A stretch of 64,000 nucleotides of DNA, from positions 1-64,000 of the forward strand of contig NZ_JAEKIW010000003.1 in the NCBI RefSeq assembly GCF_016757965.1, written 5' to 3'. This DNA is from Archaeoglobus neptunius (GTDB taxonomy: Archaea; Halobacteriota; Archaeoglobi; Archaeoglobales; Archaeoglobaceae). The notes beneath the pieces are model-generated. The model did no database searches. It was not told where the DNA came from and was given only the letters and a program-made list of their open reading frames with translations. The position numbers and the translations under genes are program-made. Positions 1 to 64,000 of this stretch are shown here, one piece after another (within the stretch, counting starts at the first letter, position 1; every line of letters begins with the position of its first letter).

Positions 1-211
1 CCTCATCCGGACTTCTGACGTTGAGAACAACTCCACCGACATCGCTCTTGTGAATGATCTTCCTGCCGGCAACCTTCATCACAACGGGAAATCCGATCTT
101 CCTCGCAGCGGCAATTGCCTCATCCTCCGATTGAGCGAAAATGCATCTTGCGGTTTTTATCCCGTATTTTTCCAGGAGTTCTTTGGATTCGTGTTCCAGC
201 AGTAATTTCAT
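1..211 (-). CDS. ADP-forming acyl/acetyl-CoA synthetase beta chain, N-terminal part
   Basis: Partial gene on the minus strand, starting with ATG at 211 and running off the left edge after about 70 codons. The protein opens MKLLLEHESKELLEKYGIKT and continues with IGFPVVMKVAGRKIIHKSDVGGVVLNV, the start of the ATP-grasp domain of NDP-forming acyl-CoA synthetases (the beta chain, whose K(I/V)xSPxIxHKSDVGGV stretch binds nucleotide). The family converts acyl-CoA + ADP + Pi to acid + CoA + ATP in the cytoplasm, giving archaea ATP from acetate or branched-acid formation. Seen: the N terminus and the HKSDVGG motif. Substrate unknown, since several paralogues exist in Archaeoglobales. The start is clear because the protein aligns from its first residues; the 83-bp gap to the divergent methyltransferase gene holds the promoters. 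Confidence 0.85.
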   Translation of the reverse strand, partial: MKLLLEHESKELLEKYGIKTARCIFAQSEDEAIAAARKIGFPVVMKVAGRKIIHKSDVGGVVLNVRSPDE

Positions 212-294
212 ATTTCACGAAAACTTTTTCGAGATTTAAAATACTTTTCAATCTCCAAAAGTTCTTATTCATGTGATTAATAGAAGAATACTGG

Positions 295-969
295 ATGAAG
301 GTGAGGGACATTAACAGTATTGTTGAGGCCTTAAGGGAGGGCAGGGTTAACGAGATACTGTACTCAACCACAACTCAGAAAATTCGAGAAGTAATTGTAA
401 TGGCGAGGAAAAAAGGTGTGCCTGTTTACAGAGCCCGTATAAAAGAGAAAATCGTCGCAGACATCTCACCCATAAGGTTTGCCAGTTTTGAGAGAATTCT
501 TGAAAGGGGGCTTAATGACGGTTCCTTCATACTTTTTCTCGACAATGTCGAGGATCAGAGGAATATAGGAGCTTGCATAAGAACCGCAGAATTTTTCGGT
601 GCTGCGGGTGTTGTGATTCCCAAGCGAAGAGGTGGAATGATAGAGGAGGGTGCTTTGAGGGCATCAGCAGGAGCGATATTCCACATCCCGATAGCCAGAA
701 TTGACAATTTCGCATCAGCTTTGAAAAAGCTCAGAAAATATGGATTCACAGTAATCGCAGCAGATCCCGATGGAGAGGACATACAAATGTGCAACTTCTC
801 CACACCATCCGCAATAGTTGTTGGTGGGGAGGACAGGGGAATTTCCACGTCGGTGAGAAAGCAAAGCGACATCATTGTTAAAATTCCCGGTTCGGGAAAA
901 ACCTCAAGTCTGAATTTAAGCGTGGCAGCAGGTATTTTAATTTACGAGCTAAGCCGACAGAAATATTAA
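295..969 (+). CDS. TrmH/RlmB-family rRNA 2'-O-ribose methyltransferase (SPOUT)
   Basis: 224 residues, usual length for RlmB/TrmH-type enzymes that move a methyl group from S-adenosylmethionine to a guanosine 2'-hydroxyl, probably in 23S rRNA. An L30e-like substrate-binding domain (about 1-70) is followed by the SPOUT knot domain with all three family motifs: NVEDQRNIGACIRTAEFFG (84-102, with the catalytic Asn and Arg), VVGGEDRGIS (175-184) and IPGSGKTSSLNLSVAAGI (197-214, where the SLN loop binds AdoMet). Starts with ATG and stands alone; the next gene begins 23 bp downstream. The exact target nucleotide cannot be read from the sequence; a tRNA substrate remains possible. Confidence 0.85.
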   Translation: MKVRDINSIVEALREGRVNEILYSTTTQKIREVIVMARKKGVPVYRARIKEKIVADISPIRFASFERILERGLNDGSFILFLDNVEDQRNIGACIRTAEFFGAAGVVIPKRRGGMIEEGALRASAGAIFHIPIARIDNFASALKKLRKYGFTVIAADPDGEDIQMCNFSTPSAIVVGGEDRGISTSVRKQSDIIVKIPGSGKTSSLNLSVAAGILIYELSRQKY

Positions 970-992
970 CATCCTTTGTCATATTCTGACCA

Positions 993-3542
993 ATGCTGAA
1001 GAAGGTTGCCGGACTAGCATTGCTCATAATTTCGATCTCTTTTCTGTCATACTTCCTTTCATCGCTTGATTTCAGCAAGACGGGTTTTGAGGGGCTGATT
1101 GGAGAGGGCAACAGGGGAAGTGCCACAATTGAGCCTGTATCACAGGGTTACATGGTTTTCCAGAGTGCTGATCAGGGCGAGTTTTTGGGTGGTTTTGAAA
1201 ATTCTTCTGGCGGTGAAGGCGGTTTTGCAGATTTCAGCAACATGAGCAGCCCGCTAAACCCCCCAAATGTACCTATTTTTTTTGTAGAGGGGCTCGACGA
1301 AACAACGAATTACCTCAGGCTCTACACATCCTCAAAATACGAAAGCGGCCACTGGATTCCAGATAGCCTCCAGTGCTCCCAGCCCCCAATCCCGGTCTTT
1401 TTCAAAAAATATAAGATTACCCCTATTGTGAATTTGTCCAGGTACCTGCCGGTCTCCAAAGACACGAAAGCAGTCATACCTCTTGGCCAGGATAAAATCT
1501 TTAACTGTTACGATTCCGACAGGGGCGTTTTCTCAACCACGTCAACAAAAACATCTTACTACGGATTCTCTACGGCATCAAAAATAACTCCGACCTCTTT
1601 TTACGGATCGATAGAACCCTTTCCTGATCCAGAAATAAGGAGTCTGGCGGAAAAAATTACCGCAAACGCCACTACAGACTACGAGAAGGTGAAGGCGATA
1701 GAGAGGTTTCTTAAAACAAACTACAAAAATCGCTATGCCAATGTTGATGTGAAGGACTTTCTCTTCAAAACCAGAGCAGGAACGGCGAAGCAATTTGCCT
1801 CTGCATTTGTTTTGCTATCTCAGTCACTTGGAATACCCTCAAGAATGGTTTTCGGATATCTCGCAGACCCCGTTTCGACAAATCAGACGATTTTTGCATC
1901 TGACGCCTATGTGTGGGCCGAGGTAAGATTCAAGGAGGGGTGGATTGAATTTGATCCCACTCCGAAGGGTTCGGGGATAAATACAACCACCGAAATAACG
2001 TATGTAGACGCAAAACTGACCGCAGGTGAGAACTTCACCGTAATGGGAAGGGTTACCGATGAAAATGGTGACCCTGTACGGGGGTTTGTTGAGATATATT
2101 TCAAGAAAGATAAAAATAGTGGAGAGGGAATTCTCGCAGGAATTGCTGTGGTAAACGGTACGTTCAATGCCAAACTCAGAGCTCCGAAGATAACCGGCAG
2201 GTACAACGTTGTCGCTCATTTCACAGGAAGCAAGTACTATCTCGAGTCCTGGAGCGATCCCGAGGTGGAGGTGTACAACAGACCAGAATTCAATCTCTCA
2301 ATTCCAGACAGGATTCCGAGGGACTTTGTGCTGAAAGGAAGTCTTGAGACAGGTGGAGCATACACGGGGTACATCAGGCTGTGTGTGGATGGGGATTGCA
2401 GAGAGGTAAGGGTAACAGGAGGGCACTTCGAAACGAGGCTGAAACTGCCGGAGGGTGAGCACGATATAAAGCTTGTGTTTCCGGGTCAGGGCTATCTTCT
2501 GCCTGCAAAGTTTGAGAAAACCGTTGAAGCGGGTGATTTTGAAATACTGGTTGACGAAACCGTTAGAGAGGGCGAGAACATTACAGGAAAGGTTCTTTTC
2601 AATGGTAAGCCCATAAACGCAACTCTTATGATTGACGGAGTGAGTGTAGATGCTATAAACGGCAATTTTAGTGTCAAATTACCGTTAAAGCTCGGGAGAA
2701 ACGAACTCGAATTTAAACTGGCAGATTTCGGTTACTCCGAGCAAAAAACGGTCTACTACAAAAGAGGGGTGCACATCGACGCCCAAAAACAGGGAGAAAA
2801 ACTTGTTGTTTCCGTGACCGATAGCGATGGAAATCCTGCAGATGGGTTTGTCGAGCTGAATGGTGTGAAAAAAAAGCTTGAAAACGGAGTTGCCGTGTTT
2901 GAGATTGCAGATAATTTCAGCGATGGTGTTCTGATCTATTCCGGAAGTGAAAAATATCTGCCTGCTGTTAAAGATCTCTCTTTTCAATTCCCATGGTATA
3001 TTTTTGTTCCCCCTCTGATTGCTGCCGGTGTGGCGGCTATCTACCTTCTCTACAGAGTGCTCTACAGGGGAGGCGAGATAAAAATATATGTTGAAAAAGA
3101 GTACCCGGAACTTCCAAATGTGTGGGACGTTGGTGAAACCATTAAGATCAGGCTTGAGGAGCCCGCTCTGGTATCTGTAAACGGATTTAGTGAATTTTCA
3201 GATCGTCTGGAGGTAAAATTCGACAGCTATGGCCTCAGAAAGGTTGTTGCCATTAAGAAGGAAGGCAGGAAAAGAAAAAAAGGTGAAGTTGAAATTAAAA
3301 TCATGCCATACTCGGACGGCATCGCCGAAATCGTGAAAAAGCTTGAGGACATGGCCAGAAAACGAATCGATAACATAGAAAGCCTGACTGGCAGAGAGGT
3401 CATGGAAAAGCTTGGAGTCAGAGCTCCGGTCCTGCTCAACTATTTCGAGGGTGGGAAGTACGGAAATAGAAGTTACTCACGGAAAGAGTTTCTTGAGGCA
3501 TTTGAAGACTATCTGAGGGTGGTCGGTCATGAGGATTTCTAA
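993..3542 (+). CDS. Membrane-anchored transglutaminase-fold protein (TgpA-like), catalytic Cys and His replaced
   Basis: 849 residues. An N-terminal hydrophobic segment (about 5-24) precedes a large extracytoplasmic part: a transglutaminase-like core (about 205-325), several beta-sandwich repeats of the MG2/CarboxypepD_reg kind (about 335-660), a second membrane segment (about 666-690) and a cytoplasmic tail of about 150 residues resembling the DUF4129 end of TgpA proteins (REFLEAFEDYLR near the end). In active members the core has C, H and D. Here the Cys position (RAGTAKQFASAF) is Ala265 and the His position (DAYVWAEV) is Tyr306; only Asp321 (FDPTP) remains. It is thus likely a binding or structural domain, not an enzyme. 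Overlaps the next gene by 14 bp, so they are probably translated together. Substrate unknown; cell-envelope role inferred. Confidence 0.8.
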   Translation: MLKKVAGLALLIISISFLSYFLSSLDFSKTGFEGLIGEGNRGSATIEPVSQGYMVFQSADQGEFLGGFENSSGGEGGFADFSNMSSPLNPPNVPIFFVEGLDETTNYLRLYTSSKYESGHWIPDSLQCSQPPIPVFFKKYKITPIVNLSRYLPVSKDTKAVIPLGQDKIFNCYDSDRGVFSTTSTKTSYYGFSTASKITPTSFYGSIEPFPDPEIRSLAEKITANATTDYEKVKAIERFLKTNYKNRYANVDVKDFLFKTRAGTAKQFASAFVLLSQSLGIPSRMVFGYLADPVSTNQTIFASDAYVWAEVRFKEGWIEFDPTPKGSGINTTTEITYVDAKLTAGENFTVMGRVTDENGDPVRGFVEIYFKKDKNSGEGILAGIAVVNGTFNAKLRAPKITGRYNVVAHFTGSKYYLESWSDPEVEVYNRPEFNLSIPDRIPRDFVLKGSLETGGAYTGYIRLCVDGDCREVRVTGGHFETRLKLPEGEHDIKLVFPGQGYLLPAKFEKTVEAGDFEILVDETVREGENITGKVLFNGKPINATLMIDGVSVDAINGNFSVKLPLKLGRNELEFKLADFGYSEQKTVYYKRGVHIDAQKQGEKLVVSVTDSDGNPADGFVELNGVKKKLENGVAVFEIADNFSDGVLIYSGSEKYLPAVKDLSFQFPWYIFVPPLIAAGVAAIYLLYRVLYRGGEIKIYVEKEYPELPNVWDVGETIKIRLEEPALVSVNGFSEFSDRLEVKFDSYGLRKVVAIKKEGRKRKKGEVEIKIMPYSDGIAEIVKKLEDMARKRIDNIESLTGREVMEKLGVRAPVLLNYFEGGKYGNRSYSRKEFLEAFEDYLRVVGHEDF

Positions 3543-4569
3543 GCTGGTAACCGGGCTATCCACCGTCTTTGTGATATATTTTATCCTTCATAATCAGAAA
3601 TTAATTTTTGGAAGGGAGTATGTGGCTGCCAGTGAATTTCAAACGGTGCTGCTGTTAACGCTGATCGCCGTATATGCAGTCATATCATCCCTGGAAAGGC
3701 TGAGCCACTTTAGGTTGATGCTGCTTCCATTTATTCTGATCACTTTACTTGACATCCTTTTTGCCTCGCTGATGTTTTTTGGATATCCTCAGTATTACGT
3801 GCTCTACCAGACACTCAGACTTCCACTTGCAGTTTTTGTAGGAGCACTGGCCTTTTCATACATCCCCCTTACAGAGAATCAGCTTTACCAGTCCCTGATT
3901 TCGGCATCGTCCCTTGTTGTGGCGGCCATCTTTTCCTACATACTCTTTTCAACCCTGTCCTCTGCTCTCGACATACCATCAGTGGCAATTCCTTCCTTAG
4001 TCCTGTTTTTGATTTTTGCAGCTACAGCCTTGGTAAATGCTTTTGAAGGTGAGGTTTTCGAGTGGATTAGAAGTGAGAGATCGTTTCTTATCCTGATTCT
4101 GATAATCCTGACCGTCTACTCCATAATAATAAAGCCGTACCTCTCCGACAGACCGGGTATTGCGAACTTTTTCGAATGGGCAGTAGTAGCTTTCACGGTC
4201 ATAAAGGTAACAAGGGATCTGAGGGGTGGAATTGAGGTTGACGAGAGAGAATTTGTTGCAGCCCACAAACTTCAGGACAGGTTTTTGAAGGACAGACTTT
4301 TTTCAGAAATCGAATTTGCTGAAAGAGCATTTATAGAAGGGGGATCAAAAGCCCTTCTTCTCATCACCATAATAAAAGCTCTGGCCAGCGCCGAGGTAGA
4401 GTCGCACAGAATCGCCTCGCTAATAGTGCCCCTTGTCAATTACATTGACGAGAAACCTCCAAAACTCGCCTTTCCATGGGAGAAAAAACTGATAGAATCG
4501 AGAAACAGAAAAAGAAGGTTATCAATTGTAGAACAGATTAAAAAAGAGCTTGTGAAATTAAAAATTTAG
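3529..4569 (+). CDS. Polytopic membrane protein, partner of the transglutaminase-fold protein
   Basis: 346 residues; not matched to a named family. About six to eight hydrophobic segments fill residues 1-225 (for example LLLTLIAVYAVISSL, FILITLLDILFASLMFF, SFLILILIILTVYSII). A soluble, charged C-terminal part follows (about 230-346), ending in a very basic stretch (ESRNRKRRLSIVEQIKKELVKLKI). The gene starts inside the end of the transglutaminase-fold gene (14-bp overlap) and so almost certainly forms an operon with it. A split arrangement of TgpA-type membrane and transglutaminase parts is one possible reading. The stop overlaps the stop of the convergent glnA by 4 bp. Confidence 0.7.
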   Translation: MRISKLVTGLSTVFVIYFILHNQKLIFGREYVAASEFQTVLLLTLIAVYAVISSLERLSHFRLMLLPFILITLLDILFASLMFFGYPQYYVLYQTLRLPLAVFVGALAFSYIPLTENQLYQSLISASSLVVAAIFSYILFSTLSSALDIPSVAIPSLVLFLIFAATALVNAFEGEVFEWIRSERSFLILILIILTVYSIIIKPYLSDRPGIANFFEWAVVAFTVIKVTRDLRGGIEVDEREFVAAHKLQDRFLKDRLFSEIEFAERAFIEGGSKALLLITIIKALASAEVESHRIASLIVPLVNYIDEKPPKLAFPWEKKLIESRNRKRRLSIVEQIKKELVKLKI

Positions 4570-6014
4570 ATGTCAAAGTATTTCATGAACTCCCACGGAG
4601 TGATGTAGAGACAGTACTGGTTCCACTCGTCTATCTTCAGTTCCATGAACGCATCGAAGATGTGAGAGCCAAGAACTTCCTGCATGAGTTCGTCGCTGGC
4701 AAGATGATCTATAGCATCTCTCAATGTTGTGGGCAGCTCACCAACACCGAACTCCCTCTTCTGCGCAGGAGTGAGCTCGTAAACGTCCTCAAGGAGCGGG
4801 TCACCCGGATCAATCTTCTTTTTGATACCATCAAGTCCCGCTGCAAGCTGGGCGGTGATAGCCAGATAGGGGTTGCAGCTCGGATCTACACCGCGGTATT
4901 CAACTCTGATTGCGGAGGGCTTCTTCACATACATTGGAACCCTTACCAGAGCCGATCTATTTCTGGGACTCCAGCAGATGTATATTGGAGCCTCAAATCC
5001 CGGAACAAGTCTCTTATAGCTGTTCACGGTCGGAGCGCAGAGTGCGGTAAGGGCCTTTGCGTGTTCAAGCAGACCTCCTATGTAGTACCTTGCGGTCTGG
5101 CTCAGCATGTACTCGTCATCCGGATCAGCAAAAAGGGCATCTCCGCTGAAAGGCTCACCCTTCCAGAGGCTTTGGTGTGTATGCATTCCGCTCGCATTAT
5201 CCAGATAGAGGGGCTTCGGCATGAATGTTGCATACAGTCCCTGCATTGCAGCAAGGTTCTTGGCAGCGAACTTGTAGAGGTAGAACGCATCTCCTACGTC
5301 CACAAGAGTTTTCGGCTTGAAGTCGAGTTCCACCTGTCCGGCAGTAGCAACCTCGTGGTGGTGGTATTCAACATCCACTCCCATCTGCTCGAGATAGTAA
5401 ACAAGCTCGTTCCTGTATTCCACCGTTGTGTCCTCGGGAGGTGCGCGGAAATAGCCCTCCTTCGGTCTGATCATGTAACCGCTCTCGAGTTCTGTGCTCA
5501 TGGGCATGATTCTCGGTGGCCCCCAGCTATCCCCGGCCCCGCCATTCGGCGAGACCCACATGTCCCAGTTAAGTCTTGTGAAGTCGACTCCCTCGAACAG
5601 GAAAAACTCAATTTCCGGTCCAAATACTGCGGACATCCCCTGATCCTTCAGGCTGTTTTCCAGCCTCTTGGCGACGTATCCCCTTGGATCGCAGTCAGCC
5701 TGCTCAGATCCCCATGCCTCATACACATCTCCAAACATTATGGCGGACTTCTGTATTGGGTCGTCCACCCACGGAATGACCTTCAGTGTTGTCGGGTCTG
5801 GCATCCAGACCATGTCACTCTTCTCAATCGTTCTGAATCCCCTGACCGACGAGCCGTCGAATCCAATACCGGTCTCAAAAGCGCTACCCTCGACGAACTC
5901 CTTTGCCGGAATTGAGAACATCTGCAAATAACCTCTGACGTCTGTAAAGGTGCAAAGGATCTGCCTTACTTCGTTCTCTTTCAATACCGTTTTAGCCTTC
6001 TCTATCTCATCCAT
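4566..6014 (-). CDS. glnA: Glutamine synthetase type I
   Basis: 482 residues, cytoplasmic, normally a dodecamer; makes glutamine from glutamate, ammonia and ATP. The beta-grasp domain carries GFDGSSVRGF (51-60). The catalytic domain shows the metal/glutamate site FGPEIEFFLF (131-140), HHHEVATAGQVELDF (218-232), ASGMHTHQSLW (274-284), the glutamate flap NSYKRLVPG (331-339) and AIRVEYRG (368-375). The loop near 410 reads DVYELTPAQKRE, unlike the NLYDLPPEE adenylylation site of bacterial GSI-beta, so adenylylation control is unlikely. ATG is preceded by a GGTGG-type ribosome site (6019-6027) and a TATA box (6046-6058). It is divergent from the glutamate synthase operon, so both halves of the GS/GOGAT cycle share one intergenic region. 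Confidence 0.97.
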   Translation of the reverse strand: MDEIEKAKTVLKENEVRQILCTFTDVRGYLQMFSIPAKEFVEGSAFETGIGFDGSSVRGFRTIEKSDMVWMPDPTTLKVIPWVDDPIQKSAIMFGDVYEAWGSEQADCDPRGYVAKRLENSLKDQGMSAVFGPEIEFFLFEGVDFTRLNWDMWVSPNGGAGDSWGPPRIMPMSTELESGYMIRPKEGYFRAPPEDTTVEYRNELVYYLEQMGVDVEYHHHEVATAGQVELDFKPKTLVDVGDAFYLYKFAAKNLAAMQGLYATFMPKPLYLDNASGMHTHQSLWKGEPFSGDALFADPDDEYMLSQTARYYIGGLLEHAKALTALCAPTVNSYKRLVPGFEAPIYICWSPRNRSALVRVPMYVKKPSAIRVEYRGVDPSCNPYLAITAQLAAGLDGIKKKIDPGDPLLEDVYELTPAQKREFGVGELPTTLRDAIDHLASDELMQEVLGSHIFDAFMELKIDEWNQYCLYITPWEFMKYFDI

Positions 6015-6045
6015 TTAACCACCTCTCAGCCGAATTTGTCTTTCG

Positions 6046-6058
6046 GTATATATTTTTT
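6046..6058 (-). promoter_or_regulatory. TATA box for glnA
   Basis: On the minus strand the stretch reads AAAAAAATATATACC, a strong archaeal TATA element centred about 38 nt before the glnA ATG. Transcription starting roughly 25 nt downstream would leave a short leader carrying the GAGGTGG ribosome site. Position and sequence are seen; promoter activity is inferred. Confidence 0.6.
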
Positions 6059-6194
6059 TGCCTAATGCCACATCATTCTGAAGAAACTTTAAAGTTGTCT
6101 GAGAGTTTTTGAGTAATCCTCCACATCAAATCGAATACGTTTAAATACAAATATATACAGATTGCACAAATCTTCATGTATCCTGACGGTAAGG

Positions 6195-6205
6195 CTTAAA
6201 TATAC
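6195..6205 (+). promoter_or_regulatory. TATA box for the glutamate synthase operon
   Basis: CTTAAATATAC, preceded by AAGG, lies about 40 nt before the ATG at 6240, with a GGAGGCGA ribosome site at 6227-6234. A second AT-rich element (TTTAAATACAAATATATAC, about 6140-6158) lies further upstream and could be an alternative promoter or a regulator site shared with glnA. Confidence 0.55.
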
Positions 6206-6239
6206 TTGGGGTGGAAGGGCAAATCCGGAGGCGAAGAAA

Positions 6240-6695
6240 ATGGCGAAGATAAGGATAGTCTCAAAACCGGAGGTCTGCATCGGCTGCCATTTATGCGAGG
6301 TATGGTGCACTGTGGCTCATTCAAAATCAAAAGACATTATTAAAGCTTTTCTTTATGAGCAACCGAGAGCACAACCGAGAGTGGTTGTTGAAGAAGAGCT
6401 ACCCGAAACGTACGCACTTCAGTGCAGACACTGCAATGAGCCTAAATGTGTTGCAGCGTGCATAGCGGGAGCTCTCTACAAGGATGATGATGGGGTTGTG
6501 ATCCATGATGAGGAAAAATGCGTTGCCTGTTACAGTTGCATTATGGCGTGCCCCTACGGGGCGATAAGAATTAACCTTGAAACGAAAAAACCGCTGAAAT
6601 GTGACCTCTGCAGGGGTCTTGATCATCCCTACTGCGTGAAGTACTGTCCAAACAACGCTCTGGAAATCGTGGTTGAGGCGGAGGAATTTGTATGA
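6240..6695 (+). CDS. Polyferredoxin (four 4Fe-4S clusters), glutamate synthase electron-transfer subunit
   Basis: 151 residues from the ATG at 6240. This start is chosen over an upstream in-frame ATG (6162) because it has a good ribosome site and lies downstream of the TATA box. Sixteen cysteines form four cluster motifs: C13-C16-C19-C23, C62-C65-C70-C74, C94-C97-C100-C104 and C121-C124-C132-C136, the pattern of HycB/DmsB-like ferredoxin subunits. It has no signal peptide or Tat motif, so it is cytoplasmic. It starts the operon with the flavin oxidoreductase and the three glutamate synthase domain proteins and overlaps the next gene by 4 bp. The inferred role is passing electrons to the FMN/3Fe-4S glutamate synthase subunit. 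Confidence 0.88.
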   Translation: MAKIRIVSKPEVCIGCHLCEVWCTVAHSKSKDIIKAFLYEQPRAQPRVVVEEELPETYALQCRHCNEPKCVAACIAGALYKDDDGVVIHDEEKCVACYSCIMACPYGAIRINLETKKPLKCDLCRGLDHPYCVKYCPNNALEIVVEAEEFV

Positions 6696-7981
6696 AGTAC
6701 GATTATGTTATCATCGGAAATTCGGCGGGAGGAATTGGGTGTGTTGAGGCAATCAGAGAGCTTGACATCGATTCGAGCGTTCTTGTAATTTCAGCCGAGA
6801 AGTACCACACATATTCAAGGGCGCTGATACCATACTACCTTGATGGAAAGATAGAGTTCGAAAAGATGTACTATCGTCCACCGGACTTCTACGACAGGAT
6901 GGACGTGGACACAAAACTGGGAGTTAGGGCAACACGGGTGGATGTCGAAAGAAAGAGGGTTCTGCTGGAAAACGGGGAGGAGATTGAATACGGAAAGCTG
7001 CTGATTGCAACGGGGGGAAAACCGTTCATACCTCCAATGGACGGATTGGGGGGGCAAAACAACGTCTTCACATTTCTGAAAATGGATGATGTGCTTGGAG
7101 TGGAAAGGGGACTGAAGGATGCCAGGAAGGTTGTGGTTCTTGGAGGAGGAATTATTGGTCTGATGGCCTCTGAGGTTCTGGCAAGAAAGGGTCTGGATGT
7201 CAAAGTTGTGGAGCTTGCAGACAGGGTTCTGGCCCCAGTTGTTGATGAAACAACATCAAGGATCATTGAAAAGAAGTTTCAGGAAAATGGTGTTGAGATC
7301 ATCCTCAACAACACAATTTCCAGAGTTGTTGGTGAGGAAAGAGTTGAAAAGGTAATTCTGCGGGATGGAAGGGAAATTGATACCGACATGCTCATCGTCG
7401 CAGTGGGAGTTGTGCCGAACACGGAGGTTGTGAAGGATACGCCGATAAAGGTAAACAGAGGGATAGTCGTTAACAGAAAGATGGAAACATCCGTAAAGGA
7501 CGTCTACGCCTGTGGAGACTGTGCGGAGATATACGACTTTGTATTCGGCTCGAACAGGGTGCTCCCTCTGTGGCCCACCGCATACACCGGAGGCAGAATT
7601 GCCGGCTTCAATATGGTCGGCAGGGAGAGGGAGTACAATCTGGCCACCTCGATGAATGCAATGCACTTCTTTGACTACTACATAATCAACGCCGGTCTTA
7701 ACGTTCCAAACGATAGCGAGGAGTTTGAAGTAATCTACAGGCTCGAAGGAGACAGTTACAGAAAATTCGCCCTGAAAGATGGAAGGATAGCAGGCTTCAT
7801 AATCGCCGGAAAAATGGAAAGAGCCGGAATTTTCCTCAAACTGATGGAAGAGGGTATAGACGTTTCAGCGTTTAAGGATAAACTGCTCAAGGAGAATTTT
7901 GGATTTATCGACATCCCCGAGCCGGTAAGATGGAAACTGCTTGAGGATAAAGTAAAACTCGGTGTGGTGAGAGAGCTATGA
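6692..7981 (+). CDS. FAD-dependent pyridine nucleotide-disulfide family oxidoreductase (NADH oxidase-like)
   Basis: 429 residues with the two-dinucleotide-domain fold. The FAD motif IIGNSAGGIG is at 7-16, the second nucleotide-binding motif VVVLGGGIIGLMASE at about 146-160, and the flavin contact VYACGDCAE at about 270-278. The class usually moves electrons between NAD(P)H and a protein acceptor. No redox CxxxxC disulfide is seen at the family position, so it resembles the NADH oxidase / nitrite-reductase-like subgroup. It overlaps the polyferredoxin gene and the glutaminase gene by 4 bp each. Context suggests it takes electrons from NAD(P)H and feeds the polyferredoxin or the synthase; the direction is inferred. 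Confidence 0.85.
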   Translation: MKYDYVIIGNSAGGIGCVEAIRELDIDSSVLVISAEKYHTYSRALIPYYLDGKIEFEKMYYRPPDFYDRMDVDTKLGVRATRVDVERKRVLLENGEEIEYGKLLIATGGKPFIPPMDGLGGQNNVFTFLKMDDVLGVERGLKDARKVVVLGGGIIGLMASEVLARKGLDVKVVELADRVLAPVVDETTSRIIEKKFQENGVEIILNNTISRVVGEERVEKVILRDGREIDTDMLIVAVGVVPNTEVVKDTPIKVNRGIVVNRKMETSVKDVYACGDCAEIYDFVFGSNRVLPLWPTAYTGGRIAGFNMVGREREYNLATSMNAMHFFDYYIINAGLNVPNDSEEFEVIYRLEGDSYRKFALKDGRIAGFIIAGKMERAGIFLKLMEEGIDVSAFKDKLLKENFGFIDIPEPVRWKLLEDKVKLGVVREL

Positions 7982-9117
7982 GACGAAGCAGAAGAGTTGT
8001 GTTACCTGATAAGGATCATCAGGCCTGCGGTCTTTTTGGAGTTATAGACCGCAGCGGTAACAGATTCAGTGGAGAAATGGCAGTAAATGCAATGGTAAGC
8101 ATGAAAGTCAGGGGGAATGGGCTTGGTGGTGGTTTTGCGGCATACGGTATCTATCCGGACTACAAGGACTACTATGCCATCCACATTATGTTTCAGGACT
8201 GGGATATGGAGGCCAAGCACAGAGTGGATGAGTTTCTGGATGCAAATTTTGATGTGGTCTACGCAGAGGAAATACCTGTAAATCCAGAGGCCAATGTAGC
8301 CTCTCCACCACTCTTCTGGAGATACTTTGCCTCACCCAAGAAAAAGGGAGATGATAAGAAACTGAGTGACGATGACTATGTGGTCAAGAAGGTTATGGAG
8401 ATAAACACCAAAATAGAAAACGCCTATGTTATCTCTTCGGGTAAGGATATGGGAGTTTTCAAGGGTGTTGGATTCCCCGAGGATATTGCTGAATATTTCA
8501 TGCTGGCAGAGGAGTACAAAGGCTACATGTGGACAGCCCACTCTCGTTTCCCCACCAACACTCCGGGATGGTGGGGAGGAGCGCATCCGTTCTGCATACT
8601 CGACTGGACTGTAGTCCACAACGGAGAGATTTCATCTTACGGAACGAATAAACGCTACCTCGAGATGTTCGGCTACTACTGCACCCTGCTGACAGACACC
8701 GAGGTTATGGCCTATGCTGTCGATTTGCTGATGAGAAAGCAGGGGCTGCCGATTGAGATAGTCTCCAAGATATTCGCTCCTCCAATGTGGGATCACATAG
8801 ACATAATGGACGAAAAGAAAAAGAGGTTCTACACCACTCTCAGAATGAACTACGGTCCGCTGCTGATAAACGGGCCTTGGACGATAATTGTTGCGAGGCA
8901 TGGCGAGATGTTCGGCATCACAGACAGAATCAGACTGAGACCGATAACATCCGGTGAGAAGGGGGATATGCTTTTTGTCTCTTCAGAGGAGTCGGCAATC
9001 AGGGCAGTTTGCCCCGATTTGGACAGAGTTTACACCCCAATGGGTGGTGAGCCGGTTATCGGCAGATTGAGAAGCAGAGAGAAGGAAATAGCAAAGCAGC
9101 TTTCAGAGGTGGAATGA
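7978..9117 (+). CDS. Glutamate synthase, glutamine amidotransferase (class II) subunit
   Basis: 379 residues. Archaeal stand-alone version of the N-terminal Ntn-hydrolase domain of GltB, which releases ammonia from glutamine. The nucleophile is Cys17 in HQACGLFGVIDR; a 16-residue leader must be removed to expose it. Other seen features are WTAHSRFPTN and VVHNGEISSYGTNKRYLE, typical of class II amidotransferases. Overlaps by 4 bp with both neighbours, indicating coupled expression with the FMN subunit. Confidence 0.9.
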   Translation: MRRSRRVVLPDKDHQACGLFGVIDRSGNRFSGEMAVNAMVSMKVRGNGLGGGFAAYGIYPDYKDYYAIHIMFQDWDMEAKHRVDEFLDANFDVVYAEEIPVNPEANVASPPLFWRYFASPKKKGDDKKLSDDDYVVKKVMEINTKIENAYVISSGKDMGVFKGVGFPEDIAEYFMLAEEYKGYMWTAHSRFPTNTPGWWGGAHPFCILDWTVVHNGEISSYGTNKRYLEMFGYYCTLLTDTEVMAYAVDLLMRKQGLPIEIVSKIFAPPMWDHIDIMDEKKKRFYTTLRMNYGPLLINGPWTIIVARHGEMFGITDRIRLRPITSGEKGDMLFVSSEESAIRAVCPDLDRVYTPMGGEPVIGRLRSREKEIAKQLSEVE

Positions 9118-10649
9118 TGCTGGAGGGAGAATTCCACACTCACATGCTTCCCGAATTCACGATTGAAAGAAGGCAGGATCGATGCATACGCTGCAGGGTG
9201 TGTGAGAGACAGTGCGGATTCAACGTTCACTGGTATGACGAAGAGATGGACATGATGAGAGAGGATGAGATGAAGTGTGTCGGCTGTCAGAGATGTGCAG
9301 TGATGTGCCCAACCAATGCCCTAATCATCAGGCCACACCCCGGAAATTACAGGCAGAACGCAAACTGGACAAGGGAAAGGCTGCAGGATTTGAAGAAGCA
9401 GGCCGAAACGGGAGGAGTACTGCTGACCGGAAGTGGAAATGACAAGCCGTACAGGATTTACTGGGATCACATCGTACTTAACGCCTCCCAGGTTACCAAC
9501 CCATCCATTGATCCGCTCAGAGAGCCGATGGAACTGAGAACTTTCCTTGGAAGGAAGCAGGACAGACTTGAATTCAGGTTTGGTGAGGACTTTGAGGATG
9601 TCGAGATCACCACGGAACTCTACCCGAACGTTCAGATTGAGACGCCAATTGTCTTCTCAGCCATGTCGTACGGAGCCATAAGCTATCAGGCCTTTAAGAG
9701 CCTTGCAATTGCCGCCAGTGAGTTTGGAACGCTTTTCAACACCGGTGAGGGTGGACTGCCCAAAGAACTCAGGAAATACGGAAAAAATGCCATCGTGCAA
9801 TGTGCAAGTGGTAGATTTGGTGTAGATCCCGAATACCTCAACGTGGCTGCGGTTGTTGAAATAAAGATCGGACAGGGAGCAAAGCCCGGAATTGGAGGGC
9901 ACTTGCCGGGTGAGAAGGTTACGATGCCCATCTCGGTAACGAGAATGATTCCGGAAGGGACAGATGCCCTCTCACCTGCTCCACAGCATGATATTTACTC
10001 GATAGAGGACCTGAGCATGCTCATCTACGCCCTGAAGGAGGCTACTGACTATGAAAAGCCGGTAAGTGTAAAAATAGCAGCGGTGCACAATGTGGCTGCA
10101 ATTGCCAGTGGAATGGTTAGAGCCGGAGCGGACATCATAGCCATAGATGGCTTGAGAGGTGGAACGGGGGCAGCACCCAAGATGATCAGAGATAATGTCG
10201 GAATTCCAATTGAACTCGCACTGGCTGCGGTAGATCAGAGACTGAGAGATGAGGGAATCAGAAACAAGGCCTCCATTCTAGTTGCTGGCGGATTTAGATG
10301 CAGTGCAGATGTCGTCAAGGCAATCGCTCTTGGGGCGGATGCGGTTTACATTGGAACTCCGGCACTGGTGGCGATGGGCTGTACTCTCTGTCAGAAATGC
10401 CACACCGGGATATGCAACTGGGGAATCTGCACTCAGGATCCTTACCTTTCCAAGAGGTTAAATCCGGAGATAACTGCAAAAAGGCTTGTCAACCTTCTCA
10501 GGGCCTGGAGCCATGAGATAAAGGAAATGCTCGGTGGAATGGGTATAAACGCAATTGAGAGTTTGAGAGGTAACAGGGAGCAGCTTCGTGGTGTTGGTCT
10601 GGAAGACTGGGAGCTTGAGGTACTGGGTATAAAGGGGGCTGGAGAATGA
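9114..10649 (+). CDS. Glutamate synthase, FMN-binding synthase subunit with N-terminal ferredoxin domain
   Basis: 511 residues. The N terminus has two 4Fe-4S motifs (C24-C27-C30-C34 and C55-C58-C61-C65). The rest is the GltB alpha/beta barrel that combines 2-oxoglutarate with ammonia. FMN-binding GG motifs (DGLRGGTGAAP and VAGGFRCSADVV) and the 3Fe-4S cysteines (GCTLCQKCHTGICNWG, about 421-436) are visible. In bacteria this is the central part of a 1,500-residue GltB; here it is a separate protein, as in other archaea. The ferredoxin domain explains how it can take electrons from the polyferredoxin encoded first in the operon. Confidence 0.92.
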   Translation: MMLEGEFHTHMLPEFTIERRQDRCIRCRVCERQCGFNVHWYDEEMDMMREDEMKCVGCQRCAVMCPTNALIIRPHPGNYRQNANWTRERLQDLKKQAETGGVLLTGSGNDKPYRIYWDHIVLNASQVTNPSIDPLREPMELRTFLGRKQDRLEFRFGEDFEDVEITTELYPNVQIETPIVFSAMSYGAISYQAFKSLAIAASEFGTLFNTGEGGLPKELRKYGKNAIVQCASGRFGVDPEYLNVAAVVEIKIGQGAKPGIGGHLPGEKVTMPISVTRMIPEGTDALSPAPQHDIYSIEDLSMLIYALKEATDYEKPVSVKIAAVHNVAAIASGMVRAGADIIAIDGLRGGTGAAPKMIRDNVGIPIELALAAVDQRLRDEGIRNKASILVAGGFRCSADVVKAIALGADAVYIGTPALVAMGCTLCQKCHTGICNWGICTQDPYLSKRLNPEITAKRLVNLLRAWSHEIKEMLGGMGINAIESLRGNREQLRGVGLEDWELEVLGIKGAGE

Positions 10650-11488
10650 AGTACTCGATAGGTGGTTTTTGTGATCTTTTCCTCGACTTCTGCAAGGGGG
10701 TCGAGGAGCTGAAGGACAGGATCAAGCTTGAGGGAGACAGAGCGGTTATAGATGCAATGGGTCTTACCCATAAGGAACTCAACGACCTGATGAGGTACGT
10801 GGTGTTTGAGCGCTCCGTGAGAAAAATCAAGCTGATCAACGTGGTCGGGCAGAGATACATCGGAACAAGGCTGTGGACGCCAGATATGAAAAGGGTGGAG
10901 ATAGAGGTACATGGCTATCCGGGCAATGATCTCGGAGCTTTTCTTGGCGGACATAAAATAGTGGTGTACGGCAACGCTCAGGATGGGGTTGGAAACACAA
11001 TGGATGATGGAGAAATCATCGTTCACGGCAGAGCCGGGGACGTTGTGGCAATGTCGATGAGGGGTGGAAGAATAATGATCAGAGACGATGTTGGCTACAG
11101 AACTGCGATCCACATGAAGGAGTACAGGGAGAAGGTACCTGTTCTAATCGTGGGAGGAACGGCACAGGACTTCTTTGGAGAGTACATGGCTGGAGGAAGA
11201 GTTGTACTTCTCGGTCTGAATCTCGGAGATAAACCCCACAGAGCAAGATACATCGGAACCGGAATGCATGGGGGAATAATATACATCCGCGGAAGGGTTG
11301 AAAAATGGCAGATGGGAAAAGAGGTCGGAGTTGTGGACATGGATGAGGAGGACTGGAAGCTCCTTGACAGACATGTGGGTGATTTCAGCAGGGAATTTGG
11401 CTTTGACAAAGACGAAATACTTGGTGGAAAGTTCTTAAAGCTGAAGCCGGTCACAAAAAGACCGTACGGCAGGATTTACGCCTACTGA
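10646..11488 (+). CDS. Glutamate synthase, C-terminal GXGXG beta-helix subunit
   Basis: 280 residues. Carries the repeated Gly-rich beta-helix turns of the GltB C-terminal domain (VEVHGYPGNDLGAFLGG, VVYGNAQDGVGNTMDDG, IVHGRAGDVVAMSMRGG, VGGTAQDFFGEYMAGG). In whole GltB this domain holds the other two together structurally and has no known catalysis. It overlaps the FMN subunit gene by 4 bp and ends the operon; a T-rich stretch follows its stop. Confidence 0.9.
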   Translation: MKYSIGGFCDLFLDFCKGVEELKDRIKLEGDRAVIDAMGLTHKELNDLMRYVVFERSVRKIKLINVVGQRYIGTRLWTPDMKRVEIEVHGYPGNDLGAFLGGHKIVVYGNAQDGVGNTMDDGEIIVHGRAGDVVAMSMRGGRIMIRDDVGYRTAIHMKEYREKVPVLIVGGTAQDFFGEYMAGGRVVLLGLNLGDKPHRARYIGTGMHGGIIYIRGRVEKWQMGKEVGVVDMDEEDWKLLDRHVGDFSREFGFDKDEILGGKFLKLKPVTKRPYGRIYAY

Positions 11489-11540
11489 TTCTTTATTTTT
11501 GTTTATAAAAACAGATATAAACCCATTCAATAGAATGTAG

Positions 11541-13103
11541 ATGGTGCTGGATCAGCTTGCAGCAGAAATCGCTGAGAAGGCCAGAAGCAAGGAGGACGTA
11601 TCAAGAATAAAGAGGAAATTCGCAAAGAGACTTGGCCTTTCCACAATTCCATCGGATGCAGAAATTCTGAGGGCTGCCAGAGGAAAGGAATACTACAAAA
11701 GGCTGAGAGATATATTGAGAGTAAAGCCGGTCAGAACGATAAGCGGGGTTGCAGTTGTGGCCGTTATGACCTCTCCAGCATCCTGCCCACATGGCAGATG
11801 CTTGCCCTGTCCGGGAGGAGTTGAGAGAAACACCCCTCAAAGCTACGTCGGCCTTGAACCGGCTGCGATGCGTGGAAAGCAGCATGACTACGACCCCTTC
11901 AGGCAGGTTACGGCGAGGCTGACAGAACTTGAGGCAATCGGTCATGACGTCAGCAAGGTTGAGATCATAGTGATGGGAGGCACATTTCCGGCGAGAGATG
12001 CGGAGTACAAGGAGAAATTCATGCTTGGGATATTCAATGCTCTCAATGTATTCAACAGCCGGGCAAGGCCAGAGAAAGATATCGAAAAAGCTGAGAGAAA
12101 GAATGAAAGGGCTAAAGCACGATGTGTGGGGATAACATTTGAAACCCGCCCGGATTTTGCGAGAAAGCAGCATGTGGAAGAAATGCTGAGGTACGGCGGA
12201 ACCAAAGTTGAGCTGGGTGTCCAGAGTATATACGACGATGTTCTTGAGAGGATAAGAAGGGGGCACGGGGTTAGAGAGACTGTCGAGGCAACGAGATTGC
12301 TGAAGGATTCAGCTTTCAAGGTCGGGTATCACATCATGCCGGGATTGCCCGGTTCAGATTTCAAAAGGGATCTGAAAATGTTCAGAGAAATATTTGAAAA
12401 CGAGAATTTCAAGCCGGACTACCTCAAAATCTATCCCACACTCGTAATTGAGGGGACTGATCTTTACGAAATGTGGGCAAGAGGAGAATACAGACCATAC
12501 ACAACGGAAGAAGTTGTTGAGCTTATAGCTCTGGCCAAAAAGCGTTTTCCTGAGTGGGTCAGAGTCCAGAGGATCCAGAGAGACATACCCGTAAGGGCTG
12601 CAATAGGGCTTGACAAGGGCAATGTCAGACAGCTTGTCCATCAGAAGTTGAAAGAGCTTGGATGGGAGTGCAGATGCATAAGATGCAGGGAGGCTGGTCA
12701 CAGGGGTGTCAGGCCCGAGGAGTACTCCAAAGCAGAACTCGTGGTGAGAAGGTACAGAGCGTCAGGAGGAGTGGAACATTTCATTTCATATGAAATTCCG
12801 GATTACGATGCGCTGGTTGGTTTTCTAAGGCTCCGATTCCCTTCAGAACCTTTTATAGAAGTTTTGAAAGATGCTGCGCTCGTGAGAGAGCTTCACGTGT
12901 ACGGCAGAGCAATTCCCATCGGCGAGATCGGAGAGGGATTTCAGCACAGGGGCTTCGGGGAGAAACTGCTGAGGGAGGCAGAGGAAATTGCAAAGGAGAG
13001 ATACGACAGAATAGCGGTTATAAGCGGTGTGGGTGTCAGGGAATACTACAGAAAGCTTGGATACAGGCTGAAAGGCAGATACATGGTCAAAAGAATCACT
13101 TGA
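11541..13103 (+). CDS. elp3: Archaeal Elp3, tRNA U34 carboxymethyl transferase
   Basis: 520 residues, full length. Radical-SAM part with the cluster cysteines C82, C87 and C90 (SCPHGRCLPCPGG), then the Elp3 core VELGVQSIYDDVLERIRRGH and VGYHIMPGLPGSD, a zinc-type CRCIRCRE stretch, and a C-terminal GNAT domain with the acetyl-CoA loop QHRGFGEKLLREAEEIA. It makes 5-carboxymethyluridine in wobble U34 of tRNA from acetyl-CoA and AdoMet; in archaea it works without the other Elongator subunits. Own promoter region: AT-rich stretch at 11494-11520 and a leaderless-looking ATG. Confidence 0.95.
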   Translation: MVLDQLAAEIAEKARSKEDVSRIKRKFAKRLGLSTIPSDAEILRAARGKEYYKRLRDILRVKPVRTISGVAVVAVMTSPASCPHGRCLPCPGGVERNTPQSYVGLEPAAMRGKQHDYDPFRQVTARLTELEAIGHDVSKVEIIVMGGTFPARDAEYKEKFMLGIFNALNVFNSRARPEKDIEKAERKNERAKARCVGITFETRPDFARKQHVEEMLRYGGTKVELGVQSIYDDVLERIRRGHGVRETVEATRLLKDSAFKVGYHIMPGLPGSDFKRDLKMFREIFENENFKPDYLKIYPTLVIEGTDLYEMWARGEYRPYTTEEVVELIALAKKRFPEWVRVQRIQRDIPVRAAIGLDKGNVRQLVHQKLKELGWECRCIRCREAGHRGVRPEEYSKAELVVRRYRASGGVEHFISYEIPDYDALVGFLRLRFPSEPFIEVLKDAALVRELHVYGRAIPIGEIGEGFQHRGFGEKLLREAEEIAKERYDRIAVISGVGVREYYRKLGYRLKGRYMVKRIT

Positions 13104-13377
13104 GAAGAGTTATTTTCGCCTTCGGCTCTCTTCTTCCGGTAGCAAAGTCCTTGGCTGCTACGATTACAGGACAGTACGATGGACACGATTTCGAAACGTG
13201 AACTCTGCAGAAAAGCTTTCTGGAGCAGTCAACAACCCTGTAATTGAGGTCTTTGGCGTTTATAATGACAAGTGCCCTTGTTCTTCTATGAGAAATGGCA
13301 AGCTTTAGCTCATCCCTTTCAAGAGCGGTTGTTACCATTGCAGATTCTTTCTTTGACAAAATAAAGGCTTTTTTCAC
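13096..13377 (-). CDS. Small protein of unknown function, Cys-rich middle
   Basis: 93 residues from a GTG at 13377, or 80 from the ATG at 13338; the choice is uncertain because neither has a strong ribosome site. No family recognised. The sequence alternates hydrophobic strands (RALVIINAKDLNYRVVDC) with four or five cysteines (VVDCSRKLFCRVHVSKSCPSYCPVIV), suggesting a small beta-rich, perhaps metal-binding protein. Its end overlaps the end of convergent elp3 by 8 bp. Codon use looks like the neighbours. It may also be a chance reading frame. Confidence 0.45.
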   Translation of the reverse strand: MKKAFILSKKESAMVTTALERDELKLAISHRRTRALVIINAKDLNYRVVDCSRKLFCRVHVSKSCPSYCPVIVAAKDFATGRREPKAKITLLK

Positions 13378-13410
13378 AAAATAAGGATTTTAATAATGTA
13401 AGAACCTCTG

Positions 13411-13481
13411 TTGAATTACATTTTCGTAATTACACGACCAACCACAAGAGTTATAATGTATGTAATTACAATAATCGTAAT
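13411..13481. promoter_or_regulatory. Repeated TGTAATTACA-like operator sites before the winged-helix gene
   Basis: Related elements: TTGAATTACA (13411-13420), CGTAATTACACG (13425-13436), the perfect 10-bp palindrome TGTAATTACA (13461-13470), and ATAATCGTAATCAT directly after it. A TATA-like TTATAATGT (13451-13459) sits between the second and third. The layout is that of an operator array over a promoter. The likely user is the winged-helix protein encoded 30-100 bp downstream, acting on itself; that link is inferred. Confidence 0.5.
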
Positions 13482-13511
13482 CATAATGTCTCCTTAAAAG
13501 GAGGTGGTGTC

Positions 13512-13802
13512 GTGATCGATGTCGAAGCGCTGTTTGAGAGAAGGCCGGATGGGGAAGGCCAGAAGATACTGAAGGTTATTTCCCGCAGTGGTATGAGTAA
13601 CATCCTTTTCAGCCTTGATAAGGCACCCCTCCGGTTTTCTCAGCTTATGTTTGAGACAAAGCTGAATCCGGGGATTTTGGACAGGCATCTCAAGGCCCTA
13701 ATGCAGTTGAATATTGTGGACAAGAACTCTGATTCATATGAGCTGACCGAAAGCGGGAAGAGGCTTGTTAGGGTTCTTGAGCAACTGTTTTCTATCGTGT
13801 AG
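13512..13802 (+). CDS. Winged-helix transcriptional regulator (ArsR/HxlR-like)
   Basis: 96 residues from a GTG at 13512, fixed by a strong ribosome site (AAAAGGAGGTGGTG, 13496-13509). The fold shows helix-turn-helix and wing: KILKVISRSGMSNILFSL, LRFSQLMFETKLNPGILDRHLKALMQLNIV, then the wing DSYELTESGKRLV. No metal-binding cysteines, so a sensor role like classic ArsR is unlikely. The gene stands alone between elp3 and the UPF0058 gene and is preceded by repeated palindromic sites, which suggests autoregulation. Confidence 0.8.
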   Translation: MIDVEALFERRPDGEGQKILKVISRSGMSNILFSLDKAPLRFSQLMFETKLNPGILDRHLKALMQLNIVDKNSDSYELTESGKRLVRVLEQLFSIV

Positions 13803-13902
13803 TTATGGAATGATAAATTATTATATTCTTTTTTAAAATTTTAAAGGTTTCTGCTTTTTGTATATACCGATACATTTAAGTGTCCTGCCGATTACAAGGG
13901 TT

Positions 13903-14181
13903 ATGTCCAGCCAGTTTGGCAAAGAAGAGCTTGTTCATCTCCATTTGCTGCTTTTCCACATTAAGAAAACTTTTGAAAGCTATGGTATCGACAACGAATA
14001 TTTCAAAGAGTATGAGAGTCTGCAGATCTCTCCCGTGCAGATCTTCAGACAGAAAAACGAGCATCAGGAGGCGATTTTTAAACTCTGCATGGGAATAATG
14101 AAGGCCATGGGAAAGGAAAAGGAGGCCGAAGAGCTCTGCAAAAGCCTGAAGAAACTGGCAATGGTGAGAGCTGTGTACTAG
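13903..14181 (+). CDS. UPF0058 family protein
   Basis: 92 residues from the ATG at 13903 (MSSQFGKEELVHLHLLLFHI). An earlier in-frame ATG at 13858 would add 15 residues that do not look like the family. Matches the archaeal UPF0058 pattern: KEELVHLHLLL..., then SPVQIFRQKNEHQEAIFKLCMGIM. All-helical, small and soluble; no function is known. A TATA element (GTATATACC, about 13860-13868) lies 35-40 nt upstream. The stop overlaps the end of the convergent helicase gene by 4 bp. Confidence 0.75.
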   Translation: MSSQFGKEELVHLHLLLFHIKKTFESYGIDNEYFKEYESLQISPVQIFRQKNEHQEAIFKLCMGIMKAMGKEKEAEELCKSLKKLAMVRAVY

Positions 14182-16481
14182 GGGAAATACCGGAATTCTA
14201 CCGGTTCGTCGTATCTTTTCCAGTCGGTTTTCCTTTTTTCACCTTTTATAACTTTTTCAGCAATCCTCATAGCGCCAATCCTGTTCAGGGGCTGGTTGTT
14301 GTTTCCGCACTGATAGCTGTAGGTGCATCTCGGACATCCATCGGCTCTTCCGCACTCGCAGTTCTTGAGGATGCTGTACGAAATCTCAAATGCCCTTCTC
14401 AGTCTTTTGAAGAGGAGTTTTGACAGGCCGCTCCCTCCCGCAGTTGCATCGTAGATGAAGATATCCCCCTCCGGTACTGAAATTCCACCCATTTCCCTGC
14501 TTCCACCGCCCGTTATGGCATCCGTAGTTTCAATCAACACATGCTCGAGAGCGTGGAAACTTCCAGCGTAGTAGTCCTCGAAGTCGTCTGGTTGCGGGAA
14601 CGGAGCGGAGAAGAGAAATCCTTTGGTTCTGAAAGTATAGCTTATAGGTTCTTTGAGGTAATTAATGCTCTTCCTCTCCTTTTCGAAAACGTTCCTCTCA
14701 ACATAGCCGTGAACTATCATTGTGATTTCAAGATCGCAGTATACGGCGTTAACGGGTTCGTCGATTTCAGCCTCGACACCAACAATCCGGGGTATGGTTG
14801 TGTAGAGCGGATCGGTGATTTCGTTTTTCTCATCTATTCTTGCAAGTTCAGCCCTTAGCATGTCCAGATCCAGTTCGACTGATCGGTACGTTGTTCCGTT
14901 GTGTATTACTATGCTTCCCGGAAACAATTCTTTTACGGCTACCGGCAGAGACCTCTCACCCACAAACTCTCCGTGGTGATACATTTTCACTGACTTTCCC
15001 ATTCCCCTCATGCTGAAACCCCTGGAAAATTCAACACCGTAAGCTGTAGGGAAGTAAAATCCGCCCTTTTTAACAACAAGTTTGCGATCCTCGAGCTCTC
15101 TGAGGACTGTTCGCCCCTCCTTTTCGATCTCTTCAACCTTCAGTGGTTTCTCAATGCACATCGAGAGAAGCTGGTACTTCATTATCTCTTCGTTGTACTT
15201 CTCAACGTAGCCGAGAGCCTCCTCTTTAAAGTACTCGTCGGGATTTGCCCTGTAGTATGTGCTTATCGAGTCCTCCTCTCTCAGGATTATAATCCCAATA
15301 CTTTCCTGTCCCTTTCTCCCCGCCCTTCCGATTCTCTGCTGCATCTGGCTGTACGGCACAAGTTCGGAGATGACAACATCAACATCACCAATATCTATCC
15401 CTAGCTCAAGGGTTGGTGTAGAAACGACAACGTTGATTTCACCATTTCTGAATTTTTCCTCCACCTGCTCCCTTACTTTTTTCGGCAATCCGCTTTTGTG
15501 TATCGCTGACCTGATTCCTGACCTTCTCAAAATGAGGTTGATTGTCTCCACGCTTTTGTAGCTGTTTCCAAAAACAAGTATCTTCCTACCCTTTAGAGCG
15601 GAAACGATTTCCTTAATCGATGAGTAAAGGCTGGGAGTGTAGCGGGCAACGAGATGCAAAACACCTTTTCTGTGGTGTCCGCTAACATGGACAAATTCCC
15701 TGTCAAACAGCTCTTCAGCAAACTCCCTTGCATTGGACAGGGTTGCTGACGCACAGGCAATTTGAAATCTGCCGAACCTCGAAAGCCTCCTGATCAGGTA
15801 GTGCATGTTGCTTCCCAGTATACCGGTGTAGGTGTGCAGCTCATCAATTGCAATGAAGGTAACGTCCCGGCAAAAATGACGGAATGCCGGAGTGTTGCGC
15901 AGGTGGTAGTCAACCATGTCAGGGTTTGTAAGCAAAATGTCTGCCTTCCCGCTTAGAACCATTCTCCTCTCATCTGTATCTGAATCTCCATCAAATCTCA
16001 CAGCCTTTAACCCGAGAGATGAGGCGTACTGCTTTATTTTAGCCTCCTGATCTCTTGCCAGAGCTTTAGTCGGATAGAACACAAGAGCCCTGCCATCTTC
16101 CGAAACTTTTTCAAGGAGCGGGATAATGAAGGCCTCGGTCTTGCCGAATCCGGTGGGTGCCGTCACAACCACGTTTTTTCCATTCAAAAGCAGTTCCATT
16201 GCTTTTTTCTGAAAGGGATACAGCCTTTTTATTCCTCTCTCCTTCAGGACCATTCTAAGTTTTTCTGGGAGAAAACCAAGTTCTTCCGTTGGTTCTTCGT
16301 TGAACGGCTTGAAAACTCTGTATATAACGATCTCATCCTCTGTGTTGAAAATCGGAAGGAGATGATCCCTGAAACCGGCTTCGTTCAGCAGCTTCAGATT
16401 TCTCTCTCTGATGCTCTCTTTTCTGCAACTGCACCTCGTTTTCAGCATCCCGCATTCCGGACAGAACAACTCCTCTACCAC
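14178..16481 (-). CDS. DEAD/DEAH-box helicase with DUF1998 zinc domain (MrfA/YprA-like)
   Basis: 767 residues. An N-terminal zinc motif (C7, C10, C17, C19) is followed by superfamily 2 helicase motifs: Walker A APTGFGKTE (108-116), DELH (213-216), STPTLELGIDIG, and motif VI QQRIGRAGRKGQ. The C terminus is a DUF1998/MZB-type domain with YDATAGGSGL and four cysteines (CECGRADGCPRCTYSYQCG). This layout is that of the MrfA (YprA) family, 3'-5' DNA helicases involved in repair in Bacillus; archaeal members are little studied. The MBL-fold hydrolase gene lies 42 bp upstream on the same strand, so the two may be cotranscribed. Confidence 0.85.
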   Translation of the reverse strand: MVEELFCPECGMLKTRCSCRKESIRERNLKLLNEAGFRDHLLPIFNTEDEIVIYRVFKPFNEEPTEELGFLPEKLRMVLKERGIKRLYPFQKKAMELLLNGKNVVVTAPTGFGKTEAFIIPLLEKVSEDGRALVFYPTKALARDQEAKIKQYASSLGLKAVRFDGDSDTDERRMVLSGKADILLTNPDMVDYHLRNTPAFRHFCRDVTFIAIDELHTYTGILGSNMHYLIRRLSRFGRFQIACASATLSNAREFAEELFDREFVHVSGHHRKGVLHLVARYTPSLYSSIKEIVSALKGRKILVFGNSYKSVETINLILRRSGIRSAIHKSGLPKKVREQVEEKFRNGEINVVVSTPTLELGIDIGDVDVVISELVPYSQMQQRIGRAGRKGQESIGIIILREEDSISTYYRANPDEYFKEEALGYVEKYNEEIMKYQLLSMCIEKPLKVEEIEKEGRTVLRELEDRKLVVKKGGFYFPTAYGVEFSRGFSMRGMGKSVKMYHHGEFVGERSLPVAVKELFPGSIVIHNGTTYRSVELDLDMLRAELARIDEKNEITDPLYTTIPRIVGVEAEIDEPVNAVYCDLEITMIVHGYVERNVFEKERKSINYLKEPISYTFRTKGFLFSAPFPQPDDFEDYYAGSFHALEHVLIETTDAITGGGSREMGGISVPEGDIFIYDATAGGSGLSKLLFKRLRRAFEISYSILKNCECGRADGCPRCTYSYQCGNNNQPLNRIGAMRIAEKVIKGEKRKTDWKRYDEPVEFRYFP

Positions 16482-16523
16482 CTGTTTCTCTGAAACAGGA
16501 AGAAATAAATTGATTATGCAAGC

Positions 16524-17138
16524 TCAGTAAAATGTCAGAAACTCAATTCCCCTTTCAATAAGCATATCAATCCCCTCCCTCCCCTGCATCACCCTCTTAT
16601 GACCCGGCATGATGTATTCCGCCTCAAGAGACCTTATCCTTTCAAGAGACCTTATCATTTGCTTCCTATCACTGCCATAAACGTCGAACCTCCCAACAAC
16701 ACCCCCTTCAAAAATCAGATCACCGGTTATGGCAATCCCAAACTCCTGAAGATAGAACGTGAGGCTTCCGGGTGAGTGACCGGGAGTTCTTATTACCTCT
16801 ATCTCCGTGTTGCCCACTACAAAAGTCCTACCAAGCTTCAGGTCTGATGAAAAGCTGAACTGGCTTACCTCCCTGTCCCTCTCATCAAATCCCAAAAGCG
16901 CCCCTTTCCCCATGAACATGACGTTGCTCTCACAGTGATCTCTATGCAGGTGTGTGTTGAACACGAAATCGACCCTCTCAATTCCATCATTTCTCATTAA
17001 ACCGAAAAGGTTTGTATAGCTTTTGAAGGTGCCCGGATCGATCAGAACACATTCATCATCTCTGATGATGTAGCAGTTTGATGAGTCGTAAAATGCTCTA
17101 CCCCAGGTGTAGGCATAAACTTTGTCGAAGAGTCTCAT
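16524..17138 (-). CDS. MBL-fold metallo-hydrolase
   Basis: 204 residues. Zinc-site motif NTHLHRDHCE gives H63, H65, D67 and H68; further ligands are in RTPGHSPGSL and AITGDLIFEGG, with a final GH in IMPGHKRV. This is the glyoxalase II-like/hydroxyacylglutathione hydrolase pattern. The substrate cannot be told from the sequence; archaeal members include thioesterases and flavodiiron-like or RNase-like proteins, but no extra domain points to one of these. Encoded just upstream of the MrfA-like helicase on the same strand. Confidence 0.8.
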   Translation of the reverse strand: MRLFDKVYAYTWGRAFYDSSNCYIIRDDECVLIDPGTFKSYTNLFGLMRNDGIERVDFVFNTHLHRDHCESNVMFMGKGALLGFDERDREVSQFSFSSDLKLGRTFVVGNTEIEVIRTPGHSPGSLTFYLQEFGIAITGDLIFEGGVVGRFDVYGSDRKQMIRSLERIRSLEAEYIMPGHKRVMQGREGIDMLIERGIEFLTFY

Positions 17139-17221
17139 AAACGGACTTGTTTTGAGCGGTTAAGTTTTTTGTGATTCGGTTACCCGAAAATTTTTTAAGT
17201 AAAAGAAAAATCATTTAGAAT

Positions 17222-17926
17222 ATGGATATCGAAAAAGCCGCCAGAGACCTCGGTGCTGATGTGTTCGGGGTTGCGGACCTGGACTATGTGAGAGGCTACG
17301 AAACCTACCCGAAAACCCTCCTGGATGGGTTCGATTACGGAATAACAATAGGGGTAAAGCTTCCCGACACTGTGTTCGATGGTCTTCCAGAATCGAGGCC
17401 GATTTATTCGAGGGAATACGTTGTGGCCAACGACATTCTGGACAATATTGCATTCAGACTGAGCAGATTCATTGAAAAAATGGGTTACAGAGCATTACCG
17501 ATTCCGGCATCGAAGATCATAAGTAAGCTGTACTGGAGGAGCTACATCTCCCACAAAGCCATTGCCAGAGCTGCAGGAGTGGGATGGGTGGGAAGGAATC
17601 TGCTGCTGATCACGCCAGAATTTGGACCCAGAGTAAGGCTTGCAAGCATTCTGACGGACATGCCCCTTGAGGCTGGAAAACCTCTAAGGAACAGGTGCGG
17701 GGTGTGCAGAGAATGCATTGAGAACTGCATAGTTGGTGCCCTAAAATACTCGGATTTTGCGGATTATCCCTCTTCAAGAGAGGACGTATTCGACGTGGAT
17801 ACGTGCGCATCAAAGCTCCAGGAGTTTGCGGCCGATCCGAACATCGGAACTATGGTTTGCGGGATATGCATAAAGGTGTGTCCGTGGGGAAAAAAGAATA
17901 AAGTGCGGAAAGAAGTTAGAGCATGA
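17222..17926 (+). CDS. QueG-like 4Fe-4S double-cluster protein
   Basis: 234 residues. An N-terminal alpha/beta domain similar to epoxyqueuosine reductase (GVGWVGRNLLLITPEFGPRVRLASILTDM) is followed by two 4Fe-4S motifs: CGVCRECIENC, and a second set using C near TCASK plus CGICIKVCPWG. QueG enzymes are 350-390 residues and bind cobalamin; this is shorter, so it may be a related ferredoxin-like reductase with another substrate. The ATG has no clear ribosome site; the TATA-like TTTTTTAAGTAAAA about 30 nt upstream suggests a leaderless message. Overlaps the next gene by 4 bp. Confidence 0.75.
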   Translation: MDIEKAARDLGADVFGVADLDYVRGYETYPKTLLDGFDYGITIGVKLPDTVFDGLPESRPIYSREYVVANDILDNIAFRLSRFIEKMGYRALPIPASKIISKLYWRSYISHKAIARAAGVGWVGRNLLLITPEFGPRVRLASILTDMPLEAGKPLRNRCGVCRECIENCIVGALKYSDFADYPSSREDVFDVDTCASKLQEFAADPNIGTMVCGICIKVCPWGKKNKVRKEVRA

Positions 17927-18405
17927 AGGAGGAGATTGCCAAAAAGGTTAGGGACTGGCTGGTAGAGGAGGGTATTTACAAGGACAAGATTGCAGACGAA
18001 AACGCAGACTTTCACTTTCTTGCTGAGGTTCCCCCAAATTCAAGGCAGTTCATAGATGTCATCTTTCCCAAAAACAGGGAGGATATGCTGGTGATAGCTT
18101 CGGGTATAAAGCTGAGCGATGATCATTATCGATCCGTTATGAGCCTTGGCGATGCGAAGAGGGAGGAACTGCTATGGGAAATAAGATTCAAAATTCTATT
18201 TCTTGAGACCGGCTTCCAAATTTTACCAAATGCTAGAGATCCGCAGCTCTTTCAGTTTACAAGGGAGATATACTTCGACGGGCTTAACAAGAACCTTTTT
18301 ATGGATGCCATAAGGCAGGTGCACAAATGCAAGCTCTTCATAATCTGGATGATGCAGAGAAGCTTTGGCGGTCATGAGGGTTCGGATTTGATAATGTATC
18401 GTTAA
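17923..18405 (+). CDS. DUF2299 family protein
   Basis: 160 residues. Matches the general pattern of DUF2299: an opening helix ending VRDWLVEEGIYKDKI, then ADENADFHFLAEVPP, DVIFPKNREDMLVIASGI, and a C-terminal helical half with KLFIIWMMQRSFGG. Resembles type III secretion chaperone-like or YbjN-like alpha/beta folds, but function is unknown. Translationally coupled (ATGA overlap) to the QueG-like gene, so the two proteins may act together; that is inference. Confidence 0.65.
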   Translation: MKEEIAKKVRDWLVEEGIYKDKIADENADFHFLAEVPPNSRQFIDVIFPKNREDMLVIASGIKLSDDHYRSVMSLGDAKREELLWEIRFKILFLETGFQILPNARDPQLFQFTREIYFDGLNKNLFMDAIRQVHKCKLFIIWMMQRSFGGHEGSDLIMYR

Positions 18406-18458
18406 TTTGTTAATTTTTAAATCAAAAAGTTCATATAGTCTGAATTCCTGTTGCCCCT

Positions 18459-19550
18459 ATGGAATTCGGAACGGTTGCACCTACATTTCCGCCAATAAGT
18501 GACATGCCTAAGACTGTAAAGAGGATGGAGGAAAAAGGTTATGCAGCGATATGGGTAGCTGACCATCTGATGGGCTGGTATCCTCACGACCTGTGGAAGG
18601 AGACAATTTTTGCAATGCGCTATCCCTCATGTCACATGTTCTACGATGCATTCTGCGAGATATGCTACGCTGCTCCTGCGACGGAGAAGATAAAGTTTGG
18701 AGTTAGCGTTACTGAGGTGTTCAGAAGGCATCCTGCAGTGCTTTTGCAGCAGGCGGTAACAGCAGATCATGCAACAAACGGCAGGTTCATCCTTGGTATT
18801 GGTGCCGGAGAGGCTGAGAACATAGTGCCGTACGGTATAGATTTTGAAAAGCCTGTTGCAAGACTTGAGGAGGCAGTTGAGATCATGAAGCTCATGCTCA
18901 ACAGCGATTACGGTGAGACGATAAACTACGAGGGTAAGTTTTACAGGCTTGAAGATGCAGTTTTTGATATTAAGCCTGTGGGAGAGATGCCGTTCTGGTT
19001 TGGTGCTCACGGGAACAGAATGTTGAAACTAACAGCAAAGCACGGGGATGGGTGGTTGCCGACAACTCTACCGCCCCAATCTTATGCAGAGAGAGCGGAG
19101 AAGCTCGAAAAGTATGCAAAGGAATTTGGCAGGGATCCAGATGATATAACCAAAGCTATTTTTGTTAGTTTGATAGTGGACGAGAAGGCTGAGGAGGTTG
19201 AAAGGCTTTTGCAATCGCCAATCCTGAAAGTGCATGCTTTGCTTGTCCCTTCCGAATTCTACGAAGCTCTCGGTTACAAACACCCGTTCGGCAAGTTCTA
19301 CGGCCTGCTTGACTACATCCCAACGAAGTACACCAAGGAGCAGATAATGGAGGCGGTAAAACAAGTGCCGGATGAGATCATGAGAGTTGCGTACATTGCA
19401 GGAACACCGGAAGACATAGTTCAGCAGTTCGAGCAATACGCTAAGGTAGGGGTTGAGCACATCGTCATCTGGAACCTTACGTATTTCGGAGACGTCAGTA
19501 AAATAAAGACATCCTACACACTGGTTGATGAGATAATGAGTCACTTTTAG
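18459..19550 (+). CDS. F420-dependent LLM-class oxidoreductase (Mer-like)
   Basis: 363 residues, luciferase-like alpha/beta barrel. Seen: GYAAIWVADHLMG, KIKFGVSVTEVFRRHPAVLLQQAVTADHATNGRFILGIGAGEAEN and PFWFGAHGNRMLKLTAKHGDGWLPT, all hallmarks of coenzyme F420-binding LLM enzymes. It is often annotated as methylenetetrahydromethanopterin reductase, but true Mer is about 320-330 residues and starts differently, so the substrate is open. Has its own promoter: AT-rich stretch (TTAATTTTTAAATC) at 18408-18421. The end lies 39 bp before thiC. Confidence 0.85.
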   Translation: MEFGTVAPTFPPISDMPKTVKRMEEKGYAAIWVADHLMGWYPHDLWKETIFAMRYPSCHMFYDAFCEICYAAPATEKIKFGVSVTEVFRRHPAVLLQQAVTADHATNGRFILGIGAGEAENIVPYGIDFEKPVARLEEAVEIMKLMLNSDYGETINYEGKFYRLEDAVFDIKPVGEMPFWFGAHGNRMLKLTAKHGDGWLPTTLPPQSYAERAEKLEKYAKEFGRDPDDITKAIFVSLIVDEKAEEVERLLQSPILKVHALLVPSEFYEALGYKHPFGKFYGLLDYIPTKYTKEQIMEAVKQVPDEIMRVAYIAGTPEDIVQQFEQYAKVGVEHIVIWNLTYFGDVSKIKTSYTLVDEIMSHF

Positions 19551-19589
19551 CGGGAAAGTTTTTATTGCCCTTACACCTTTTTTTAGATT

Positions 19590-20867
19590 ATGACCTTAGT
19601 TGAGGATGCGAGGAAAGGCAGTGTGGATGAATTCGTTAAAAAAGCTGCTGAGTATGAGAGAGTAGAGGTTGAAAAACTCATCAGGCTGATTTCTCACGGT
19701 TATTTAGTACTCCCAAGGAATGTGGGGAGAGGGAATATAGAGCCGAGAGCCATAGGTATGTTCGCATCCACAAAGGTTAACGCTAACATAGGCACTTCGG
19801 CGGATTATGTAAATGTTGAAGAGGAGATCGAGAAGGCAATTGTTGCCCAAAAAGCTGGAGCAGATGCTGTTATGGATTTGTCCTCCGGTGGCAATCTGGA
19901 CGAGATAAGGAAGAAGATAATGAAGGTCGTGAATGTGCCGTTCGGCACCGTTCCAGTATATCAGGCTGCGAGGGATTGTAGCAAGGTTATCGACATGGAC
20001 GAGGATGACTTCTTCAGGGTTGTGGAAAGGCAGGCAAAGGATGGAGTTGACTTCATGACGATACACTCCGGGGTTAACTGGGTTAGTGTGGAAAGGTTGA
20101 AAAGGTCAAACAGACTGCTCGGTGTTGTCAGCAGAGGCGGGGCGATAATCATCGGCTGGATGCTCCACAATGAAAAGGAGAACCCCTACTACAAGGATTT
20201 CGACTACCTTCTTGAAATTTTAAAGGAATATGACGTTACGATCAGCCTCGGAGATGCATTCAGGCCGGGATGCATACATGATGCCGGAGACAGGGCGAAA
20301 TACACCGAGTTCATAATGCTCGGCGAGCTCGTCGAGAAATGCAGGGCAGCAGGAGTGCAGTGCATGGTTGAGGGGCCGGGACATGTGCCTCTCGACCAGA
20401 TTGAAACTTCCGTCAGGGCAATGAAGAGTGTTACCGACAACGCTCCCCTTTACCTTCTCGGTCCTCTTGTAACTGACATTGCCGCCGGATACGACCACAT
20501 CGCTGCTGCGATAGGTGCTGCGATAGCCGGGATGGCAGGGGCGGATTTCATCTGTTACGTCACACCTTCAGAGCATCTCGCTTTGCCGACGGTTGAGGAT
20601 GTGAGGGAAGGGGTTATAGCTGCCAAGATCGCTGCTCACGCCATAGATCTGATAAAAGAGGGACAGAGGGACAGGGCAAGGAGGAGAGATTACGAAATGT
20701 CTGTAGCCAGAAAAAATCTTGACTGGGAGAGGCAGTTCGAACTGTCAATCGATCCGGAGAGGGCGAGAGAGGTGTATGGTAGAAGAAGGTCGGAAAGTGA
20801 TGCATGCAGCATGTGCGGAGATTTGTGTGCGATTAAGCTTGTTAAGGAGGCTTTTGAGCATAATTGA
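19590..20867 (+). CDS. thiC: Phosphomethylpyrimidine synthase ThiC
   Basis: 425 residues, the short archaeal form. Radical-SAM enzyme that rearranges aminoimidazole ribotide into the pyrimidine part of thiamine. Barrel motifs: VNANIGTSADYVN, AGADAVMDLSSGGNLD, MTIHSGVNW, MVEGPGHVPLDQIE, GPLVTDIAAGYDHI. The cluster cysteines lie at the C terminus in SDACSMCGDLCAIKL, spaced C-x2-C-x3-C. Bacterial ThiC, as I recall it, has C-x2-C-x4-C, so either this is an archaeal variant or the protein is a ThiC-like paralogue (for example hydroxybenzimidazole synthase). Promoter: GTTTTTATT at 19558-19566, about 28 nt before the ATG, so essentially leaderless with no room for a TPP riboswitch. Confidence 0.9.
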   Translation: MTLVEDARKGSVDEFVKKAAEYERVEVEKLIRLISHGYLVLPRNVGRGNIEPRAIGMFASTKVNANIGTSADYVNVEEEIEKAIVAQKAGADAVMDLSSGGNLDEIRKKIMKVVNVPFGTVPVYQAARDCSKVIDMDEDDFFRVVERQAKDGVDFMTIHSGVNWVSVERLKRSNRLLGVVSRGGAIIIGWMLHNEKENPYYKDFDYLLEILKEYDVTISLGDAFRPGCIHDAGDRAKYTEFIMLGELVEKCRAAGVQCMVEGPGHVPLDQIETSVRAMKSVTDNAPLYLLGPLVTDIAAGYDHIAAAIGAAIAGMAGADFICYVTPSEHLALPTVEDVREGVIAAKIAAHAIDLIKEGQRDRARRRDYEMSVARKNLDWERQFELSIDPERAREVYGRRRSESDACSMCGDLCAIKLVKEAFEHN

Positions 20868-20928
20868 GTTTTTTACTCTGTACACATGCAGTATTTTAAC
20901 AGTTAGTAAAACTTTTATATGTCATGAA

Positions 20929-22786
20929 GTGACATTAACAGAGTTATACTCTGTTTAGCTATAGCAGTTGGTATAGCGGGTGCGGAGCAAATGAACGAGT
21001 CTTGTATCGATGATTGCCAAGTGTGGCCTTCTGTGCATCCCACAGCGTTCGTCCATTCTACCCCTCCAAACTGAGATGTTGCCGTCCGCTTTGATGCTGC
21101 AAACTTTGGGCCGGTTTATGCTTTCAGACAGCAATTATCCGTGGGAGAGAGCAGATATGCGAGTCTTGATGATTCTGATAGCATGGCTGAGTGGATTCCG
21201 TACTGCTACACAGGTTAATCTGGGAGTAAAATGTAAGGAGCTTGATCCGGAGAAAACCGGCTGTATGTGCTATCATGGTGTGATTTTCGCTGCAATACCT
21301 CATGGCTGGCATGTTGAGAGGAAGAAGGTTGACGAGAACAAATACCACCTGCTCGTGGGGGGAGTTTCGGAGGCTGACTGCTATTACCCAGACCACGGAT
21401 ACGTCAGGGGGAGATTGGCTCAACCCTGACAGCGGGTGGGGGATTACCGGGGTTAACGATTGCAGATACAAGGTGGACAAGAACGGTGGCAGGCCCGCTT
21501 ACTGTGAAGTAAATGATACGGCAGTCAGATTTGCATCCGGAAGCGGATGCATAGGGTGCTGTGTCTGCGAGGATTCGGGGTATGTGTGGGTGAATGTGAC
21601 TGTCGAGAAAGGAAAACCAGAGTTGACTGGCTATGAAGTGAAGAACCTATGGGAGAAGTCTCTAAAGAGTATGGTTGCAGACAGTACAATTGATCCCCTA
21701 TTAGCTTTAAAGACAATAATTGGAAATCCATATCCGATATGGGTCAGGATGAACTCATCGTTTTCAAACCACGTATCTATTAGAGAAGTGAAATACACTA
21801 CTACACAATATGAGCCGTTTACTTTCAGACAAACTATTGATGCGATGTCAGTAGGAGGAGGTAAATACACAGCAAACGTTTATTTTAGAAATTTAGGAGT
21901 AGCACTAAGTCTGTTTCTTGGCACATTTTTTGGTGTGGAACTATGGTTCATCACAACGCCAGATGTATACTGGACAGAAATAAGTGCCTACGATTTCTTA
22001 GGGCTCGAACATAAATTTACCATTAACGAGAGATTACCAACCCTTGAAGATGCCGCCCAAGGTTACCAGATAAAAGGAAACTACTACATAGCAGTCTGGT
22101 TTGCTCCATTTGGCTCTGATAGAATAGATGTTCTGATCACAGACCCAGCAGGGAGAAACATCGGAACAATCATAACAAATAATGAATCCAAAATACTCAA
22201 TGAGATACCAAACTCTACTCTACTACCAGATGTTGAGGTGAACGAATCGCAGATGATGCTTGGTTTAGCAATCATTCCAAATCCGTTGCCGGGAGAATAT
22301 GTTATGACAGTTTATGGAAAAGAAGAGGCAAACTACACCTTACAAACAATCTGGTGGAACAATGGCAATTTAACTGATAAAACAACAATAAATGATAGCA
22401 TTGAGAAGGGAGAAGTTAAAACGATCAAGAAAAGAGTAGGTAAAGAAGTTAGGGTTGATGTAATACCGCCAATCATCCACAAGTGTCTTAAACATGGTTA
22501 CATGATGACATTCGTGGAACTACCTGAAGGAGAACTTAACGAATCATCAATCAAGCTTAACTATGCGGTGTCTCCAGTGAAAGTTAAAGTTATTGAGTTT
22601 GAAAAACAATTCAAAAAGCTAAAGCTGCCAAAGCATAAGTTCAAGAAACGCATACTGATGGCAATGTTCAAAGTTAGAGATGTCATAAATGTGCTCAGTT
22701 GCGGGAGGAATGAAGTTACCGTCAGTGGAGCGACAAACAAAACTCAATTTTATGGTAAAGATACGGTAAGGCTGATATGTCGGTGA
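20929..22786 (+). pseudogene. Broken gene for a large secreted protein (signal peptide, Cys-rich N-terminal part)
   Basis: Coding can be followed through three frames. A GTG at 20929 begins MTLTELYSV, then after a shift at a T-run LAIAVGIAGAEQMNESC (signal peptide end), then an in-frame TGA at 21072, then DVAVRFDAANFGPVYAFRQQ and AEWIPYCYTG, a stop at 21216, a frame change into NLGVKCKELDPEKTGCMC, and another change at a G5 run (21408-21412) into DWLNPDSGWGITGVNDCRY. From there the frame is open to 22786 (about 455 residues) with many NxS/T sites and beta-type sequence. Removing one G at the last shift restores VRGDWLNPDSGWG. The original was about 610 residues. Family not recognised. The intact C-terminal part could still be read only from a weak internal start. 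Confidence 0.65.
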
Positions 22787-23178
22787 GGGAGTTTCTGAGG
22801 TTGGAGAGGAGGAAAGTTGTGATAGCTCTGATTATGCCAAGTGTTCACTGGATCGTCATAGAATATATTATCAACTATCTGCATGCAGTTCTCAGTGGCG
22901 GTGTACTGCTATCAATTTATCATCCGCCTGAGACATATATTCTTTTTTCTTTATTTTTGATAATTTTTTCACCATTATACTACCCGTTTGCGTGTTCCTT
23001 GGTGGTGTTGTGGGATTACAAAAGACGTAAAATTATGCTCAACACAAAAACAAAAGTACTCGTAGCTCTGGGCTTTATTTTCTTCAATCCAATCAGTATT
23101 AAATTCATGCTCGTGATGGCAATTTGGATTCAGGTTCACTATTTCAGTAAGGAGGATTTCATAAAGTTTCTATTTTAG
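22777..23178 (+). CDS. Small polytopic membrane protein, unknown
   Basis: 133 residues with three or four membrane segments (VVIALIMPSVHWIVIEYII, ILFSLFLIIFSPLYYPFACSLVVLW, VLVALGFIFFNPISIKFMLVMAI). A basic loop KRRKIMLNTKTK lies between the last two. The ATG at 22777 overlaps the end of the broken secreted-protein gene by 10 bp, so the two were once coupled. The same pairing, exported protein then small membrane protein, recurs at 38390-41615. No family recognised. Confidence 0.6.
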   Translation: MSVREFLRLERRKVVIALIMPSVHWIVIEYIINYLHAVLSGGVLLSIYHPPETYILFSLFLIIFSPLYYPFACSLVVLWDYKRRKIMLNTKTKVLVALGFIFFNPISIKFMLVMAIWIQVHYFSKEDFIKFLF

Positions 23179-23326
23179 CCATACAAAATTGACGATACTC
23201 CGAAATCAAGTCAGATATAAAAAGAGTTGAGAGCGCTCCAAAGCTTTTTGATCTTAGCTCCCACCAGTGAATCTCCCGATTAGACCGAAACTTCCCATTA
23301 CCCACTCTATCTTAAAGCGATTTTAC

Positions 23327-24484
<1,158 letters not shown>

Positions 24485-24829
24485 TTAGCAGGTAAGATGA
24501 ACAGCAAGCAGAACTCTTTTACCGCTCCTCAGCAACTTGTTGTAGAGTTCAACCGCTTTCCCACTTTCAGATATAACGACCTCTGCGCCCAAATCCCTCA
24601 GTGCCTCAACAACATGCCTGTCAACTTTAACCCTCCCGTTCGCACCCGTTCCGAAAATAACGATTTCAGGCTCAGCTTTGATGATATCTTCAATATCCTC
24701 CAGAACAACTCTGTGTCCCTCTTTTCTCCACCAGTCTGGTTTAATGAAGTTTGCACCGACAATAACATCATTTGTGTAGTCCTTTCCTCCAATTCTGATT
24801 CTGCCAAATGAATAAGCTTCAACTTCCAT
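24485..24829 (-). CDS. Mth938-like domain protein (DUF498)
   Basis: 114 residues covering the whole Mth938 domain: SFGRIRIGGKDYTNDVIV, then the WW-containing FIKPDWWRKEGH, PEIVIFGTGANGRVKV and LRDLGAEVVISESGKAVELYNKLL. The fold is shared with NDUFAF3/AAMDC proteins; the archaeal role is unknown. The ATG lies just downstream of the remnant surface-protein gene, and the stop is 33 bp before the start of pscS on the same strand, so cotranscription with pscS is likely. Confidence 0.85.
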   Translation of the reverse strand: MEVEAYSFGRIRIGGKDYTNDVIVGANFIKPDWWRKEGHRVVLEDIEDIIKAEPEIVIFGTGANGRVKVDRHVVEALRDLGAEVVISESGKAVELYNKLLRSGKRVLLAVHLTC

Positions 24830-24855
24830 AAAGATAGTCTCGACCGGACATTAAT

Positions 24856-25340
24856 TTACTTTTTTCCACAATAAAAAAAGTTACATAATCTCCTTCTCCA
24901 CATCATGGACACAACAATGGCAAAAGAGGCTGCTGTTAATCCGCCTGCTGTAAACTCTGGGATCGGTTCTGCACTTCTTCAATTAATTACCGCCCTGCCA
25001 AAACCAACCCCAAATTCGGCATTCGAACCCAGTTCCCACCGGACACGACGATGTTGAAGTTCATAACGGTTGAATCGTACTCTATTGACGGGCTGTTTTC
25101 AGGGTTTACGGTACGAGGAGAGTTCAACAGTTTCCGTGTTTCTGTAACACCCGGAAGTCTCTGGGCAGGGATGAGAAATTCAGCACAACTGGTGGAATGG
25201 TCGGTTGCCAGAGTACCTGAGGCCTGAGGAAAGGTAATCAATTGCAACAATAGTTCCTTACACCTTGAGTCTGATTGTTGTGTACGGTTATCCTGAATCC
25301 GGCCATATCACCAACATCCACATTCAGATCGCTCACCCAC
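24856..25340 (-). pseudogene. Remnant of a surface protein with DUF11-like repeat and PEF-CTERM sorting signal
   Basis: Minus-strand coding spread over several frames with stops. Readable pieces, in order: SDLNVDVGDMAGFRITVHNNQTQGV; GTIVAIDYLSSGLRYSGN, which looks like the DUF11 pattern of a strand ending in LPSGL.Y; VNPENSPSIEYDSTVMNFNIVV; and at the C terminus a PEF-CTERM-like tail AEPIPEFTAGGLTAASFAIVV followed by a basic cluster. PEF-CTERM tails are substrates of an archaeosortase that anchors surface proteins. No 5' start or signal peptide remains before speB, so this is only the last 150 or so codons. It fills an otherwise gene-free stretch of about 510 bp. Confidence 0.6.
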
Positions 25341-25342
25341 TA

Positions 25343-26167
25343 CTATTGCCATAATAACCTGCTCTTGGCGGCTATAACTTCGAGTATGATCTTCGCAGCA
25401 AGAGTCTGCGTAACCCCGCTTTGGTCGGGCACCACCTCCACAATATCAAAGGCCACAACTTTTTCTGCCACACCCTCAAAAAACCTTATGAAGTCAATTG
25501 GGGCAATTCCAAACGGTTCTGGGGTTGAAACACCCGGGGCGTATGAGGGGTCAAAAACATCAACATCAAGAGAAAGATAGATCCTGTCGTATCTTTCAAC
25601 CATCCTAACTGCCTCTTTAACGTCAAAATCCCAGGAATGTAACCATTTTATCCCGTTACTCCTTGCAAACTCCTTCTCCGCCTTTGTTCCACTCCTAACA
25701 CCAAAAATTACCGCATCCATCCCTTCCTCAAAAATTCTCCTGACGGTGCAGGCGTGATTGTAGCGAGAACCATCAAATTCATCCCTCAGATCGAAGTGTG
25801 CATCGAAGGCAACGTAAAGACAGTTCCTGAACTTACCAGTCGCTGCAAAGCTCACAGTGTGCTCTCCACCAATAGCAACTGGAAATCCTCCTACATTGTT
25901 CAAAAATTCTTCAGTTCTGTGAATTATCTCCTCAAAACTTCCGTCACAGTTGATATTTCCTGCATCACAAATCTTAACTAACTCCAATTCCACATCAAAA
26001 AGATTGGAATAGGATTCGAGATTCCAGCTCGCCTCCCGTATCGCATTGGGAGCAAACCTCGATCCGGGCCTGAAAGACTGAGATGCATCAAATGGAATTC
26101 CATAAATAATGTATTCAGCATTTTCAAAATTTGAATTTGAGATTGAGAAATATGAGTCTATGTGCAT
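25343..26167 (-). CDS. speB: Agmatinase (ureohydrolase family)
   Basis: 274 residues. Mn-binding motifs of arginase/agmatinase are complete: GGEHTVSF, AFDAHFDLRDE, and SLDVDVFDPSYAPGVSTPEPFG. Agmatinase splits agmatine into putrescine and urea, the archaeal route to polyamines. The ATG overlaps the stop of eIF5A by one base (TAATG), so the two are cotranscribed. The link makes sense because spermidine made from putrescine is the source of the hypusine modification on eIF5A. Arginase activity cannot be excluded from sequence alone. Confidence 0.9.
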   Translation of the reverse strand: MHIDSYFSISNSNFENAEYIIYGIPFDASQSFRPGSRFAPNAIREASWNLESYSNLFDVELELVKICDAGNINCDGSFEEIIHRTEEFLNNVGGFPVAIGGEHTVSFAATGKFRNCLYVAFDAHFDLRDEFDGSRYNHACTVRRIFEEGMDAVIFGVRSGTKAEKEFARSNGIKWLHSWDFDVKEAVRMVERYDRIYLSLDVDVFDPSYAPGVSTPEPFGIAPIDFIRFFEGVAEKVVAFDIVEVVPDQSGVTQTLAAKIILEVIAAKSRLLWQ

Positions 26168-26553
26168 TATGCCATTCTTTCAATTTTTCTTTTGCCGAGA
26201 GATTCCAGGTACATCACGTCTTTTCCCGGCTCTATTCTGTCCTTGAGTTCATCGGGAATCTCAAGCTCAAAGGTCTCGTACGTTTCAAGATCCATGAGCT
26301 GCGCAACATCGCCTGTTATGCTGATCACCTGTGCCCTTTTCCTTTCCACAATAGGGACGTAAATCTTTGCGGTCACCGGTTGCACTATGCTCCTCTTCTG
26401 AGAATCAAAAATCCCTATGGCATCAATTCTTGCCTTCGCAGCACCGTGCTTTCCGGGTTTGCTCACCGAAATGCTGAGAATTTCGCATGGTTCATCGTCA
26501 ATAACAACATATCCTCCCTCTCTAAGCTGTCTGACCTCAACCTGCTGCCTCAT
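26167..26553 (-). CDS. eif5a: Translation factor aIF5A
   Basis: 128 residues from the ATG at 26553 (MRQQVEVRQLREGGYV). It is preferred to an earlier in-frame ATG at 26607 because a GGGGGGTTG-type ribosome site sits directly before it and homologues start here. Two-domain protein: an SH3-like N-terminal barrel with the hypusination loop SKPGKHGAAKARI (K35 in GKHG is the modified residue) and an OB-fold C-terminal domain. Helps the ribosome at stalled peptide-bond sites such as poly-proline. First gene of the eIF5A-speB operon. Confidence 0.95.
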   Translation of the reverse strand: MRQQVEVRQLREGGYVVIDDEPCEILSISVSKPGKHGAAKARIDAIGIFDSQKRSIVQPVTAKIYVPIVERKRAQVISITGDVAQLMDLETYETFELEIPDELKDRIEPGKDVMYLESLGKRKIERMA

Positions 26554-26678
26554 ACTCAACCCCCCTGCAGCCTTCTTTTGCGTAAATTTAAATCTTTCTG
26601 ATATCAATTTTTAGTCTGGTATTTCGGTTCATCTCGGAGGGCAGGCATCTTTATATACATACCAAAAATAGTAACTTC

Positions 26679-26942
26679 ATGTCCCTCAGAAAGGTCAGAC
26701 GGATATTCTTGTTCTACTCAATGATCCTTTCAGGCATGTTCACGATTTTTACTGGATTTGTTCTTTACTTCTGGCCAAGAGGGCCAAGATCGGGCCAGCT
26801 TATTTTCCTTGGATTCCAGAAGCAGTTCTGGCAGGATGTACATACATACGTCGCCCTAGCCGGCGTGATTCTCATAACCCTCCATATTCTGGAGAACAGG
26901 AATTGTGTTAAGATGTACGTTAGGGAGACTCTTAAAGGCTAA
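26679..26942 (+). CDS. Small DUF4405-like membrane protein (possible haem b)
   Basis: 87 residues with two membrane helices (IFLFYSMILSGMFTIFTGFVLYFWP and VHTYVALAGVILITLHILEN). The second helix carries two histidines (DVHTYVA and ITLHILEN) placed 14 residues apart, as in the haem-binding helices of DUF4405/NarI-like cytochromes. A TATA element, TTTATATACATACC (about 26650-26663), precedes the ATG. No partner oxidoreductase is encoded beside it. Overlaps the end of the convergent HTH gene by 11 bp. Confidence 0.65.
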   Translation: MSLRKVRRIFLFYSMILSGMFTIFTGFVLYFWPRGPRSGQLIFLGFQKQFWQDVHTYVALAGVILITLHILENRNCVKMYVRETLKG

Positions 26943-27402
26943 CCATCTCAATTGCGTGTTCCACAGCTTTTTCCACACTCTTCCCGGGCTTAATCGTCAT
27001 CACAGGTATGTCTACAAGCTTTTCTGCAAGACTGCTGAGGATGGGGGCACAGACAATCGCCCTTGCCCCATCTTTTTCGGCCCTCACAATCGCAACAATC
27101 GCATCCTCCAGCGTTGAGGTGGGGTAGACTCTAACCCTCTCATCAACTCTCACGTCCTCAAGTACATACCTGGCGGCGATTAAAGCTATAAAGTCCCTTC
27201 TGTCATACAGGGCCGAAAAAATCTTCGCCAGTGTGTCATATCTTGGCTTGTAGCCATTGAGTATCTTGTAGAGTGTTGATTTGGGCAATCCAGCCTTTTT
27301 TGAGAACTCGGCTGGAGTTATCCCTTTCTCTGCAAGCAATTTTCTCAGGCAATCTCCAAAATTCTCCCCCCTCGCTATGCATTCTGCCAATCTTGCGCTC
27401 AT
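26932..27402 (-). CDS. HTH (XRE-type) transcriptional regulator with ligand-like C-terminal domain
   Basis: 156 residues from the ATG at 27402; a GTG two codons earlier is possible. A Cro/C1-type helix-turn-helix lies at about 17-65 (LLAEKGITPAEFSKKAGLPKSTLYKILNGYKPRYDTLAKIF). A C-terminal alpha/beta domain of about 80 residues (VYPTSTLEDAIVAIVRAEKDGARAIVCAPILSSL...IPVMTIKPG) looks like a small-ligand domain of the PrpR N-terminal kind. It is divergent from the SsuABC-like transporter, whose start is about 100 bp away, so it is a candidate regulator of that operon; its ligand is not known. Confidence 0.7.
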   Translation of the reverse strand: MSARLAECIARGENFGDCLRKLLAEKGITPAEFSKKAGLPKSTLYKILNGYKPRYDTLAKIFSALYDRRDFIALIAARYVLEDVRVDERVRVYPTSTLEDAIVAIVRAEKDGARAIVCAPILSSLAEKLVDIPVMTIKPGKSVEKAVEHAIEMVSL

Positions 27403-27499
27403 AACCACAATAGAACATTAGAAAATAAAATTTTTCTCTTTTGGTTAGTTTTAAATTCTGATCAGAAAGGTTATTAACAAATGCCGGTTACCTGGGCAT

Positions 27500-28522
27500 A
27501 TGAGACGTATTGCAGCGCTGGCCCTGCTCGTTGGGCTGCTAATCGCCGGATGCCAGCAACCAGAGGTAACTAAGCATGAACAGGGGAAGATAAAGGTTGT
27601 AACGATGTCCCCCAGAGATATGGTTGAGCAATTGAAGCTTGGCCAGATTGACGCATTTGTTGCATGGGAACCCTTTGTTAGCGAAGCTGTAATTCATGGT
27701 TACGGAAAAATCATCGCCACCTCGAAGGATATCTGGCCGAATCACCCATGTTGCGTGGTTGCAGCAGCAAAAAACACGGACAGAAAAGTACTGATAGCGC
27801 TGGTGTGGGCACATGTAAAGGCAACGAGATTTATAAATTCGGAAGAGAACAGGGAAAAGGTTCTTGAGTACGCTTCTCAATTCACCGGGAAGAGCAAAGA
27901 AGTGGTTGAGGAGGCTATGAAAAGGATAAAATTCGTAGAATTTCCGGACAAGGATGAGTTTGTGAAGTACTATGAGGGGCTCAGGAATGGTGGGTATCTT
28001 ACAAAAACGCCCGAAGAGCTGGGGTACAGAAGTGAGAAGGAATTTTTATCTGATTTTCTGTATGAGGATATTTACAACTACGTTGTTTCCAAGCTGAAGG
28101 AGAATGAAAGCTGGGTACCCGAAAAGGTTAACAGGAAGGTGAGGATCGGGTACCTTACTGCTGATCTTCATCAGCTTGCCTTCTATGTTGCCTTGAAAGA
28201 GGGTTACTACGATAAGGTTGGTTTGAAGGTTGAGGCAAAGGAATTTGCAAACGGAGTACAGGAGATGGAGGGTTTTAAGAACGGTGAAATAGATGCGGGT
28301 TATCTTGGCGGCGCTCCCGCAACACTTAAGAGGGTCAACGATAACATTAGGATAAGCGTGATAGCTGGAGCCAATGCAGAGGGTTCAGCGATAGTTGCCA
28401 GAGATGCAAACAGCATTCAGGATTTAGCCGGTAAAAAAGTTGCTATTCCTGGATTTGGAACTGTACAGGACTTTTTGCTTAGAATAGCAGCCGAAAAAGC
28501 AGGACTGGGAATAACAACATGA
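27500..28522 (+). CDS. Lipoprotein substrate-binding protein of an SsuA/NrtA-like ABC transporter, lobes in permuted order
   Basis: 340 residues. A lipoprotein signal with lipobox LLIAGC (lipidated C18) leads directly into what is normally the second half of SsuA/TauA/NrtA-like proteins: KVVTMSPRDMVEQLKLGQIDAFVAWEPFV, then IWPNHPCCVVAA. After a linker (about 170-208) comes what is normally the first half: RKVRIGYLTADLHQLAFYVALKEGYYDK (from 211), GYLGGAPATLKR, and DLAGKKVAIPGFGTVQDFLLRIAAEKAGL, where the protein ends. The end would run smoothly into residue 31, as in a circular permutation. The permease gene starts 4 bp inside its end. The substrate may be a sulfonate, nitrate/bicarbonate-like anion or thiamine precursor. 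Confidence 0.8.
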   Translation: MRRIAALALLVGLLIAGCQQPEVTKHEQGKIKVVTMSPRDMVEQLKLGQIDAFVAWEPFVSEAVIHGYGKIIATSKDIWPNHPCCVVAAAKNTDRKVLIALVWAHVKATRFINSEENREKVLEYASQFTGKSKEVVEEAMKRIKFVEFPDKDEFVKYYEGLRNGGYLTKTPEELGYRSEKEFLSDFLYEDIYNYVVSKLKENESWVPEKVNRKVRIGYLTADLHQLAFYVALKEGYYDKVGLKVEAKEFANGVQEMEGFKNGEIDAGYLGGAPATLKRVNDNIRISVIAGANAEGSAIVARDANSIQDLAGKKVAIPGFGTVQDFLLRIAAEKAGLGITT

Positions 28523-29265
28523 GACTTAAAAGTGCTGCCCTGCTCATTCTGATCTGGTACGGAATTTCATTGTTTACCGAGCTACCGTATCCACATGATG
28601 TAGCGGAAACGTTCTTTTATCTTCTGATCCATCCAGAACCTGTTCTCGGAAAAACGCTGATTGAGCATGCTTTTGCGAGTCTTTTGAGGGTTGTCCTTGC
28701 CTCGAGCATCGCATTCAGCATCGCAGTTCCTCTGGGAATAATCACTGGATGGAACAGGAATGCTGGAGAATTGCTGATTCCGGCAATTGAGGCTCTTCGT
28801 CCCATACCCCCTCTCGCATGGATTCCACTGGCATACATAATTTTCTCTCCGTTCCCGAATACGGTTCAGGTGGCCCAAATTTTCATAGTCTTTGTGGGTG
28901 CCTTTTTCCCATGCCTAATTTCGGTTCTGGATTACGCCAGAAACACTCCAGAGGAGCTTCTGGAAATGGCTAAGGCTTTTGGGGCTGACAACAGATTGAT
29001 CCTGAGAGAGATAGTTATTCCACACTCCCTGCAGGGTATTATGACGGGCATCAGGATTGGAATGGGGGTTGGATGGATGAGCATAATCGCTGCGGAGATG
29101 ATCGCCACATCCGGGGAGGGGCTTGGATACTTTATACTGATAATGTATCAGGTTGGGGGAAGGACTGCGGAAATCGTTGCCGGAATGGCGATGATAGGCA
29201 TAATAGGATATCTTATGAACTGGATTCTTGTGAAAACTGAAAGGGTAGTGATGCCATGGCGCTGA
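28519..29265 (+). CDS. ABC transporter permease (SsuC/TauC type)
   Basis: 248 residues with six membrane helices and the BPD_transp_1 coupling loop EELLEMAKAFGADNRLILREIVIPHSLQGIMTGIRIGMG (EAA-type motif). Resembles permeases for aliphatic sulfonates, taurine or nitrate. Overlaps the binding-protein gene by 4 bp and the ATPase gene by 10 bp, so it is the middle gene of a three-gene transporter operon. Confidence 0.88.
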   Translation: MRLKSAALLILIWYGISLFTELPYPHDVAETFFYLLIHPEPVLGKTLIEHAFASLLRVVLASSIAFSIAVPLGIITGWNRNAGELLIPAIEALRPIPPLAWIPLAYIIFSPFPNTVQVAQIFIVFVGAFFPCLISVLDYARNTPEELLEMAKAFGADNRLILREIVIPHSLQGIMTGIRIGMGVGWMSIIAAEMIATSGEGLGYFILIMYQVGGRTAEIVAGMAMIGIIGYLMNWILVKTERVVMPWR

Positions 29266-29945
29266 TCGTTGAGGGTTTGAAAAAATCGTTCGGAAGTCTC
29301 AAAGTTCTCAATGGTGTCAGTTTTTTGGTTGAAGAAGGAGAGTTTATCTGTCTTTTGGGCGAAAGCGGTTGTGGAAAGACCACAATTCTGAAAATTATCG
29401 CCGGACTGGAGGAGGCCGATGAGGGAAACATAATTTTTGAAGGTGGAAGTAGAATCGGATTCGTCTTCCAGGACGACAGACTTTTACCTTGGAGAACTGT
29501 ATACGGAAACATTCTATTTGCGTTGAAGGCCGCTGGAACTGGAGGCAGCGTTGAAGACATAATCAACCTTGTTGGTCTCAGAGGATTCGAGAATTATTAT
29601 CCAAAGCAACTCAGCGGTGGAATGAAGCAGAAAGTTGGAATAGCAAGAGCTCTCGCTGTAAATCCAGATGTGCTGTTGATGGATGAGCCATTTGCCAGCC
29701 TTGATGCAAGAACGAGAGAAAGAATGCAGGAGGAACTTTTGAAAATTGTGAGCGGGAAAAGTGTAATTTTTGTCACGCACAGCATTGATGAGGCCATTTA
29801 TCTGGCAGACAAAATTGTCGTACTGTCTCCACGCCCTTCCAGAGTTGTCAGAACAATTGAAATAGAAATGTCAAAACCCAGAGACAGAAACTCGGAGGAA
29901 TTTGTTGAACTGAGGAGAGAAATTTACGAAATTTTAAAGAGTTGA
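29256..29945 (+). CDS. ABC transporter ATP-binding protein (SsuB/TauB type)
   Basis: 229 residues. Walker A GESGCGKTT, Q-loop in GFVFQDDRLLPWRT, signature LSGGMKQKVGIARA, Walker B VLLMDEPFASLD and H-loop VTHSIDEA are all present. It drives the permease encoded just upstream (10-bp overlap). The LLPWRT wording after the Q-loop is typical of the nitrate/sulfonate/taurine subfamily. Last gene of this operon; the DUF1850 gene starts 16 bp further on and may be read through. Confidence 0.9.
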   Translation: MALIVEGLKKSFGSLKVLNGVSFLVEEGEFICLLGESGCGKTTILKIIAGLEEADEGNIIFEGGSRIGFVFQDDRLLPWRTVYGNILFALKAAGTGGSVEDIINLVGLRGFENYYPKQLSGGMKQKVGIARALAVNPDVLLMDEPFASLDARTRERMQEELLKIVSGKSVIFVTHSIDEAIYLADKIVVLSPRPSRVVRTIEIEMSKPRDRNSEEFVELRREIYEILKS

Positions 29946-29961
29946 AGAAAAAACATGGTTT

Positions 29962-30432
29962 ATGAAAAAAATCATTCCATTGGCAATTCTCATTCTACTG
30001 GTCGCTTCAGCTCAGAACACATATTTGATGATTTCTGGAAATAAAGGTGAATGCTTCGTTTCCGTTGCAGAAGGTGATACGTTCACGGTGTCTTTTATCC
30101 ATTCTGTAGAGCTTTCGAAAGAGATCGATTTTTTCAAAATTGTGAGCGGATCCATAAAGCTGGAGAAAACTCTTGTCAAATCTTCAGGATGGGGGTTACC
30201 AAGTACCGAGAAAAACTTTTCAATAGCAAGTTATAAGGGGGAGGAATGGTTTGAGTATAAAATAGAAAGGGACATCGGTACTTTGAAAATATCCACAAGC
30301 CCTGTTAACGATTACCGGCTTGAAATTGGCGCTTTGAACATTTCACTTGGAGGGTTTGGTAGAGATATCGAAGTGAAAATCGTGAGGCTGAATCCTGCCA
30401 TGGCCATGTTAGGGAGGTGCTGGAATGAATGA
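29962..30432 (+). CDS. DUF1850 exported protein of a TRAP/TAXI transporter locus
   Basis: 156 residues with an N-terminal signal or anchor (KKIIPLAILILLVASAQ) and a beta-rich exported part. The pattern FIHSVELSKEIDFFKI, then LPSTEKNF, matches DUF1850, a family found next to TAXI-type TRAP transporters. Function unknown; it may help fold or dock the binding protein. It overlaps the fused TRAP permease gene by 8 bp, in agreement with the family context. Confidence 0.75.
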   Translation: MKKIIPLAILILLVASAQNTYLMISGNKGECFVSVAEGDTFTVSFIHSVELSKEIDFFKIVSGSIKLEKTLVKSSGWGLPSTEKNFSIASYKGEEWFEYKIERDIGTLKISTSPVNDYRLEIGALNISLGGFGRDIEVKIVRLNPAMAMLGRCWNE

Positions 30433-32434
30433 GGTTGACGTGACCGAGCTTGAGAAAAAATTTTTACACGAGAGAGAACTCAGGGGAAAGTACGCTATCG
30501 TTGTATCGGTGATAGCAATCGTTTTCTCAACATTTCACGTTATTAACGGCTCCTTTACTGGTTTGCTGCAGCATGACGTTGTGAAATCGATTCATCTGGC
30601 ATTTGCAATTGCACTCTCATTTCTCGTCTTTCCAAAAACAAAGAAGAAGGTTGAGAAGAGAATTCCCGTATACGATTTTATACTTGCTGCGGTAGGGTTT
30701 TATGTGGCATTCTACCTGGCAATGAACTATACGGAGATACTTTACAGAGCTGCTGTTGGCTTCACACCTTACGACTTTTTTATCGCATTTCTTGCCGTAA
30801 TTTTTGTTCTCGAGTCGACGAGAAGGGTTGTGAATCCCGCCCTTGTTGCGGTTGCAATTGCTTTCATACTCTACGCCAAATTCGGCTCCGGCCTTCCGGG
30901 GGCACTTTCACACCCGAATTATGACTGGAAACAGATACTCGAACACCTGTATTTCACAAAAGAGGGGATTTTTGGAACTCCTATTGCCGTTTCGTCAAGT
31001 TTCGTCGTTCTGTTTATAATATTTGGCGCATTTCTGGAGAAATCCGGGGCGGGAAAATTCTTCATTGATCTCGCCTACTCACTCACCGGATGGATGGTTG
31101 GTGGGCCAGCTAAAGCTGCAGTTTTGTCCTCAGCCCTCATGGGAACGATATCGGGGAGTTCTGTTGCGAACACCGTTACAACAGGGGCATTCACAATTCC
31201 ACTGATGAAGAGGGTCGGATACAAGCCAGAATTTGCCGGAGCTGTGGAGCCAGCAGCATCAACCGGCGGACAGATAATGCCTCCAATAATGGGTGCTGCC
31301 GCATTCATAATGGCTGAATTCGTGGGAATGCCATACATCAGCATTGTTTACGCAGCAATAATCCCCGCTTTTCTCTACTTCTTCGGCGTTTTCTCTGCAG
31401 TTGATCTCGAAGCGAGGAAGGAGAATCTGAGAGGGATAAGGAGGGAGGAGTTGCCATCTCCTTTTCGCGTTCTCAAAGAGGGATGGTACTACCTGGTACC
31501 TCTTTTCGTTATAATTTACCTGCTTGTTAAAGGTTACACCCCAATTCTCGCTGCAGTTTTCTCGATCTACACGGTTGTAGCGATAATGGTTCTCGAACCC
31601 CTCATCAAGAATGTGAGGAGTGAAGAAAAAATCCCATTTAAAGTTGTGATAAGGGGTATTGCACTGAACATCCTGGCGGCACTTGAACACGGAGGGAGAA
31701 GTGCTGTTGCTGTCGCAATGGCATGCGCTTCCGCCGGCATCATTGTGGGAATTGTGACACTGACGGGACTGGGATTCAAAATTGCGGCATCTGCCATAGC
31801 AATTTCTCACGGATATTTACTCATCATTCTGGTTTTAACCATGCTTGTTTCTCTTGTTCTCGGAATGGGTGTTCCGACCACTGCCAACTACATAATAACA
31901 AGCACAATTGCTGCCCCGGCGATAATCACGTTCATGGCGCAGGGATACGGCATGTCTGTCAGGGACTTTTTAAGTGCCTACCCTGAACTCGTTTTGCCGG
32001 CACACATGTTTGTGTTCTACTTTGGCGTTGCCGCTGATTTAACACCTCCGGTCGCCCTCGCAGCCTATGCTGGTTCAGCCATAGCCGGCAGCGATCCGTG
32101 GAAAACCGGTATTAATGCTGTCAAAATTGGTATCGGAAAGTATCTTGTGCCGTATCTATTCATTTTTTCACCGGTTCTTCTTTTAATCGGTATCAGGACG
32201 TTTGATGATGTCGTTTACCTCCTAACCCTTCTGGCATCCATAATGCTGGGGATCACAGCAGTCAATGCCGGAACAATTGGAAATCTGATCAAACCACTAT
32301 CAAAGCCCCTGAGACTTGTTGCCCTGATTTCTGGCTTGCTACTTCTAGCTCCAAACTATATGATAAAAATTGCTGGCCTTGCCATTTTTATGGGAATAAT
32401 TATAAATCAGAAATACAGTGTATATAATGGGTGA
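30425..32434 (+). CDS. TRAP transporter fused permease (DctQM fusion, TAXI type)
   Basis: 669 residues with about 16-18 membrane helices: a small DctQ-like four-helix part (about 20-150) fused to the large DctM-like part. Typical features seen are LMGTISGSSVANTVTTGAFTIPLMKR and EPAASTGGQIMPPIMGAAAFIMAE in the first half, and the inverted-repeat counterpart VLGMGVPTTANYIITSTIAAPA with DLTPPVALAAYAGSAIAGS in the second. It carries out secondary, ion-driven import of a small organic acid or amino acid supplied by the TAXI binding protein encoded next. Confidence 0.93.
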   Translation: MNEVDVTELEKKFLHERELRGKYAIVVSVIAIVFSTFHVINGSFTGLLQHDVVKSIHLAFAIALSFLVFPKTKKKVEKRIPVYDFILAAVGFYVAFYLAMNYTEILYRAAVGFTPYDFFIAFLAVIFVLESTRRVVNPALVAVAIAFILYAKFGSGLPGALSHPNYDWKQILEHLYFTKEGIFGTPIAVSSSFVVLFIIFGAFLEKSGAGKFFIDLAYSLTGWMVGGPAKAAVLSSALMGTISGSSVANTVTTGAFTIPLMKRVGYKPEFAGAVEPAASTGGQIMPPIMGAAAFIMAEFVGMPYISIVYAAIIPAFLYFFGVFSAVDLEARKENLRGIRREELPSPFRVLKEGWYYLVPLFVIIYLLVKGYTPILAAVFSIYTVVAIMVLEPLIKNVRSEEKIPFKVVIRGIALNILAALEHGGRSAVAVAMACASAGIIVGIVTLTGLGFKIAASAIAISHGYLLIILVLTMLVSLVLGMGVPTTANYIITSTIAAPAIITFMAQGYGMSVRDFLSAYPELVLPAHMFVFYFGVAADLTPPVALAAYAGSAIAGSDPWKTGINAVKIGIGKYLVPYLFIFSPVLLLIGIRTFDDVVYLLTLLASIMLGITAVNAGTIGNLIKPLSKPLRLVALISGLLLLAPNYMIKIAGLAIFMGIIINQKYSVYNG

Positions 32435-32435
32435 T

Positions 32436-33428
32436 ATGATGAAAAAAATTTGGCCGATCTTGCTGCTTCTTTTTGGAGCTATTTTTCTACTTGGCTGCAC
32501 CCAGGAGGGGAAACCTGCAGCGCCCACAGCCACAACCGCTGCTGAGGTAAGAGAGGTAACAATTTTGACCGGGGGCTCGGCAGGAACCTACTATCCAATT
32601 GGAGGTGCGATGGCACAGGTAATAACGGAGTACGCCCCCGGAATAAAAGCGACGGCGGTAACAAGCGGCGCCTCCGTCGTCAATGCCAGAAAAGTGGGCA
32701 CACTTGAAGCAGAATTTGGTCTGATGCAGAACGATGTAGCATATTATGCCTACAACGGAATTGAGATGTTCAAGGACGCAAAGCAGGACAGGTTAAGGGG
32801 TGTCGCAACCCTGTATCCCGAAATAATCCAGATTGTTACGCTCAGGGAAAATAACATCAAGACCGTCTACGATCTGAAAGGGAAGAAGGTGGCAGTTGGA
32901 GCTCCGGGTTCAGGAACTGCTGTTGATGCATTGCAAATTCTGAAGGCTGCAGGAATCGACGAATCCAACGCGGAAATAAGATATCTTAATTTCAAGGAGG
33001 TTTCAGATGCTCTCAAAGACAGAACTATCGATGCAGGCTTCATCGTTGCTGGAATACCTACGGCTGCTGTGAGTGATATCGCAGCAGTGAGAGATGTCAC
33101 AATAGTTGAAGTCCCTGATGAGATATACCAGAAACTCAAGCAGGACTATCCCTTCTACACCCAGGTGACGATTCCGGCAGGCACGTACAAGGGCCTGGAT
33201 GGAGACGTTAAAACCGTAGCTGTTCTTGCAATGCTAGCCACCAATGCTGACCTTCCTGAAGACTTGGTTTACGAGGTGACAAAATCCATATTTGAGCATA
33301 GAGACGTGCTTGAAGCTGCCCACAAAAGAGCTGCTGATATAACACTTGAAACTGCGCTGGAGGGCATGTCCATTCCACTACATCCCGGAGCTGAGAAATA
33401 CTACAAAGAGAAGGGTTTACTCCAGTAA
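32436..33428 (+). CDS. TAXI-family TRAP transporter solute-binding lipoprotein
   Basis: 330 residues from ATG 32436 or 32439; the GGGTGAT ribosome site (32429-32435) decides against earlier in-frame starts. Lipobox FLLGC anchors it outside the membrane. The TAXI signature is clear: TILTGGSAGTYYPIGGAMAQVI, TSGASVVNARKV, EFGLMQNDVAYYAYNG, GKKVAVGAPGSGTAVDA and the closing IPLHPGAEKYYKEKGLL. TAXI proteins in other organisms bind glutamate or other carboxylates. The neighbouring downstream gene, on the other strand, encodes an amino-acid dehydrogenase-like protein, which may hint at the substrate. Confidence 0.93.
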   Translation: MMKKIWPILLLLFGAIFLLGCTQEGKPAAPTATTAAEVREVTILTGGSAGTYYPIGGAMAQVITEYAPGIKATAVTSGASVVNARKVGTLEAEFGLMQNDVAYYAYNGIEMFKDAKQDRLRGVATLYPEIIQIVTLRENNIKTVYDLKGKKVAVGAPGSGTAVDALQILKAAGIDESNAEIRYLNFKEVSDALKDRTIDAGFIVAGIPTAAVSDIAAVRDVTIVEVPDEIYQKLKQDYPFYTQVTIPAGTYKGLDGDVKTVAVLAMLATNADLPEDLVYEVTKSIFEHRDVLEAAHKRAADITLETALEGMSIPLHPGAEKYYKEKGLLQ

Positions 33429-33431
33429 TTT

Positions 33432-34355
33432 TTACATTTTTGGCCTGAATGGAATTATATCGGCCATTGTAATCAAACCCGGTTTTGACCCGACAGCAAA
33501 TTCTGTAAGATTGACGATCACGGAAGCAGTACCAAGATCTCCTTTTGTTCCGGTGCTTCTCCATTTTACCGGGTTATCCCCCTCAATCACGATCTCTTCG
33601 TACTCCTCTGCACCGACGTAAGAGTGAAATTCGACCCTTATCTTTTCCACACCGCCCTTTACTGCAGATCCAAATCCCCTCATGCCGACAACAGTATCGT
33701 TTTTTACAACAAATTCCTGCCCCTCTTTCACGTCGTCAGGCACAAAACCCATGGATTTTGCAATGAGGAGTACGGACTCAGCGTATCCGACATGCCCTGT
33801 AATTTCCCCGTTTCTGAGCTTTTTCTCTGCATCCTCTAAACTCAGACCAATTCCAATTTTCCTCTGGAATGATTCTCTTCTCTTCATCGCATCAATGCTT
33901 CTGACGGCCATAACTCGGCCAACTTCAGTGGACGTTGCGGAGAGGGTTACGATCAGGGAGTCCAGAAGAAACCCGGGGTTAATCCCGGAACCAAGAATGG
34001 TTTTTCCACATTCCATCGCCAGTACATCAAGCTTCTCGGAAAGTGCGGGATAGCGATAGTAGGGAAAGCTCAGAGTTTCACAAGTGCTGATCACGTTAAA
34101 CCCCTTTTCAAGGCACTCCTTAATCTGGAGATAAATTTCATCAAGATAAGAGCCTGTGCAGAGAAAGGCAACGTCACCCTCAAATTCGAGCTCAGTTTTT
34201 ATAATACCCTCAGATTTTATGCCAAAATCTTTCAGACGTTTCCCAACAAGCTGCGGGTCGACATCTACCGCTCCGACAACATTATAACCTTTTTTAACGC
34301 AGCATTCTGCAATGAGTCTTCCGATTGGGCCAAATCCATAGATAACAACGTCCAT
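33432..34355 (-). CDS. Dihydrodipicolinate reductase-like NAD(P)-dependent amino acid dehydrogenase
   Basis: 307 residues. N-terminal Rossmann motif VVIYGFGPIGRLIAECC (3-19), then GAVDVDPQLVGK; the middle has GSGINPGFLLDSL and SIDAMKRRESFQRKIGIGLS, followed by GHVGYAESVLLIA. This pattern is closest to 2,4-diaminopentanoate dehydrogenases (ornithine breakdown) and related members of the DapB-like group, not to lysine-pathway DapB, which is about 250 residues. Convergent with the TAXI gene and ending 3 bp from it. The ornithine-pathway link is inference. Confidence 0.7.
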   Translation of the reverse strand: MDVVIYGFGPIGRLIAECCVKKGYNVVGAVDVDPQLVGKRLKDFGIKSEGIIKTELEFEGDVAFLCTGSYLDEIYLQIKECLEKGFNVISTCETLSFPYYRYPALSEKLDVLAMECGKTILGSGINPGFLLDSLIVTLSATSTEVGRVMAVRSIDAMKRRESFQRKIGIGLSLEDAEKKLRNGEITGHVGYAESVLLIAKSMGFVPDDVKEGQEFVVKNDTVVGMRGFGSAVKGGVEKIRVEFHSYVGAEEYEEIVIEGDNPVKWRSTGTKGDLGTASVIVNLTEFAVGSKPGLITMADIIPFRPKM

Positions 34356-34422
34356 AAAAAAAATTGAAAGAAGGGTTATTAACTTTACTTAAACTTTTTA
34401 ATCCACATGAAGTTTTGGTTTC

Positions 34423-37400
34423 ATGCTTCCCGCTAAATACTCACCAAAAGATGTGGAATCTGAAATTTTCAGATTCTGGGAGGATAATGCCATATACAAA
34501 AAGGTAAAAGAGAGAGGAGAGAGAAAATTTTACTTTGTTGATGGGCCTCCTTACACCACAGGCAGAATTCATCTTGGAACGGCCTGGAATAAAGTACTGA
34601 AGGACACGATTCTGAGATACAAAAGGATGAAGGGCTTTGCCCCAACAGACACACCGGGCTGGGATATGCACGGACTGCCTATCGAAGTTAAAGTCGAACA
34701 GGAGCTCGGGTTCAGGACGAAAAGAGACATAGAAAGCTTTGGGATCGACAGATTCATCAAGAAGTGTATGGACTATGCTTTGAAAAACAAGGATGCCATG
34801 ACCGAGCAATTCAAAAATCTGGCCGTCTGGATGGACTGGGAAAATCCGTACATGACGATCAAGGCGGAGTACATGAATGCAGCGTGGTTTGCGATTAAAA
34901 GAGCCTACGAGAGAGGGCTGCTTGAAAGGAAGAAAATGGTCGTCAACTGGTGCTACCGCTGTGAGACCGCTTTGGCGGATGCTGAAGTTGAGTATTGGGA
35001 TGAGGAGGATCCATCAATATACGTCAAATTCCCGGTTAAGGGTGAAAGGGATACCTACATAGTAATCTGGACCACAACGCCATGGACATTACCAGCAAAC
35101 ATGGCCGTGGCAGTCCACCCATCCCTCGAGTATGCGAAGGTTAAGGCGGTGAGAAACGGAAAAGTCGAATACCTAATTCTGGCAAAGGAGCTTGCGGATA
35201 GCATCCTCGGTAAGGGGGACTACGATAGATGGGAGATTGTGGAAACATATTTAGGAGAAGACCTTGAAGGTCTGGAATATGAGCATCCGCTTGCAGATGA
35301 GGTTCCGGTGCAGAGGAGCTGGAGCCATCAGGTCTATCAGGCTGAATTCGTCACAGCAGAAAACACTGGCTGTGTCCACATCGCACCCGGACACGGTGTT
35401 GAGGACTACGAGCTTGGAGTGGAAAAGGGGCTGGAAATTTTCAATCCTGTAGATGACAGGGGAATGTATACGGAGAAAGCCGGAAAATATGCTGGAAAGC
35501 ACGTTAAAGAGGCCAACGATGACATCATAGATGACCTCTACAGAAAAGATCTGCTCCTTGCCGAGGAAAAGATCGTCCACAGATACGGGCATTGCTGGCG
35601 CTGCAAGACGCCGATAATCTACAGGGCGACGGAACAGTGGTTTATAAAGATTTCAGAGCTCAAAGAGGAAATGATGCGCGAAATTGATAAGGTTAAGTGG
35701 ATTCCGGAATGGGCGGGAAGTGCAAGGTTCAAGGACTGGGTGAGCAACGCCAAGGACTGGTGTATCAGCAGACAGAGGTACTGGGGAATTCCGATTCCAG
35801 TGTGGATCTGCGAAAACTGCGGGGAAATGAAGGTTATCGGAAGCATTGAGGAAGTGCCATGGGAGAACGATCTGGATCTGCACAGGCCAAAAATTGACCA
35901 CGTGACCTTTAAATGCAATTGTGGAGGAGAGATGAGAAGGGTTCCAGACGTTTTCGATGTATGGTTTGACAGTGGAGTTGCAAGCTGGGGTAGCATCGCC
36001 TATCCGCTAAAAAAAGATGAGTTTGAAGATTTGTGGCCAGCAGATTTCATAACTGAAGGGCATGACCAAACGAGAGGATGGTTCTACTCACAGCTTGGTA
36101 GCTCAGTGGTTTGCTTCGACAGAGCACCTTACAGAGCAGTTCTGATGCACGGTTTCACCCTTGACGATCAGGGGAGGAAAATGAGCAAAAGCCTCGGCAA
36201 TGTGGTTGAGCCCGAGGAAGTTGTTGAGCAAATCGGGGTTGACGGGTTCAGGCTTTACGTCCTCTACTCAGCCCCATGGGAGGACCTGAAATTTAGCTGG
36301 GAGGAGGCGAGGAATATAAACAGGATGCTGAACGTTGTGTGGAATGCCATAAGGTTCGCCTATACCTACATGAACCTCGACGGCTACAGGTTTAACAACG
36401 AGCAGGGAGAGCTGAAGATTGAAGACAGGTGGATTCTATCGAGACTGGAAAGCTTCTGCAGGGACGCAAATGAGGCCATGGAGGAGTACCACATACACAG
36501 AGTTGTGAGAGCATTCTTTGATTTCTTTGTTGAGGACTTCAGCAGATGGTACATCCAGCTCATCAGACCGAGAGTTTGGGAAGAAAGGGATTCACCGTCA
36601 AAGATTGCCGCATATTACACGATGTTCAGGGTAATAGACAGGTCCCTCAGAATTATTGCCCCATTTGCACCCATGCTGGCGGAATGGTTCTACCAGCACG
36701 TCATCAAGAACTTCAGGGATGGAGAGGAATCGATCTTTCTCGAAAGATATCCTGAAGTTGAGGCAGAGCTGATAGACACAGAACTGGAAGCTGCCATGAA
36801 GGTTGCAAAGGATGTTGTTGAAGCGGCAAGTAACGCAAGGAACAAGGCAAAGAGAAAGCTCAGATGGCCTCTAAGAGAGATTGTCGTAGAGACGGACAGC
36901 GAGAAAGTTAAGAAGGCGATTGAAATGCTGAGGGATATCCTACTAAGCCAGTGCAACGTGAAGGATGTTAGAGTCGTGGAGGAGTTTGAGAAAGAAATCG
37001 AGATCAAGCCAAACTACAGATACATTGGACCACTGCTTAAAGATAAGGCCGGAGAATTTGCGAGGTACGTTGCATCTCTTAAGGAAGTTCCGGAGAAAAT
37101 CGTGTTTGAAGGTGAGGAAATCGACGCAAAGGAGGCAATAGTTGTAGAATACAGACTTCCTGAGGGATATGAATATGCAGAGTTCCCGGGTGGAATTGTT
37201 TACATTTACAAGGAGCTTGATGATGAGCTGATGAAAGAAGCATACGCCAGAGAGCTTGTGAGGAGAATACAGGAAATGCGGAAGGAGCTCGACCTTGATG
37301 TGGAGGAGTTTATTGAGACAGGTGTGGAAATGGACAGAGAGCTCGTAAGGGGCTTCGAAGAGTACATAAAGAGAGAAACAAGGTCTGAGAGACTCGAGTT

Positions 37401-37479
37401 CGGCAAGGCTGAAGGATACGTCAGGGAATGGGATATAGAGGGGCATAAAGTCATAATCGGTATAAGGAGGCTGCAGTGA
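34423..37479 (+). CDS. ileS: Isoleucyl-tRNA synthetase
   Basis: 1018 residues, full length class I synthetase. HIGH motif in [10 protein letters not shown] (H50-L51-G52), editing domain with [20 protein letters not shown], KMSKS motif in [10 protein letters not shown] (about 585-594), and tRNA-binding helices at the C terminus. It lacks a long bacterial C-terminal zinc end; a [15 protein letters not shown] and CWRCKTPI pair sits in the editing region as in archaeal and eukaryotic-type IleRS. Promoter CTTTTTAATCC about 25 nt before the ATG makes the message nearly leaderless. Confidence 0.97.
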   Translation: [1018 protein letters not shown]

Positions 37480-37597
37480 GATAATTTTAAATATTTTAAA
37501 TATATCTTATAATGAACAGAAAAACTGACCAACCTGAATCATAGTGGAAGACTACGTTCTGAGGAAAATCTTACTTCTCTGGGGATTTCGGGAGCAT

Positions 37598-37941
37598 TCA
37601 GGCCTTCTTCATCACCCTGACGAACTTTCTGTACCACTCGAACTCCCTTGGCGTAACAAGGTGTATCTCGAAGGGTGCGAAGACGTCTATCTCCTTCATC
37701 ACTGCACCCCTTATCCTCGCCCGCTCATGCTGGCTTGCAGGCATGTTTTCAGAAACGATGAGTATGTCTATATCACTTGCCGGAGTGTGGCGATGATCAA
37801 CAACAGAGCCGAACACGTAAACTTCAGCGTCGCCAAGCAGAGTTTTAACCTTATCTTTTATCAGTCTGGCGTAATGCATGTAGTTCTCGAAGTACTTTTT
37901 TCCTCCTCCGCCACTTCTCTAACAGCATCCATCAGCTTCAT
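37598..37941 (-). pseudogene. MNT-type nucleotidyltransferase of a HEPN/MNT pair, frameshifted
   Basis: The minimal nucleotidyltransferase signature is present: VYVFGSVVDHRHTPASDIDILIV, with GS and DxD. The natural start is ATG at 37941 (MKLMDAVREVAEEEK), overlapping the HEPN stop as ATGA. A missing A in the run of six A at about 37895 breaks the frame before KYFENYMHYARLIKDK. As it stands, only a 93-residue protein from an internal ATG at 37879 could be made; that still contains the catalytic motif but lacks the first 20 or so residues. In active pairs MNT neutralises HEPN, an RNase, by adding AMP. Confidence 0.65.
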
Positions 37942-38241
37942 AGTCCATCAACAAGCGACCTTATTCGCTTTGCTAGGTTCAGCATGTTCTCAACTTCCCT
38001 CCCTTATTTCGTCGACTTTATCCGCAACCTTCCCTATCTCCTTCAGCAGCCTTTCTATCGAATGCGTTTTCGGATAATCTCCGGCGAGAAGAAAGAGTTT
38101 GTTTCTGAGGTACAGCTCGACAGATTGCTGGATGTTGAAGGCTGCGAGGTCGAGAACACCTTTCGATAGCAGATATTCTCCATTCTCCAGCTCAACCCTC
38201 TCTTTGAGTATTTCCACCTCTTCGAAGCTCATTATGTTCAA
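37938..38241 (-). pseudogene. HEPN domain protein of a HEPN/MNT pair, frameshifted near the end
   Basis: Open for 83 codons from ATG 38241: SFEEVEILKERVELENGEYLLSKG, LAAFNIQQSVELYLRNKLFLLAGDYPKTHSIERLLKEIG, ending REGS and stop. One extra G in the GGGAGGGA stretch (about 38000) causes the stop; without it the frame reads REEVENMLNLAKRIRSLVDGL and ends at 37938, exactly overlapping the MNT start. The usual RNase motif RxxxxH is not obvious: the H of KTHSIERLL is there, but the residue pattern differs. Loss of the last 18 residues may or may not inactivate it. Mobile-type toxin-antitoxin pair common in hyperthermophiles. Confidence 0.65.
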
Positions 38242-38330
38242 CTTTTTCAGAAGTACAGTTAGCGTTTTTGGCGATTTGCTGCAAGTTTCTTCGTTTGATG
38301 TGCTATTTATATATTAAACTTTTAAAAATA

Positions 38331-38370
38331 TAAACCATAGGTAGCAAAAAACTTAAGTTACGTTATGGCA
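38331..38370 (+). repeat. Conserved promoter-leader repeat, copy A
   Basis: TAAACCATAGGTAGCAAAAA followed by ACTTAAGTTACGTTATGGCA, about 20 bp before the signal-peptide start at 38390. The TATA-like AAAATATAAA (38325-38334) overlaps its left end. Two further copies lie at 40251-40290 and 40791-40835, all in the same direction and all heading a gene with a similar signal peptide. The shared part goes on, less strictly, through the signal-peptide codons. Confidence 0.75.
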
Positions 38371-38389
38371 AGTCAATGACGGCGGTGGT

Positions 38390-39148
38390 ATGGCAGGATG
38401 GAGAAAACTTGTAAGCTTGCTGCTAGTGCTGGTGATGGTTGGAAACATGATGCCGGTGATGGCCTATTAGATAAACGATGGGAAGAAAATAAAAATCCAG
38501 AGTGCGGCAAATGAATTGGTATCCAAGGAGAACAGTGTGTTGAGTAAAATAAAAATCAAAAAAGTATCCCTACACAGCAGGCCAGAAAACTGGCGATTAT
38601 CCTGCATGAAAAATCGAAAAAGGCCATTCATGAATCGGTAAGAAGATTAGGGAGCCGACATGGTATGGATCCCAGTACGACTTGTCGCTGAATAAAGTTG
38701 AAGCTGCAACGCTCCTAGGACCAGGCGGTTATGGTAGCGCGTCAGCCTGGGGATGGGTAGGCAAATCGTTCTATGTGAGTGGAATCGGTACAAAGCCTGC
38801 AAATATAATCATGAGAGGCCATATCTACGGACTCACGAGTGCTGTTGCTGGGGGCAATAGCAATGTCGAGATAAACTTGGTTGTCTACGATGCTACGGCA
38901 GATGCAAGATATTCGACTACCATATATCAGAAATCCGAAGGAGGAATTGGCTGGACAGGGGTTGACAGAGATTTCAGCAGCGGAATTTCTGTCAATTTAC
39001 AGGGCGGCCACACCTACATAGTGTACATTGAGGTTATAACGAGCGGAGCAGTTTACGGTGCTGGAGAAGCTGGATCGGATTTTGGAAGATTGACGGTGAC
39101 TATCTGGGTGAGGGGGCGTGGTTCTACAGCATTACGATTGATTTTTAA
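38390..39148 (+). pseudogene. Broken exported-protein gene, copy A of the leader family
   Basis: ATG 38390 with ribosome site GGCGGTGG starts a signal peptide MAGWRKLVSLLLVLVMVGNM...VMAY, directly followed by an in-frame TAG. The coding then continues through at least three frames: INDGKKIKIQSAANELVSKE; QARKLAIILHEKSKKAIHESVRRL; and WYGSQYDLSLNKVEAATLLGPGGYGSASAWGW up to SDFGRLTVTI. A last shift near 39105 leads into GEGAWFYSITIDF and a stop at 39146-39148. The original was about 250 residues with a beta-sandwich-like, Gly-rich exported domain. Family not recognised. Confidence 0.65.
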
Positions 39149-39170
39149 ATTTTTATCGAGGTGAAACCTT

Positions 39171-39389
39171 ATGTCTGAGAACATCAGGGCAATAGAAATA
39201 GTCGGAAAGGTTTTGATTCTCGTACCCACATTCATCGCACTCATACTGCTCATCTATGCGAATATAACCGGTAAAAGCGTTAGTGCTGGTGGTTCGGGAT
39301 TCTGCATTGGCACGATCATAGTATGCGGACTGGTGTTGGTCGTTTACGCTGCTGTGAAAGAGTTTCATGAAAATGCAAAGGGCAGATAA
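39171..39389 (+). CDS. Small two-helix membrane protein
   Basis: 72 residues: two hydrophobic segments (VLILVPTFIALILLIYANITG and GTIIVCGLVLVVYAAVKEF) with a Gly-rich turn between and a charged tail. ATG has a good ribosome site GAGGTGA (39159-39165). It lies 22 bp after the broken exported-protein gene and so was its operon partner. Intact, unlike its neighbour. No family recognised. Confidence 0.6.
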   Translation: MSENIRAIEIVGKVLILVPTFIALILLIYANITGKSVSAGGSGFCIGTIIVCGLVLVVYAAVKEFHENAKGR

Positions 39390-39398
39390 AGTGTGAAA

Positions 39399-39745
39399 TC
39401 AAATAAGCTCCTTTTCTCTCAACCATTTAAAAACCTCTTCGAAGAACTCCGAAATTGAAACTTCCTTGCTACCATTCTCCCCAAAATCGTGTTCGTCGGG
39501 ATTTTCGAACGGATGCTTGTCCATTCCCCTCCGACGCAATCTCTTCCGAACAGCCTTCTGTTCCATCCTATCAAAACGTAGTTCTTGGTGCCACTTTCCC
39601 TGTTGTAGTACAACTGAATGTAGGTGTTTTCGGTTACTGGAATCCTAACTTTAACGGCATTCTTAGTCCTTGCGAGCACTTCAACTTTGAGGGAATACAG
39701 ACCTGCAACTTTTTTAACATCCTCGATAAACTCATCTAAGTTCAT
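39399..39745 (-). pseudogene. TumE-like toxin-type protein, frameshifted
   Basis: Opens MNLDEFIEDVKKVAGLYSL, then VRIPVTENTYIQLYYNRESGTKNYVLIGWNRR. At about 39558 a base is lost, and the true continuation lies in the next frame: RGMDKHPFENPDEHDFGENGSKEVSISEFFEEVFKWLREKELI, ending at 39399. Without the repair the frame runs on into an unrelated tail. The combined protein (about 115 residues) has the beta-sheet plus HPF...H signature of TumE/DUF6516-like toxins. Its start overlaps the upstream gene stop by 4 bp (ATGA), as expected for a pair. Family assignment tentative. Confidence 0.55.
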
Positions 39746-40035
39746 AACAGCCTTTCAAGCTTCTCTATCTTTTCTTTAATAGTTTTTATGCCGTCCACAG
39801 CCAGTTCCCAGTCGCAGTAGTCACTTTCAACTTCAAATGAGAAGTTCTTTTCCTTAACGATGTTCTTTGCTTTAAACTCTTCGAGGCTCATTCCGTACTT
39901 TCTCCTCATACTGCTGTCTATCAAGATGAACTCGTTTAGCTTTCTTCTGAGCTCGTTAATCAGAGCTTTTACGAGGATCCTGTCTATGGGTTCCTCTATG
40001 ATGCTTTCTATTTCTTTAATTATTGTTGAAGCCAT
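39742..40035 (-). CDS. Antitoxin-like helical protein (TumA-like partner)
   Basis: 97 residues, almost all helix: a long coiled opening (IIKEIESIIEEPIDRILVKALINELRRKLNEF), then RRKYGMSLEEFKAKNIVKEKNFSFEVESDYCDWELAVDGI and a final coil. This layout (RKYGMSxEEF, then acidic D-x-x-x-WE) is that of small archaeal antitoxin-like proteins found before TumE/DUF6516-type genes. Intact. Overlaps the downstream gene by 4 bp. Function inferred from pairing. Confidence 0.55.
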   Translation of the reverse strand: MASTIIKEIESIIEEPIDRILVKALINELRRKLNEFILIDSSMRRKYGMSLEEFKAKNIVKEKNFSFEVESDYCDWELAVDGIKTIKEKIEKLERLL

Positions 40036-40250
40036 AGTTCCACTTCATCTTTGGGATATTAATATCTTTAGCAATCTCATAACAGCAAAGATTCCTTGGA
40101 ACCGTTGAAGCGATACACGGAGAAATTCATGGCGGATCAAATGGGGTCAGTTGACCTTCGTCAGATCACCGTACCTTGCCTACTAATATCAAGTTTTAAT
40201 TTGGCTGGGTTATGGTTTGATTATTGTCAATTATACTTACCTTCTGAATA

Positions 40251-40290
40251 TATAGATATATGATAGCAAAAAGTTTAAGTTACGCTATGT
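40251..40290 (+). repeat. Conserved promoter-leader repeat, copy B
   Basis: TATAGATATATGATAGCAAA followed by AAGTTTAAGTTACGCTATGT; matches copies A and C at most positions of the core AGCAAAAA.TTAAGTTACG.TATG. Lies 23 bp before the signal-peptide start at 40313. The 215 bp between the antitoxin-like gene and this repeat show no coding or RNA signal. Confidence 0.7.
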
Positions 40291-40312
40291 CGATGCAAAG
40301 ATGGTGCTTGGA

Positions 40313-40419
40313 ATGCGGTGGGAGAGAAGATTTGTGGCCTTGCTGATGGTTTTTGTGTTGTTGGTAATTTGCCAGCAATGGTAGTAGAAACCAAACTACA
40401 TCTTTTAGGAGGGTGGCTA
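40313..40419 (+). pseudogene. Signal-peptide remnant, copy B of the leader family
   Basis: ATG 40313 starts MRWERRFVALLMVFVLLV, alignable with the copy A signal peptide, but the frame then hits two TAG codons. Shifting by one base gives VGNLPAMVVETKLHLLGGWLSA, where VGN matches copy A. Nothing else of the exported domain is left; the next gene follows at once. It is a deletion remnant that keeps the promoter for the membrane protein downstream. Confidence 0.6.
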
Positions 40420-40420
40420 A

Positions 40421-40729
40421 GTGCTTAGAAGGATAGTCTCCGAAGAAGCACCAATCATGGTCCTCTCTTTTTTGAACTTTTACGTAGCCCTTGCCATATC
40501 AATTGTCATACCGATATACGAAATTACCAAGGAAAAACAAAAACCTTTAGCTTTGCTGAAGATACCTGTTTTGATTTCGCTTTCCATCGTAGCAGCCCAT
40601 GCGTACGGCAAAATAAACTTTCTTGAGCTCTCCACCCGCGATCTTGTAGGAGCACTGATAATCATTTTCTGGATACATCTTTACCTGATCCAGAGGTTGC
40701 GAAAGACGAATTGGGAAAGCGTTTTATAG
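40421..40729 (+). CDS. Small membrane protein, three helices
   Basis: 102 residues from GTG 40421, with ribosome site TTAGGAGGGTGG (40405-40416). Hydrophobic segments: MVLSFLNFYVALAISIVIPIY, ALLKIPVLISLSIVAAHAYG and LVGALIIIFWIHLYLIQRL. Lies directly after the copy B signal-peptide remnant, so it keeps the position of a downstream partner gene. Intact, but family unknown. Confidence 0.55.
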   Translation: MLRRIVSEEAPIMVLSFLNFYVALAISIVIPIYEITKEKQKPLALLKIPVLISLSIVAAHAYGKINFLELSTRDLVGALIIIFWIHLYLIQRLRKTNWESVL

Positions 40730-40790
40730 TTCAACACACAATCTAACCAACATTTAGAATAATTCGAGAATACTATCGTTAACTTTCAGA

Positions 40791-40835
40791 AATATAAATC
40801 ATAGATAGCAAAAGACTTAAGTTACGTTATGGCAA
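40791..40835 (+). repeat. Conserved promoter-leader repeat, copy C
   Basis: AATATAAATCATAGATAGCA followed by AAAGACTTAAGTTACGTTATGGCAA. Nearly identical to copy A over 40 bp, including the ACTTAAGTTACGTTATGGCA end. Heads the copy C remnant gene. Confidence 0.75.
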
Positions 40836-40852
40836 ATTAATGACTGTGTAGC

Positions 40853-41045
40853 ATAGCAAGGTGGATGAGGGAAGAGGTTTGTAAGTTTGCTGGTATTGAT
40901 GACAGTTAGTAGTGCTGCAGGGAGGCTGTCGGAACGTAAACTGGAACACGTGGGTTGACCAAAAGGCACAAGACTTATTTGGTGATGGATTGAGAGTGAG
41001 AGTGATAAACAACCACTCTGTAGATGTATTGACTCCAAATTGGTG
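40853..41045 (+). pseudogene. Exported-protein remnant, copy C of the leader family
   Basis: The position of the start codon reads ATA in place of ATG (ATAGCAAGGTGG against ATGGCAGGATGG in copy A). The signal peptide is still readable as KRFVSLLVLMTVSSAAG. A large deletion then joins it to a C-terminal piece, NWNTWVDQKAQDLFGDGLRVRVINNHSVDVLTPNW, ending with TGA at 41043-41045. The end lies 10 bp before the start of the next gene. Confidence 0.55.
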
Positions 41046-41054
41046 AGGTGTGAT

Positions 41055-41615
41055 ATGCTTAAAAATAGAGTTGGATTATATTTTGTATTTTTCATTTTAA
41101 TCTTCATACTCTGGGCATCTTTTACTTTCACACGGCAGGATTTCAGCACTGCCAAACCTCTGCAAGTCGAATTCCTCGTGAAACCAGAAAACCAGACGCA
41201 AACAGTTGCAAACCACACATGTATTTTTCCCGGTTTCGGGGAAAGAAACGCTCGTGTTTTCTCCATAGGGCAGAATGGTCTTAACATTTCATTAAACAAA
41301 TCTGCCTGCGTAGATTTTTCCCTAAATCCCAGAGAGTACCACACCAACAACAGAATTTGTGAGTATGACGGTTCAGTAAAACTATACGCCTATCTCGCTC
41401 CCAGACCGAGCAAATCTCTGATTAATCACTGGAGTCTTCTTTCTTCAAAACTTAAACTATGCATCGGAAAGTCGAAATCGATTCCCCTTAACGGGACAAT
41501 TAACGTCACAGCATGCATAAAAGGACTCGAAAAAGGAGAATACTACGTTTACATAATAGCGTTTAGTCAGCAGGGATGGAAAAGCTGGGATTGGCTTAAA
41601 CTGCGGGTTGGATAA
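41055..41615 (+). CDS. Membrane-anchored exported protein, unknown
   Basis: 186 residues from ATG 41055, with ribosome site GGTGAGGTGTGAT directly before it; an earlier TTG at 41040 is unlikely. One N-terminal helix (VGLYFVFFILIFILWASF) anchors an outside domain with five cysteines (HTCIFPG, KSACVDF, RICEYDG, KLCIGKS, VTACIKG) and several NxS/T sites, of beta type. Partner position behind the copy C remnant. Family unknown. Confidence 0.6.
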   Translation: MLKNRVGLYFVFFILIFILWASFTFTRQDFSTAKPLQVEFLVKPENQTQTVANHTCIFPGFGERNARVFSIGQNGLNISLNKSACVDFSLNPREYHTNNRICEYDGSVKLYAYLAPRPSKSLINHWSLLSSKLKLCIGKSKSIPLNGTINVTACIKGLEKGEYYVYIIAFSQQGWKSWDWLKLRVG

Positions 41616-41775
41616 AAAAATTCGGGTTGTGTTTTTGCGGCGTTTCATCTTATTATGCGTATTAACAGTTAAGCAGGGGCCCACAGAAACATTTCAAAAG
41701 GTTACGGGAGCGGGGCGCTGGATATGGATTCGGGAGAATTGAGGAGCAAAAGTTTTTTAATACTGATCACTTTAT

Positions 41776-41804
41776 CGAACACATGTTCGTCGAACAAATG
41801 TTCG
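41776..41804. promoter_or_regulatory. Double palindrome over the nadA start
   Basis: Two 14-bp near-palindromes, CGAACACATGTTCG (41776-41789) and CGAACAAATGTTCG (41791-41804), spaced 15 bp apart and together forming a larger inverted repeat. The TATA element TTTTTTAATA (41752-41761) places the transcription start about at the first ATG (41783), which lies inside the first palindrome. A dimeric repressor binding here would block initiation. The regulator is not identified; the NAD operon suggests an NAD- or niacin-sensing one. Confidence 0.55.
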
Positions 41805-42688
41805 ATATTGAAGGACTTAAAAAGCAGAAAAATGCCGTAATTTTGTCCCACAACTATCAGATTCTCCCGATTCAGACAATTGCAGATAGCGTGGGGGATA
41901 GTTTGGAGCTTTCAATGGCTGCAAGGGATGTGGAAGCTGATATTATCGTCTTTTGTGGGGTTGACTTCATGGCAGAGACGGCAGCGATACTCAATCCCAA
42001 CAAAAAGGTGCTTGTACCATCTACTGAAGCAAGATGCCCGATGGCAGCACAGCTTAATGCAGATATGGTCAGGAAAGCGAAAGAGAAGTACAACGCTCCT
42101 TTTGTTGCCTATGTAAACACCCACGCTTCCGTGAAGGCAGTTGCAGATGTCTGCTGCACCTCTGCAAACGTCGCAAGGGTGGTGGAGAATATCGACAGCG
42201 AAACTGTTTTGCTTGGACCTGACGCCAATCTTGCCTGGTATGCCGCAGAGAAAACAGGTAAGGAAGTTATACCGGTTCCTGAATACGGAAACTGCTGCGT
42301 TCACCAGTCCTTTACAGTTAAAGACGTTGAAAGGGCCAGGATTGAACATCCAGAAGCTGAAATAATCGTCCATCCAGAATGCAGGCCAGAGGTGCAGAGG
42401 TTCGCAGATTTTGTGGGATCCACGAGTCAGATGATACGATACGTTGCGGAAAGCGGAAAGAATGGAATCATTATTGGCACGGAAATCGGACTGATAGAGA
42501 GACTGGTTGACGAACATCCCGGAAAGGAAATTTTTCCGCTCAGGACCTCTGTATGCAGTGCCATGAAGAAAAACACCCTTGATGGAGTGGTAAAGGTTCT
42601 CAGGGAGGAGAACAATGTGGTTAGGGTCGATGAGAAGATAGCCGTAAGGGCAAGAAAGGCGATTGAGAGGATGTTCGAGCTATGTTAG
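41783..42688 (+). CDS. nadA: Quinolinate synthase
   Basis: 301 residues from ATG 41783; ATG 41798 five codons on is an alternative, and both lie in the palindromic site. Uses a 4Fe-4S cluster to condense iminoaspartate with dihydroxyacetone phosphate to quinolinate. Cluster cysteines stand in the three expected places: VCCTSANVARVV, VHPECRPEV and RTSVCSAMKKNTLDG. Also ILSHNYQ near the start and CGVDFMAETAAILNP. First gene of the nadA-nadX-nadC operon, overlapping nadX by 7 bp. Confidence 0.96.
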   Translation: MFVEQMFDIEGLKKQKNAVILSHNYQILPIQTIADSVGDSLELSMAARDVEADIIVFCGVDFMAETAAILNPNKKVLVPSTEARCPMAAQLNADMVRKAKEKYNAPFVAYVNTHASVKAVADVCCTSANVARVVENIDSETVLLGPDANLAWYAAEKTGKEVIPVPEYGNCCVHQSFTVKDVERARIEHPEAEIIVHPECRPEVQRFADFVGSTSQMIRYVAESGKNGIIIGTEIGLIERLVDEHPGKEIFPLRTSVCSAMKKNTLDGVVKVLREENNVVRVDEKIAVRARKAIERMFELC

Positions 42689-43398
42689 TGGGTATAATAG
42701 GCTTCGGTGCTGTTGGAAAATGGGTTGCAGAATGGATCGAGAGAACTGAGGGATTCGAACTGACCGCCATTTTAGATGCCGTGAAAAAGAGTCACGAGAA
42801 GCTGACCACAGACGTTGACGAGTTCTTATCTCGAAAGATGGATGTCGTGGTTGAGGCAGCGTCGCAGGATGCGGTTAAGGTTTACGCAGAAAGGATTATC
42901 GAGTCTGGCAGGCACCTGATCGTCCTTAGTGTAGGTGCGTTTGCGGATGCAGAATTTTTCCAGAGGATAAGGGAGGCCTGCATGAAAACAGGAAAAAAGG
43001 TGTTCATTGCTTCAGGAGCCATTGCAGGGCTCGATGCAATCTATTCCGCTTCTGAACTTGTGGAGGAAGTTGTGATAACGACGAGGAAGAACTGGAGGCA
43101 GTTTGGCCGGAGGGGGGTGGTTTTCGAGGGATATGCATCTGAAGCTGCCACCAGATTTCCAAAAAATCTGAACGTTGCCATTGCTTTGAGCATTGCTGCA
43201 GGGATGGAGGCAAGGGTTAGGCTCGTTGGCGATGATGTCGAGGAGAACATCCACGAGATAGTTGCCAGGGGGAGGTTTGGAGAAATAAACATTCGGATAA
43301 AAAATCTACCCATGGAAGATAATCCAAAAACCAGTTACCTTGCAGCCCTTTCCGTTACAAGGATTTTGAGAAACTTAAAAGGAGGAGTGGTTGTGTGA
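42682..43398 (+). CDS. nadX: L-aspartate dehydrogenase
   Basis: 238 residues. Rossmann start LVGIIGFGAVGKWVAEWIE, MDVVVEAASQDAVKVYAERI, LIVLSVGAFAD, SGAIAGLDAIYSA, and the C-terminal VRLVGDDVEENIHEI. Oxidises aspartate to iminoaspartate with NAD(P), replacing the oxygen-dependent NadB oxidase in anaerobes, and passes it to NadA. Lies between nadA and nadC with small overlaps (7 and 4 bp). Confidence 0.94.
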   Translation: MLVGIIGFGAVGKWVAEWIERTEGFELTAILDAVKKSHEKLTTDVDEFLSRKMDVVVEAASQDAVKVYAERIIESGRHLIVLSVGAFADAEFFQRIREACMKTGKKVFIASGAIAGLDAIYSASELVEEVVITTRKNWRQFGRRGVVFEGYASEAATRFPKNLNVAIALSIAAGMEARVRLVGDDVEENIHEIVARGRFGEINIRIKNLPMEDNPKTSYLAALSVTRILRNLKGGVVV

Positions 43399-44222
43399 GG
43401 GAAGTGATAAAGAAGAGATTGCTGAATTTCCTTGAGGAGGACATGCCTCACGGTGACATCACACCGGTTCCATCAAAAAACGTTATTGCGGAGATCATTG
43501 TCAGAGAGTCTTGCGTTCTCGCAGGTGTAGATGTGGCCAGGCTACTTTTTGAAATGGTGGGAATTAAGGTGTTAAACAGCAGAAATGATGGAGAATGGGT
43601 GAAAGCCGGTGAAGTTGTACTGAAGGTGGGAGGTCGGGCGAACAGAATTCTACAGGTCGAGAGGCTCGCCCTGAACCTTCTGATGCGAATGAGTGGTATT
43701 GCAACAACCACAGCGAAAATGGTTGAGTTGGCGAGAAGAGTCAATCCGAAAATTATAATCGCCGCAACGAGGAAAACCACCCCCGGATTCAGACTATTTG
43801 AGAAAATGGCCGTTGAAATTGGTGGAGGAGATACTCACAGATTTTCTCTATCCGACTGCGTTATGCTGAAGGATAACCACCTAGCCGTGTGGGGTGGCAT
43901 CGAAAAGGCGATGGAAGGATTGAAAGCCAGCTTCACCAAAAAGATCGAGGTGGAGACCAAAACCATTGAGGAGGTTTTGATGGCGGCCAAGCTTGGTGCG
44001 GACATCGTGATGCTCGACAACTTCACGCCGGAGATGGTGGAGCTTGCTGTTAAAAAGCTCGAAAGTGAGAGATTGAGAGAAAAAGTGATACTGGAGGTTT
44101 CTGGAAGAATTACTCCTGAAAACGTCGAGGAATACGCATCAAAAGGTGTGGATGTGATTTCGTCAGGCTACATAACTCACTCCGCCAGGGCAATCGATTT
44201 CAGCCTTCGAGTGTTGGGCTGA
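43395..44222 (+). CDS. nadC: Nicotinate-nucleotide pyrophosphorylase (carboxylating)
   Basis: 275 residues from GTG 43395. Turns quinolinate and PRPP into nicotinate mononucleotide, the last step of the three-gene operon. Seen: EEDMPHGDITP, ERLALNLLMRMSGIATTT, the conserved ATRKTTPGFR and HRFSLSDCVMLKDNHLA, KKIEVETKTIEE, ADIVMLDNFTPE, EVSGRITPENVEEYASKGVDVISSGYITHS. Full length. Confidence 0.95.
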   Translation: MREVIKKRLLNFLEEDMPHGDITPVPSKNVIAEIIVRESCVLAGVDVARLLFEMVGIKVLNSRNDGEWVKAGEVVLKVGGRANRILQVERLALNLLMRMSGIATTTAKMVELARRVNPKIIIAATRKTTPGFRLFEKMAVEIGGGDTHRFSLSDCVMLKDNHLAVWGGIEKAMEGLKASFTKKIEVETKTIEEVLMAAKLGADIVMLDNFTPEMVELAVKKLESERLREKVILEVSGRITPENVEEYASKGVDVISSGYITHSARAIDFSLRVLG

Positions 44223-44269
44223 GGTAAAACTGCAGTAAATTCAAATACCTCTTTTTACTCTTTTAAACA

Positions 44270-45145
44270 ATGGACGAGGAGGTTAGGGAAAAACTTCTTG
44301 AAGCAGGAAAGATTCTAAAACAGGCGGTTTCCGAAGCTTCGGAGAAGATCGCACCCGGGGTAAGGATTCTTGAGGTTGCGGAATTCGTGGAAAACAGAAT
44401 AATCGAGCTGGGAGCCAAACCAGCTTTTCCGGCGAACATCTCAATAAACAGCGATGCGGCCCATTTCACACCCAAGAAGAATGATAACAGGGTTTTCAAT
44501 GATGGAGACGTGGTAAAGCTGGACGTTGGAGCCCATATAGATGGCTACATTGCAGATATGGCCGTGACAGTGGATCTGGGGGACAACAGGGAACTTGTTG
44601 CCGCGTCAAGAGATGCGCTGGATGCGGCAATTGAAGTTGTTGAGGCAGGTGTGAGCGTTTCGAAGATAGGGAAGGCAATAGAGGATGCTATTAAGAGTCA
44701 CGGATTTAAGCCAATTGTCAATCTCACAGGTCATGGTCTTCTGCCCTACCTGACCCACGCTCCGCCGAGCATCTACAACTATGCAACTGAAAGAGGTGTG
44801 GAACTCAAGGAGGGGATGGTGATTGCAATAGAACCCTTCGCAACGGACGGTGTGGGGAAGGTTGCTGACAGAAACGAGTGCGAGATATACAGCCTTCTAA
44901 ATCCGAGACCTGTTAGAATGAAAATGGCCAGAGAGATAGTAAAGGAAGTGAACGAGAGATACAAGACGCTTCCATTCGCCAAGAGGTGGCTGAACAAGGC
45001 TCCAGAAATCATAATCTCCAGACTCGCAAGAGAGGGTATTTTAAGAGCCTATCCCGTGCTCACAGAAGTAAGCGGTGGATTGGTGAGCCAGTGGGAGCAC
45101 ACGCTTATAGTTGAGGAAGGAGGAGCAACCATAACAACTAGATAA
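44270..45145 (+). CDS. map: Methionine aminopeptidase type II
   Basis: 291 residues; removes the first Met from new proteins. Metal ligands are in VVKLDVGAHIDGYIADMAVTVDLG (two Asp), NLTGHGLLPY (His), AIEPFATDGVG (Glu) and SQWEHTLIVEEGG (final Glu). The archaeal/eukaryotic type II insert containing LNPRPVRMKMAREIVKEV is present. Its end overlaps the end of convergent cbiO by 8 bp. Confidence 0.95.
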   Translation: MDEEVREKLLEAGKILKQAVSEASEKIAPGVRILEVAEFVENRIIELGAKPAFPANISINSDAAHFTPKKNDNRVFNDGDVVKLDVGAHIDGYIADMAVTVDLGDNRELVAASRDALDAAIEVVEAGVSVSKIGKAIEDAIKSHGFKPIVNLTGHGLLPYLTHAPPSIYNYATERGVELKEGMVIAIEPFATDGVGKVADRNECEIYSLLNPRPVRMKMAREIVKEVNERYKTLPFAKRWLNKAPEIIISRLAREGILRAYPVLTEVSGGLVSQWEHTLIVEEGGATITTR

Positions 45146-45854
45146 CTCCTGCTCTTTCCAGCAATTCTGTATCTTCCAGCACTTCCTTACCGCCTGCAGC
45201 CTCAACCCTGTGTTCAAGATTGAGAAGTACGAATCTGTCCACAAGTCTGGCCGCAACATCCAGCTCATGGGTTGCTATTACGAGAGTGCCTTTGTAGCTT
45301 TCCAGAATTTTCATTATCTGTCTTTTAGTTTTCCCATCGACGTAGGCTGTGGGCTCGTCAAGAAATAGAACTTCCGGGCTGTAAATTAAAACACTGGCTA
45401 TCTCAACCTTCTTTTTCTCCCCGCCGCTCAGCCTGAAGGGTGGCTTTTCAAGAACGTGGGTTATTCCAAATATCCCTGCAAACCGGTTTACGGCTCTTTC
45501 CATTTCTTCGTCACTCCATTCAAGCTGTCTGGGGACGTACAGGAGCTCGTCCCTTACACTCGGATTGAAGAGAAAATCATCGGGGTTCTGGAAAACAACA
45601 CCCACACGCCTTCTGATCTCCTCAATGTTTTTCTTGTCAGGGGTTTTCCCGAAAATTCTGATCCTGCCTTCCTTAGGCCTGACCAGACCTGCGAGGAGCA
45701 GTATCAGAGTGGACTTTCCACTTCCATTTGCCCCGATTAGACCGATCCTCTCGCCCTCAGAAATTTCAATGCTTACATCTCTCACCCCAACACTGCCGTC
45801 GGGATAGTCGTAGCTGACGTTCTCAGCTTCAATCACCTTCAGATTACCACCCAC
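45138..45854 (-). CDS. cbiO: Cobalt/nickel ECF transporter ATPase
   Basis: 238 residues. Walker A GANGSGKST, Q-loop VVFQNPDDFLFNP, signature RLSGGEKKKVEIASVL, Walker B VLFLDEPTAYVD and H-loop IATHELDVAARL. The Q-loop wording FQNPDDFLF is typical of ECF-type ATPases. Last gene of the cbiM-cbiQ-cbiO operon, overlapping cbiQ by 16 bp. Confidence 0.92.
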   Translation of the reverse strand: MGGNLKVIEAENVSYDYPDGSVGVRDVSIEISEGERIGLIGANGSGKSTLILLLAGLVRPKEGRIRIFGKTPDKKNIEEIRRRVGVVFQNPDDFLFNPSVRDELLYVPRQLEWSDEEMERAVNRFAGIFGITHVLEKPPFRLSGGEKKKVEIASVLIYSPEVLFLDEPTAYVDGKTKRQIMKILESYKGTLVIATHELDVAARLVDRFVLLNLEHRVEAAGGKEVLEDTELLERAGVI

Positions 45855-46570
45855 CAGAGGACTGTGAATGCCACGATTATCGTGTAGATTAAATCGAGCG
45901 TTTTAAATTTTCTGCTGTAACTCACCCTGTTCTCCCCTCTAGCCTCAAGGGCCAGTTGGATTCGTTCAGCCTTTTCAAAGCTTCTGAGGAAAAAAAGCCC
46001 AACCGCCTCTCCACCCTTACGCCACACATCCATATGGCTCCCTTTTGAAACCCTTCTGCTTTCTCTAGCGAGTAGAATGGAAAGAAGTTCCCTGAACATC
46101 AAAATTGCATACCTGTAAGCCAGCCAGAGAGCCGAGACAAAGGTTTCAGGCACTTTGAAGTACCTCAAAGCCGAGCATATTTCGGCAAAGTTTGTTGTCA
46201 TTATGAGCATCTGGATGGCAATGAGGGACGCTGCAACTCTCAGCGTAAAGGTTATCGAGTAAAGTGGGTTGTTTATGGAGACGGGAAGGACGACAATGAA
46301 GGAAAAAAGTGTGAAAAGCCATATTCTGCCCAGTACCTTTCTCAGGCTTAAACCGGAAATGGCCGAGATCACAAGAAGGAAGACGAAGGTAAGTATTACC
46401 TTTTCCAGATCAAAGGTTGAAACAGCGAGAAGAATGAAAACTATGGTCGAAACGAGCTTTATTCGGGGGTCAATCTTGTGCAGAATGCTGCGCTTTGTGT
46501 ATTCGTGGATTAAAAAATTTTGAAAATATCCTGATGCTTCCCTTATTGTCCTTTCAAGTAGTTCGTGCAT
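45839..46570 (-). CDS. cbiQ: Cobalt/nickel ECF transporter transmembrane subunit
   Basis: 243 residues with five or six helices; typical opening LHKIDPRIKLVSTIVFILLAV and the coupling motifs ALWLAYRYAILMFRELLSILLARESRRV and AVGLFFLRSFEKAERIQLALEARG. Joins the substrate protein CbiM to the ATPase. Overlaps cbiM by 17 bp and cbiO by 16 bp. Confidence 0.92.
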   Translation of the reverse strand: MHELLERTIREASGYFQNFLIHEYTKRSILHKIDPRIKLVSTIVFILLAVSTFDLEKVILTFVFLLVISAISGLSLRKVLGRIWLFTLFSFIVVLPVSINNPLYSITFTLRVAASLIAIQMLIMTTNFAEICSALRYFKVPETFVSALWLAYRYAILMFRELLSILLARESRRVSKGSHMDVWRKGGEAVGLFFLRSFEKAERIQLALEARGENRVSYSRKFKTLDLIYTIIVAFTVLWWVVI

Positions 46571-47441
46571 ATCGAGTCAGTGCATAGCCGAGAACTAAAA
46601 CTATTGCTGTGCCCACGATTCCAGCTATCAGTGTGCCCACATAGGGGTTAATACCAGGGACAGAGTAATCAGGTAGTATGCCCTCGTATATCGGCTTCTC
46701 CGACAGTCCAAGTATTTTAGCAGCATTCTCAAGCGGCTCTGCATATCCAACGAGCTCTGCTGCATAGGCAAAGAGAGGTGAAACCGCTATCATAGCTGCA
46801 ATGACTGCAAGAGCTGCCTTGCCTGGAGCTTTTTTCTCTTCCAGAACATCGGGTCTGGCAGAGGAGATGTAACTTACAACACCTGCCGTTATGATTCCCT
46901 CAACAATACCAAGAATTGCATGCCACATCCCCATCACTGGAACGGTTACATCCACCGCATATATTACCGATTTTGAGACGCCTATCTCCAGCCCTGCAAA
47001 TATGGCTGCAAGAGTGATGCCAAGCCACCCGGCAACGAAGGCTGCAACGTTCCTGTTTTTCTTCTCTAGTATTTTGTAAATGTAATAACCTACAAAGACG
47101 TCAACAATGGCCATATTCCATATGTTCGCACCAAGAGCAGTGATTCCACCATCAGCGAATACCAGACACTGTATCGTAAGTACCACAGCCATTGCAAGAC
47201 ATCCCGCATATGGTCCGAGCAGGATTCCAGCAAGAGCGCCTCCGACAAAGTGGGCTGAAGTGCCACCCGGTATCGGCCAGTTGAGCATCTGAGCCGCAAA
47301 AATGGCAGCAGCAACTATTCCGAACAGCGGTGTGAGTTTCTGTCCCCTCAGCCGGTATATGGAGTATCCAAGCACGGCTAGGGTTAAAACATAAAACAGA
47401 GCCGCAATGCTCAGGTCCAGATATCCATCCGGTATATGCAA
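46554..47441 (-). CDS. cbiM: Cobalt/nickel transport substrate protein CbiM with C-terminal CbiN/NikN-like part
   Basis: 295 residues. Begins MHIPDGYLD, the metal-binding N terminus in which the second residue is His; later NWPIPGGTSAHFVGGALAGILLGPYAG and ALGANIWNMAIVDVFVGYY. About 200 residues of CbiM are followed by an extra segment with an outside loop (AAELVGYAEPLENAAKILG) and a final helix, as in CbiM-CbiN/PDGLE fusions; this explains why no separate cbiN exists. Whether cobalt or nickel is carried cannot be decided. Ribosome site GAGGTGGG lies before the ATG. Confidence 0.92.
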   Translation of the reverse strand: MHIPDGYLDLSIAALFYVLTLAVLGYSIYRLRGQKLTPLFGIVAAAIFAAQMLNWPIPGGTSAHFVGGALAGILLGPYAGCLAMAVVLTIQCLVFADGGITALGANIWNMAIVDVFVGYYIYKILEKKNRNVAAFVAGWLGITLAAIFAGLEIGVSKSVIYAVDVTVPVMGMWHAILGIVEGIITAGVVSYISSARPDVLEEKKAPGKAALAVIAAMIAVSPLFAYAAELVGYAEPLENAAKILGLSEKPIYEGILPDYSVPGINPYVGTLIAGIVGTAIVLVLGYALTRYARTT

Positions 47442-47551
47442 ATTCCCACCTCGTGTTACTTTTTCTCAAATAGATCACATCTGTTAATAAGAATTTCCAT
47501 TTAACGATTTAAAACTATTGAATGTTTAAAACGGAGATCCAGAACAGCCAG

Positions 47552-48070
47552 CTAGATATTTTTCAAAATTTCCTCTATTTTCCTGATTTCCTCTTCGATC
47601 TTTTCAATGGCTTTACTGCAATCCAGATACTCCAGCATCTCCTCACATCGAGGGCACACAAAATTTAGCTCCATTGCCTCATCATAAGAAACTTTAACGC
47701 ACATGTTCGGGCATACATAGTAAATTGTGCTCGTCTCTGCCTCTATCTTCTCTCTCAGCTTGCTCACCGTTTTTTCAAGTTCTCTTTTGAGAACGTCCAG
47801 AGCTCTGTCATAGTTTATCCTCCAGTAGTACTCCATCCACCCCGTTTCGTCGTCTCTCCTCCTCACGTAGTCAGCCAGACCTATTTCATACATGGCAAAA
47901 AGAGCCTTTCTGATTTCGTTAATCTCTATGCCAAGCTCAAGAGCAAGCTGATCATCAGTAAATTCGCCTTCAATTCCAAGTGAGAAAAGAATCAAACCGA
48001 CCTCGCCAGAAACTCTTTCTACAAGCTCATTTAAAAGCTCCTCTACCTTCGTTGCGGTCTCAGCTTTCAC
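47552..48070 (-). CDS. tfe: Transcription factor E, alpha subunit
   Basis: 172 residues from GTG 48070. N-terminal extended winged helix (GEFTDDQLALELGIEINEIRKALFAMYEIGLADYVRR), then DDETGWMEYYWRINYDRALDVL, a coiled linker and a C-terminal zinc ribbon (YYVCPNMC, FVCPRCEEML). Helps RNA polymerase open promoters. A TATA element (CTTTAAATATAGTT on the minus strand, 48072-48085) is only about 12 nt before the GTG, so either the real promoter is further up or the true start lies slightly downstream. Confidence 0.93.
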   Translation of the reverse strand: MKAETATKVEELLNELVERVSGEVGLILFSLGIEGEFTDDQLALELGIEINEIRKALFAMYEIGLADYVRRRDDETGWMEYYWRINYDRALDVLKRELEKTVSKLREKIEAETSTIYYVCPNMCVKVSYDEAMELNFVCPRCEEMLEYLDCSKAIEKIEEEIRKIEEILKNI

Positions 48071-48149
48071 AACTATATTTAAAGAACTGAAACCTTTTTT
48101 AATTTTTTGGTTGTGATAATATGAGTCTTACTATAACCGAAATAAAAAA

Positions 48150-49118
48150 TTAGAGTTCGGAGAATGCTTTTTCGAGCGGCGGCACTACCTGTTTCTTTCT
48201 GCTCATCACACCGTCAAGCCAGACGCTCTTGCCTTCAAGCTTCTTGCCGAAAGCCTTTTCGACCACTTCTGGATGGTCCGTAACTGCGAGGAGTTCCGTC
48301 CCCTCCTTCATAATGTCTGTCAGCATCAGGAATATGGCTGCGTATCCACCTTCCTCCTTCATCTTCTGCAATTCTGCGTAAATCTCATCAACCCTGCTCT
48401 CAATCAGAGACAGATCAACAAGTTCGATCTGACCCACACCGACCTTCTTTCCTGCCATGTCAAAATCCTTGTAATCCCTCATTATAATCTCCCTTGCACT
48501 CAAATCATCGACTGCAGATAGCTTTGCCTTTATCTCCACACCAAACTTCGTGATATCATCCACACCAGCGACCTTTGCAAGCTCCTCTGCGACCTCCTTA
48601 TCAAGCTCTGTAGTCGTTGCCGATTTGAATATCACGGTATCGCTGAGGATCGATGACAGGAGAATTCCGGCGATGTCAGCCGGGACCTCAACACCGGTCT
48701 TATCAAAAAGAAGCTTTATTACGGTAGCCGTACATCCAACAGGTAGATTGACAAAGAGTACTGGCTGAGGTGTTGTTACATCACCGATTTTGTGGTGATC
48801 AACTATAGCAACGACCTCCGCCTTATCGATATCATCGACTGTCTGGGCTTTTTCGCTGTGATCAACAAGAGCCACCTTTTTGCCTTCACCACTCTTCAAT
48901 ACTTCTGGAACCTCAAATCCAAATTTCTCGAGTACATATTTTGTTTCCGGATTGATGTCACCCTGAACCGCAGCCACAGCTTCCTCCCCGATTTTCATAA
49001 TTTTGTCTAAACTGCCCCTCTCCTTCCACTTGTTCCAGAGATATGCAAGGGCTATCGCAGAACAGACGCTATCTGTGTCCGGGTTTTTATGCCCAACAAC
49101 ATAAACCACGTGCTCCAT
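48150..49118 (-). CDS. ppaC: Manganese-dependent inorganic pyrophosphatase (family II)
   Basis: 322 residues from the ATG at 49118 (MEHVVYVVGHKNPDTDSVCS). The reading frame is open further upstream, but family members begin here. DHH-domain metal motifs: GHKNPDTDS, VALVDHSEK, AIVDHHKIGD; SSILSDTVIFKS; then the DHHA2 part ending SRKKQVVPPLEKAF with the substrate-binding RKKQ. Splits pyrophosphate to phosphate and drives biosynthesis forward. Lies 79 bp upstream of tfe on the same strand. Confidence 0.95.
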   Translation of the reverse strand: MEHVVYVVGHKNPDTDSVCSAIALAYLWNKWKERGSLDKIMKIGEEAVAAVQGDINPETKYVLEKFGFEVPEVLKSGEGKKVALVDHSEKAQTVDDIDKAEVVAIVDHHKIGDVTTPQPVLFVNLPVGCTATVIKLLFDKTGVEVPADIAGILLSSILSDTVIFKSATTTELDKEVAEELAKVAGVDDITKFGVEIKAKLSAVDDLSAREIIMRDYKDFDMAGKKVGVGQIELVDLSLIESRVDEIYAELQKMKEEGGYAAIFLMLTDIMKEGTELLAVTDHPEVVEKAFGKKLEGKSVWLDGVMSRKKQVVPPLEKAFSEL

Positions 49119-49323
49119 GATGTAGTGGCAGTTCGGTAGGTAATAACATTTTCGAAATTTTTCCCATCTTAAATGGGAGCCGCTATATTTCAGATTGCCG
49201 CAGGTTCCGATACACATCCGTGCAAAAATTTTTATTTGCAGTTCGAATATTACGAAATCCATAATAAACAAAAATTTCAAATACTGTCCGGGGATTTTTG
49301 AAAAACCAAAAAGGGGTGATGAA

Positions 49324-51288
49324 ATGTCCGAACCGACAAGGGAACTCCTGTGGGGTGTTGACGAAATATCCGTACTGCTGCACTTCGCACTTTTCATAAT
49401 CGCCGGAATCATATTCCTAATTGGTATTGCGAGAGCATACAAGCTGATAAGAATGGGAAGAAATGACGAGAACAGGTTTGACCGTCTTGGCAACAGACTT
49501 CTTCTGGTCGTCAAAGATGCTCTTTTACTCCTGAGACTTTTTCAGAAAGAGTTCAGGATGGGTCTGATGCACATTCTCATTCTCTGGGGAATTATAGTTC
49601 TTACCATAGGAACGGCCGTACTCACCATTGCCGACCATTTCACATCCGAATTTTTCAGAGGTACTTTCTACCTGGTGCACGAGGCTTTGATGGACATTGC
49701 AGGTATTGCGTTCATTGCGGGGACAGTTATAGCTGTTGTAAACAGATACGTGCTCAAACCCACAAGATTCTCCAAAAAATGGCCTTTCGCCAATGACGAT
49801 GCTCCCGTCCTTCTCTCTTTGCTGCTGATTGCGGTATTGGGTTTTATAGTTGAGGCGCTTAGGCTTTCTGCAGGATATCCTGCATACACTGCTGTGATCG
49901 GTGGATTTCTCTCTCAATTTCTACCATTTGACCTCTCAGCATACAGAGCTGTCTGGAGCATCCATTCTCTGCTTGCTCTTGCCCTCATTGCCGCAGTGCC
50001 TTACTCAAAACTTTTCCACGCCATTGCGGCCCCGATCAACATACTGACGAAATCTGACAGAATTTCTGCAAGGGTGATTGAGGATGAGGAATATATGGGT
50101 GCAGTAACTGTCAGAGACCTTCAGTGGAGAGATCTGCTTTCCAGCTTCGCATGCATGAGGTGTGGCAGATGCCAGGACAACTGTCCGGCCTTCAACTCCG
50201 GTACAACTCTCTCTCCGATGTATCTGATGCAAAACCTCCGCAAAAATCTCACCGACTCCTCGAGCATTCTTGGAAAAATTGATGAGCCCTTTACTCTCGT
50301 TGATGCTGTTCTGGACAGCGAGGCTGTTTGGGCCTGTACAACGTGCAGAGCATGCATGGAAATGTGTCCGGTTTACATAGAACAGATGGAGATTATCGGA
50401 GAGATAAGAAGAGGAATTGTCGAGTCGGGGGAGGCGCCACCCGACATAAGAGACTTTCTCACAAACATCCAGAAGCAGAAGAATCCGTGGGGTGAGGCAA
50501 AATTCAAGAGAGACCAGTGGATAAAGAAGAGCGATGTTGAGGTGCCAACTGTGAAGAGCAACCCCGAATTCGAGTTGCTCTGGTTTGTGGGCTGTGCTCA
50601 CAGCTTTGATAGCAGAAGCATTCAGGTATCAAAGAAGCTTGCCCGAATTCTAAACGATATTGGAGTTAACTACGCAGTTCTTGGCAGAGAGGAAGGTTGC
50701 TGTGGAAATGATGTAAGGAGAGTTGGTGAAGAAGGTCTTTTCCAGCTTCTGAAAGAGGAAAACACAAATACGTTCGATAAGTACGGAGTTCAGAAAATTT
50801 TCACTGCCTCCCCTCACTGCTACAATACATTCAAGAATGAGTATGAGGGCTATGATGTCAGGTTCATACTCGAGATCATCCACGACGCCATAAAATCCGG
50901 TAAGCTTCAGCTCAAGCATCCGGTAAAAAGAAAGGTAACCTTTCACGATCCGTGCTATCTCGGGAGATACAACGGCATGTACGATCTGCCCAGAGAGATA
51001 CTGAAATCCATTCCGGGAATAGAACTTGTTGAAATGCCACGAAACAGGAACAGAAGCTTCTGCTGTGGCGGTGGAGGAGGAAATCTTGTTAGAGAGTATC
51101 CCGGAGAGGACAGGCCGAACAATATTAGGGCAAAAGAGGCGGCGGAAACGGGTGCAGAAGTACTGGCAGTTGCCTGCCCATTCTGCATGATAATGCTCGA
51201 AGATGGCGTCAAAAGTTCTGGATTCGACGGCAGACTGCAGGTTCTTGACGTTATCGAACTCGTATATGATTCCGTGTATGGGGAATAA
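49324..51288 (+). CDS. Membrane FeS oxidoreductase with NarI-like, ferredoxin and two CCG domains (EMO/HdrDE-like)
   Basis: 654 residues from ATG 49324, set by ribosome site GGGGTGAT (49313-49320). Order: a membrane part with about five or six helices and haem-b-type histidines (ISVLLHFALF, MHILILWGII, YLVHEALMD, SIHSLLALALIA); two 4Fe-4S motifs (FACMRCGRCQDNCPAF near 275, CTTCRACMEMCPVY near 340); CCG domains with EGCCGNDVRRVG (about 457) and SFCCGGGGGNLV (about 577). This single-chain layout is that of ETF:menaquinone oxidoreductase (EMO, DUF224), and of HdrDE/DsrMK relatives. In Archaeoglobales it would pass beta-oxidation electrons to menaquinone. ETF genes are not in the window. Confidence 0.85.
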   Translation: MSEPTRELLWGVDEISVLLHFALFIIAGIIFLIGIARAYKLIRMGRNDENRFDRLGNRLLLVVKDALLLLRLFQKEFRMGLMHILILWGIIVLTIGTAVLTIADHFTSEFFRGTFYLVHEALMDIAGIAFIAGTVIAVVNRYVLKPTRFSKKWPFANDDAPVLLSLLLIAVLGFIVEALRLSAGYPAYTAVIGGFLSQFLPFDLSAYRAVWSIHSLLALALIAAVPYSKLFHAIAAPINILTKSDRISARVIEDEEYMGAVTVRDLQWRDLLSSFACMRCGRCQDNCPAFNSGTTLSPMYLMQNLRKNLTDSSSILGKIDEPFTLVDAVLDSEAVWACTTCRACMEMCPVYIEQMEIIGEIRRGIVESGEAPPDIRDFLTNIQKQKNPWGEAKFKRDQWIKKSDVEVPTVKSNPEFELLWFVGCAHSFDSRSIQVSKKLARILNDIGVNYAVLGREEGCCGNDVRRVGEEGLFQLLKEENTNTFDKYGVQKIFTASPHCYNTFKNEYEGYDVRFILEIIHDAIKSGKLQLKHPVKRKVTFHDPCYLGRYNGMYDLPREILKSIPGIELVEMPRNRNRSFCCGGGGGNLVREYPGEDRPNNIRAKEAAETGAEVLAVACPFCMIMLEDGVKSSGFDGRLQVLDVIELVYDSVYGE

Positions 51289-51302
51289 CCCCATTTTTTT
51301 TT
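51278..51302 (+). terminator. Hairpin plus T9 terminator overlapping a stop codon
   Basis: ATGGGG (51278-51283) and CCCCAT (51289-51294) pair around the loop AATAA, which contains the TAA stop of the FeS oxidoreductase gene; nine T follow. This has the form of an intrinsic terminator, while archaea mostly need only the T-tract. The next gene has its own start 48 bp further on. Confidence 0.5.
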
Positions 51303-51349
51303 GCATGCCTTTAAGGAAAACAGATATATTCAAAAGACCGTCTGAATCC

Positions 51350-52819
51350 ATGCGAAAATGGCTGGCAACAGTTCTGATAGCTGCCGTTGCTTTTGCTGTG
51401 AGGTTTTACAATTTAGGCAATCCTCCACTGTTTTTTGATGAAAGCATTCACGCCACAATCCTTAAATCGCTCATTTCCGGAACATACAAGTACAATCCCG
51501 CCTATCACGGTCCCCTGCTTTACTACATTCTCTACCTGCCCGTTACGACTCTCGGGGAGAGCGAGTTTTCGCTCCGCCTAGTTCCGGCGGCAGTAGGTGT
51601 TGCAGTATCCCTGACACCCCTTCTGTACCGGAGGTTTATAGGATTCAACGCTGCCGCAATTTCATCAGCCTTTGTGGCGATATCACCGATTATCGTAAAC
51701 TACTCCAGATTCGCAAGAGCGGACATATTTCAGCTTTTCCTGACGGCCCTCTTCACCTACTTCATTTTCAGATACCTCGAGGTTGAGAAAACCATACTGG
51801 AAAAAAAGTTTGACAGAGACTCCCTGTTCCTCATCGCATCGTTCATATGCATGGCTTTTTTCGCAACCCTCAAGGAAACATTCTACCCATTTGCAGCTCT
51901 TTTCCTGATCTTCCTGATATTCGACATAAAGAAGTTCAGACTGACAGATCTGCTGGTATCAATTCTGGTCTTCTTTGTGATTTATTCCGCTCTGTACACA
52001 AACTTCTTTACCTACACCACCCCATTGACAAATTTTTCCGAGTTTCCTGCTGTTAGGGCGGTCAGTTACTGGAAGTACCAGCACGAGATAGCAAGAATAG
52101 CCGGGCCATGGTACTACTACCTGGAACTTCTGATTCTGTATGACTTTCCTGCCTTTGCTCTGGGCATATTTACAATTATATTGACACTGAAGAGGAGAGA
52201 TAGGAGCGAATTTGAAGCTTTTATTGTTTACTGGTTTGTTGCTTCGCTTATATTCTTCTCCTACATGCAGGAAAAGGTCCCCTGGCTTGCGGTCCACATC
52301 CTCTTTCCGATGTACGTCCTGGCTGGAGTGGGGATATGCAAAATAAATTCAAGAAGTATGAAAGCCCTCGCCCTGATATCATGTCTTCTGTTTTTGGGAT
52401 ACGGAATGCTGGCTGTAAACATACTGAACCCTGTAAATCCTGCAGAACCAGCGCTGTACCTTCCAACCCAGTACGATGTGAGGGAATTTGCCGAAAAAAC
52501 TAGAAATGATACGATTTACGTCTTCACAAATATTGGTGAATACTGGCCGCTGGCATGGTATTTGAAGGACCATCACGTGTATTTCTCAACCAGTAGTGTG
52601 AAGGGCAGAAGTTTTAGCAAGGGTGTTTACGTGGTGGTAAATCAAACAAACGACATCTATATCCCCGGTAATATGAAAAAAATCGACACTATGGTTGTGA
52701 GATGCTGGACGTTCTGGACTCACCCGGAACTTTCCAGAATACCAGAATTCCTGCTGTTCAGAAGGCCCCTCACCAAGGTTTACTGCATGAATTTCACCGT
52801 GTACACGAGAGTTGACTAG
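51350..52819 (+). CDS. Agl23-like/TIGR03663 family membrane glycosyltransferase-type protein
   Basis: 489 residues from ATG 51350; the frame stays open upstream, but MRKWLATVLIAAVAFAVRFYNLG is the family start. Eleven or so membrane helices. Like dolichol-phosphate-sugar-using GT-C enzymes it carries an acidic motif in the first outside loop (PPLFFDESIHA) and AYHGPLLYYILYLP. Related haloarchaeal Agl23 is tied to N-glycosylation flippase activity. A soluble outside C-terminal part follows (about 370-489). TATA-like CAGATATATTC is about 25 nt upstream. Confidence 0.75.
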   Translation: MRKWLATVLIAAVAFAVRFYNLGNPPLFFDESIHATILKSLISGTYKYNPAYHGPLLYYILYLPVTTLGESEFSLRLVPAAVGVAVSLTPLLYRRFIGFNAAAISSAFVAISPIIVNYSRFARADIFQLFLTALFTYFIFRYLEVEKTILEKKFDRDSLFLIASFICMAFFATLKETFYPFAALFLIFLIFDIKKFRLTDLLVSILVFFVIYSALYTNFFTYTTPLTNFSEFPAVRAVSYWKYQHEIARIAGPWYYYLELLILYDFPAFALGIFTIILTLKRRDRSEFEAFIVYWFVASLIFFSYMQEKVPWLAVHILFPMYVLAGVGICKINSRSMKALALISCLLFLGYGMLAVNILNPVNPAEPALYLPTQYDVREFAEKTRNDTIYVFTNIGEYWPLAWYLKDHHVYFSTSSVKGRSFSKGVYVVVNQTNDIYIPGNMKKIDTMVVRCWTFWTHPELSRIPEFLLFRRPLTKVYCMNFTVYTRVD

Positions 52820-52895
52820 AATGCATCAATCCAACACTGAAGTTTCCCGATCCCTCCAGCTTTATAGCTGCATCACCATAAACCTGACCGAAAAC

Positions 52896-52906
52896 TTTAT
52901 ATATTT
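52896..52906 (+). promoter_or_regulatory. TATA box for gar1-tfb
   Basis: TTTATATATTT lies 28-33 nt before the gar1 ATG at 52929, giving an essentially leaderless message. A second TATA-like TTATATAC (52918-52925) is too close to the ATG to serve it, unless translation starts later. Confidence 0.55.
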
Positions 52907-52928
52907 AGGCGAAAACCTTATATACTGC

Positions 52929-53258
52929 ATGAAAAAACTCCGAGAACTCGGTAAGGTGAAGCACATATCAAAATCCGGGATGCTTGTAATTGCTTTGAAT
53001 CCTGCATACATCCCCAAAATTGGGGATAAGGTTGTTACGAGGAAAATGGAGTATGTTGGCGTCGTTAACGACATAATAGGGCCTGTATCATCACCCTACG
53101 CCCTTGTGAGACCAAAAAATTCTGAAAAAATAATATTTGAAGATTTATTTGTGGTGAAAGAATATGGCGGAAGTAGAAAAGGTTCGGGAAAGGGAAGTAG
53201 AAAAGGAGGTAGAAAGAAAGGAAATAGAAAGGGAGGAGGACATAGAGGTATGTCCTGA
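52929..53258 (+). CDS. gar1: H/ACA RNP protein Gar1 with Lys-Gly-rich tail
   Basis: 109 residues from ATG 52929. The core (1-78) has the Gar1 beta-barrel: [60 protein letters not shown]. Gar1 helps Cbf5 release RNA during pseudouridine formation in rRNA. The last 30 residues are made of repeated G-S-R-K-G units ([15 protein letters not shown], then [13 protein letters not shown]), unusual for archaea but like eukaryotic Gar1 tails. This tail is encoded in a second frame of the first 95 bp of tfb, so the DNA is used twice. Confidence 0.9.
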
Positions 53259-54144
53259 ATGTGGTAGCCCGCGCCTTATTCGTGATTACAGAAGGGGAGA
53301 ATTCATCTGTCAGGATTGCGGGCTTGTAATTGAAGATACTTACATTGACGCCGGTCCTGAGTGGAGAGCCTTTGACAGCGAGCAGAGGGACAAAAGAAGC
53401 AGGGTTGGTGCGCCTGTAACCTATACTATCCACGACAAGGGACTGTCCACCATCATCGACTGGAGCAACAAGGACTATTACGGCAAGGCAATCTCTGTCA
53501 GAAACAGGGCACAGCTTTTCAGACTCAGAAAATGGCAGAGGAGGATAAGGATAAGCAATGCCACCGAAAGAAACCTCGCCTTCGCTTTAAGCGAGCTGGA
53601 CAGAATGGCCTCCGCCCTCGGACTGCCCAAGAGTGTCAGAGAGACGGCTGCTGTGATCTACAGAAAGGCGGTTGAAAAGAACCTGATAAGGGGAAGAAGC
53701 ATCGAAGGTGTTGTGGCTGCAGCTCTGTATGCCGCATGCAGACAGGCGGGAGTGCCAAGGACTCTCGATGAGATAGCAACTTACTCCAGAGTTGACAGGA
53801 AGGAAATCGGAAGAACCTACAGGTTCATAACGAGAGAACTTGGTCTGAAGCTTATGCCCACCAGTCCTGCCGATTACGTACCCAGATTTTGTGCTGCTCT
53901 CGGTTTGAGCGGTGAAGTGCAGAAGAAAGCCATTGAGATAATAAAGAAAGCTGAGGAAAGAGAGCTTACCAGCGGTAGGGGACCAACTGGGGTTGCTGCT
54001 GCCGCCATTTATGTGGCATCTATCCTTCTGGGTGAGAGGAGAACTCAGAGAGAGGTTGCCGAGGTTGCAGGGGTTACAGAAGTTACGATAAGGAACCGAT
54101 ACAAGGAACTTGCTGAAAAGCTCGGAATAGAAATTATTCTATAA
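53164..54144 (+). CDS. tfb: Transcription initiation factor B
   Basis: 326 residues. An N-terminal charged stretch ([16 protein letters not shown]...) comes before the zinc ribbon (C30, C33, C49, C52), the B-reader/linker ([21 protein letters not shown]) and two cyclin-fold repeats (about 130-220 and 225-326), with the BRE-contacting helix [18 protein letters not shown] at the end. The start cannot be moved: no ATG, GTG or TTG in frame lies between 53164 and the zinc ribbon. The first 95 bp overlap the gar1 tail in another frame; a GGTGA ribosome site lies within gar1 at 53151-53158. Confidence 0.96.
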
Positions 54145-54176
54145 TTTTTTTCAGATCTCCGACTGTGGTCAACCAA

Positions 54177-54257
54177 TCAAAAATAATTCACCAGCGCAAT
54201 CAATCCGGCTGCACTGAAAAACGCTATGTACGGCAGCAGTTTTCTGATTGTCTTCAT
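54177..54257 (-). CDS. Possible 26-residue single-helix protein
   Basis: ATG 54257 opens MKTIRKLLPYIAFFSAAGLI and ends ALVNYF, then TGA at 54177. A basic start and one hydrophobic helix are typical of tiny membrane proteins. AT-rich TATA-like sequence (AATATTTTAAATTT on the minus strand, about 54275-54290) lies 20-30 nt upstream. It fills the 216-bp gap between tfb and the broken receptor gene. Could be chance; there is no strong ribosome site. Confidence 0.3.
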   Translation of the reverse strand: MKTIRKLLPYIAFFSAAGLIALVNYF

Positions 54258-54319
54258 TCTTTCTTTCGAAAGTCGCAAATTTAAAATATTATATATTGTA
54301 ATTATCAACTTGTGGTTGT

Positions 54320-55356
54320 ATGAAACTTGCATATAATTCTTTGTGATGGTGGCAATTGCCTAGTTATTGCCACTGACGATAGTGGTGGGGACGACGCTGA
54401 CATCCCTGACCGGACTAAACAAGGATGTGACACTATCCATATACAGTATGGGCAATGAAGCAAAAACCACCAGCGAGAAGCTGACTGATGAATACCTGAA
54501 AAAATCGGGAGAGTACACAGTGCTTATACTGGCACAGGAAAATGCGCTGTGGCTTAGAGAGTATCTCTCATCCAAAAAGATTACCACACTACAGGAAATG
54601 CTGAACGATAGTGTCGTCCAGAACATCGGTAAACATAGATGGTTTGGCAAGGAGTACGTCTGGATAGCCGGAGTGTATGGGGATGGGGACTGGCGGCTTT
54701 TGGTCCACCCGCTGGGCGACGAGGTGAGAGGAAAACACATTATAAAGGATTTGCACTGGGACGAAAAGTATCCTGAGGTCGTACCGATCCTCCAGAACTC
54801 CGCCCTTGGAGGAACTGCAACCCTGAGCTGTGGATACTACACCTGGGGAGAGGTTTACGGCAAGCCTGCAAAGAAATACCTTTGCAACGTGCCGGTGAAC
54901 TACGAGGTTATCGATGAAAAGACCGGTAAGAGGATACCGCTGTCTGTGGGTACGGGTGCCTATCTCGACGGATACTTCAAAGAGATAACCAAATCCGAAG
55001 AAATGCCCGGTGCAACCGTGGCAGAAGAAATAGGCTCTAAGGTTGATGTTGCTGCGCCAGCGGCGTCGTTCAGAAGATTTCTGCGGCGATATACAACGTT
55101 GGAATTTTCTCAATTGTCAGCGTGGTCGTTGCCATTGCCGTTGCAGGATTGATTCTGGTTGCGAATAACAAACATTATATCGAAACCGGTTATAGATATC
55201 GCAGATGCGGCCGATAAAGTCAGCGAGGGAGAGCTTGACACACGAATTCCGCACCAGGGGAGAGATGACGAAATAGGGATACTGGCAAAAAGCATAGAGA
55301 GGCTGAGGAGGAGTCTTCAAGCTGCCGCTGAGAGTCTGGAAGGGGCCTTCAGGTGA
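54320..55356 (+). pseudogene. Broken Cache-HAMP receptor (chemotaxis-type sensor without signalling domain)
   Basis: Pieces in several frames: MKLAYNSL from ATG 54320, then VMVAIA and a TAG stop, then LLPLTIVVGTTLTSLTGLN (first helix), and an outside domain of about 230 residues with Cache-like features (YVWIAGVYGDGDWRLLVHPLGDEVRGKHI, CGYYTWGEVYGKPAKKYLCNVPV). A shift near 55050 leads to KISAAIYNVGIFSIVSVVVAIAVAGLILV (second helix), and one near 55155 to ITNIISKPVIDIADAADKVSEGELDTRIP...DDEIGILAKSIERL, a HAMP domain. It ends at 55356 with no methyl-accepting domain. At least three frame changes and one in-frame stop. Confidence 0.7.
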
Positions 55357-55571
55357 TGTTCATGCCCATCACCTACTCCATTTTTCTCGAAGAGCTGAAG
55401 AAGGAGATAGGTCCGCTGGCAAAGATCTTCCTTGACAGGGCAATGGATGCCTTGGGAATAGATGACATTACCAGTGAAAATTACAAGGACGTGCTCAACG
55501 TCCTCAAAATGAACAGAAAGATGAGGGAATTCGTGGAAATTGTCGAGAAAAAGCTGGAAGAGTTAGAGTGA
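55356..55571 (+). CDS. Small helical protein after the HAMP gene
   Basis: 71 residues from ATG 55356; ATG 55362 is possible. Overlaps the stop of the receptor gene by one base (TGATG), so it was its operon partner. All helix: TYSIFLEELKKEIGPLAKIFLDRAMDALGIDDITSENYKDVL, then a closing coil MREFVEIVEKKLEELE. No family recognised. It may be an effector or adaptor of HAMP-only sensors; that rests on position alone. Overlaps the end of the convergent gene by 9 bp. Confidence 0.5.
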   Translation: MFMPITYSIFLEELKKEIGPLAKIFLDRAMDALGIDDITSENYKDVLNVLKMNRKMREFVEIVEKKLEELE

Positions 55572-56054
55572 GAACTTCTCCATGGGAAAGTATTCTGTAA
55601 TATTTATGAGTGTTTCCCCACCCATGATTATATCGTAATTCCTGACAATAACTTTCCCTCCTTCTTTAATTCCCAGTTCCCTTGCGAGCCTGCTGTTTGA
55701 ATTCACAACCTTGGCCCATCTGATCTCCCTTCTTGCCTCTATTCTGTGCTTTTTCATTATTTTACCGATTGGAATATCAGCTTTCATTAAATCATCTTTA
55801 AAACTCTCTTCCAGCCTCTTTATTGGGGTTAGCGATATCGCCTTGGCGTAAATTTCCCCGTTCACTTCGAGATAAACGACTCTGTAGTTCACCTCCTCAC
55901 CAACATCCACATCCAGAATTTCAGAAATTTTATCATCTGCCGGAATTATCCTCTGTTCAACAGTTCTCACCTCAACCTTGCCTTGAGCGATTGCCTCGAT
56001 GATTGCCGTTATTGACCCATCTGTAGTCATCAGAATCCTGTGGATGGCATTCAT
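55563..56054 (-). CDS. Chorismate pyruvate-lyase-like protein (DUF98)
   Basis: 163 residues with the UbiC/UTRA-like fold: ILMTTDGSITAIIEAIAQGKVEVRTVEQ, NYRVVYLEVNGEIYAKAISLTPI, LMKADIPIGKIMKKHRIEARREIRWA, and ETLINITEYFP near the end (the Glu expected for chorismate binding). Such proteins may make 4-hydroxybenzoate from chorismate, which in methanogens and Archaeoglobus is a precursor of tetrahydromethanopterin. The family is recognised, the pathway link inferred. Overlaps the next gene start by 4 bp. Confidence 0.7.
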   Translation of the reverse strand: MNAIHRILMTTDGSITAIIEAIAQGKVEVRTVEQRIIPADDKISEILDVDVGEEVNYRVVYLEVNGEIYAKAISLTPIKRLEESFKDDLMKADIPIGKIMKKHRIEARREIRWAKVVNSNSRLARELGIKEGGKVIVRNYDIIMGGETLINITEYFPMEKFSL

Positions 56055-57007
56055 AGCCTTTCAAGCTCCTTTACCGGCCTCCCATCTTTTGTTTCCGGTG
56101 CAACATAGTCAAGGAATCTCGAAAATGGTATGTTGTGAAGTCTGAACGTTACCTTTATCGGAGATAAAACAGCATTCTCATCGCAGAAGTTTATTCTGGA
56201 GACGGTTGCCGTCTGCTTGTTGAGGAAGACTGTTATCTCACCACCTCTCCGACCCTTCAAAATTTCTGACCTCGCAGTGTCAAGAATTCTCTGCCTTCTC
56301 AGCAATTCTCTAAATCTATCGAGACTTCTGGCCTTTGCAACCACCCTGCCATCCTCAATTTTCATATCAGCATCAGGAAAGAGGTTTTTTATCGCCCGGA
56401 CTACCTTTTCCTCATCCTCTGTCGGATGAATCCTAGTTTCAATTTCTATCTCCACATTTCTTGCGATTTTCAGCAAAATCTCCCTTACAGTCTCGATGAA
56501 ATCTTCATAGTCACCCGTATTCTCTACGGTGAAGTCCGCAATTTCCATGGCCTCCTTTAAACCCCACGATTCCTCTCTCCTATCTCTCTCCATCAGATCT
56601 TCGATTCTTCCGACATCGTCACTCCTCTTTCTAGTCTTTGCCCTCTCAAATCTCACCTCAAGAGGGGATTCGATAGCAATTAGAATAAAATCATCACCAA
56701 ATACTTTTCTGAATCTCTCGATCTCGGCAATCCCCCTTATTCCATCAACCACAACAACATCCTTTTCTCCGGCAGCCTCCCTTATTCTGGGTATGCACCT
56801 CTTTGCAATGGCGTCCATGCCCTCCGTTTGCCTCAATTCCGATGCCACTCTACCCAGATTTCCATCGGTAAGTTCCAGCCCTCTTCTCATTACCTCTTCT
56901 CTAACAACATCTCCCATAACGACAACAGGTATCCCGAGGTCTCTCGCAACTTCTGCAGCGGTACTCTTACCGCTCAGAGGATAGCCCACAAACGCTATTA
57001 CCTTCAT
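56051..57007 (-). CDS. UPF0200/UPF0201 fusion protein (dephospho-CoA kinase-like P-loop + RNA-binding-like domain)
   Basis: 318 residues from ATG 57007 (MKVIAFVGYPLSGKSTAAEV); GTG starts four or five codons upstream are also possible. Residues 1-180 form a P-loop kinase domain with Walker A GYPLSGKS (8-15), VVVVDGIRGIAEIERF and a lid-like ERAKTRKRSDD. The rest (about 185-318) matches UPF0201, with ETRIHPTEDEEKVVRAIKNLFPDA. The same fusion is known in Archaeoglobus fulgidus. The kinase part may act on dephospho-CoA or a nucleoside; unproven. Coupled with the chorismate-lyase-like gene. Confidence 0.85.
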   Translation of the reverse strand: MKVIAFVGYPLSGKSTAAEVARDLGIPVVVMGDVVREEVMRRGLELTDGNLGRVASELRQTEGMDAIAKRCIPRIREAAGEKDVVVVDGIRGIAEIERFRKVFGDDFILIAIESPLEVRFERAKTRKRSDDVGRIEDLMERDRREESWGLKEAMEIADFTVENTGDYEDFIETVREILLKIARNVEIEIETRIHPTEDEEKVVRAIKNLFPDADMKIEDGRVVAKARSLDRFRELLRRQRILDTARSEILKGRRGGEITVFLNKQTATVSRINFCDENAVLSPIKVTFRLHNIPFSRFLDYVAPETKDGRPVKELERL

Positions 57008-57374
57008 TGTCAACACCACAACGACAGTGTATCAGGCTGTAATATGCGGCAGCAATTCTGAGGTCCTTCTCATCCGCTGAAGGTCGCCCTGCCAGAATTT
57101 CAACCTCCTCAGCCTTAACTTCTTTCCTTTCAACACAATCGTAAATCCACATCTCTTCCCCTGAGATCACAACAGCATATCTGGCTCCTCTGACTCTCGC
57201 ATAGCTTTCCACAAACCTCTTTACCGGTGACGTTGCCGTGGGAGAGGCAAAGTCAATGCAGAGCACAAGCCTGTCATTGTAAAAGCCAAGGTACGAGCAT
57301 TTAACATAACATGACTCTCTTTCAAGCTCAATTCTGATTCCATCGTCTGGTTTCAGCTCAACACACTCAATCAT
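56967..57374 (-). CDS. Unknown protein with a nuclease-like (HSDR_N-like) pattern
   Basis: 135 residues. The middle reads RLVLCIDFASPTATSPVKRFVESYARVRGARYAVVISGEEMWIYDC, similar in shape to the core of type I restriction subunit N-terminal domains (strand with acidic residue, helix with repeated Tyr/Arg, strand ending in G-E-x-W-x-I-Y-D). The E-x-K of an active nuclease is not seen. Six cysteines are spread along the chain, two in IHCRCGVD. It overlaps livM by 4 bp upstream and the UPF0200 gene by about 40 bp downstream. Confidence 0.5.
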   Translation of the reverse strand: MIECVELKPDDGIRIELERESCYVKCSYLGFYNDRLVLCIDFASPTATSPVKRFVESYARVRGARYAVVISGEEMWIYDCVERKEVKAEEVEILAGRPSADEKDLRIAAAYYSLIHCRCGVDNEGNSVCGLSSER

Positions 57375-58408
57375 ACCGCCTCACGGATTTTTGCTGCGAT
57401 TTTCTTTACGGGTTGTGTGAATATTGGCTTCTCCTTTATAAGACCTTCAGGTCTGTAAAGCAGGACAAAGTACATCAAAAGGCCAAAGAGTATGTACTCC
57501 AGCCAGACGGCTTCGAAAGGCAGGTGTAGGATCGTTCTGATTTCGTGCTTGTAGATCGTTAGAAGTATTTTTACAATGACGAATGTCAGGGTTCCCACAA
57601 CCACACCTCTGTTGTTGCCAGCACCACCAAGAAGTATCATGAGGAACGGGTAAAATGTCCACTCCACCCTGGAAAAGCTTGTAGCTATGACATTTACAGA
57701 ATACAGTGAATAAAGGGCTCCAGCGAGGGACGCAATAGCCGAACCGATGGATACGGCTTTGATTCTCAGCATCATCACACTTTTTCCGGTTGCTTCCACA
57801 ACAGACTCATTTTCCCTCATCGCCCTGAGAAGTCGGCCAAAAGGCGAATTCGTCAGTTTACCAACGAATATATACACGACCAATGCCACCAGGAGTGTTA
57901 TCACCGTAAATACGAGCATTCTGTCCTCACCGGGAATGAAGGCGAGAACATCTGGAGTTGACACGCCGTAGTAACCGCCGATAATTGTGGTGTCATAATT
58001 GCATACCATAAACATAACTTCGCTGATTGCCAGAAGTGTAATGGCAAGATAGTCCTCCGAGAGCTTGGCACTTGGAAGAATGAACAATGCTCCCGTCACC
58101 GCACCAAGCACTGCAGCGGTAATGAGGTAGACCAGAAGCAAACCGATTCCGTATGCCGGGTTCGATGCTATTATTTCGTTTGTCATGCTTCTTATCTGTG
58201 CACTGGCTGTGATCAGATCTCCACTGACACCAAAATAGAGAATCAGCAGCCTGTTAACAACTCCACCAACTGCCACTGCACCCATCAACACTGCCAGAGC
58301 TCTACCAAAGTTAGGAATGCCCGCAAATCCATACTCGAGGTTCAGGCTGAGGGTAACTATTGTGTAAAGCCCAAACCACAGTGCTATTGTGATGATAATC
58401 TCTTCCAT
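57371..58408 (-). CDS. livM: Branched-chain amino acid-type ABC permease LivM
   Basis: 345 residues with about ten helices. Family signs: TLSLNLEYGFAGIPNFGRALAVLMGA near the start, LSEDYLAITLLAISEV, GRLLRAMRENESVVEATGKSV (coupling loop) and FYPFLMILLGGAGNNRGVVVGTL. Pairs with LivH. Starts 25 bp inside the end of livH on the same strand. Confidence 0.9.
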   Translation of the reverse strand: MEEIIITIALWFGLYTIVTLSLNLEYGFAGIPNFGRALAVLMGAVAVGGVVNRLLILYFGVSGDLITASAQIRSMTNEIIASNPAYGIGLLLVYLITAAVLGAVTGALFILPSAKLSEDYLAITLLAISEVMFMVCNYDTTIIGGYYGVSTPDVLAFIPGEDRMLVFTVITLLVALVVYIFVGKLTNSPFGRLLRAMRENESVVEATGKSVMMLRIKAVSIGSAIASLAGALYSLYSVNVIATSFSRVEWTFYPFLMILLGGAGNNRGVVVGTLTFVIVKILLTIYKHEIRTILHLPFEAVWLEYILFGLLMYFVLLYRPEGLIKEKPIFTQPVKKIAAKIREAV

Positions 58409-59304
58409 ACCAACCGCCTCCAGTTAATTCCGGTGATACCTGTTGGTGCGACAATCAACATCGCAACAAGCACCACAAGTGAGATAACCTTGCTGTACAG
58501 AAGAACCCCCGTTCCAAACACTGCTGCAAGATTATAGGTCAGATACGATTCCGAAAATCCGATTATGTATCCTCCAACAAGTGCACCGTTGATGTTGGAC
58601 AGACCGCCAATGATGCTGGCAGCAAATATCGAAACAATGATTATCGCTCCAGTTGAAGGAAAGATCTCCTGTCTAAATGGCAACAGAACTCCAGCCATCG
58701 CTGCAAGAGCTCCAGATAGGAACCACGAGAAAAGTCTGGTGTACTCAACGTTTACACCCATCACTTCTGCCAGATCGGGATTTTCCATCGACGCTCGTAA
58801 AGCCACGCCAAACTTTGTTTTGTAGAGAAGCAGAAAAAGACCGAACAGAGATATAAAAATGACCAGAGAAGAAATAAAGAGTATCCCGGAAACTCCAAAA
58901 ATGTTGAAATCATACTGAATGAAAATAAATCTGGATGCGGATTTGTGCGTAATCCCCGCAAGGTAATCGGAGTAGGAACCCAGTATCCCAAGCAATACCA
59001 GATCGAGCGCCAGAGTTGATATCATTAGTATAACGATGGAAGCTTCTCTCCGTATCAGGGGCTTAAGCATGAGAATGTAAACGGCCAGTCCCATCAACCC
59101 ACCCAGAACAAATGATACGGGAATAGACTGGTATGGGTGGAGATTGAGAATGCGAAGAAGTGAAAGAGAGATGTACGATCCGAAAACAGCAAACGAGCCC
59201 TGAGCAAAGTTCGGTACCCCTGTAGTAATGTAGGTTAGAGTCAAACCTACGCTCAGGAGCACCAGAAGGTTCGAGTAAACAATCGCTCCTTCTACAACAC
59301 TCAT
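58384..59304 (-). CDS. livH: Branched-chain amino acid-type ABC permease LivH
   Basis: 306 residues with eight helices. Typical: YITTGVPNFAQGSFAVFGSYISLSLLR (1-50 part), GVALRASMENPDLAEVMGVNVEYTRLFSWFLSGALAAMAGVLL (coupling loop) and AASIIGGLSNINGALVGGYIIGFSE. First gene of the leftward livH-livM unit; divergent from the binding-protein gene with a shared 50-bp promoter region (TTTTAAAATATTAACG, 59322-59340). Confidence 0.92.
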   Translation of the reverse strand: MSVVEGAIVYSNLLVLLSVGLTLTYITTGVPNFAQGSFAVFGSYISLSLLRILNLHPYQSIPVSFVLGGLMGLAVYILMLKPLIRREASIVILMISTLALDLVLLGILGSYSDYLAGITHKSASRFIFIQYDFNIFGVSGILFISSLVIFISLFGLFLLLYKTKFGVALRASMENPDLAEVMGVNVEYTRLFSWFLSGALAAMAGVLLPFRQEIFPSTGAIIIVSIFAASIIGGLSNINGALVGGYIIGFSESYLTYNLAAVFGTGVLLYSKVISLVVLVAMLIVAPTGITGINWRRLVWKRLSSQ

Positions 59305-59354
59305 GGTCGTTGCATTCAGTAAAGTTTTAAAATATTAACGTTTTTACTTAGAAC

Positions 59355-60725
59355 ATGATTCGTGCTAGAGTGTGCATATTGGTAGCTGTGCTGACAATCC
59401 TGTCGGCCGCAGCAGTCGCATCTGCAGAAGAAATAAAAATAGGAGTGCTGGTGGATCTTTCAGGTCCGCTGACAACTTACGGAACAGATATCAAAAACAC
59501 CCTTGAGATAGCAAAAGAAGATATCAACGCCTATTTCAAGTCCAAAGACCTGCCCTACACCGTCAATTTCTACGTCGAGGACACGAAGGTCGATCCAAAC
59601 ATCGCACTTCAAAAGATACAGGACCTGTATGCCAAGGGAATAAATCTGGTAATAGGCCCAATGGGTAGTGGAGAGGTTTCCAACATAAAAAGTTTCGTCA
59701 CATCCAACAAGATAATCATAGTTTCGCCATCTTCAACCGCTCTACCGAGCCTGATTGGTGTTACAAAGCCGGAGGAGAAGAAATATATCTTCAGGTTTGT
59801 TGGAACCGATGACCTGCAGACCGACGCCATAACCGCCGAACTCAAGGATATGGGTGTGAAGGCGGTGGTTATCACATACATTGGCAACGCATGGGGCAAG
59901 GGTCTTTATGAGACAATAAAGCCCAAACTTGAGAAGGCCGGAATTGAAATAAAGAGCCACGTTGAATATCCCGATCCGCCACCGGCCGACTTCTCACCCT
60001 ACATTGCCGAGATGGAAAACACGGTGTCCGATCTGCTGAAAACATATAAACCATCCGAGATTGCGATTGTTGCCTTCAGCTACGAGGAAACTGCAACCCT
60101 GCTTGCACAGACCAAAAGTGATAGCCCGCTCCTCAGCGTCATCTGGCTTGGATCAGACGGTACTGCACTGAGCAGCAAGGCGCTTGATGTTTGCGACAAG
60201 GCATCCAGGGTCGGTCTGTACTCGACACTGTTCGAATCGAAGGGCAAGGCCTTTGATGAACTGAAGGCAAAGTATAAGGAAAAGGGGTTCGGAGAGGAGC
60301 CCTACCAGTATGCAATGAATGCCTACGATGCCGCATGGGTTCTGGCCTTGAGTTACGTGAAGGTTGTACAGGAAAACGGCAAGTATGACGCAGATATTAT
60401 GGCCGAAACGATTCCAAAAGTAACGATTGACTACAGCGAGGGCAAGTACGGAGTGTATCCCGTCACAGGAACGATAAAGCTCAACGAGTGGAACGACAGA
60501 GCAAGCGGTGACTACGCCATCTACTACGTAACCAAGCAGTGCAATTGGGACAAAGCCGGACTTTGGGTATTCGCAGAGAACAAGATTGAGTGGTCTCACA
60601 AGCCTGAAGCTCCAGCACCACCCGTAACAACCACAACCCAGGCAGCAAAGAGAACACCGGGATTTGAGGCCGCACTTGCAGCAGTTGGATTGATTGCAGG
60701 AGCATACTTGCTTAGAAGAAGGTAG
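59355..60725 (+). CDS. livK: Liv-type substrate-binding protein with PGF-CTERM anchor
   Basis: 456 residues. A signal peptide (VCILVAVLTILSAAAVASAEE) without lipobox is followed by a periplasmic-binding fold of the Leu/Ile/Val type (IKIGVLVDLSGPLTTYGTDIKNTLEIAKEDIN, NLVIGPMGSGEVSNIKSFV, IIVSPSSTALPSL). At the end stands a Thr-rich linker (VTTTTQAAK) and RTPGFEAALAAVGLIAGAYLLRRR, a PGF-CTERM signal for archaeosortase and lipid attachment. So this protein is held at its C terminus, while the other binding proteins of this window use an N-terminal lipobox. Ligand probably an amino acid or amide. Confidence 0.92.
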   Translation: MIRARVCILVAVLTILSAAAVASAEEIKIGVLVDLSGPLTTYGTDIKNTLEIAKEDINAYFKSKDLPYTVNFYVEDTKVDPNIALQKIQDLYAKGINLVIGPMGSGEVSNIKSFVTSNKIIIVSPSSTALPSLIGVTKPEEKKYIFRFVGTDDLQTDAITAELKDMGVKAVVITYIGNAWGKGLYETIKPKLEKAGIEIKSHVEYPDPPPADFSPYIAEMENTVSDLLKTYKPSEIAIVAFSYEETATLLAQTKSDSPLLSVIWLGSDGTALSSKALDVCDKASRVGLYSTLFESKGKAFDELKAKYKEKGFGEEPYQYAMNAYDAAWVLALSYVKVVQENGKYDADIMAETIPKVTIDYSEGKYGVYPVTGTIKLNEWNDRASGDYAIYYVTKQCNWDKAGLWVFAENKIEWSHKPEAPAPPVTTTTQAAKRTPGFEAALAAVGLIAGAYLLRRR

Positions 60726-60726
60726 C

Positions 60727-61509
60727 ATGAAGAACGACATTATCCTCAAGACTCAAAATCTTTCTAAATTTTTTGATGGTTTGAAAGCCCTGAACAGAGT
60801 CAACATAAACGTCAAGAGAGGCAGTATTACCCTTGTTATTGGCCCTAACGGTAGCGGAAAGACGACGTTCATAAACACCGTATCAGGGTTTTACAGAGCA
60901 GACGAGGGCAGGGTGTTTTTTGAGGACAGAGAGATAACAAACAAACCGCCCCATGAGATTAGCAAATTTGGAATAGCAAGAACCTTCCAGATCCCACAGC
61001 CGCTTAAAAAGATGACCGTTCTTGAGAACCTGCTTATAGCACCCGACGACTACGGAGTGGGTGTTCTGAACTCGATTATGGGGAGATGGATCAAAGACGA
61101 GGAAGAAATCGTAGAGAAGGCATTTAAAATCCTTGAATTTCTCAAAATCGACCATCTCTGGGACTCCGAGGCTCAGAATCTCAGTGGTGGTCAACTGAAA
61201 CTGCTCGAAGTCGGAAGAGCACTGATGAGGGATGTCAAGCTGATCATTATGGATGAGCCGATAGCCGGAGTCAATCCTGTTCTCTCACACAGCATGCTTG
61301 ACAGGTTTGTTGAGCTGAAAAAAATGGGAATGAGTTTCCTCATAGTTGAGCACAGACTCGACATAGTGCTTAAATACACAGACCACATTTATGTTATGGC
61401 TAATGGTAGCGTGATTGCGGAGGGCAAGGAAGAGGATATCCTGAACAATCCAAAAGTGGTGGAGGTGTATCTCGGTGCTTCGGACAGTGAAATTGAATGC
61501 GGGATATAA
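60727..61509 (+). CDS. livG: Liv-type ABC ATPase LivG
   Basis: 260 residues from ATG 60727. Walker [32 protein letters not shown], signature [16 protein letters not shown], Walker [14 protein letters not shown] and H-loop VEHRLD are present. The line IARTFQ is typical for LivG. One base separates it from the binding-protein gene stop; it overlaps livF by 35 bp. Confidence 0.93.
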
Positions 61510-62185
61510 GGAGCTTCACATCCTGTTTGATGTGGATGCGGAGATGAAAAAGAACAAGATAACAACCATAGTCGGCCCTAACGGCAGTGGAAAGTCCACT
61601 TTGCTAAAATCAATATTTGGACTTGCCACCGTTCATTCGGGGCAGGTGTTCTACAATGGCAGCGAAATTACCGGGTATCCTCCCCACAGCAGAACCAAGC
61701 TTGGTATAGCCTATCTTCCCCAGACGGACAACGTTTTCGCCAATCTCACTGTCGAGGAGAATCTGAAAATTGCCGCCTACACTGTTGATAAGGATGAAGT
61801 TAAGGACAGAATTGACACTGCCCTACAGTCCTTTCCAGAACTCCAGAACTTCATGAAAAGGAAAGCAGGTACACTTAGCGGTGGAGAAAGACAGATGCTT
61901 GCAATGGCAACGGCTCTGGTCAGAAAAGCCAGCGTCCTGATGCTCGATGAGCCTACAGCTCAGCTATCACCGAAATTCGCCGAGATAATATTCGACAGAA
62001 TTCTTATGCTCAGAGACGATTTGAAGCTGACGGTTTTGCTGGTTGAGCAGAACGTCCAGAGAGCCCTTGAGATAAGTGACTACGCCTATCTGCTTGTAAG
62101 CGGAAGAGTGGCATTCGAAGGGAAAGCAGAGGATCTCTTGGAGCACGAAAAATTTGAGAAGCTCTGCATGGGCATTGTGGACTAA
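61475..62185 (+). CDS. livF: Liv-type ABC ATPase LivF
   Basis: 236 residues from GTG 61475 ([21 protein letters not shown]), which fits the family start and lies inside the end of livG. Walker [32 protein letters not shown], signature [16 protein letters not shown], Walker [26 protein letters not shown]. Completes the five-part transporter. The end overlaps the end of the convergent helicase by 4 bp. Confidence 0.93.
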
Positions 62186-64000
62186 CAAATTCTGCTGTAA
62201 ATTCCTCTTCTCCTAACATATTCAATCAGCCTTCTGTACGTATCGTTTGAGGACAGGGTTTCTGAGTCGCCCACCATTATGAGCTTCCTTTTCGCCCGCG
62301 TAATTGAAACGTTGAGCCTCCTCAGGTCATCAAGAAAGCCAATCTCCCTTTTTCGATTGCTACGCACAAATGATATCACCACAACCTCCCTCTCCCTCCC
62401 CTGAAAGCCGTCAACCGTGCTCACATCAACCCTAACCCTTCTTCTCAGAAAATCCACCTGATCTTCGTACGGTGTTATAACACATATCCAGTCTTCCTTT
62501 ACCCCCATTCCAACCAGACCGTCCACGATCCTCTCAACGATTCTGCATTCAAGCCTGTTGTACCTTGAGGGGGAGTCTGCGAGCTTGCTTTCCCATCTGT
62601 CAGGACAGTCTGATGTGTCCACGAATACTATAGGCTCTGCAGGGTCTAGGACCTCCCAATCCGCCCTGCCGTTAATAAGGTCACTGAGGGTGATTTTCCT
62701 CACACTTTCATGCGCCTTTATTCTGCCTCCGTAAAACTCTCTGCTTGGAAACTCCATTATCCTCTCATTCATCCTGTACTGAACGTCCAGGAGACGAGAT
62801 TTCTCGGGAAATCTGTCAATCAGCATTTCGAAAAGTGTATTGCTCAATTCTCTGGCCTCAAGCACCGTAGGTGGAAGCTGCTTGTGATCACCTGCCAAAA
62901 CGAACTTTCTGGCCTTGCTGATGGGTATGAGGATGCTCGGAATCGTAGCCTGTGTGGCCTCATCAATCACAACCACATCAAAATTTCCATCAAGGACGAA
63001 TGCCATAGAATTTGTTGCGAGAACGACTTCAGAATTCTCGATAATTTCCTTTGCTATGGACTCCTCAATTTCCCTCATCTTGCTATAAATTTTATCCAGC
63101 TCTCTTCTTAGCTCTATCCACCTTGCCATAGAGATGATCTTATCCGCCGACAGGCCCCTCAACCCCCTACCTTCTCTTGCCAGTCTGAAGATTTCTTCAT
63201 CACTCATACCCCTTCGCAGAGCAGGAACGGGCTTTGTAAGGGTATCCATATCCTTTTCAAGCTTTTCAACTGTCATCTTGAGCTTTTTAATCTCCTCGTA
63301 GGTTGTATGGCTGCAGATCTGGTGTGAGAGTGTGAAGGTTTTAAGCCTGTGATCCACTCTTGCAGGATGCCCGACTCTGACTATTCTGAGATCAGAGAGA
63401 ATTTCAACAAGATTGTCCACAGCAGTATTGCTCTCAGCAGTAACCAGAACCCTCTCACCACTTTTAACCAGTTGTCTGACAACTTCAGCCAGGGTTCTCG
63501 TCTTACCCGTCCCGAAGGGTCCATGGATCAGGAAAAAGTCCGGAGACCCCAGTGCAAGTGACACTGCCTCTCTCTGCGCGCTGTTAAGCTTGTCGTCCAG
63601 CGGTGTAAAATGAATTTTACTGTTCTCCAATGGCTCTTCAATACCAAGGGCCAGTTTTAACGCCCTTACTCCACTGGCATTCAGATTCTGCAGATTCTCA
63701 ATCCACCTTTTGAATGTGAGATCGCTTGCAAACAGATCTACCCTCACATCCTTCAAAGCCCAGTCGGGGACAGTTTCAAGAGCTACGGTGATGTATCTGC
63801 TTCCTTTTTCCGCCACAACTCCTCTCAGGTCACTCTTAAGTGGGTCTCCTCTGCTGACTATTACCTCATCGCCAACAGATATCTCAGTCTCAATCTCTCT
63901 CCTTCTCCCGTATCTGACAAGTTTGAATCCAAACTCTTCACCAGCAATCTTTCCTCTCAAACCCAGAATCGCTCTCCCCTTCTTCTCCCTTTTCTCTCCG
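62182..64000 (-). CDS. UPF1-like superfamily 1 helicase, N terminus beyond window
   Basis: At least 605 residues; the frame is open up to the right edge (reading [20 protein letters not shown]), so the true start is outside, although a TTG at 63960 lies in frame. A beta-barrel 1B-type part ([26 protein letters not shown]) is followed by Walker [32 protein letters not shown] (DEAT box), [22 protein letters not shown] and, at the C terminus, [22 protein letters not shown] and [17 protein letters not shown]. This is the archaeal SMUBP2/UPF1-like group acting on DNA or RNA; the cellular role is unknown. Confidence 0.93.

Follow-up and report, generated by a model that had tools for sequence, protein, structure and literature searches.

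The substrate-binding protein (SBP) encoded at positions 27500..28522 on the + strand of the window, i.e. the complete stretch of 64,000 nucleotides from Archaeoglobus neptunius that was analysed here, is very probably a genuine circular permutant with an NMT1_2/SsuA-type fold and serves as lipid-anchored receptor of an ABC importer, within a family that has probably undergone at least six such permutations at four cut sites. A preliminary description of this DNA had proposed that the canonical second half stands before the first half, and split searches, re-joining and a doubling test agree on this order. Searched alone, residues 21-213 of the 340-aa open reading frame match positions 131-247 of the TIGR01728 model (SsuA_fam) and 151-249 of Pfam NMT1_2, and residues 209-340 match SsuA_fam positions 1-129 and NMT1_2 positions 6-149. 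These matches, with E-values from 1e-10 to 1e-22, are complementary in coverage and reversed in order, do not overlap and leave hardly any gap; the usual lobe order was not seen when the halves were aligned separately to the SsuA family. Residues re-joined in canonical order yielded single unbroken matches to SsuA_fam (1-247) and NMT1_2 (7-249). For the doubling test, a profile HMM was built from canonical relatives only and the mature protein was scored as a single copy and written twice. The single copy reached 169 bits over HMM positions 2-131, whereas the doubled sequence reached 310 bits in one domain that spans the join and covers positions 2-292; canonical proteins gained no score on doubling. 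The window protein thereby shows the defining features of a natural circular permutant, namely swapped halves of one canonical family with complementary coverage.

Membership in the broader family is clear from the NMT1_2 model (PF13379), whose gathering cut-off of 24.7 is exceeded both by the native protein (118.6 bits in two reversed pieces) and by the re-joined sequence (132.0 bits in one piece). The curated SsuA_fam cut-off of 163.5 lies above the native (124.5 bits) and the re-joined score (139.4 bits); the canonical relative L043 reaches 192.9 bits. The designation as SsuABC-like, given in the preliminary description, therefore fits as a label at the level of the fold but not as a narrower assignment, since the cut-off is missed even after re-joining and the substrate suggested by several related operons is one of corrinoid methyltransferases rather than a sulfonate. 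The SaoP and SaoA models are the best-scoring named models for the permease and ATPase of the window, yet the scores against SaoX, SaoP and SaoA (NF040735, NF040733 and NF040729; 71.1, 131.2 and 217.1 bits) are far below the equivalog cut-offs of 300, 295 and 360. For this reason, similarity to SaoX was dropped as a clue to the ligand.

All parts expected for a lipid-anchored receptor are found along the gene (+ strand throughout). A signal peptide with the lipobox LLIAGC (27500..27553) predicts lipidation of Cys18; in the alignment with 17 relatives C18 is invariant and G17 nearly so. The canonical second half, SsuA_fam positions 131 onward, is now N-terminal (aa 31-201, 27590..28102) and, as judged from split searches and the structural model, is followed by a linker (aa 202-211, 28103..28132) and by the canonical first half, SsuA_fam positions 1-129 (aa 212-338, 28133..28513). 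In the model, helix 189-201 and strand 212-219 flank this linker, which connects the old C-terminus with the old N-terminus. The N-terminal part carries the invariant WEP motif (aa 56-58, 27665..27673), which also occurs in canonical relatives, and an HPCC motif (aa 82-85, 27743..27754), which aligns with the HPxK-type motif of NrtC/CmpC domains and is likely to lie near the ligand site.

The permease and ATPase genes were described as intact and overlapping, and this is the case: the start codon of the permease gene (BPD_transp_1, 28519..29265, +) overlaps the SBP stop codon, with an overlap of 4 bases, and the ATPase gene (ABC_tran, 29256..29945, +) overlaps the permease end by 10 bases. The locus thus has the adjacent permease and ATPase genes that characterize an ABC importer of the SBP-permease-ATPase type. 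A divergently transcribed gene for an HTH_3 regulator, whose C-terminal stretch weakly resembles PrpR_N, adjoins the SBP gene (26932-27408, - strand). A divergent open reading frame of equal size also precedes the SBP in L021, and so the regulator may control the operon. On the 3′ side of the operon, and on its strand, lie genes for a DUF1850 protein, a membrane protein of 669 aa that resembles a transporter, and a solute receptor of the TAXI type (29962-33428); these probably constitute a separate TRAP-type system.

According to structure prediction the rearranged chain still folds as one unit. The AlphaFold model, for which 18 permuted sequences were used as input, is one compact protein (pLDDT 91.6, pTM 0.86) and not a pair of incomplete half-domains, which is consistent with the earlier statement that both lobes are complete. 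The canonical relative L043, modelled in the same way (pLDDT 94.3, pTM 0.87), has secondary-structure elements that recur essentially one for one in the window model, with two blocks exchanged, so that the fold is predicted to be preserved. The new ends would lie in lobe 2, after the final helix of the first half and before the strand with which the second half opens; a cut in a loop between helix and strand had been postulated, and the model confirms it. It is very improbable that the protein is a non-functional or half-active remnant in which the halves no longer form one binding fold, given the predicted compact structure, the invariant residues in both halves that match canonical relatives, and an intact operon that is kept across phyla. 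As a functional receptor, the protein would hold its ligand between two complete lobes and hand it to the permease as in any SBP, with the old ends joined via the short linker and with the membrane tether attached through lobe 2 instead of lobe 1. Foldseek depends on chain order. The canonical model found SsuA, TauA, NrtA and CmpA (E-values from 1e-21 down to 4e-23, TM up to 0.87), and the permuted model obtained only weak matches in the PDB, to OpuAC and OppA-like proteins, with TM values of 0.2-0.4. The best of these is OpuAC, which was not accepted as proof of a shared cut site.

The window genome is a draft assembly of 32 contigs, and the swapped halves could in principle stem from an artefact of assembly or a frameshift, or from two gene fragments that were joined by chance in this genome alone. 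However, all 17 close relatives that were aligned (34-80% identity) share the permuted order, the lipobox and invariant residues from both halves, which argues that the order is no artefact. About 100 genes in many genomes, among them the single-contig genomes G005 and G017, have this order, with conserved lipobox, reading frame and overlapping operon. Conservation across genomes refutes the artefact, whose probability we regard as negligible. Except for one record from Thermoplasmatota, the 22 loci L021-L042 derive from Archaeoglobi and their relatives; 21 of them show the permuted layout and the remaining one is fragmentary. Within the matches listed, full-length window-type proteins were found in 72 of 393 genomes of Halobacteriota and in 9 of 194 genomes of Thermoplasmatota, and in the sampled Firmicutes phylum 7 of 249 genomes gave window-type matches (one of them fragmentary); the matches listed from 148 Asgard and 247 Desulfobacterota genomes contained no permuted copies and were all canonical. 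It had been suggested to look for the same order in other Archaeoglobales. It is indeed present in these relatives but is not confined to them, since Thermoplasmatota and Firmicutes possess it as well. The nearest canonical relatives have about 50% identity in the first half. The window-type order is an old and widespread sub-family of an SBP family which was permuted several times at differing sites.

Permuted and canonical members have the SBP-permease-ATPase neighbourhood in common. The motifs WEP, HPCC, DLH, NxxGS and PGxxxxQ are invariant in the permuted set and largely recur in the canonical set, which suggests that both probably have the same binding site. In several loci the operon adjoins corrinoid-methyltransferase genes: in a Ferroglobus-like genome (L083), in related Archaeoglobaceae (L034), in Firmicutes (L220-L222) and, with a canonical SBP, in Chloroflexota (L074). 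The neighbours there encode MtaA/CmuA-type URO-D proteins, an MtrH-like methyltransferase and the RACo activator, and in several of these loci also a B12-binding corrinoid protein and a CMD-family protein. Based on these neighbours in other genomes, our leading though tentative guess, to which we give slightly less than an even chance, is a methylated compound used by corrinoid methyltransferases. The window operon has no methyltransferase genes beside it. Since canonical L049 and L054 adjoin radical SAM genes of the MSMEG_0568 type, the ligand may differ within the family. For methoxydotrophy in A. fulgidus, MFS transporters and not this ABC system were named for the mto cluster (PMC8359953).

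Further classification of the layouts was done with half-specific HMMs. The window type, P131, is by far the commonest, and other cuts are located at profile positions of about 71, 93 and 168; all four sites fall in loops of the canonical model. P71 was found in 16 Thermoplasmatota loci, P93 in two separate cases, L200 and L201, and P168 in L213; both P93 cases, P168 and the tandem described below come from one draft genome each. The P93 protein L200 consists of the signal of L019, a canonical relative from the same genus, followed by L019 residues 153-355 (69% identity) and then by residues 55-152 (84% identity), which places the cut exactly between 152 and 153; its linker includes the post-lipobox segment of the canonical protein. 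L201 compares with canonical L228 at 65% and 82% identity, and here the core is swapped while the signal peptide and the PGF-CTERM-like tail are both retained. Among the matches listed, the genes matched in the L201 family have the canonical order. Such pairs also bear on domain shuffling, i.e. an origin of the halves from different genes, as was raised before for TpMglB-2 (PMC4990184). In the present family this origin appears highly unlikely, as canonical proteins of one sub-family turn up as relatives of either half and the pieces of L200 and L201 match one canonical gene each, at 65-84% identity and with an exact joint.

Permutation of a single gene would instead have started with a tandem gene duplication, followed by complementary trimming in which the first copy loses its front half and the second copy its back half. 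L204 (P71; L204:3385-5754) contains a 790-aa open frame in which two permuted SBP units of close similarity are fused in tandem, possibly a snapshot of the duplication stage. A relic of a second SBP copy was sought beside L200, L201, L213 and L132, and none was found. Two other candidates for tandem duplicates, open reading frames of 1170 and 819 aa (G234 and G230; L252 and L253), turned out to be single canonical SBPs with long repeat-rich or other extensions. The open reading frame just upstream of the permuted SBP in L014 and L033, considered as a leftover half, is a separate SBP-like protein without signal peptide. In L033 this signal-less protein (L033:5037-5912) lies directly upstream of the permuted SBP and has a weak NMT1_2 match (35 bits); L084 in G009 is similar.

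In a tree of 98 representatives, calculated from about 300 un-permuted columns and with long branches, eight changes among six states are required. The window P131 clade (100/99) is separate from the methanomicrobial P131 clade (100/100), and the latter nests with canonical proteins of methanogens in a clade supported at 100/98. P168 protein L213 pairs with the P71 protein L214 (100/100). A conservative count of two events for P131, two for P93 and one each for P71 and P168 leads to probably at least six permutation events at four cut sites. We regard it as rather unlikely that a single ancient permutation at site 131 was followed by reversions and shifts of the cut, even though P131 dominates, the P131 proteins of the window lineage and of Thermoplasmatota are placed near each other, and only two canonical rows lie inside that region. 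For groups named after the tree was seen, the AU test rejected uniting the window and methanomicrobial P131 proteins (p=0.0066) and disfavoured uniting the window lineage, P71 and P168 without the canonical rows (p=0.025). Moreover, L200 and L201 pair with canonical proteins (100/99 and 100/94), and any reversion would itself be one more permutation.

Several independent events remain the preferred reading, and the four cut loops, at about 71, 93, 131 and 168, are presumed to lie at or within lobe 2, given the usual architecture of Type II binding proteins. The tether would then have moved repeatedly from lobe 1 to lobe 2. We give roughly even odds to the view that one sub-family was permuted independently at least six times at these loops, which would point to selection for re-tethering, or to a fold that is unusually tolerant, rather than to chance.

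With SsuA/TauA/NrtA-type SBPs (NMT1_2 PF13379, NMT1, TIGR01728) the window protein shares homology over both halves, the same fold elements and the same set of SBP, permease and ATPase; it differs by the swapped halves, a tether probably on lobe 2, the HPCC motif and a score below the SsuA_fam cut-off. TpMglB-2 (Tp0684) of Treponema pallidum is a naturally permuted binding lipoprotein of an ABC transporter that still binds sugar (PMC4990184), but its Type I fold (cluster B) is unrelated and its cut site is different. Relations by circular permutation were also found by structure between the glycine betaine-binding proteins OpuAC and ProX and molybdate-binding proteins and CysB, with less than 24% identity between pairs (PMC2395249), whereas the pairs described here share 65-84% identity, and their several cut sites all belong to a single sequence family. 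Repeated natural permutation in one family is known from DNA methyltransferases, where it was explained by duplication and two-sided truncation (PMC5944983 and references there). These enzymes have a different fold, and the natural C5 cases apparently show one type of permutation, in contrast to four sites here. The preliminary description knew of no permutation in the SsuA-type family, and our literature searches, with subscription papers mostly outside their coverage, likewise found no earlier report for the NMT1_2/SsuA type. New are the family itself and the recurrence of permutation at several sites, with canonical partners that are closely related.

Order-dependent tools such as Foldseek, full-length HMM coverage and curated cut-offs mis-score permuted proteins, which should serve as a warning. 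Natural circular permutations usually represent a single ancient event between distant proteins. This SBP family combines ancient with more recent events, a pair from a single genus, a possible stage of tandem duplication, and conserved operons that serve as functional control. It resembles a natural experiment in circular permutation, in which the choice of cut sites, the part played by the membrane tether and the model of duplication and trimming can be tested directly.
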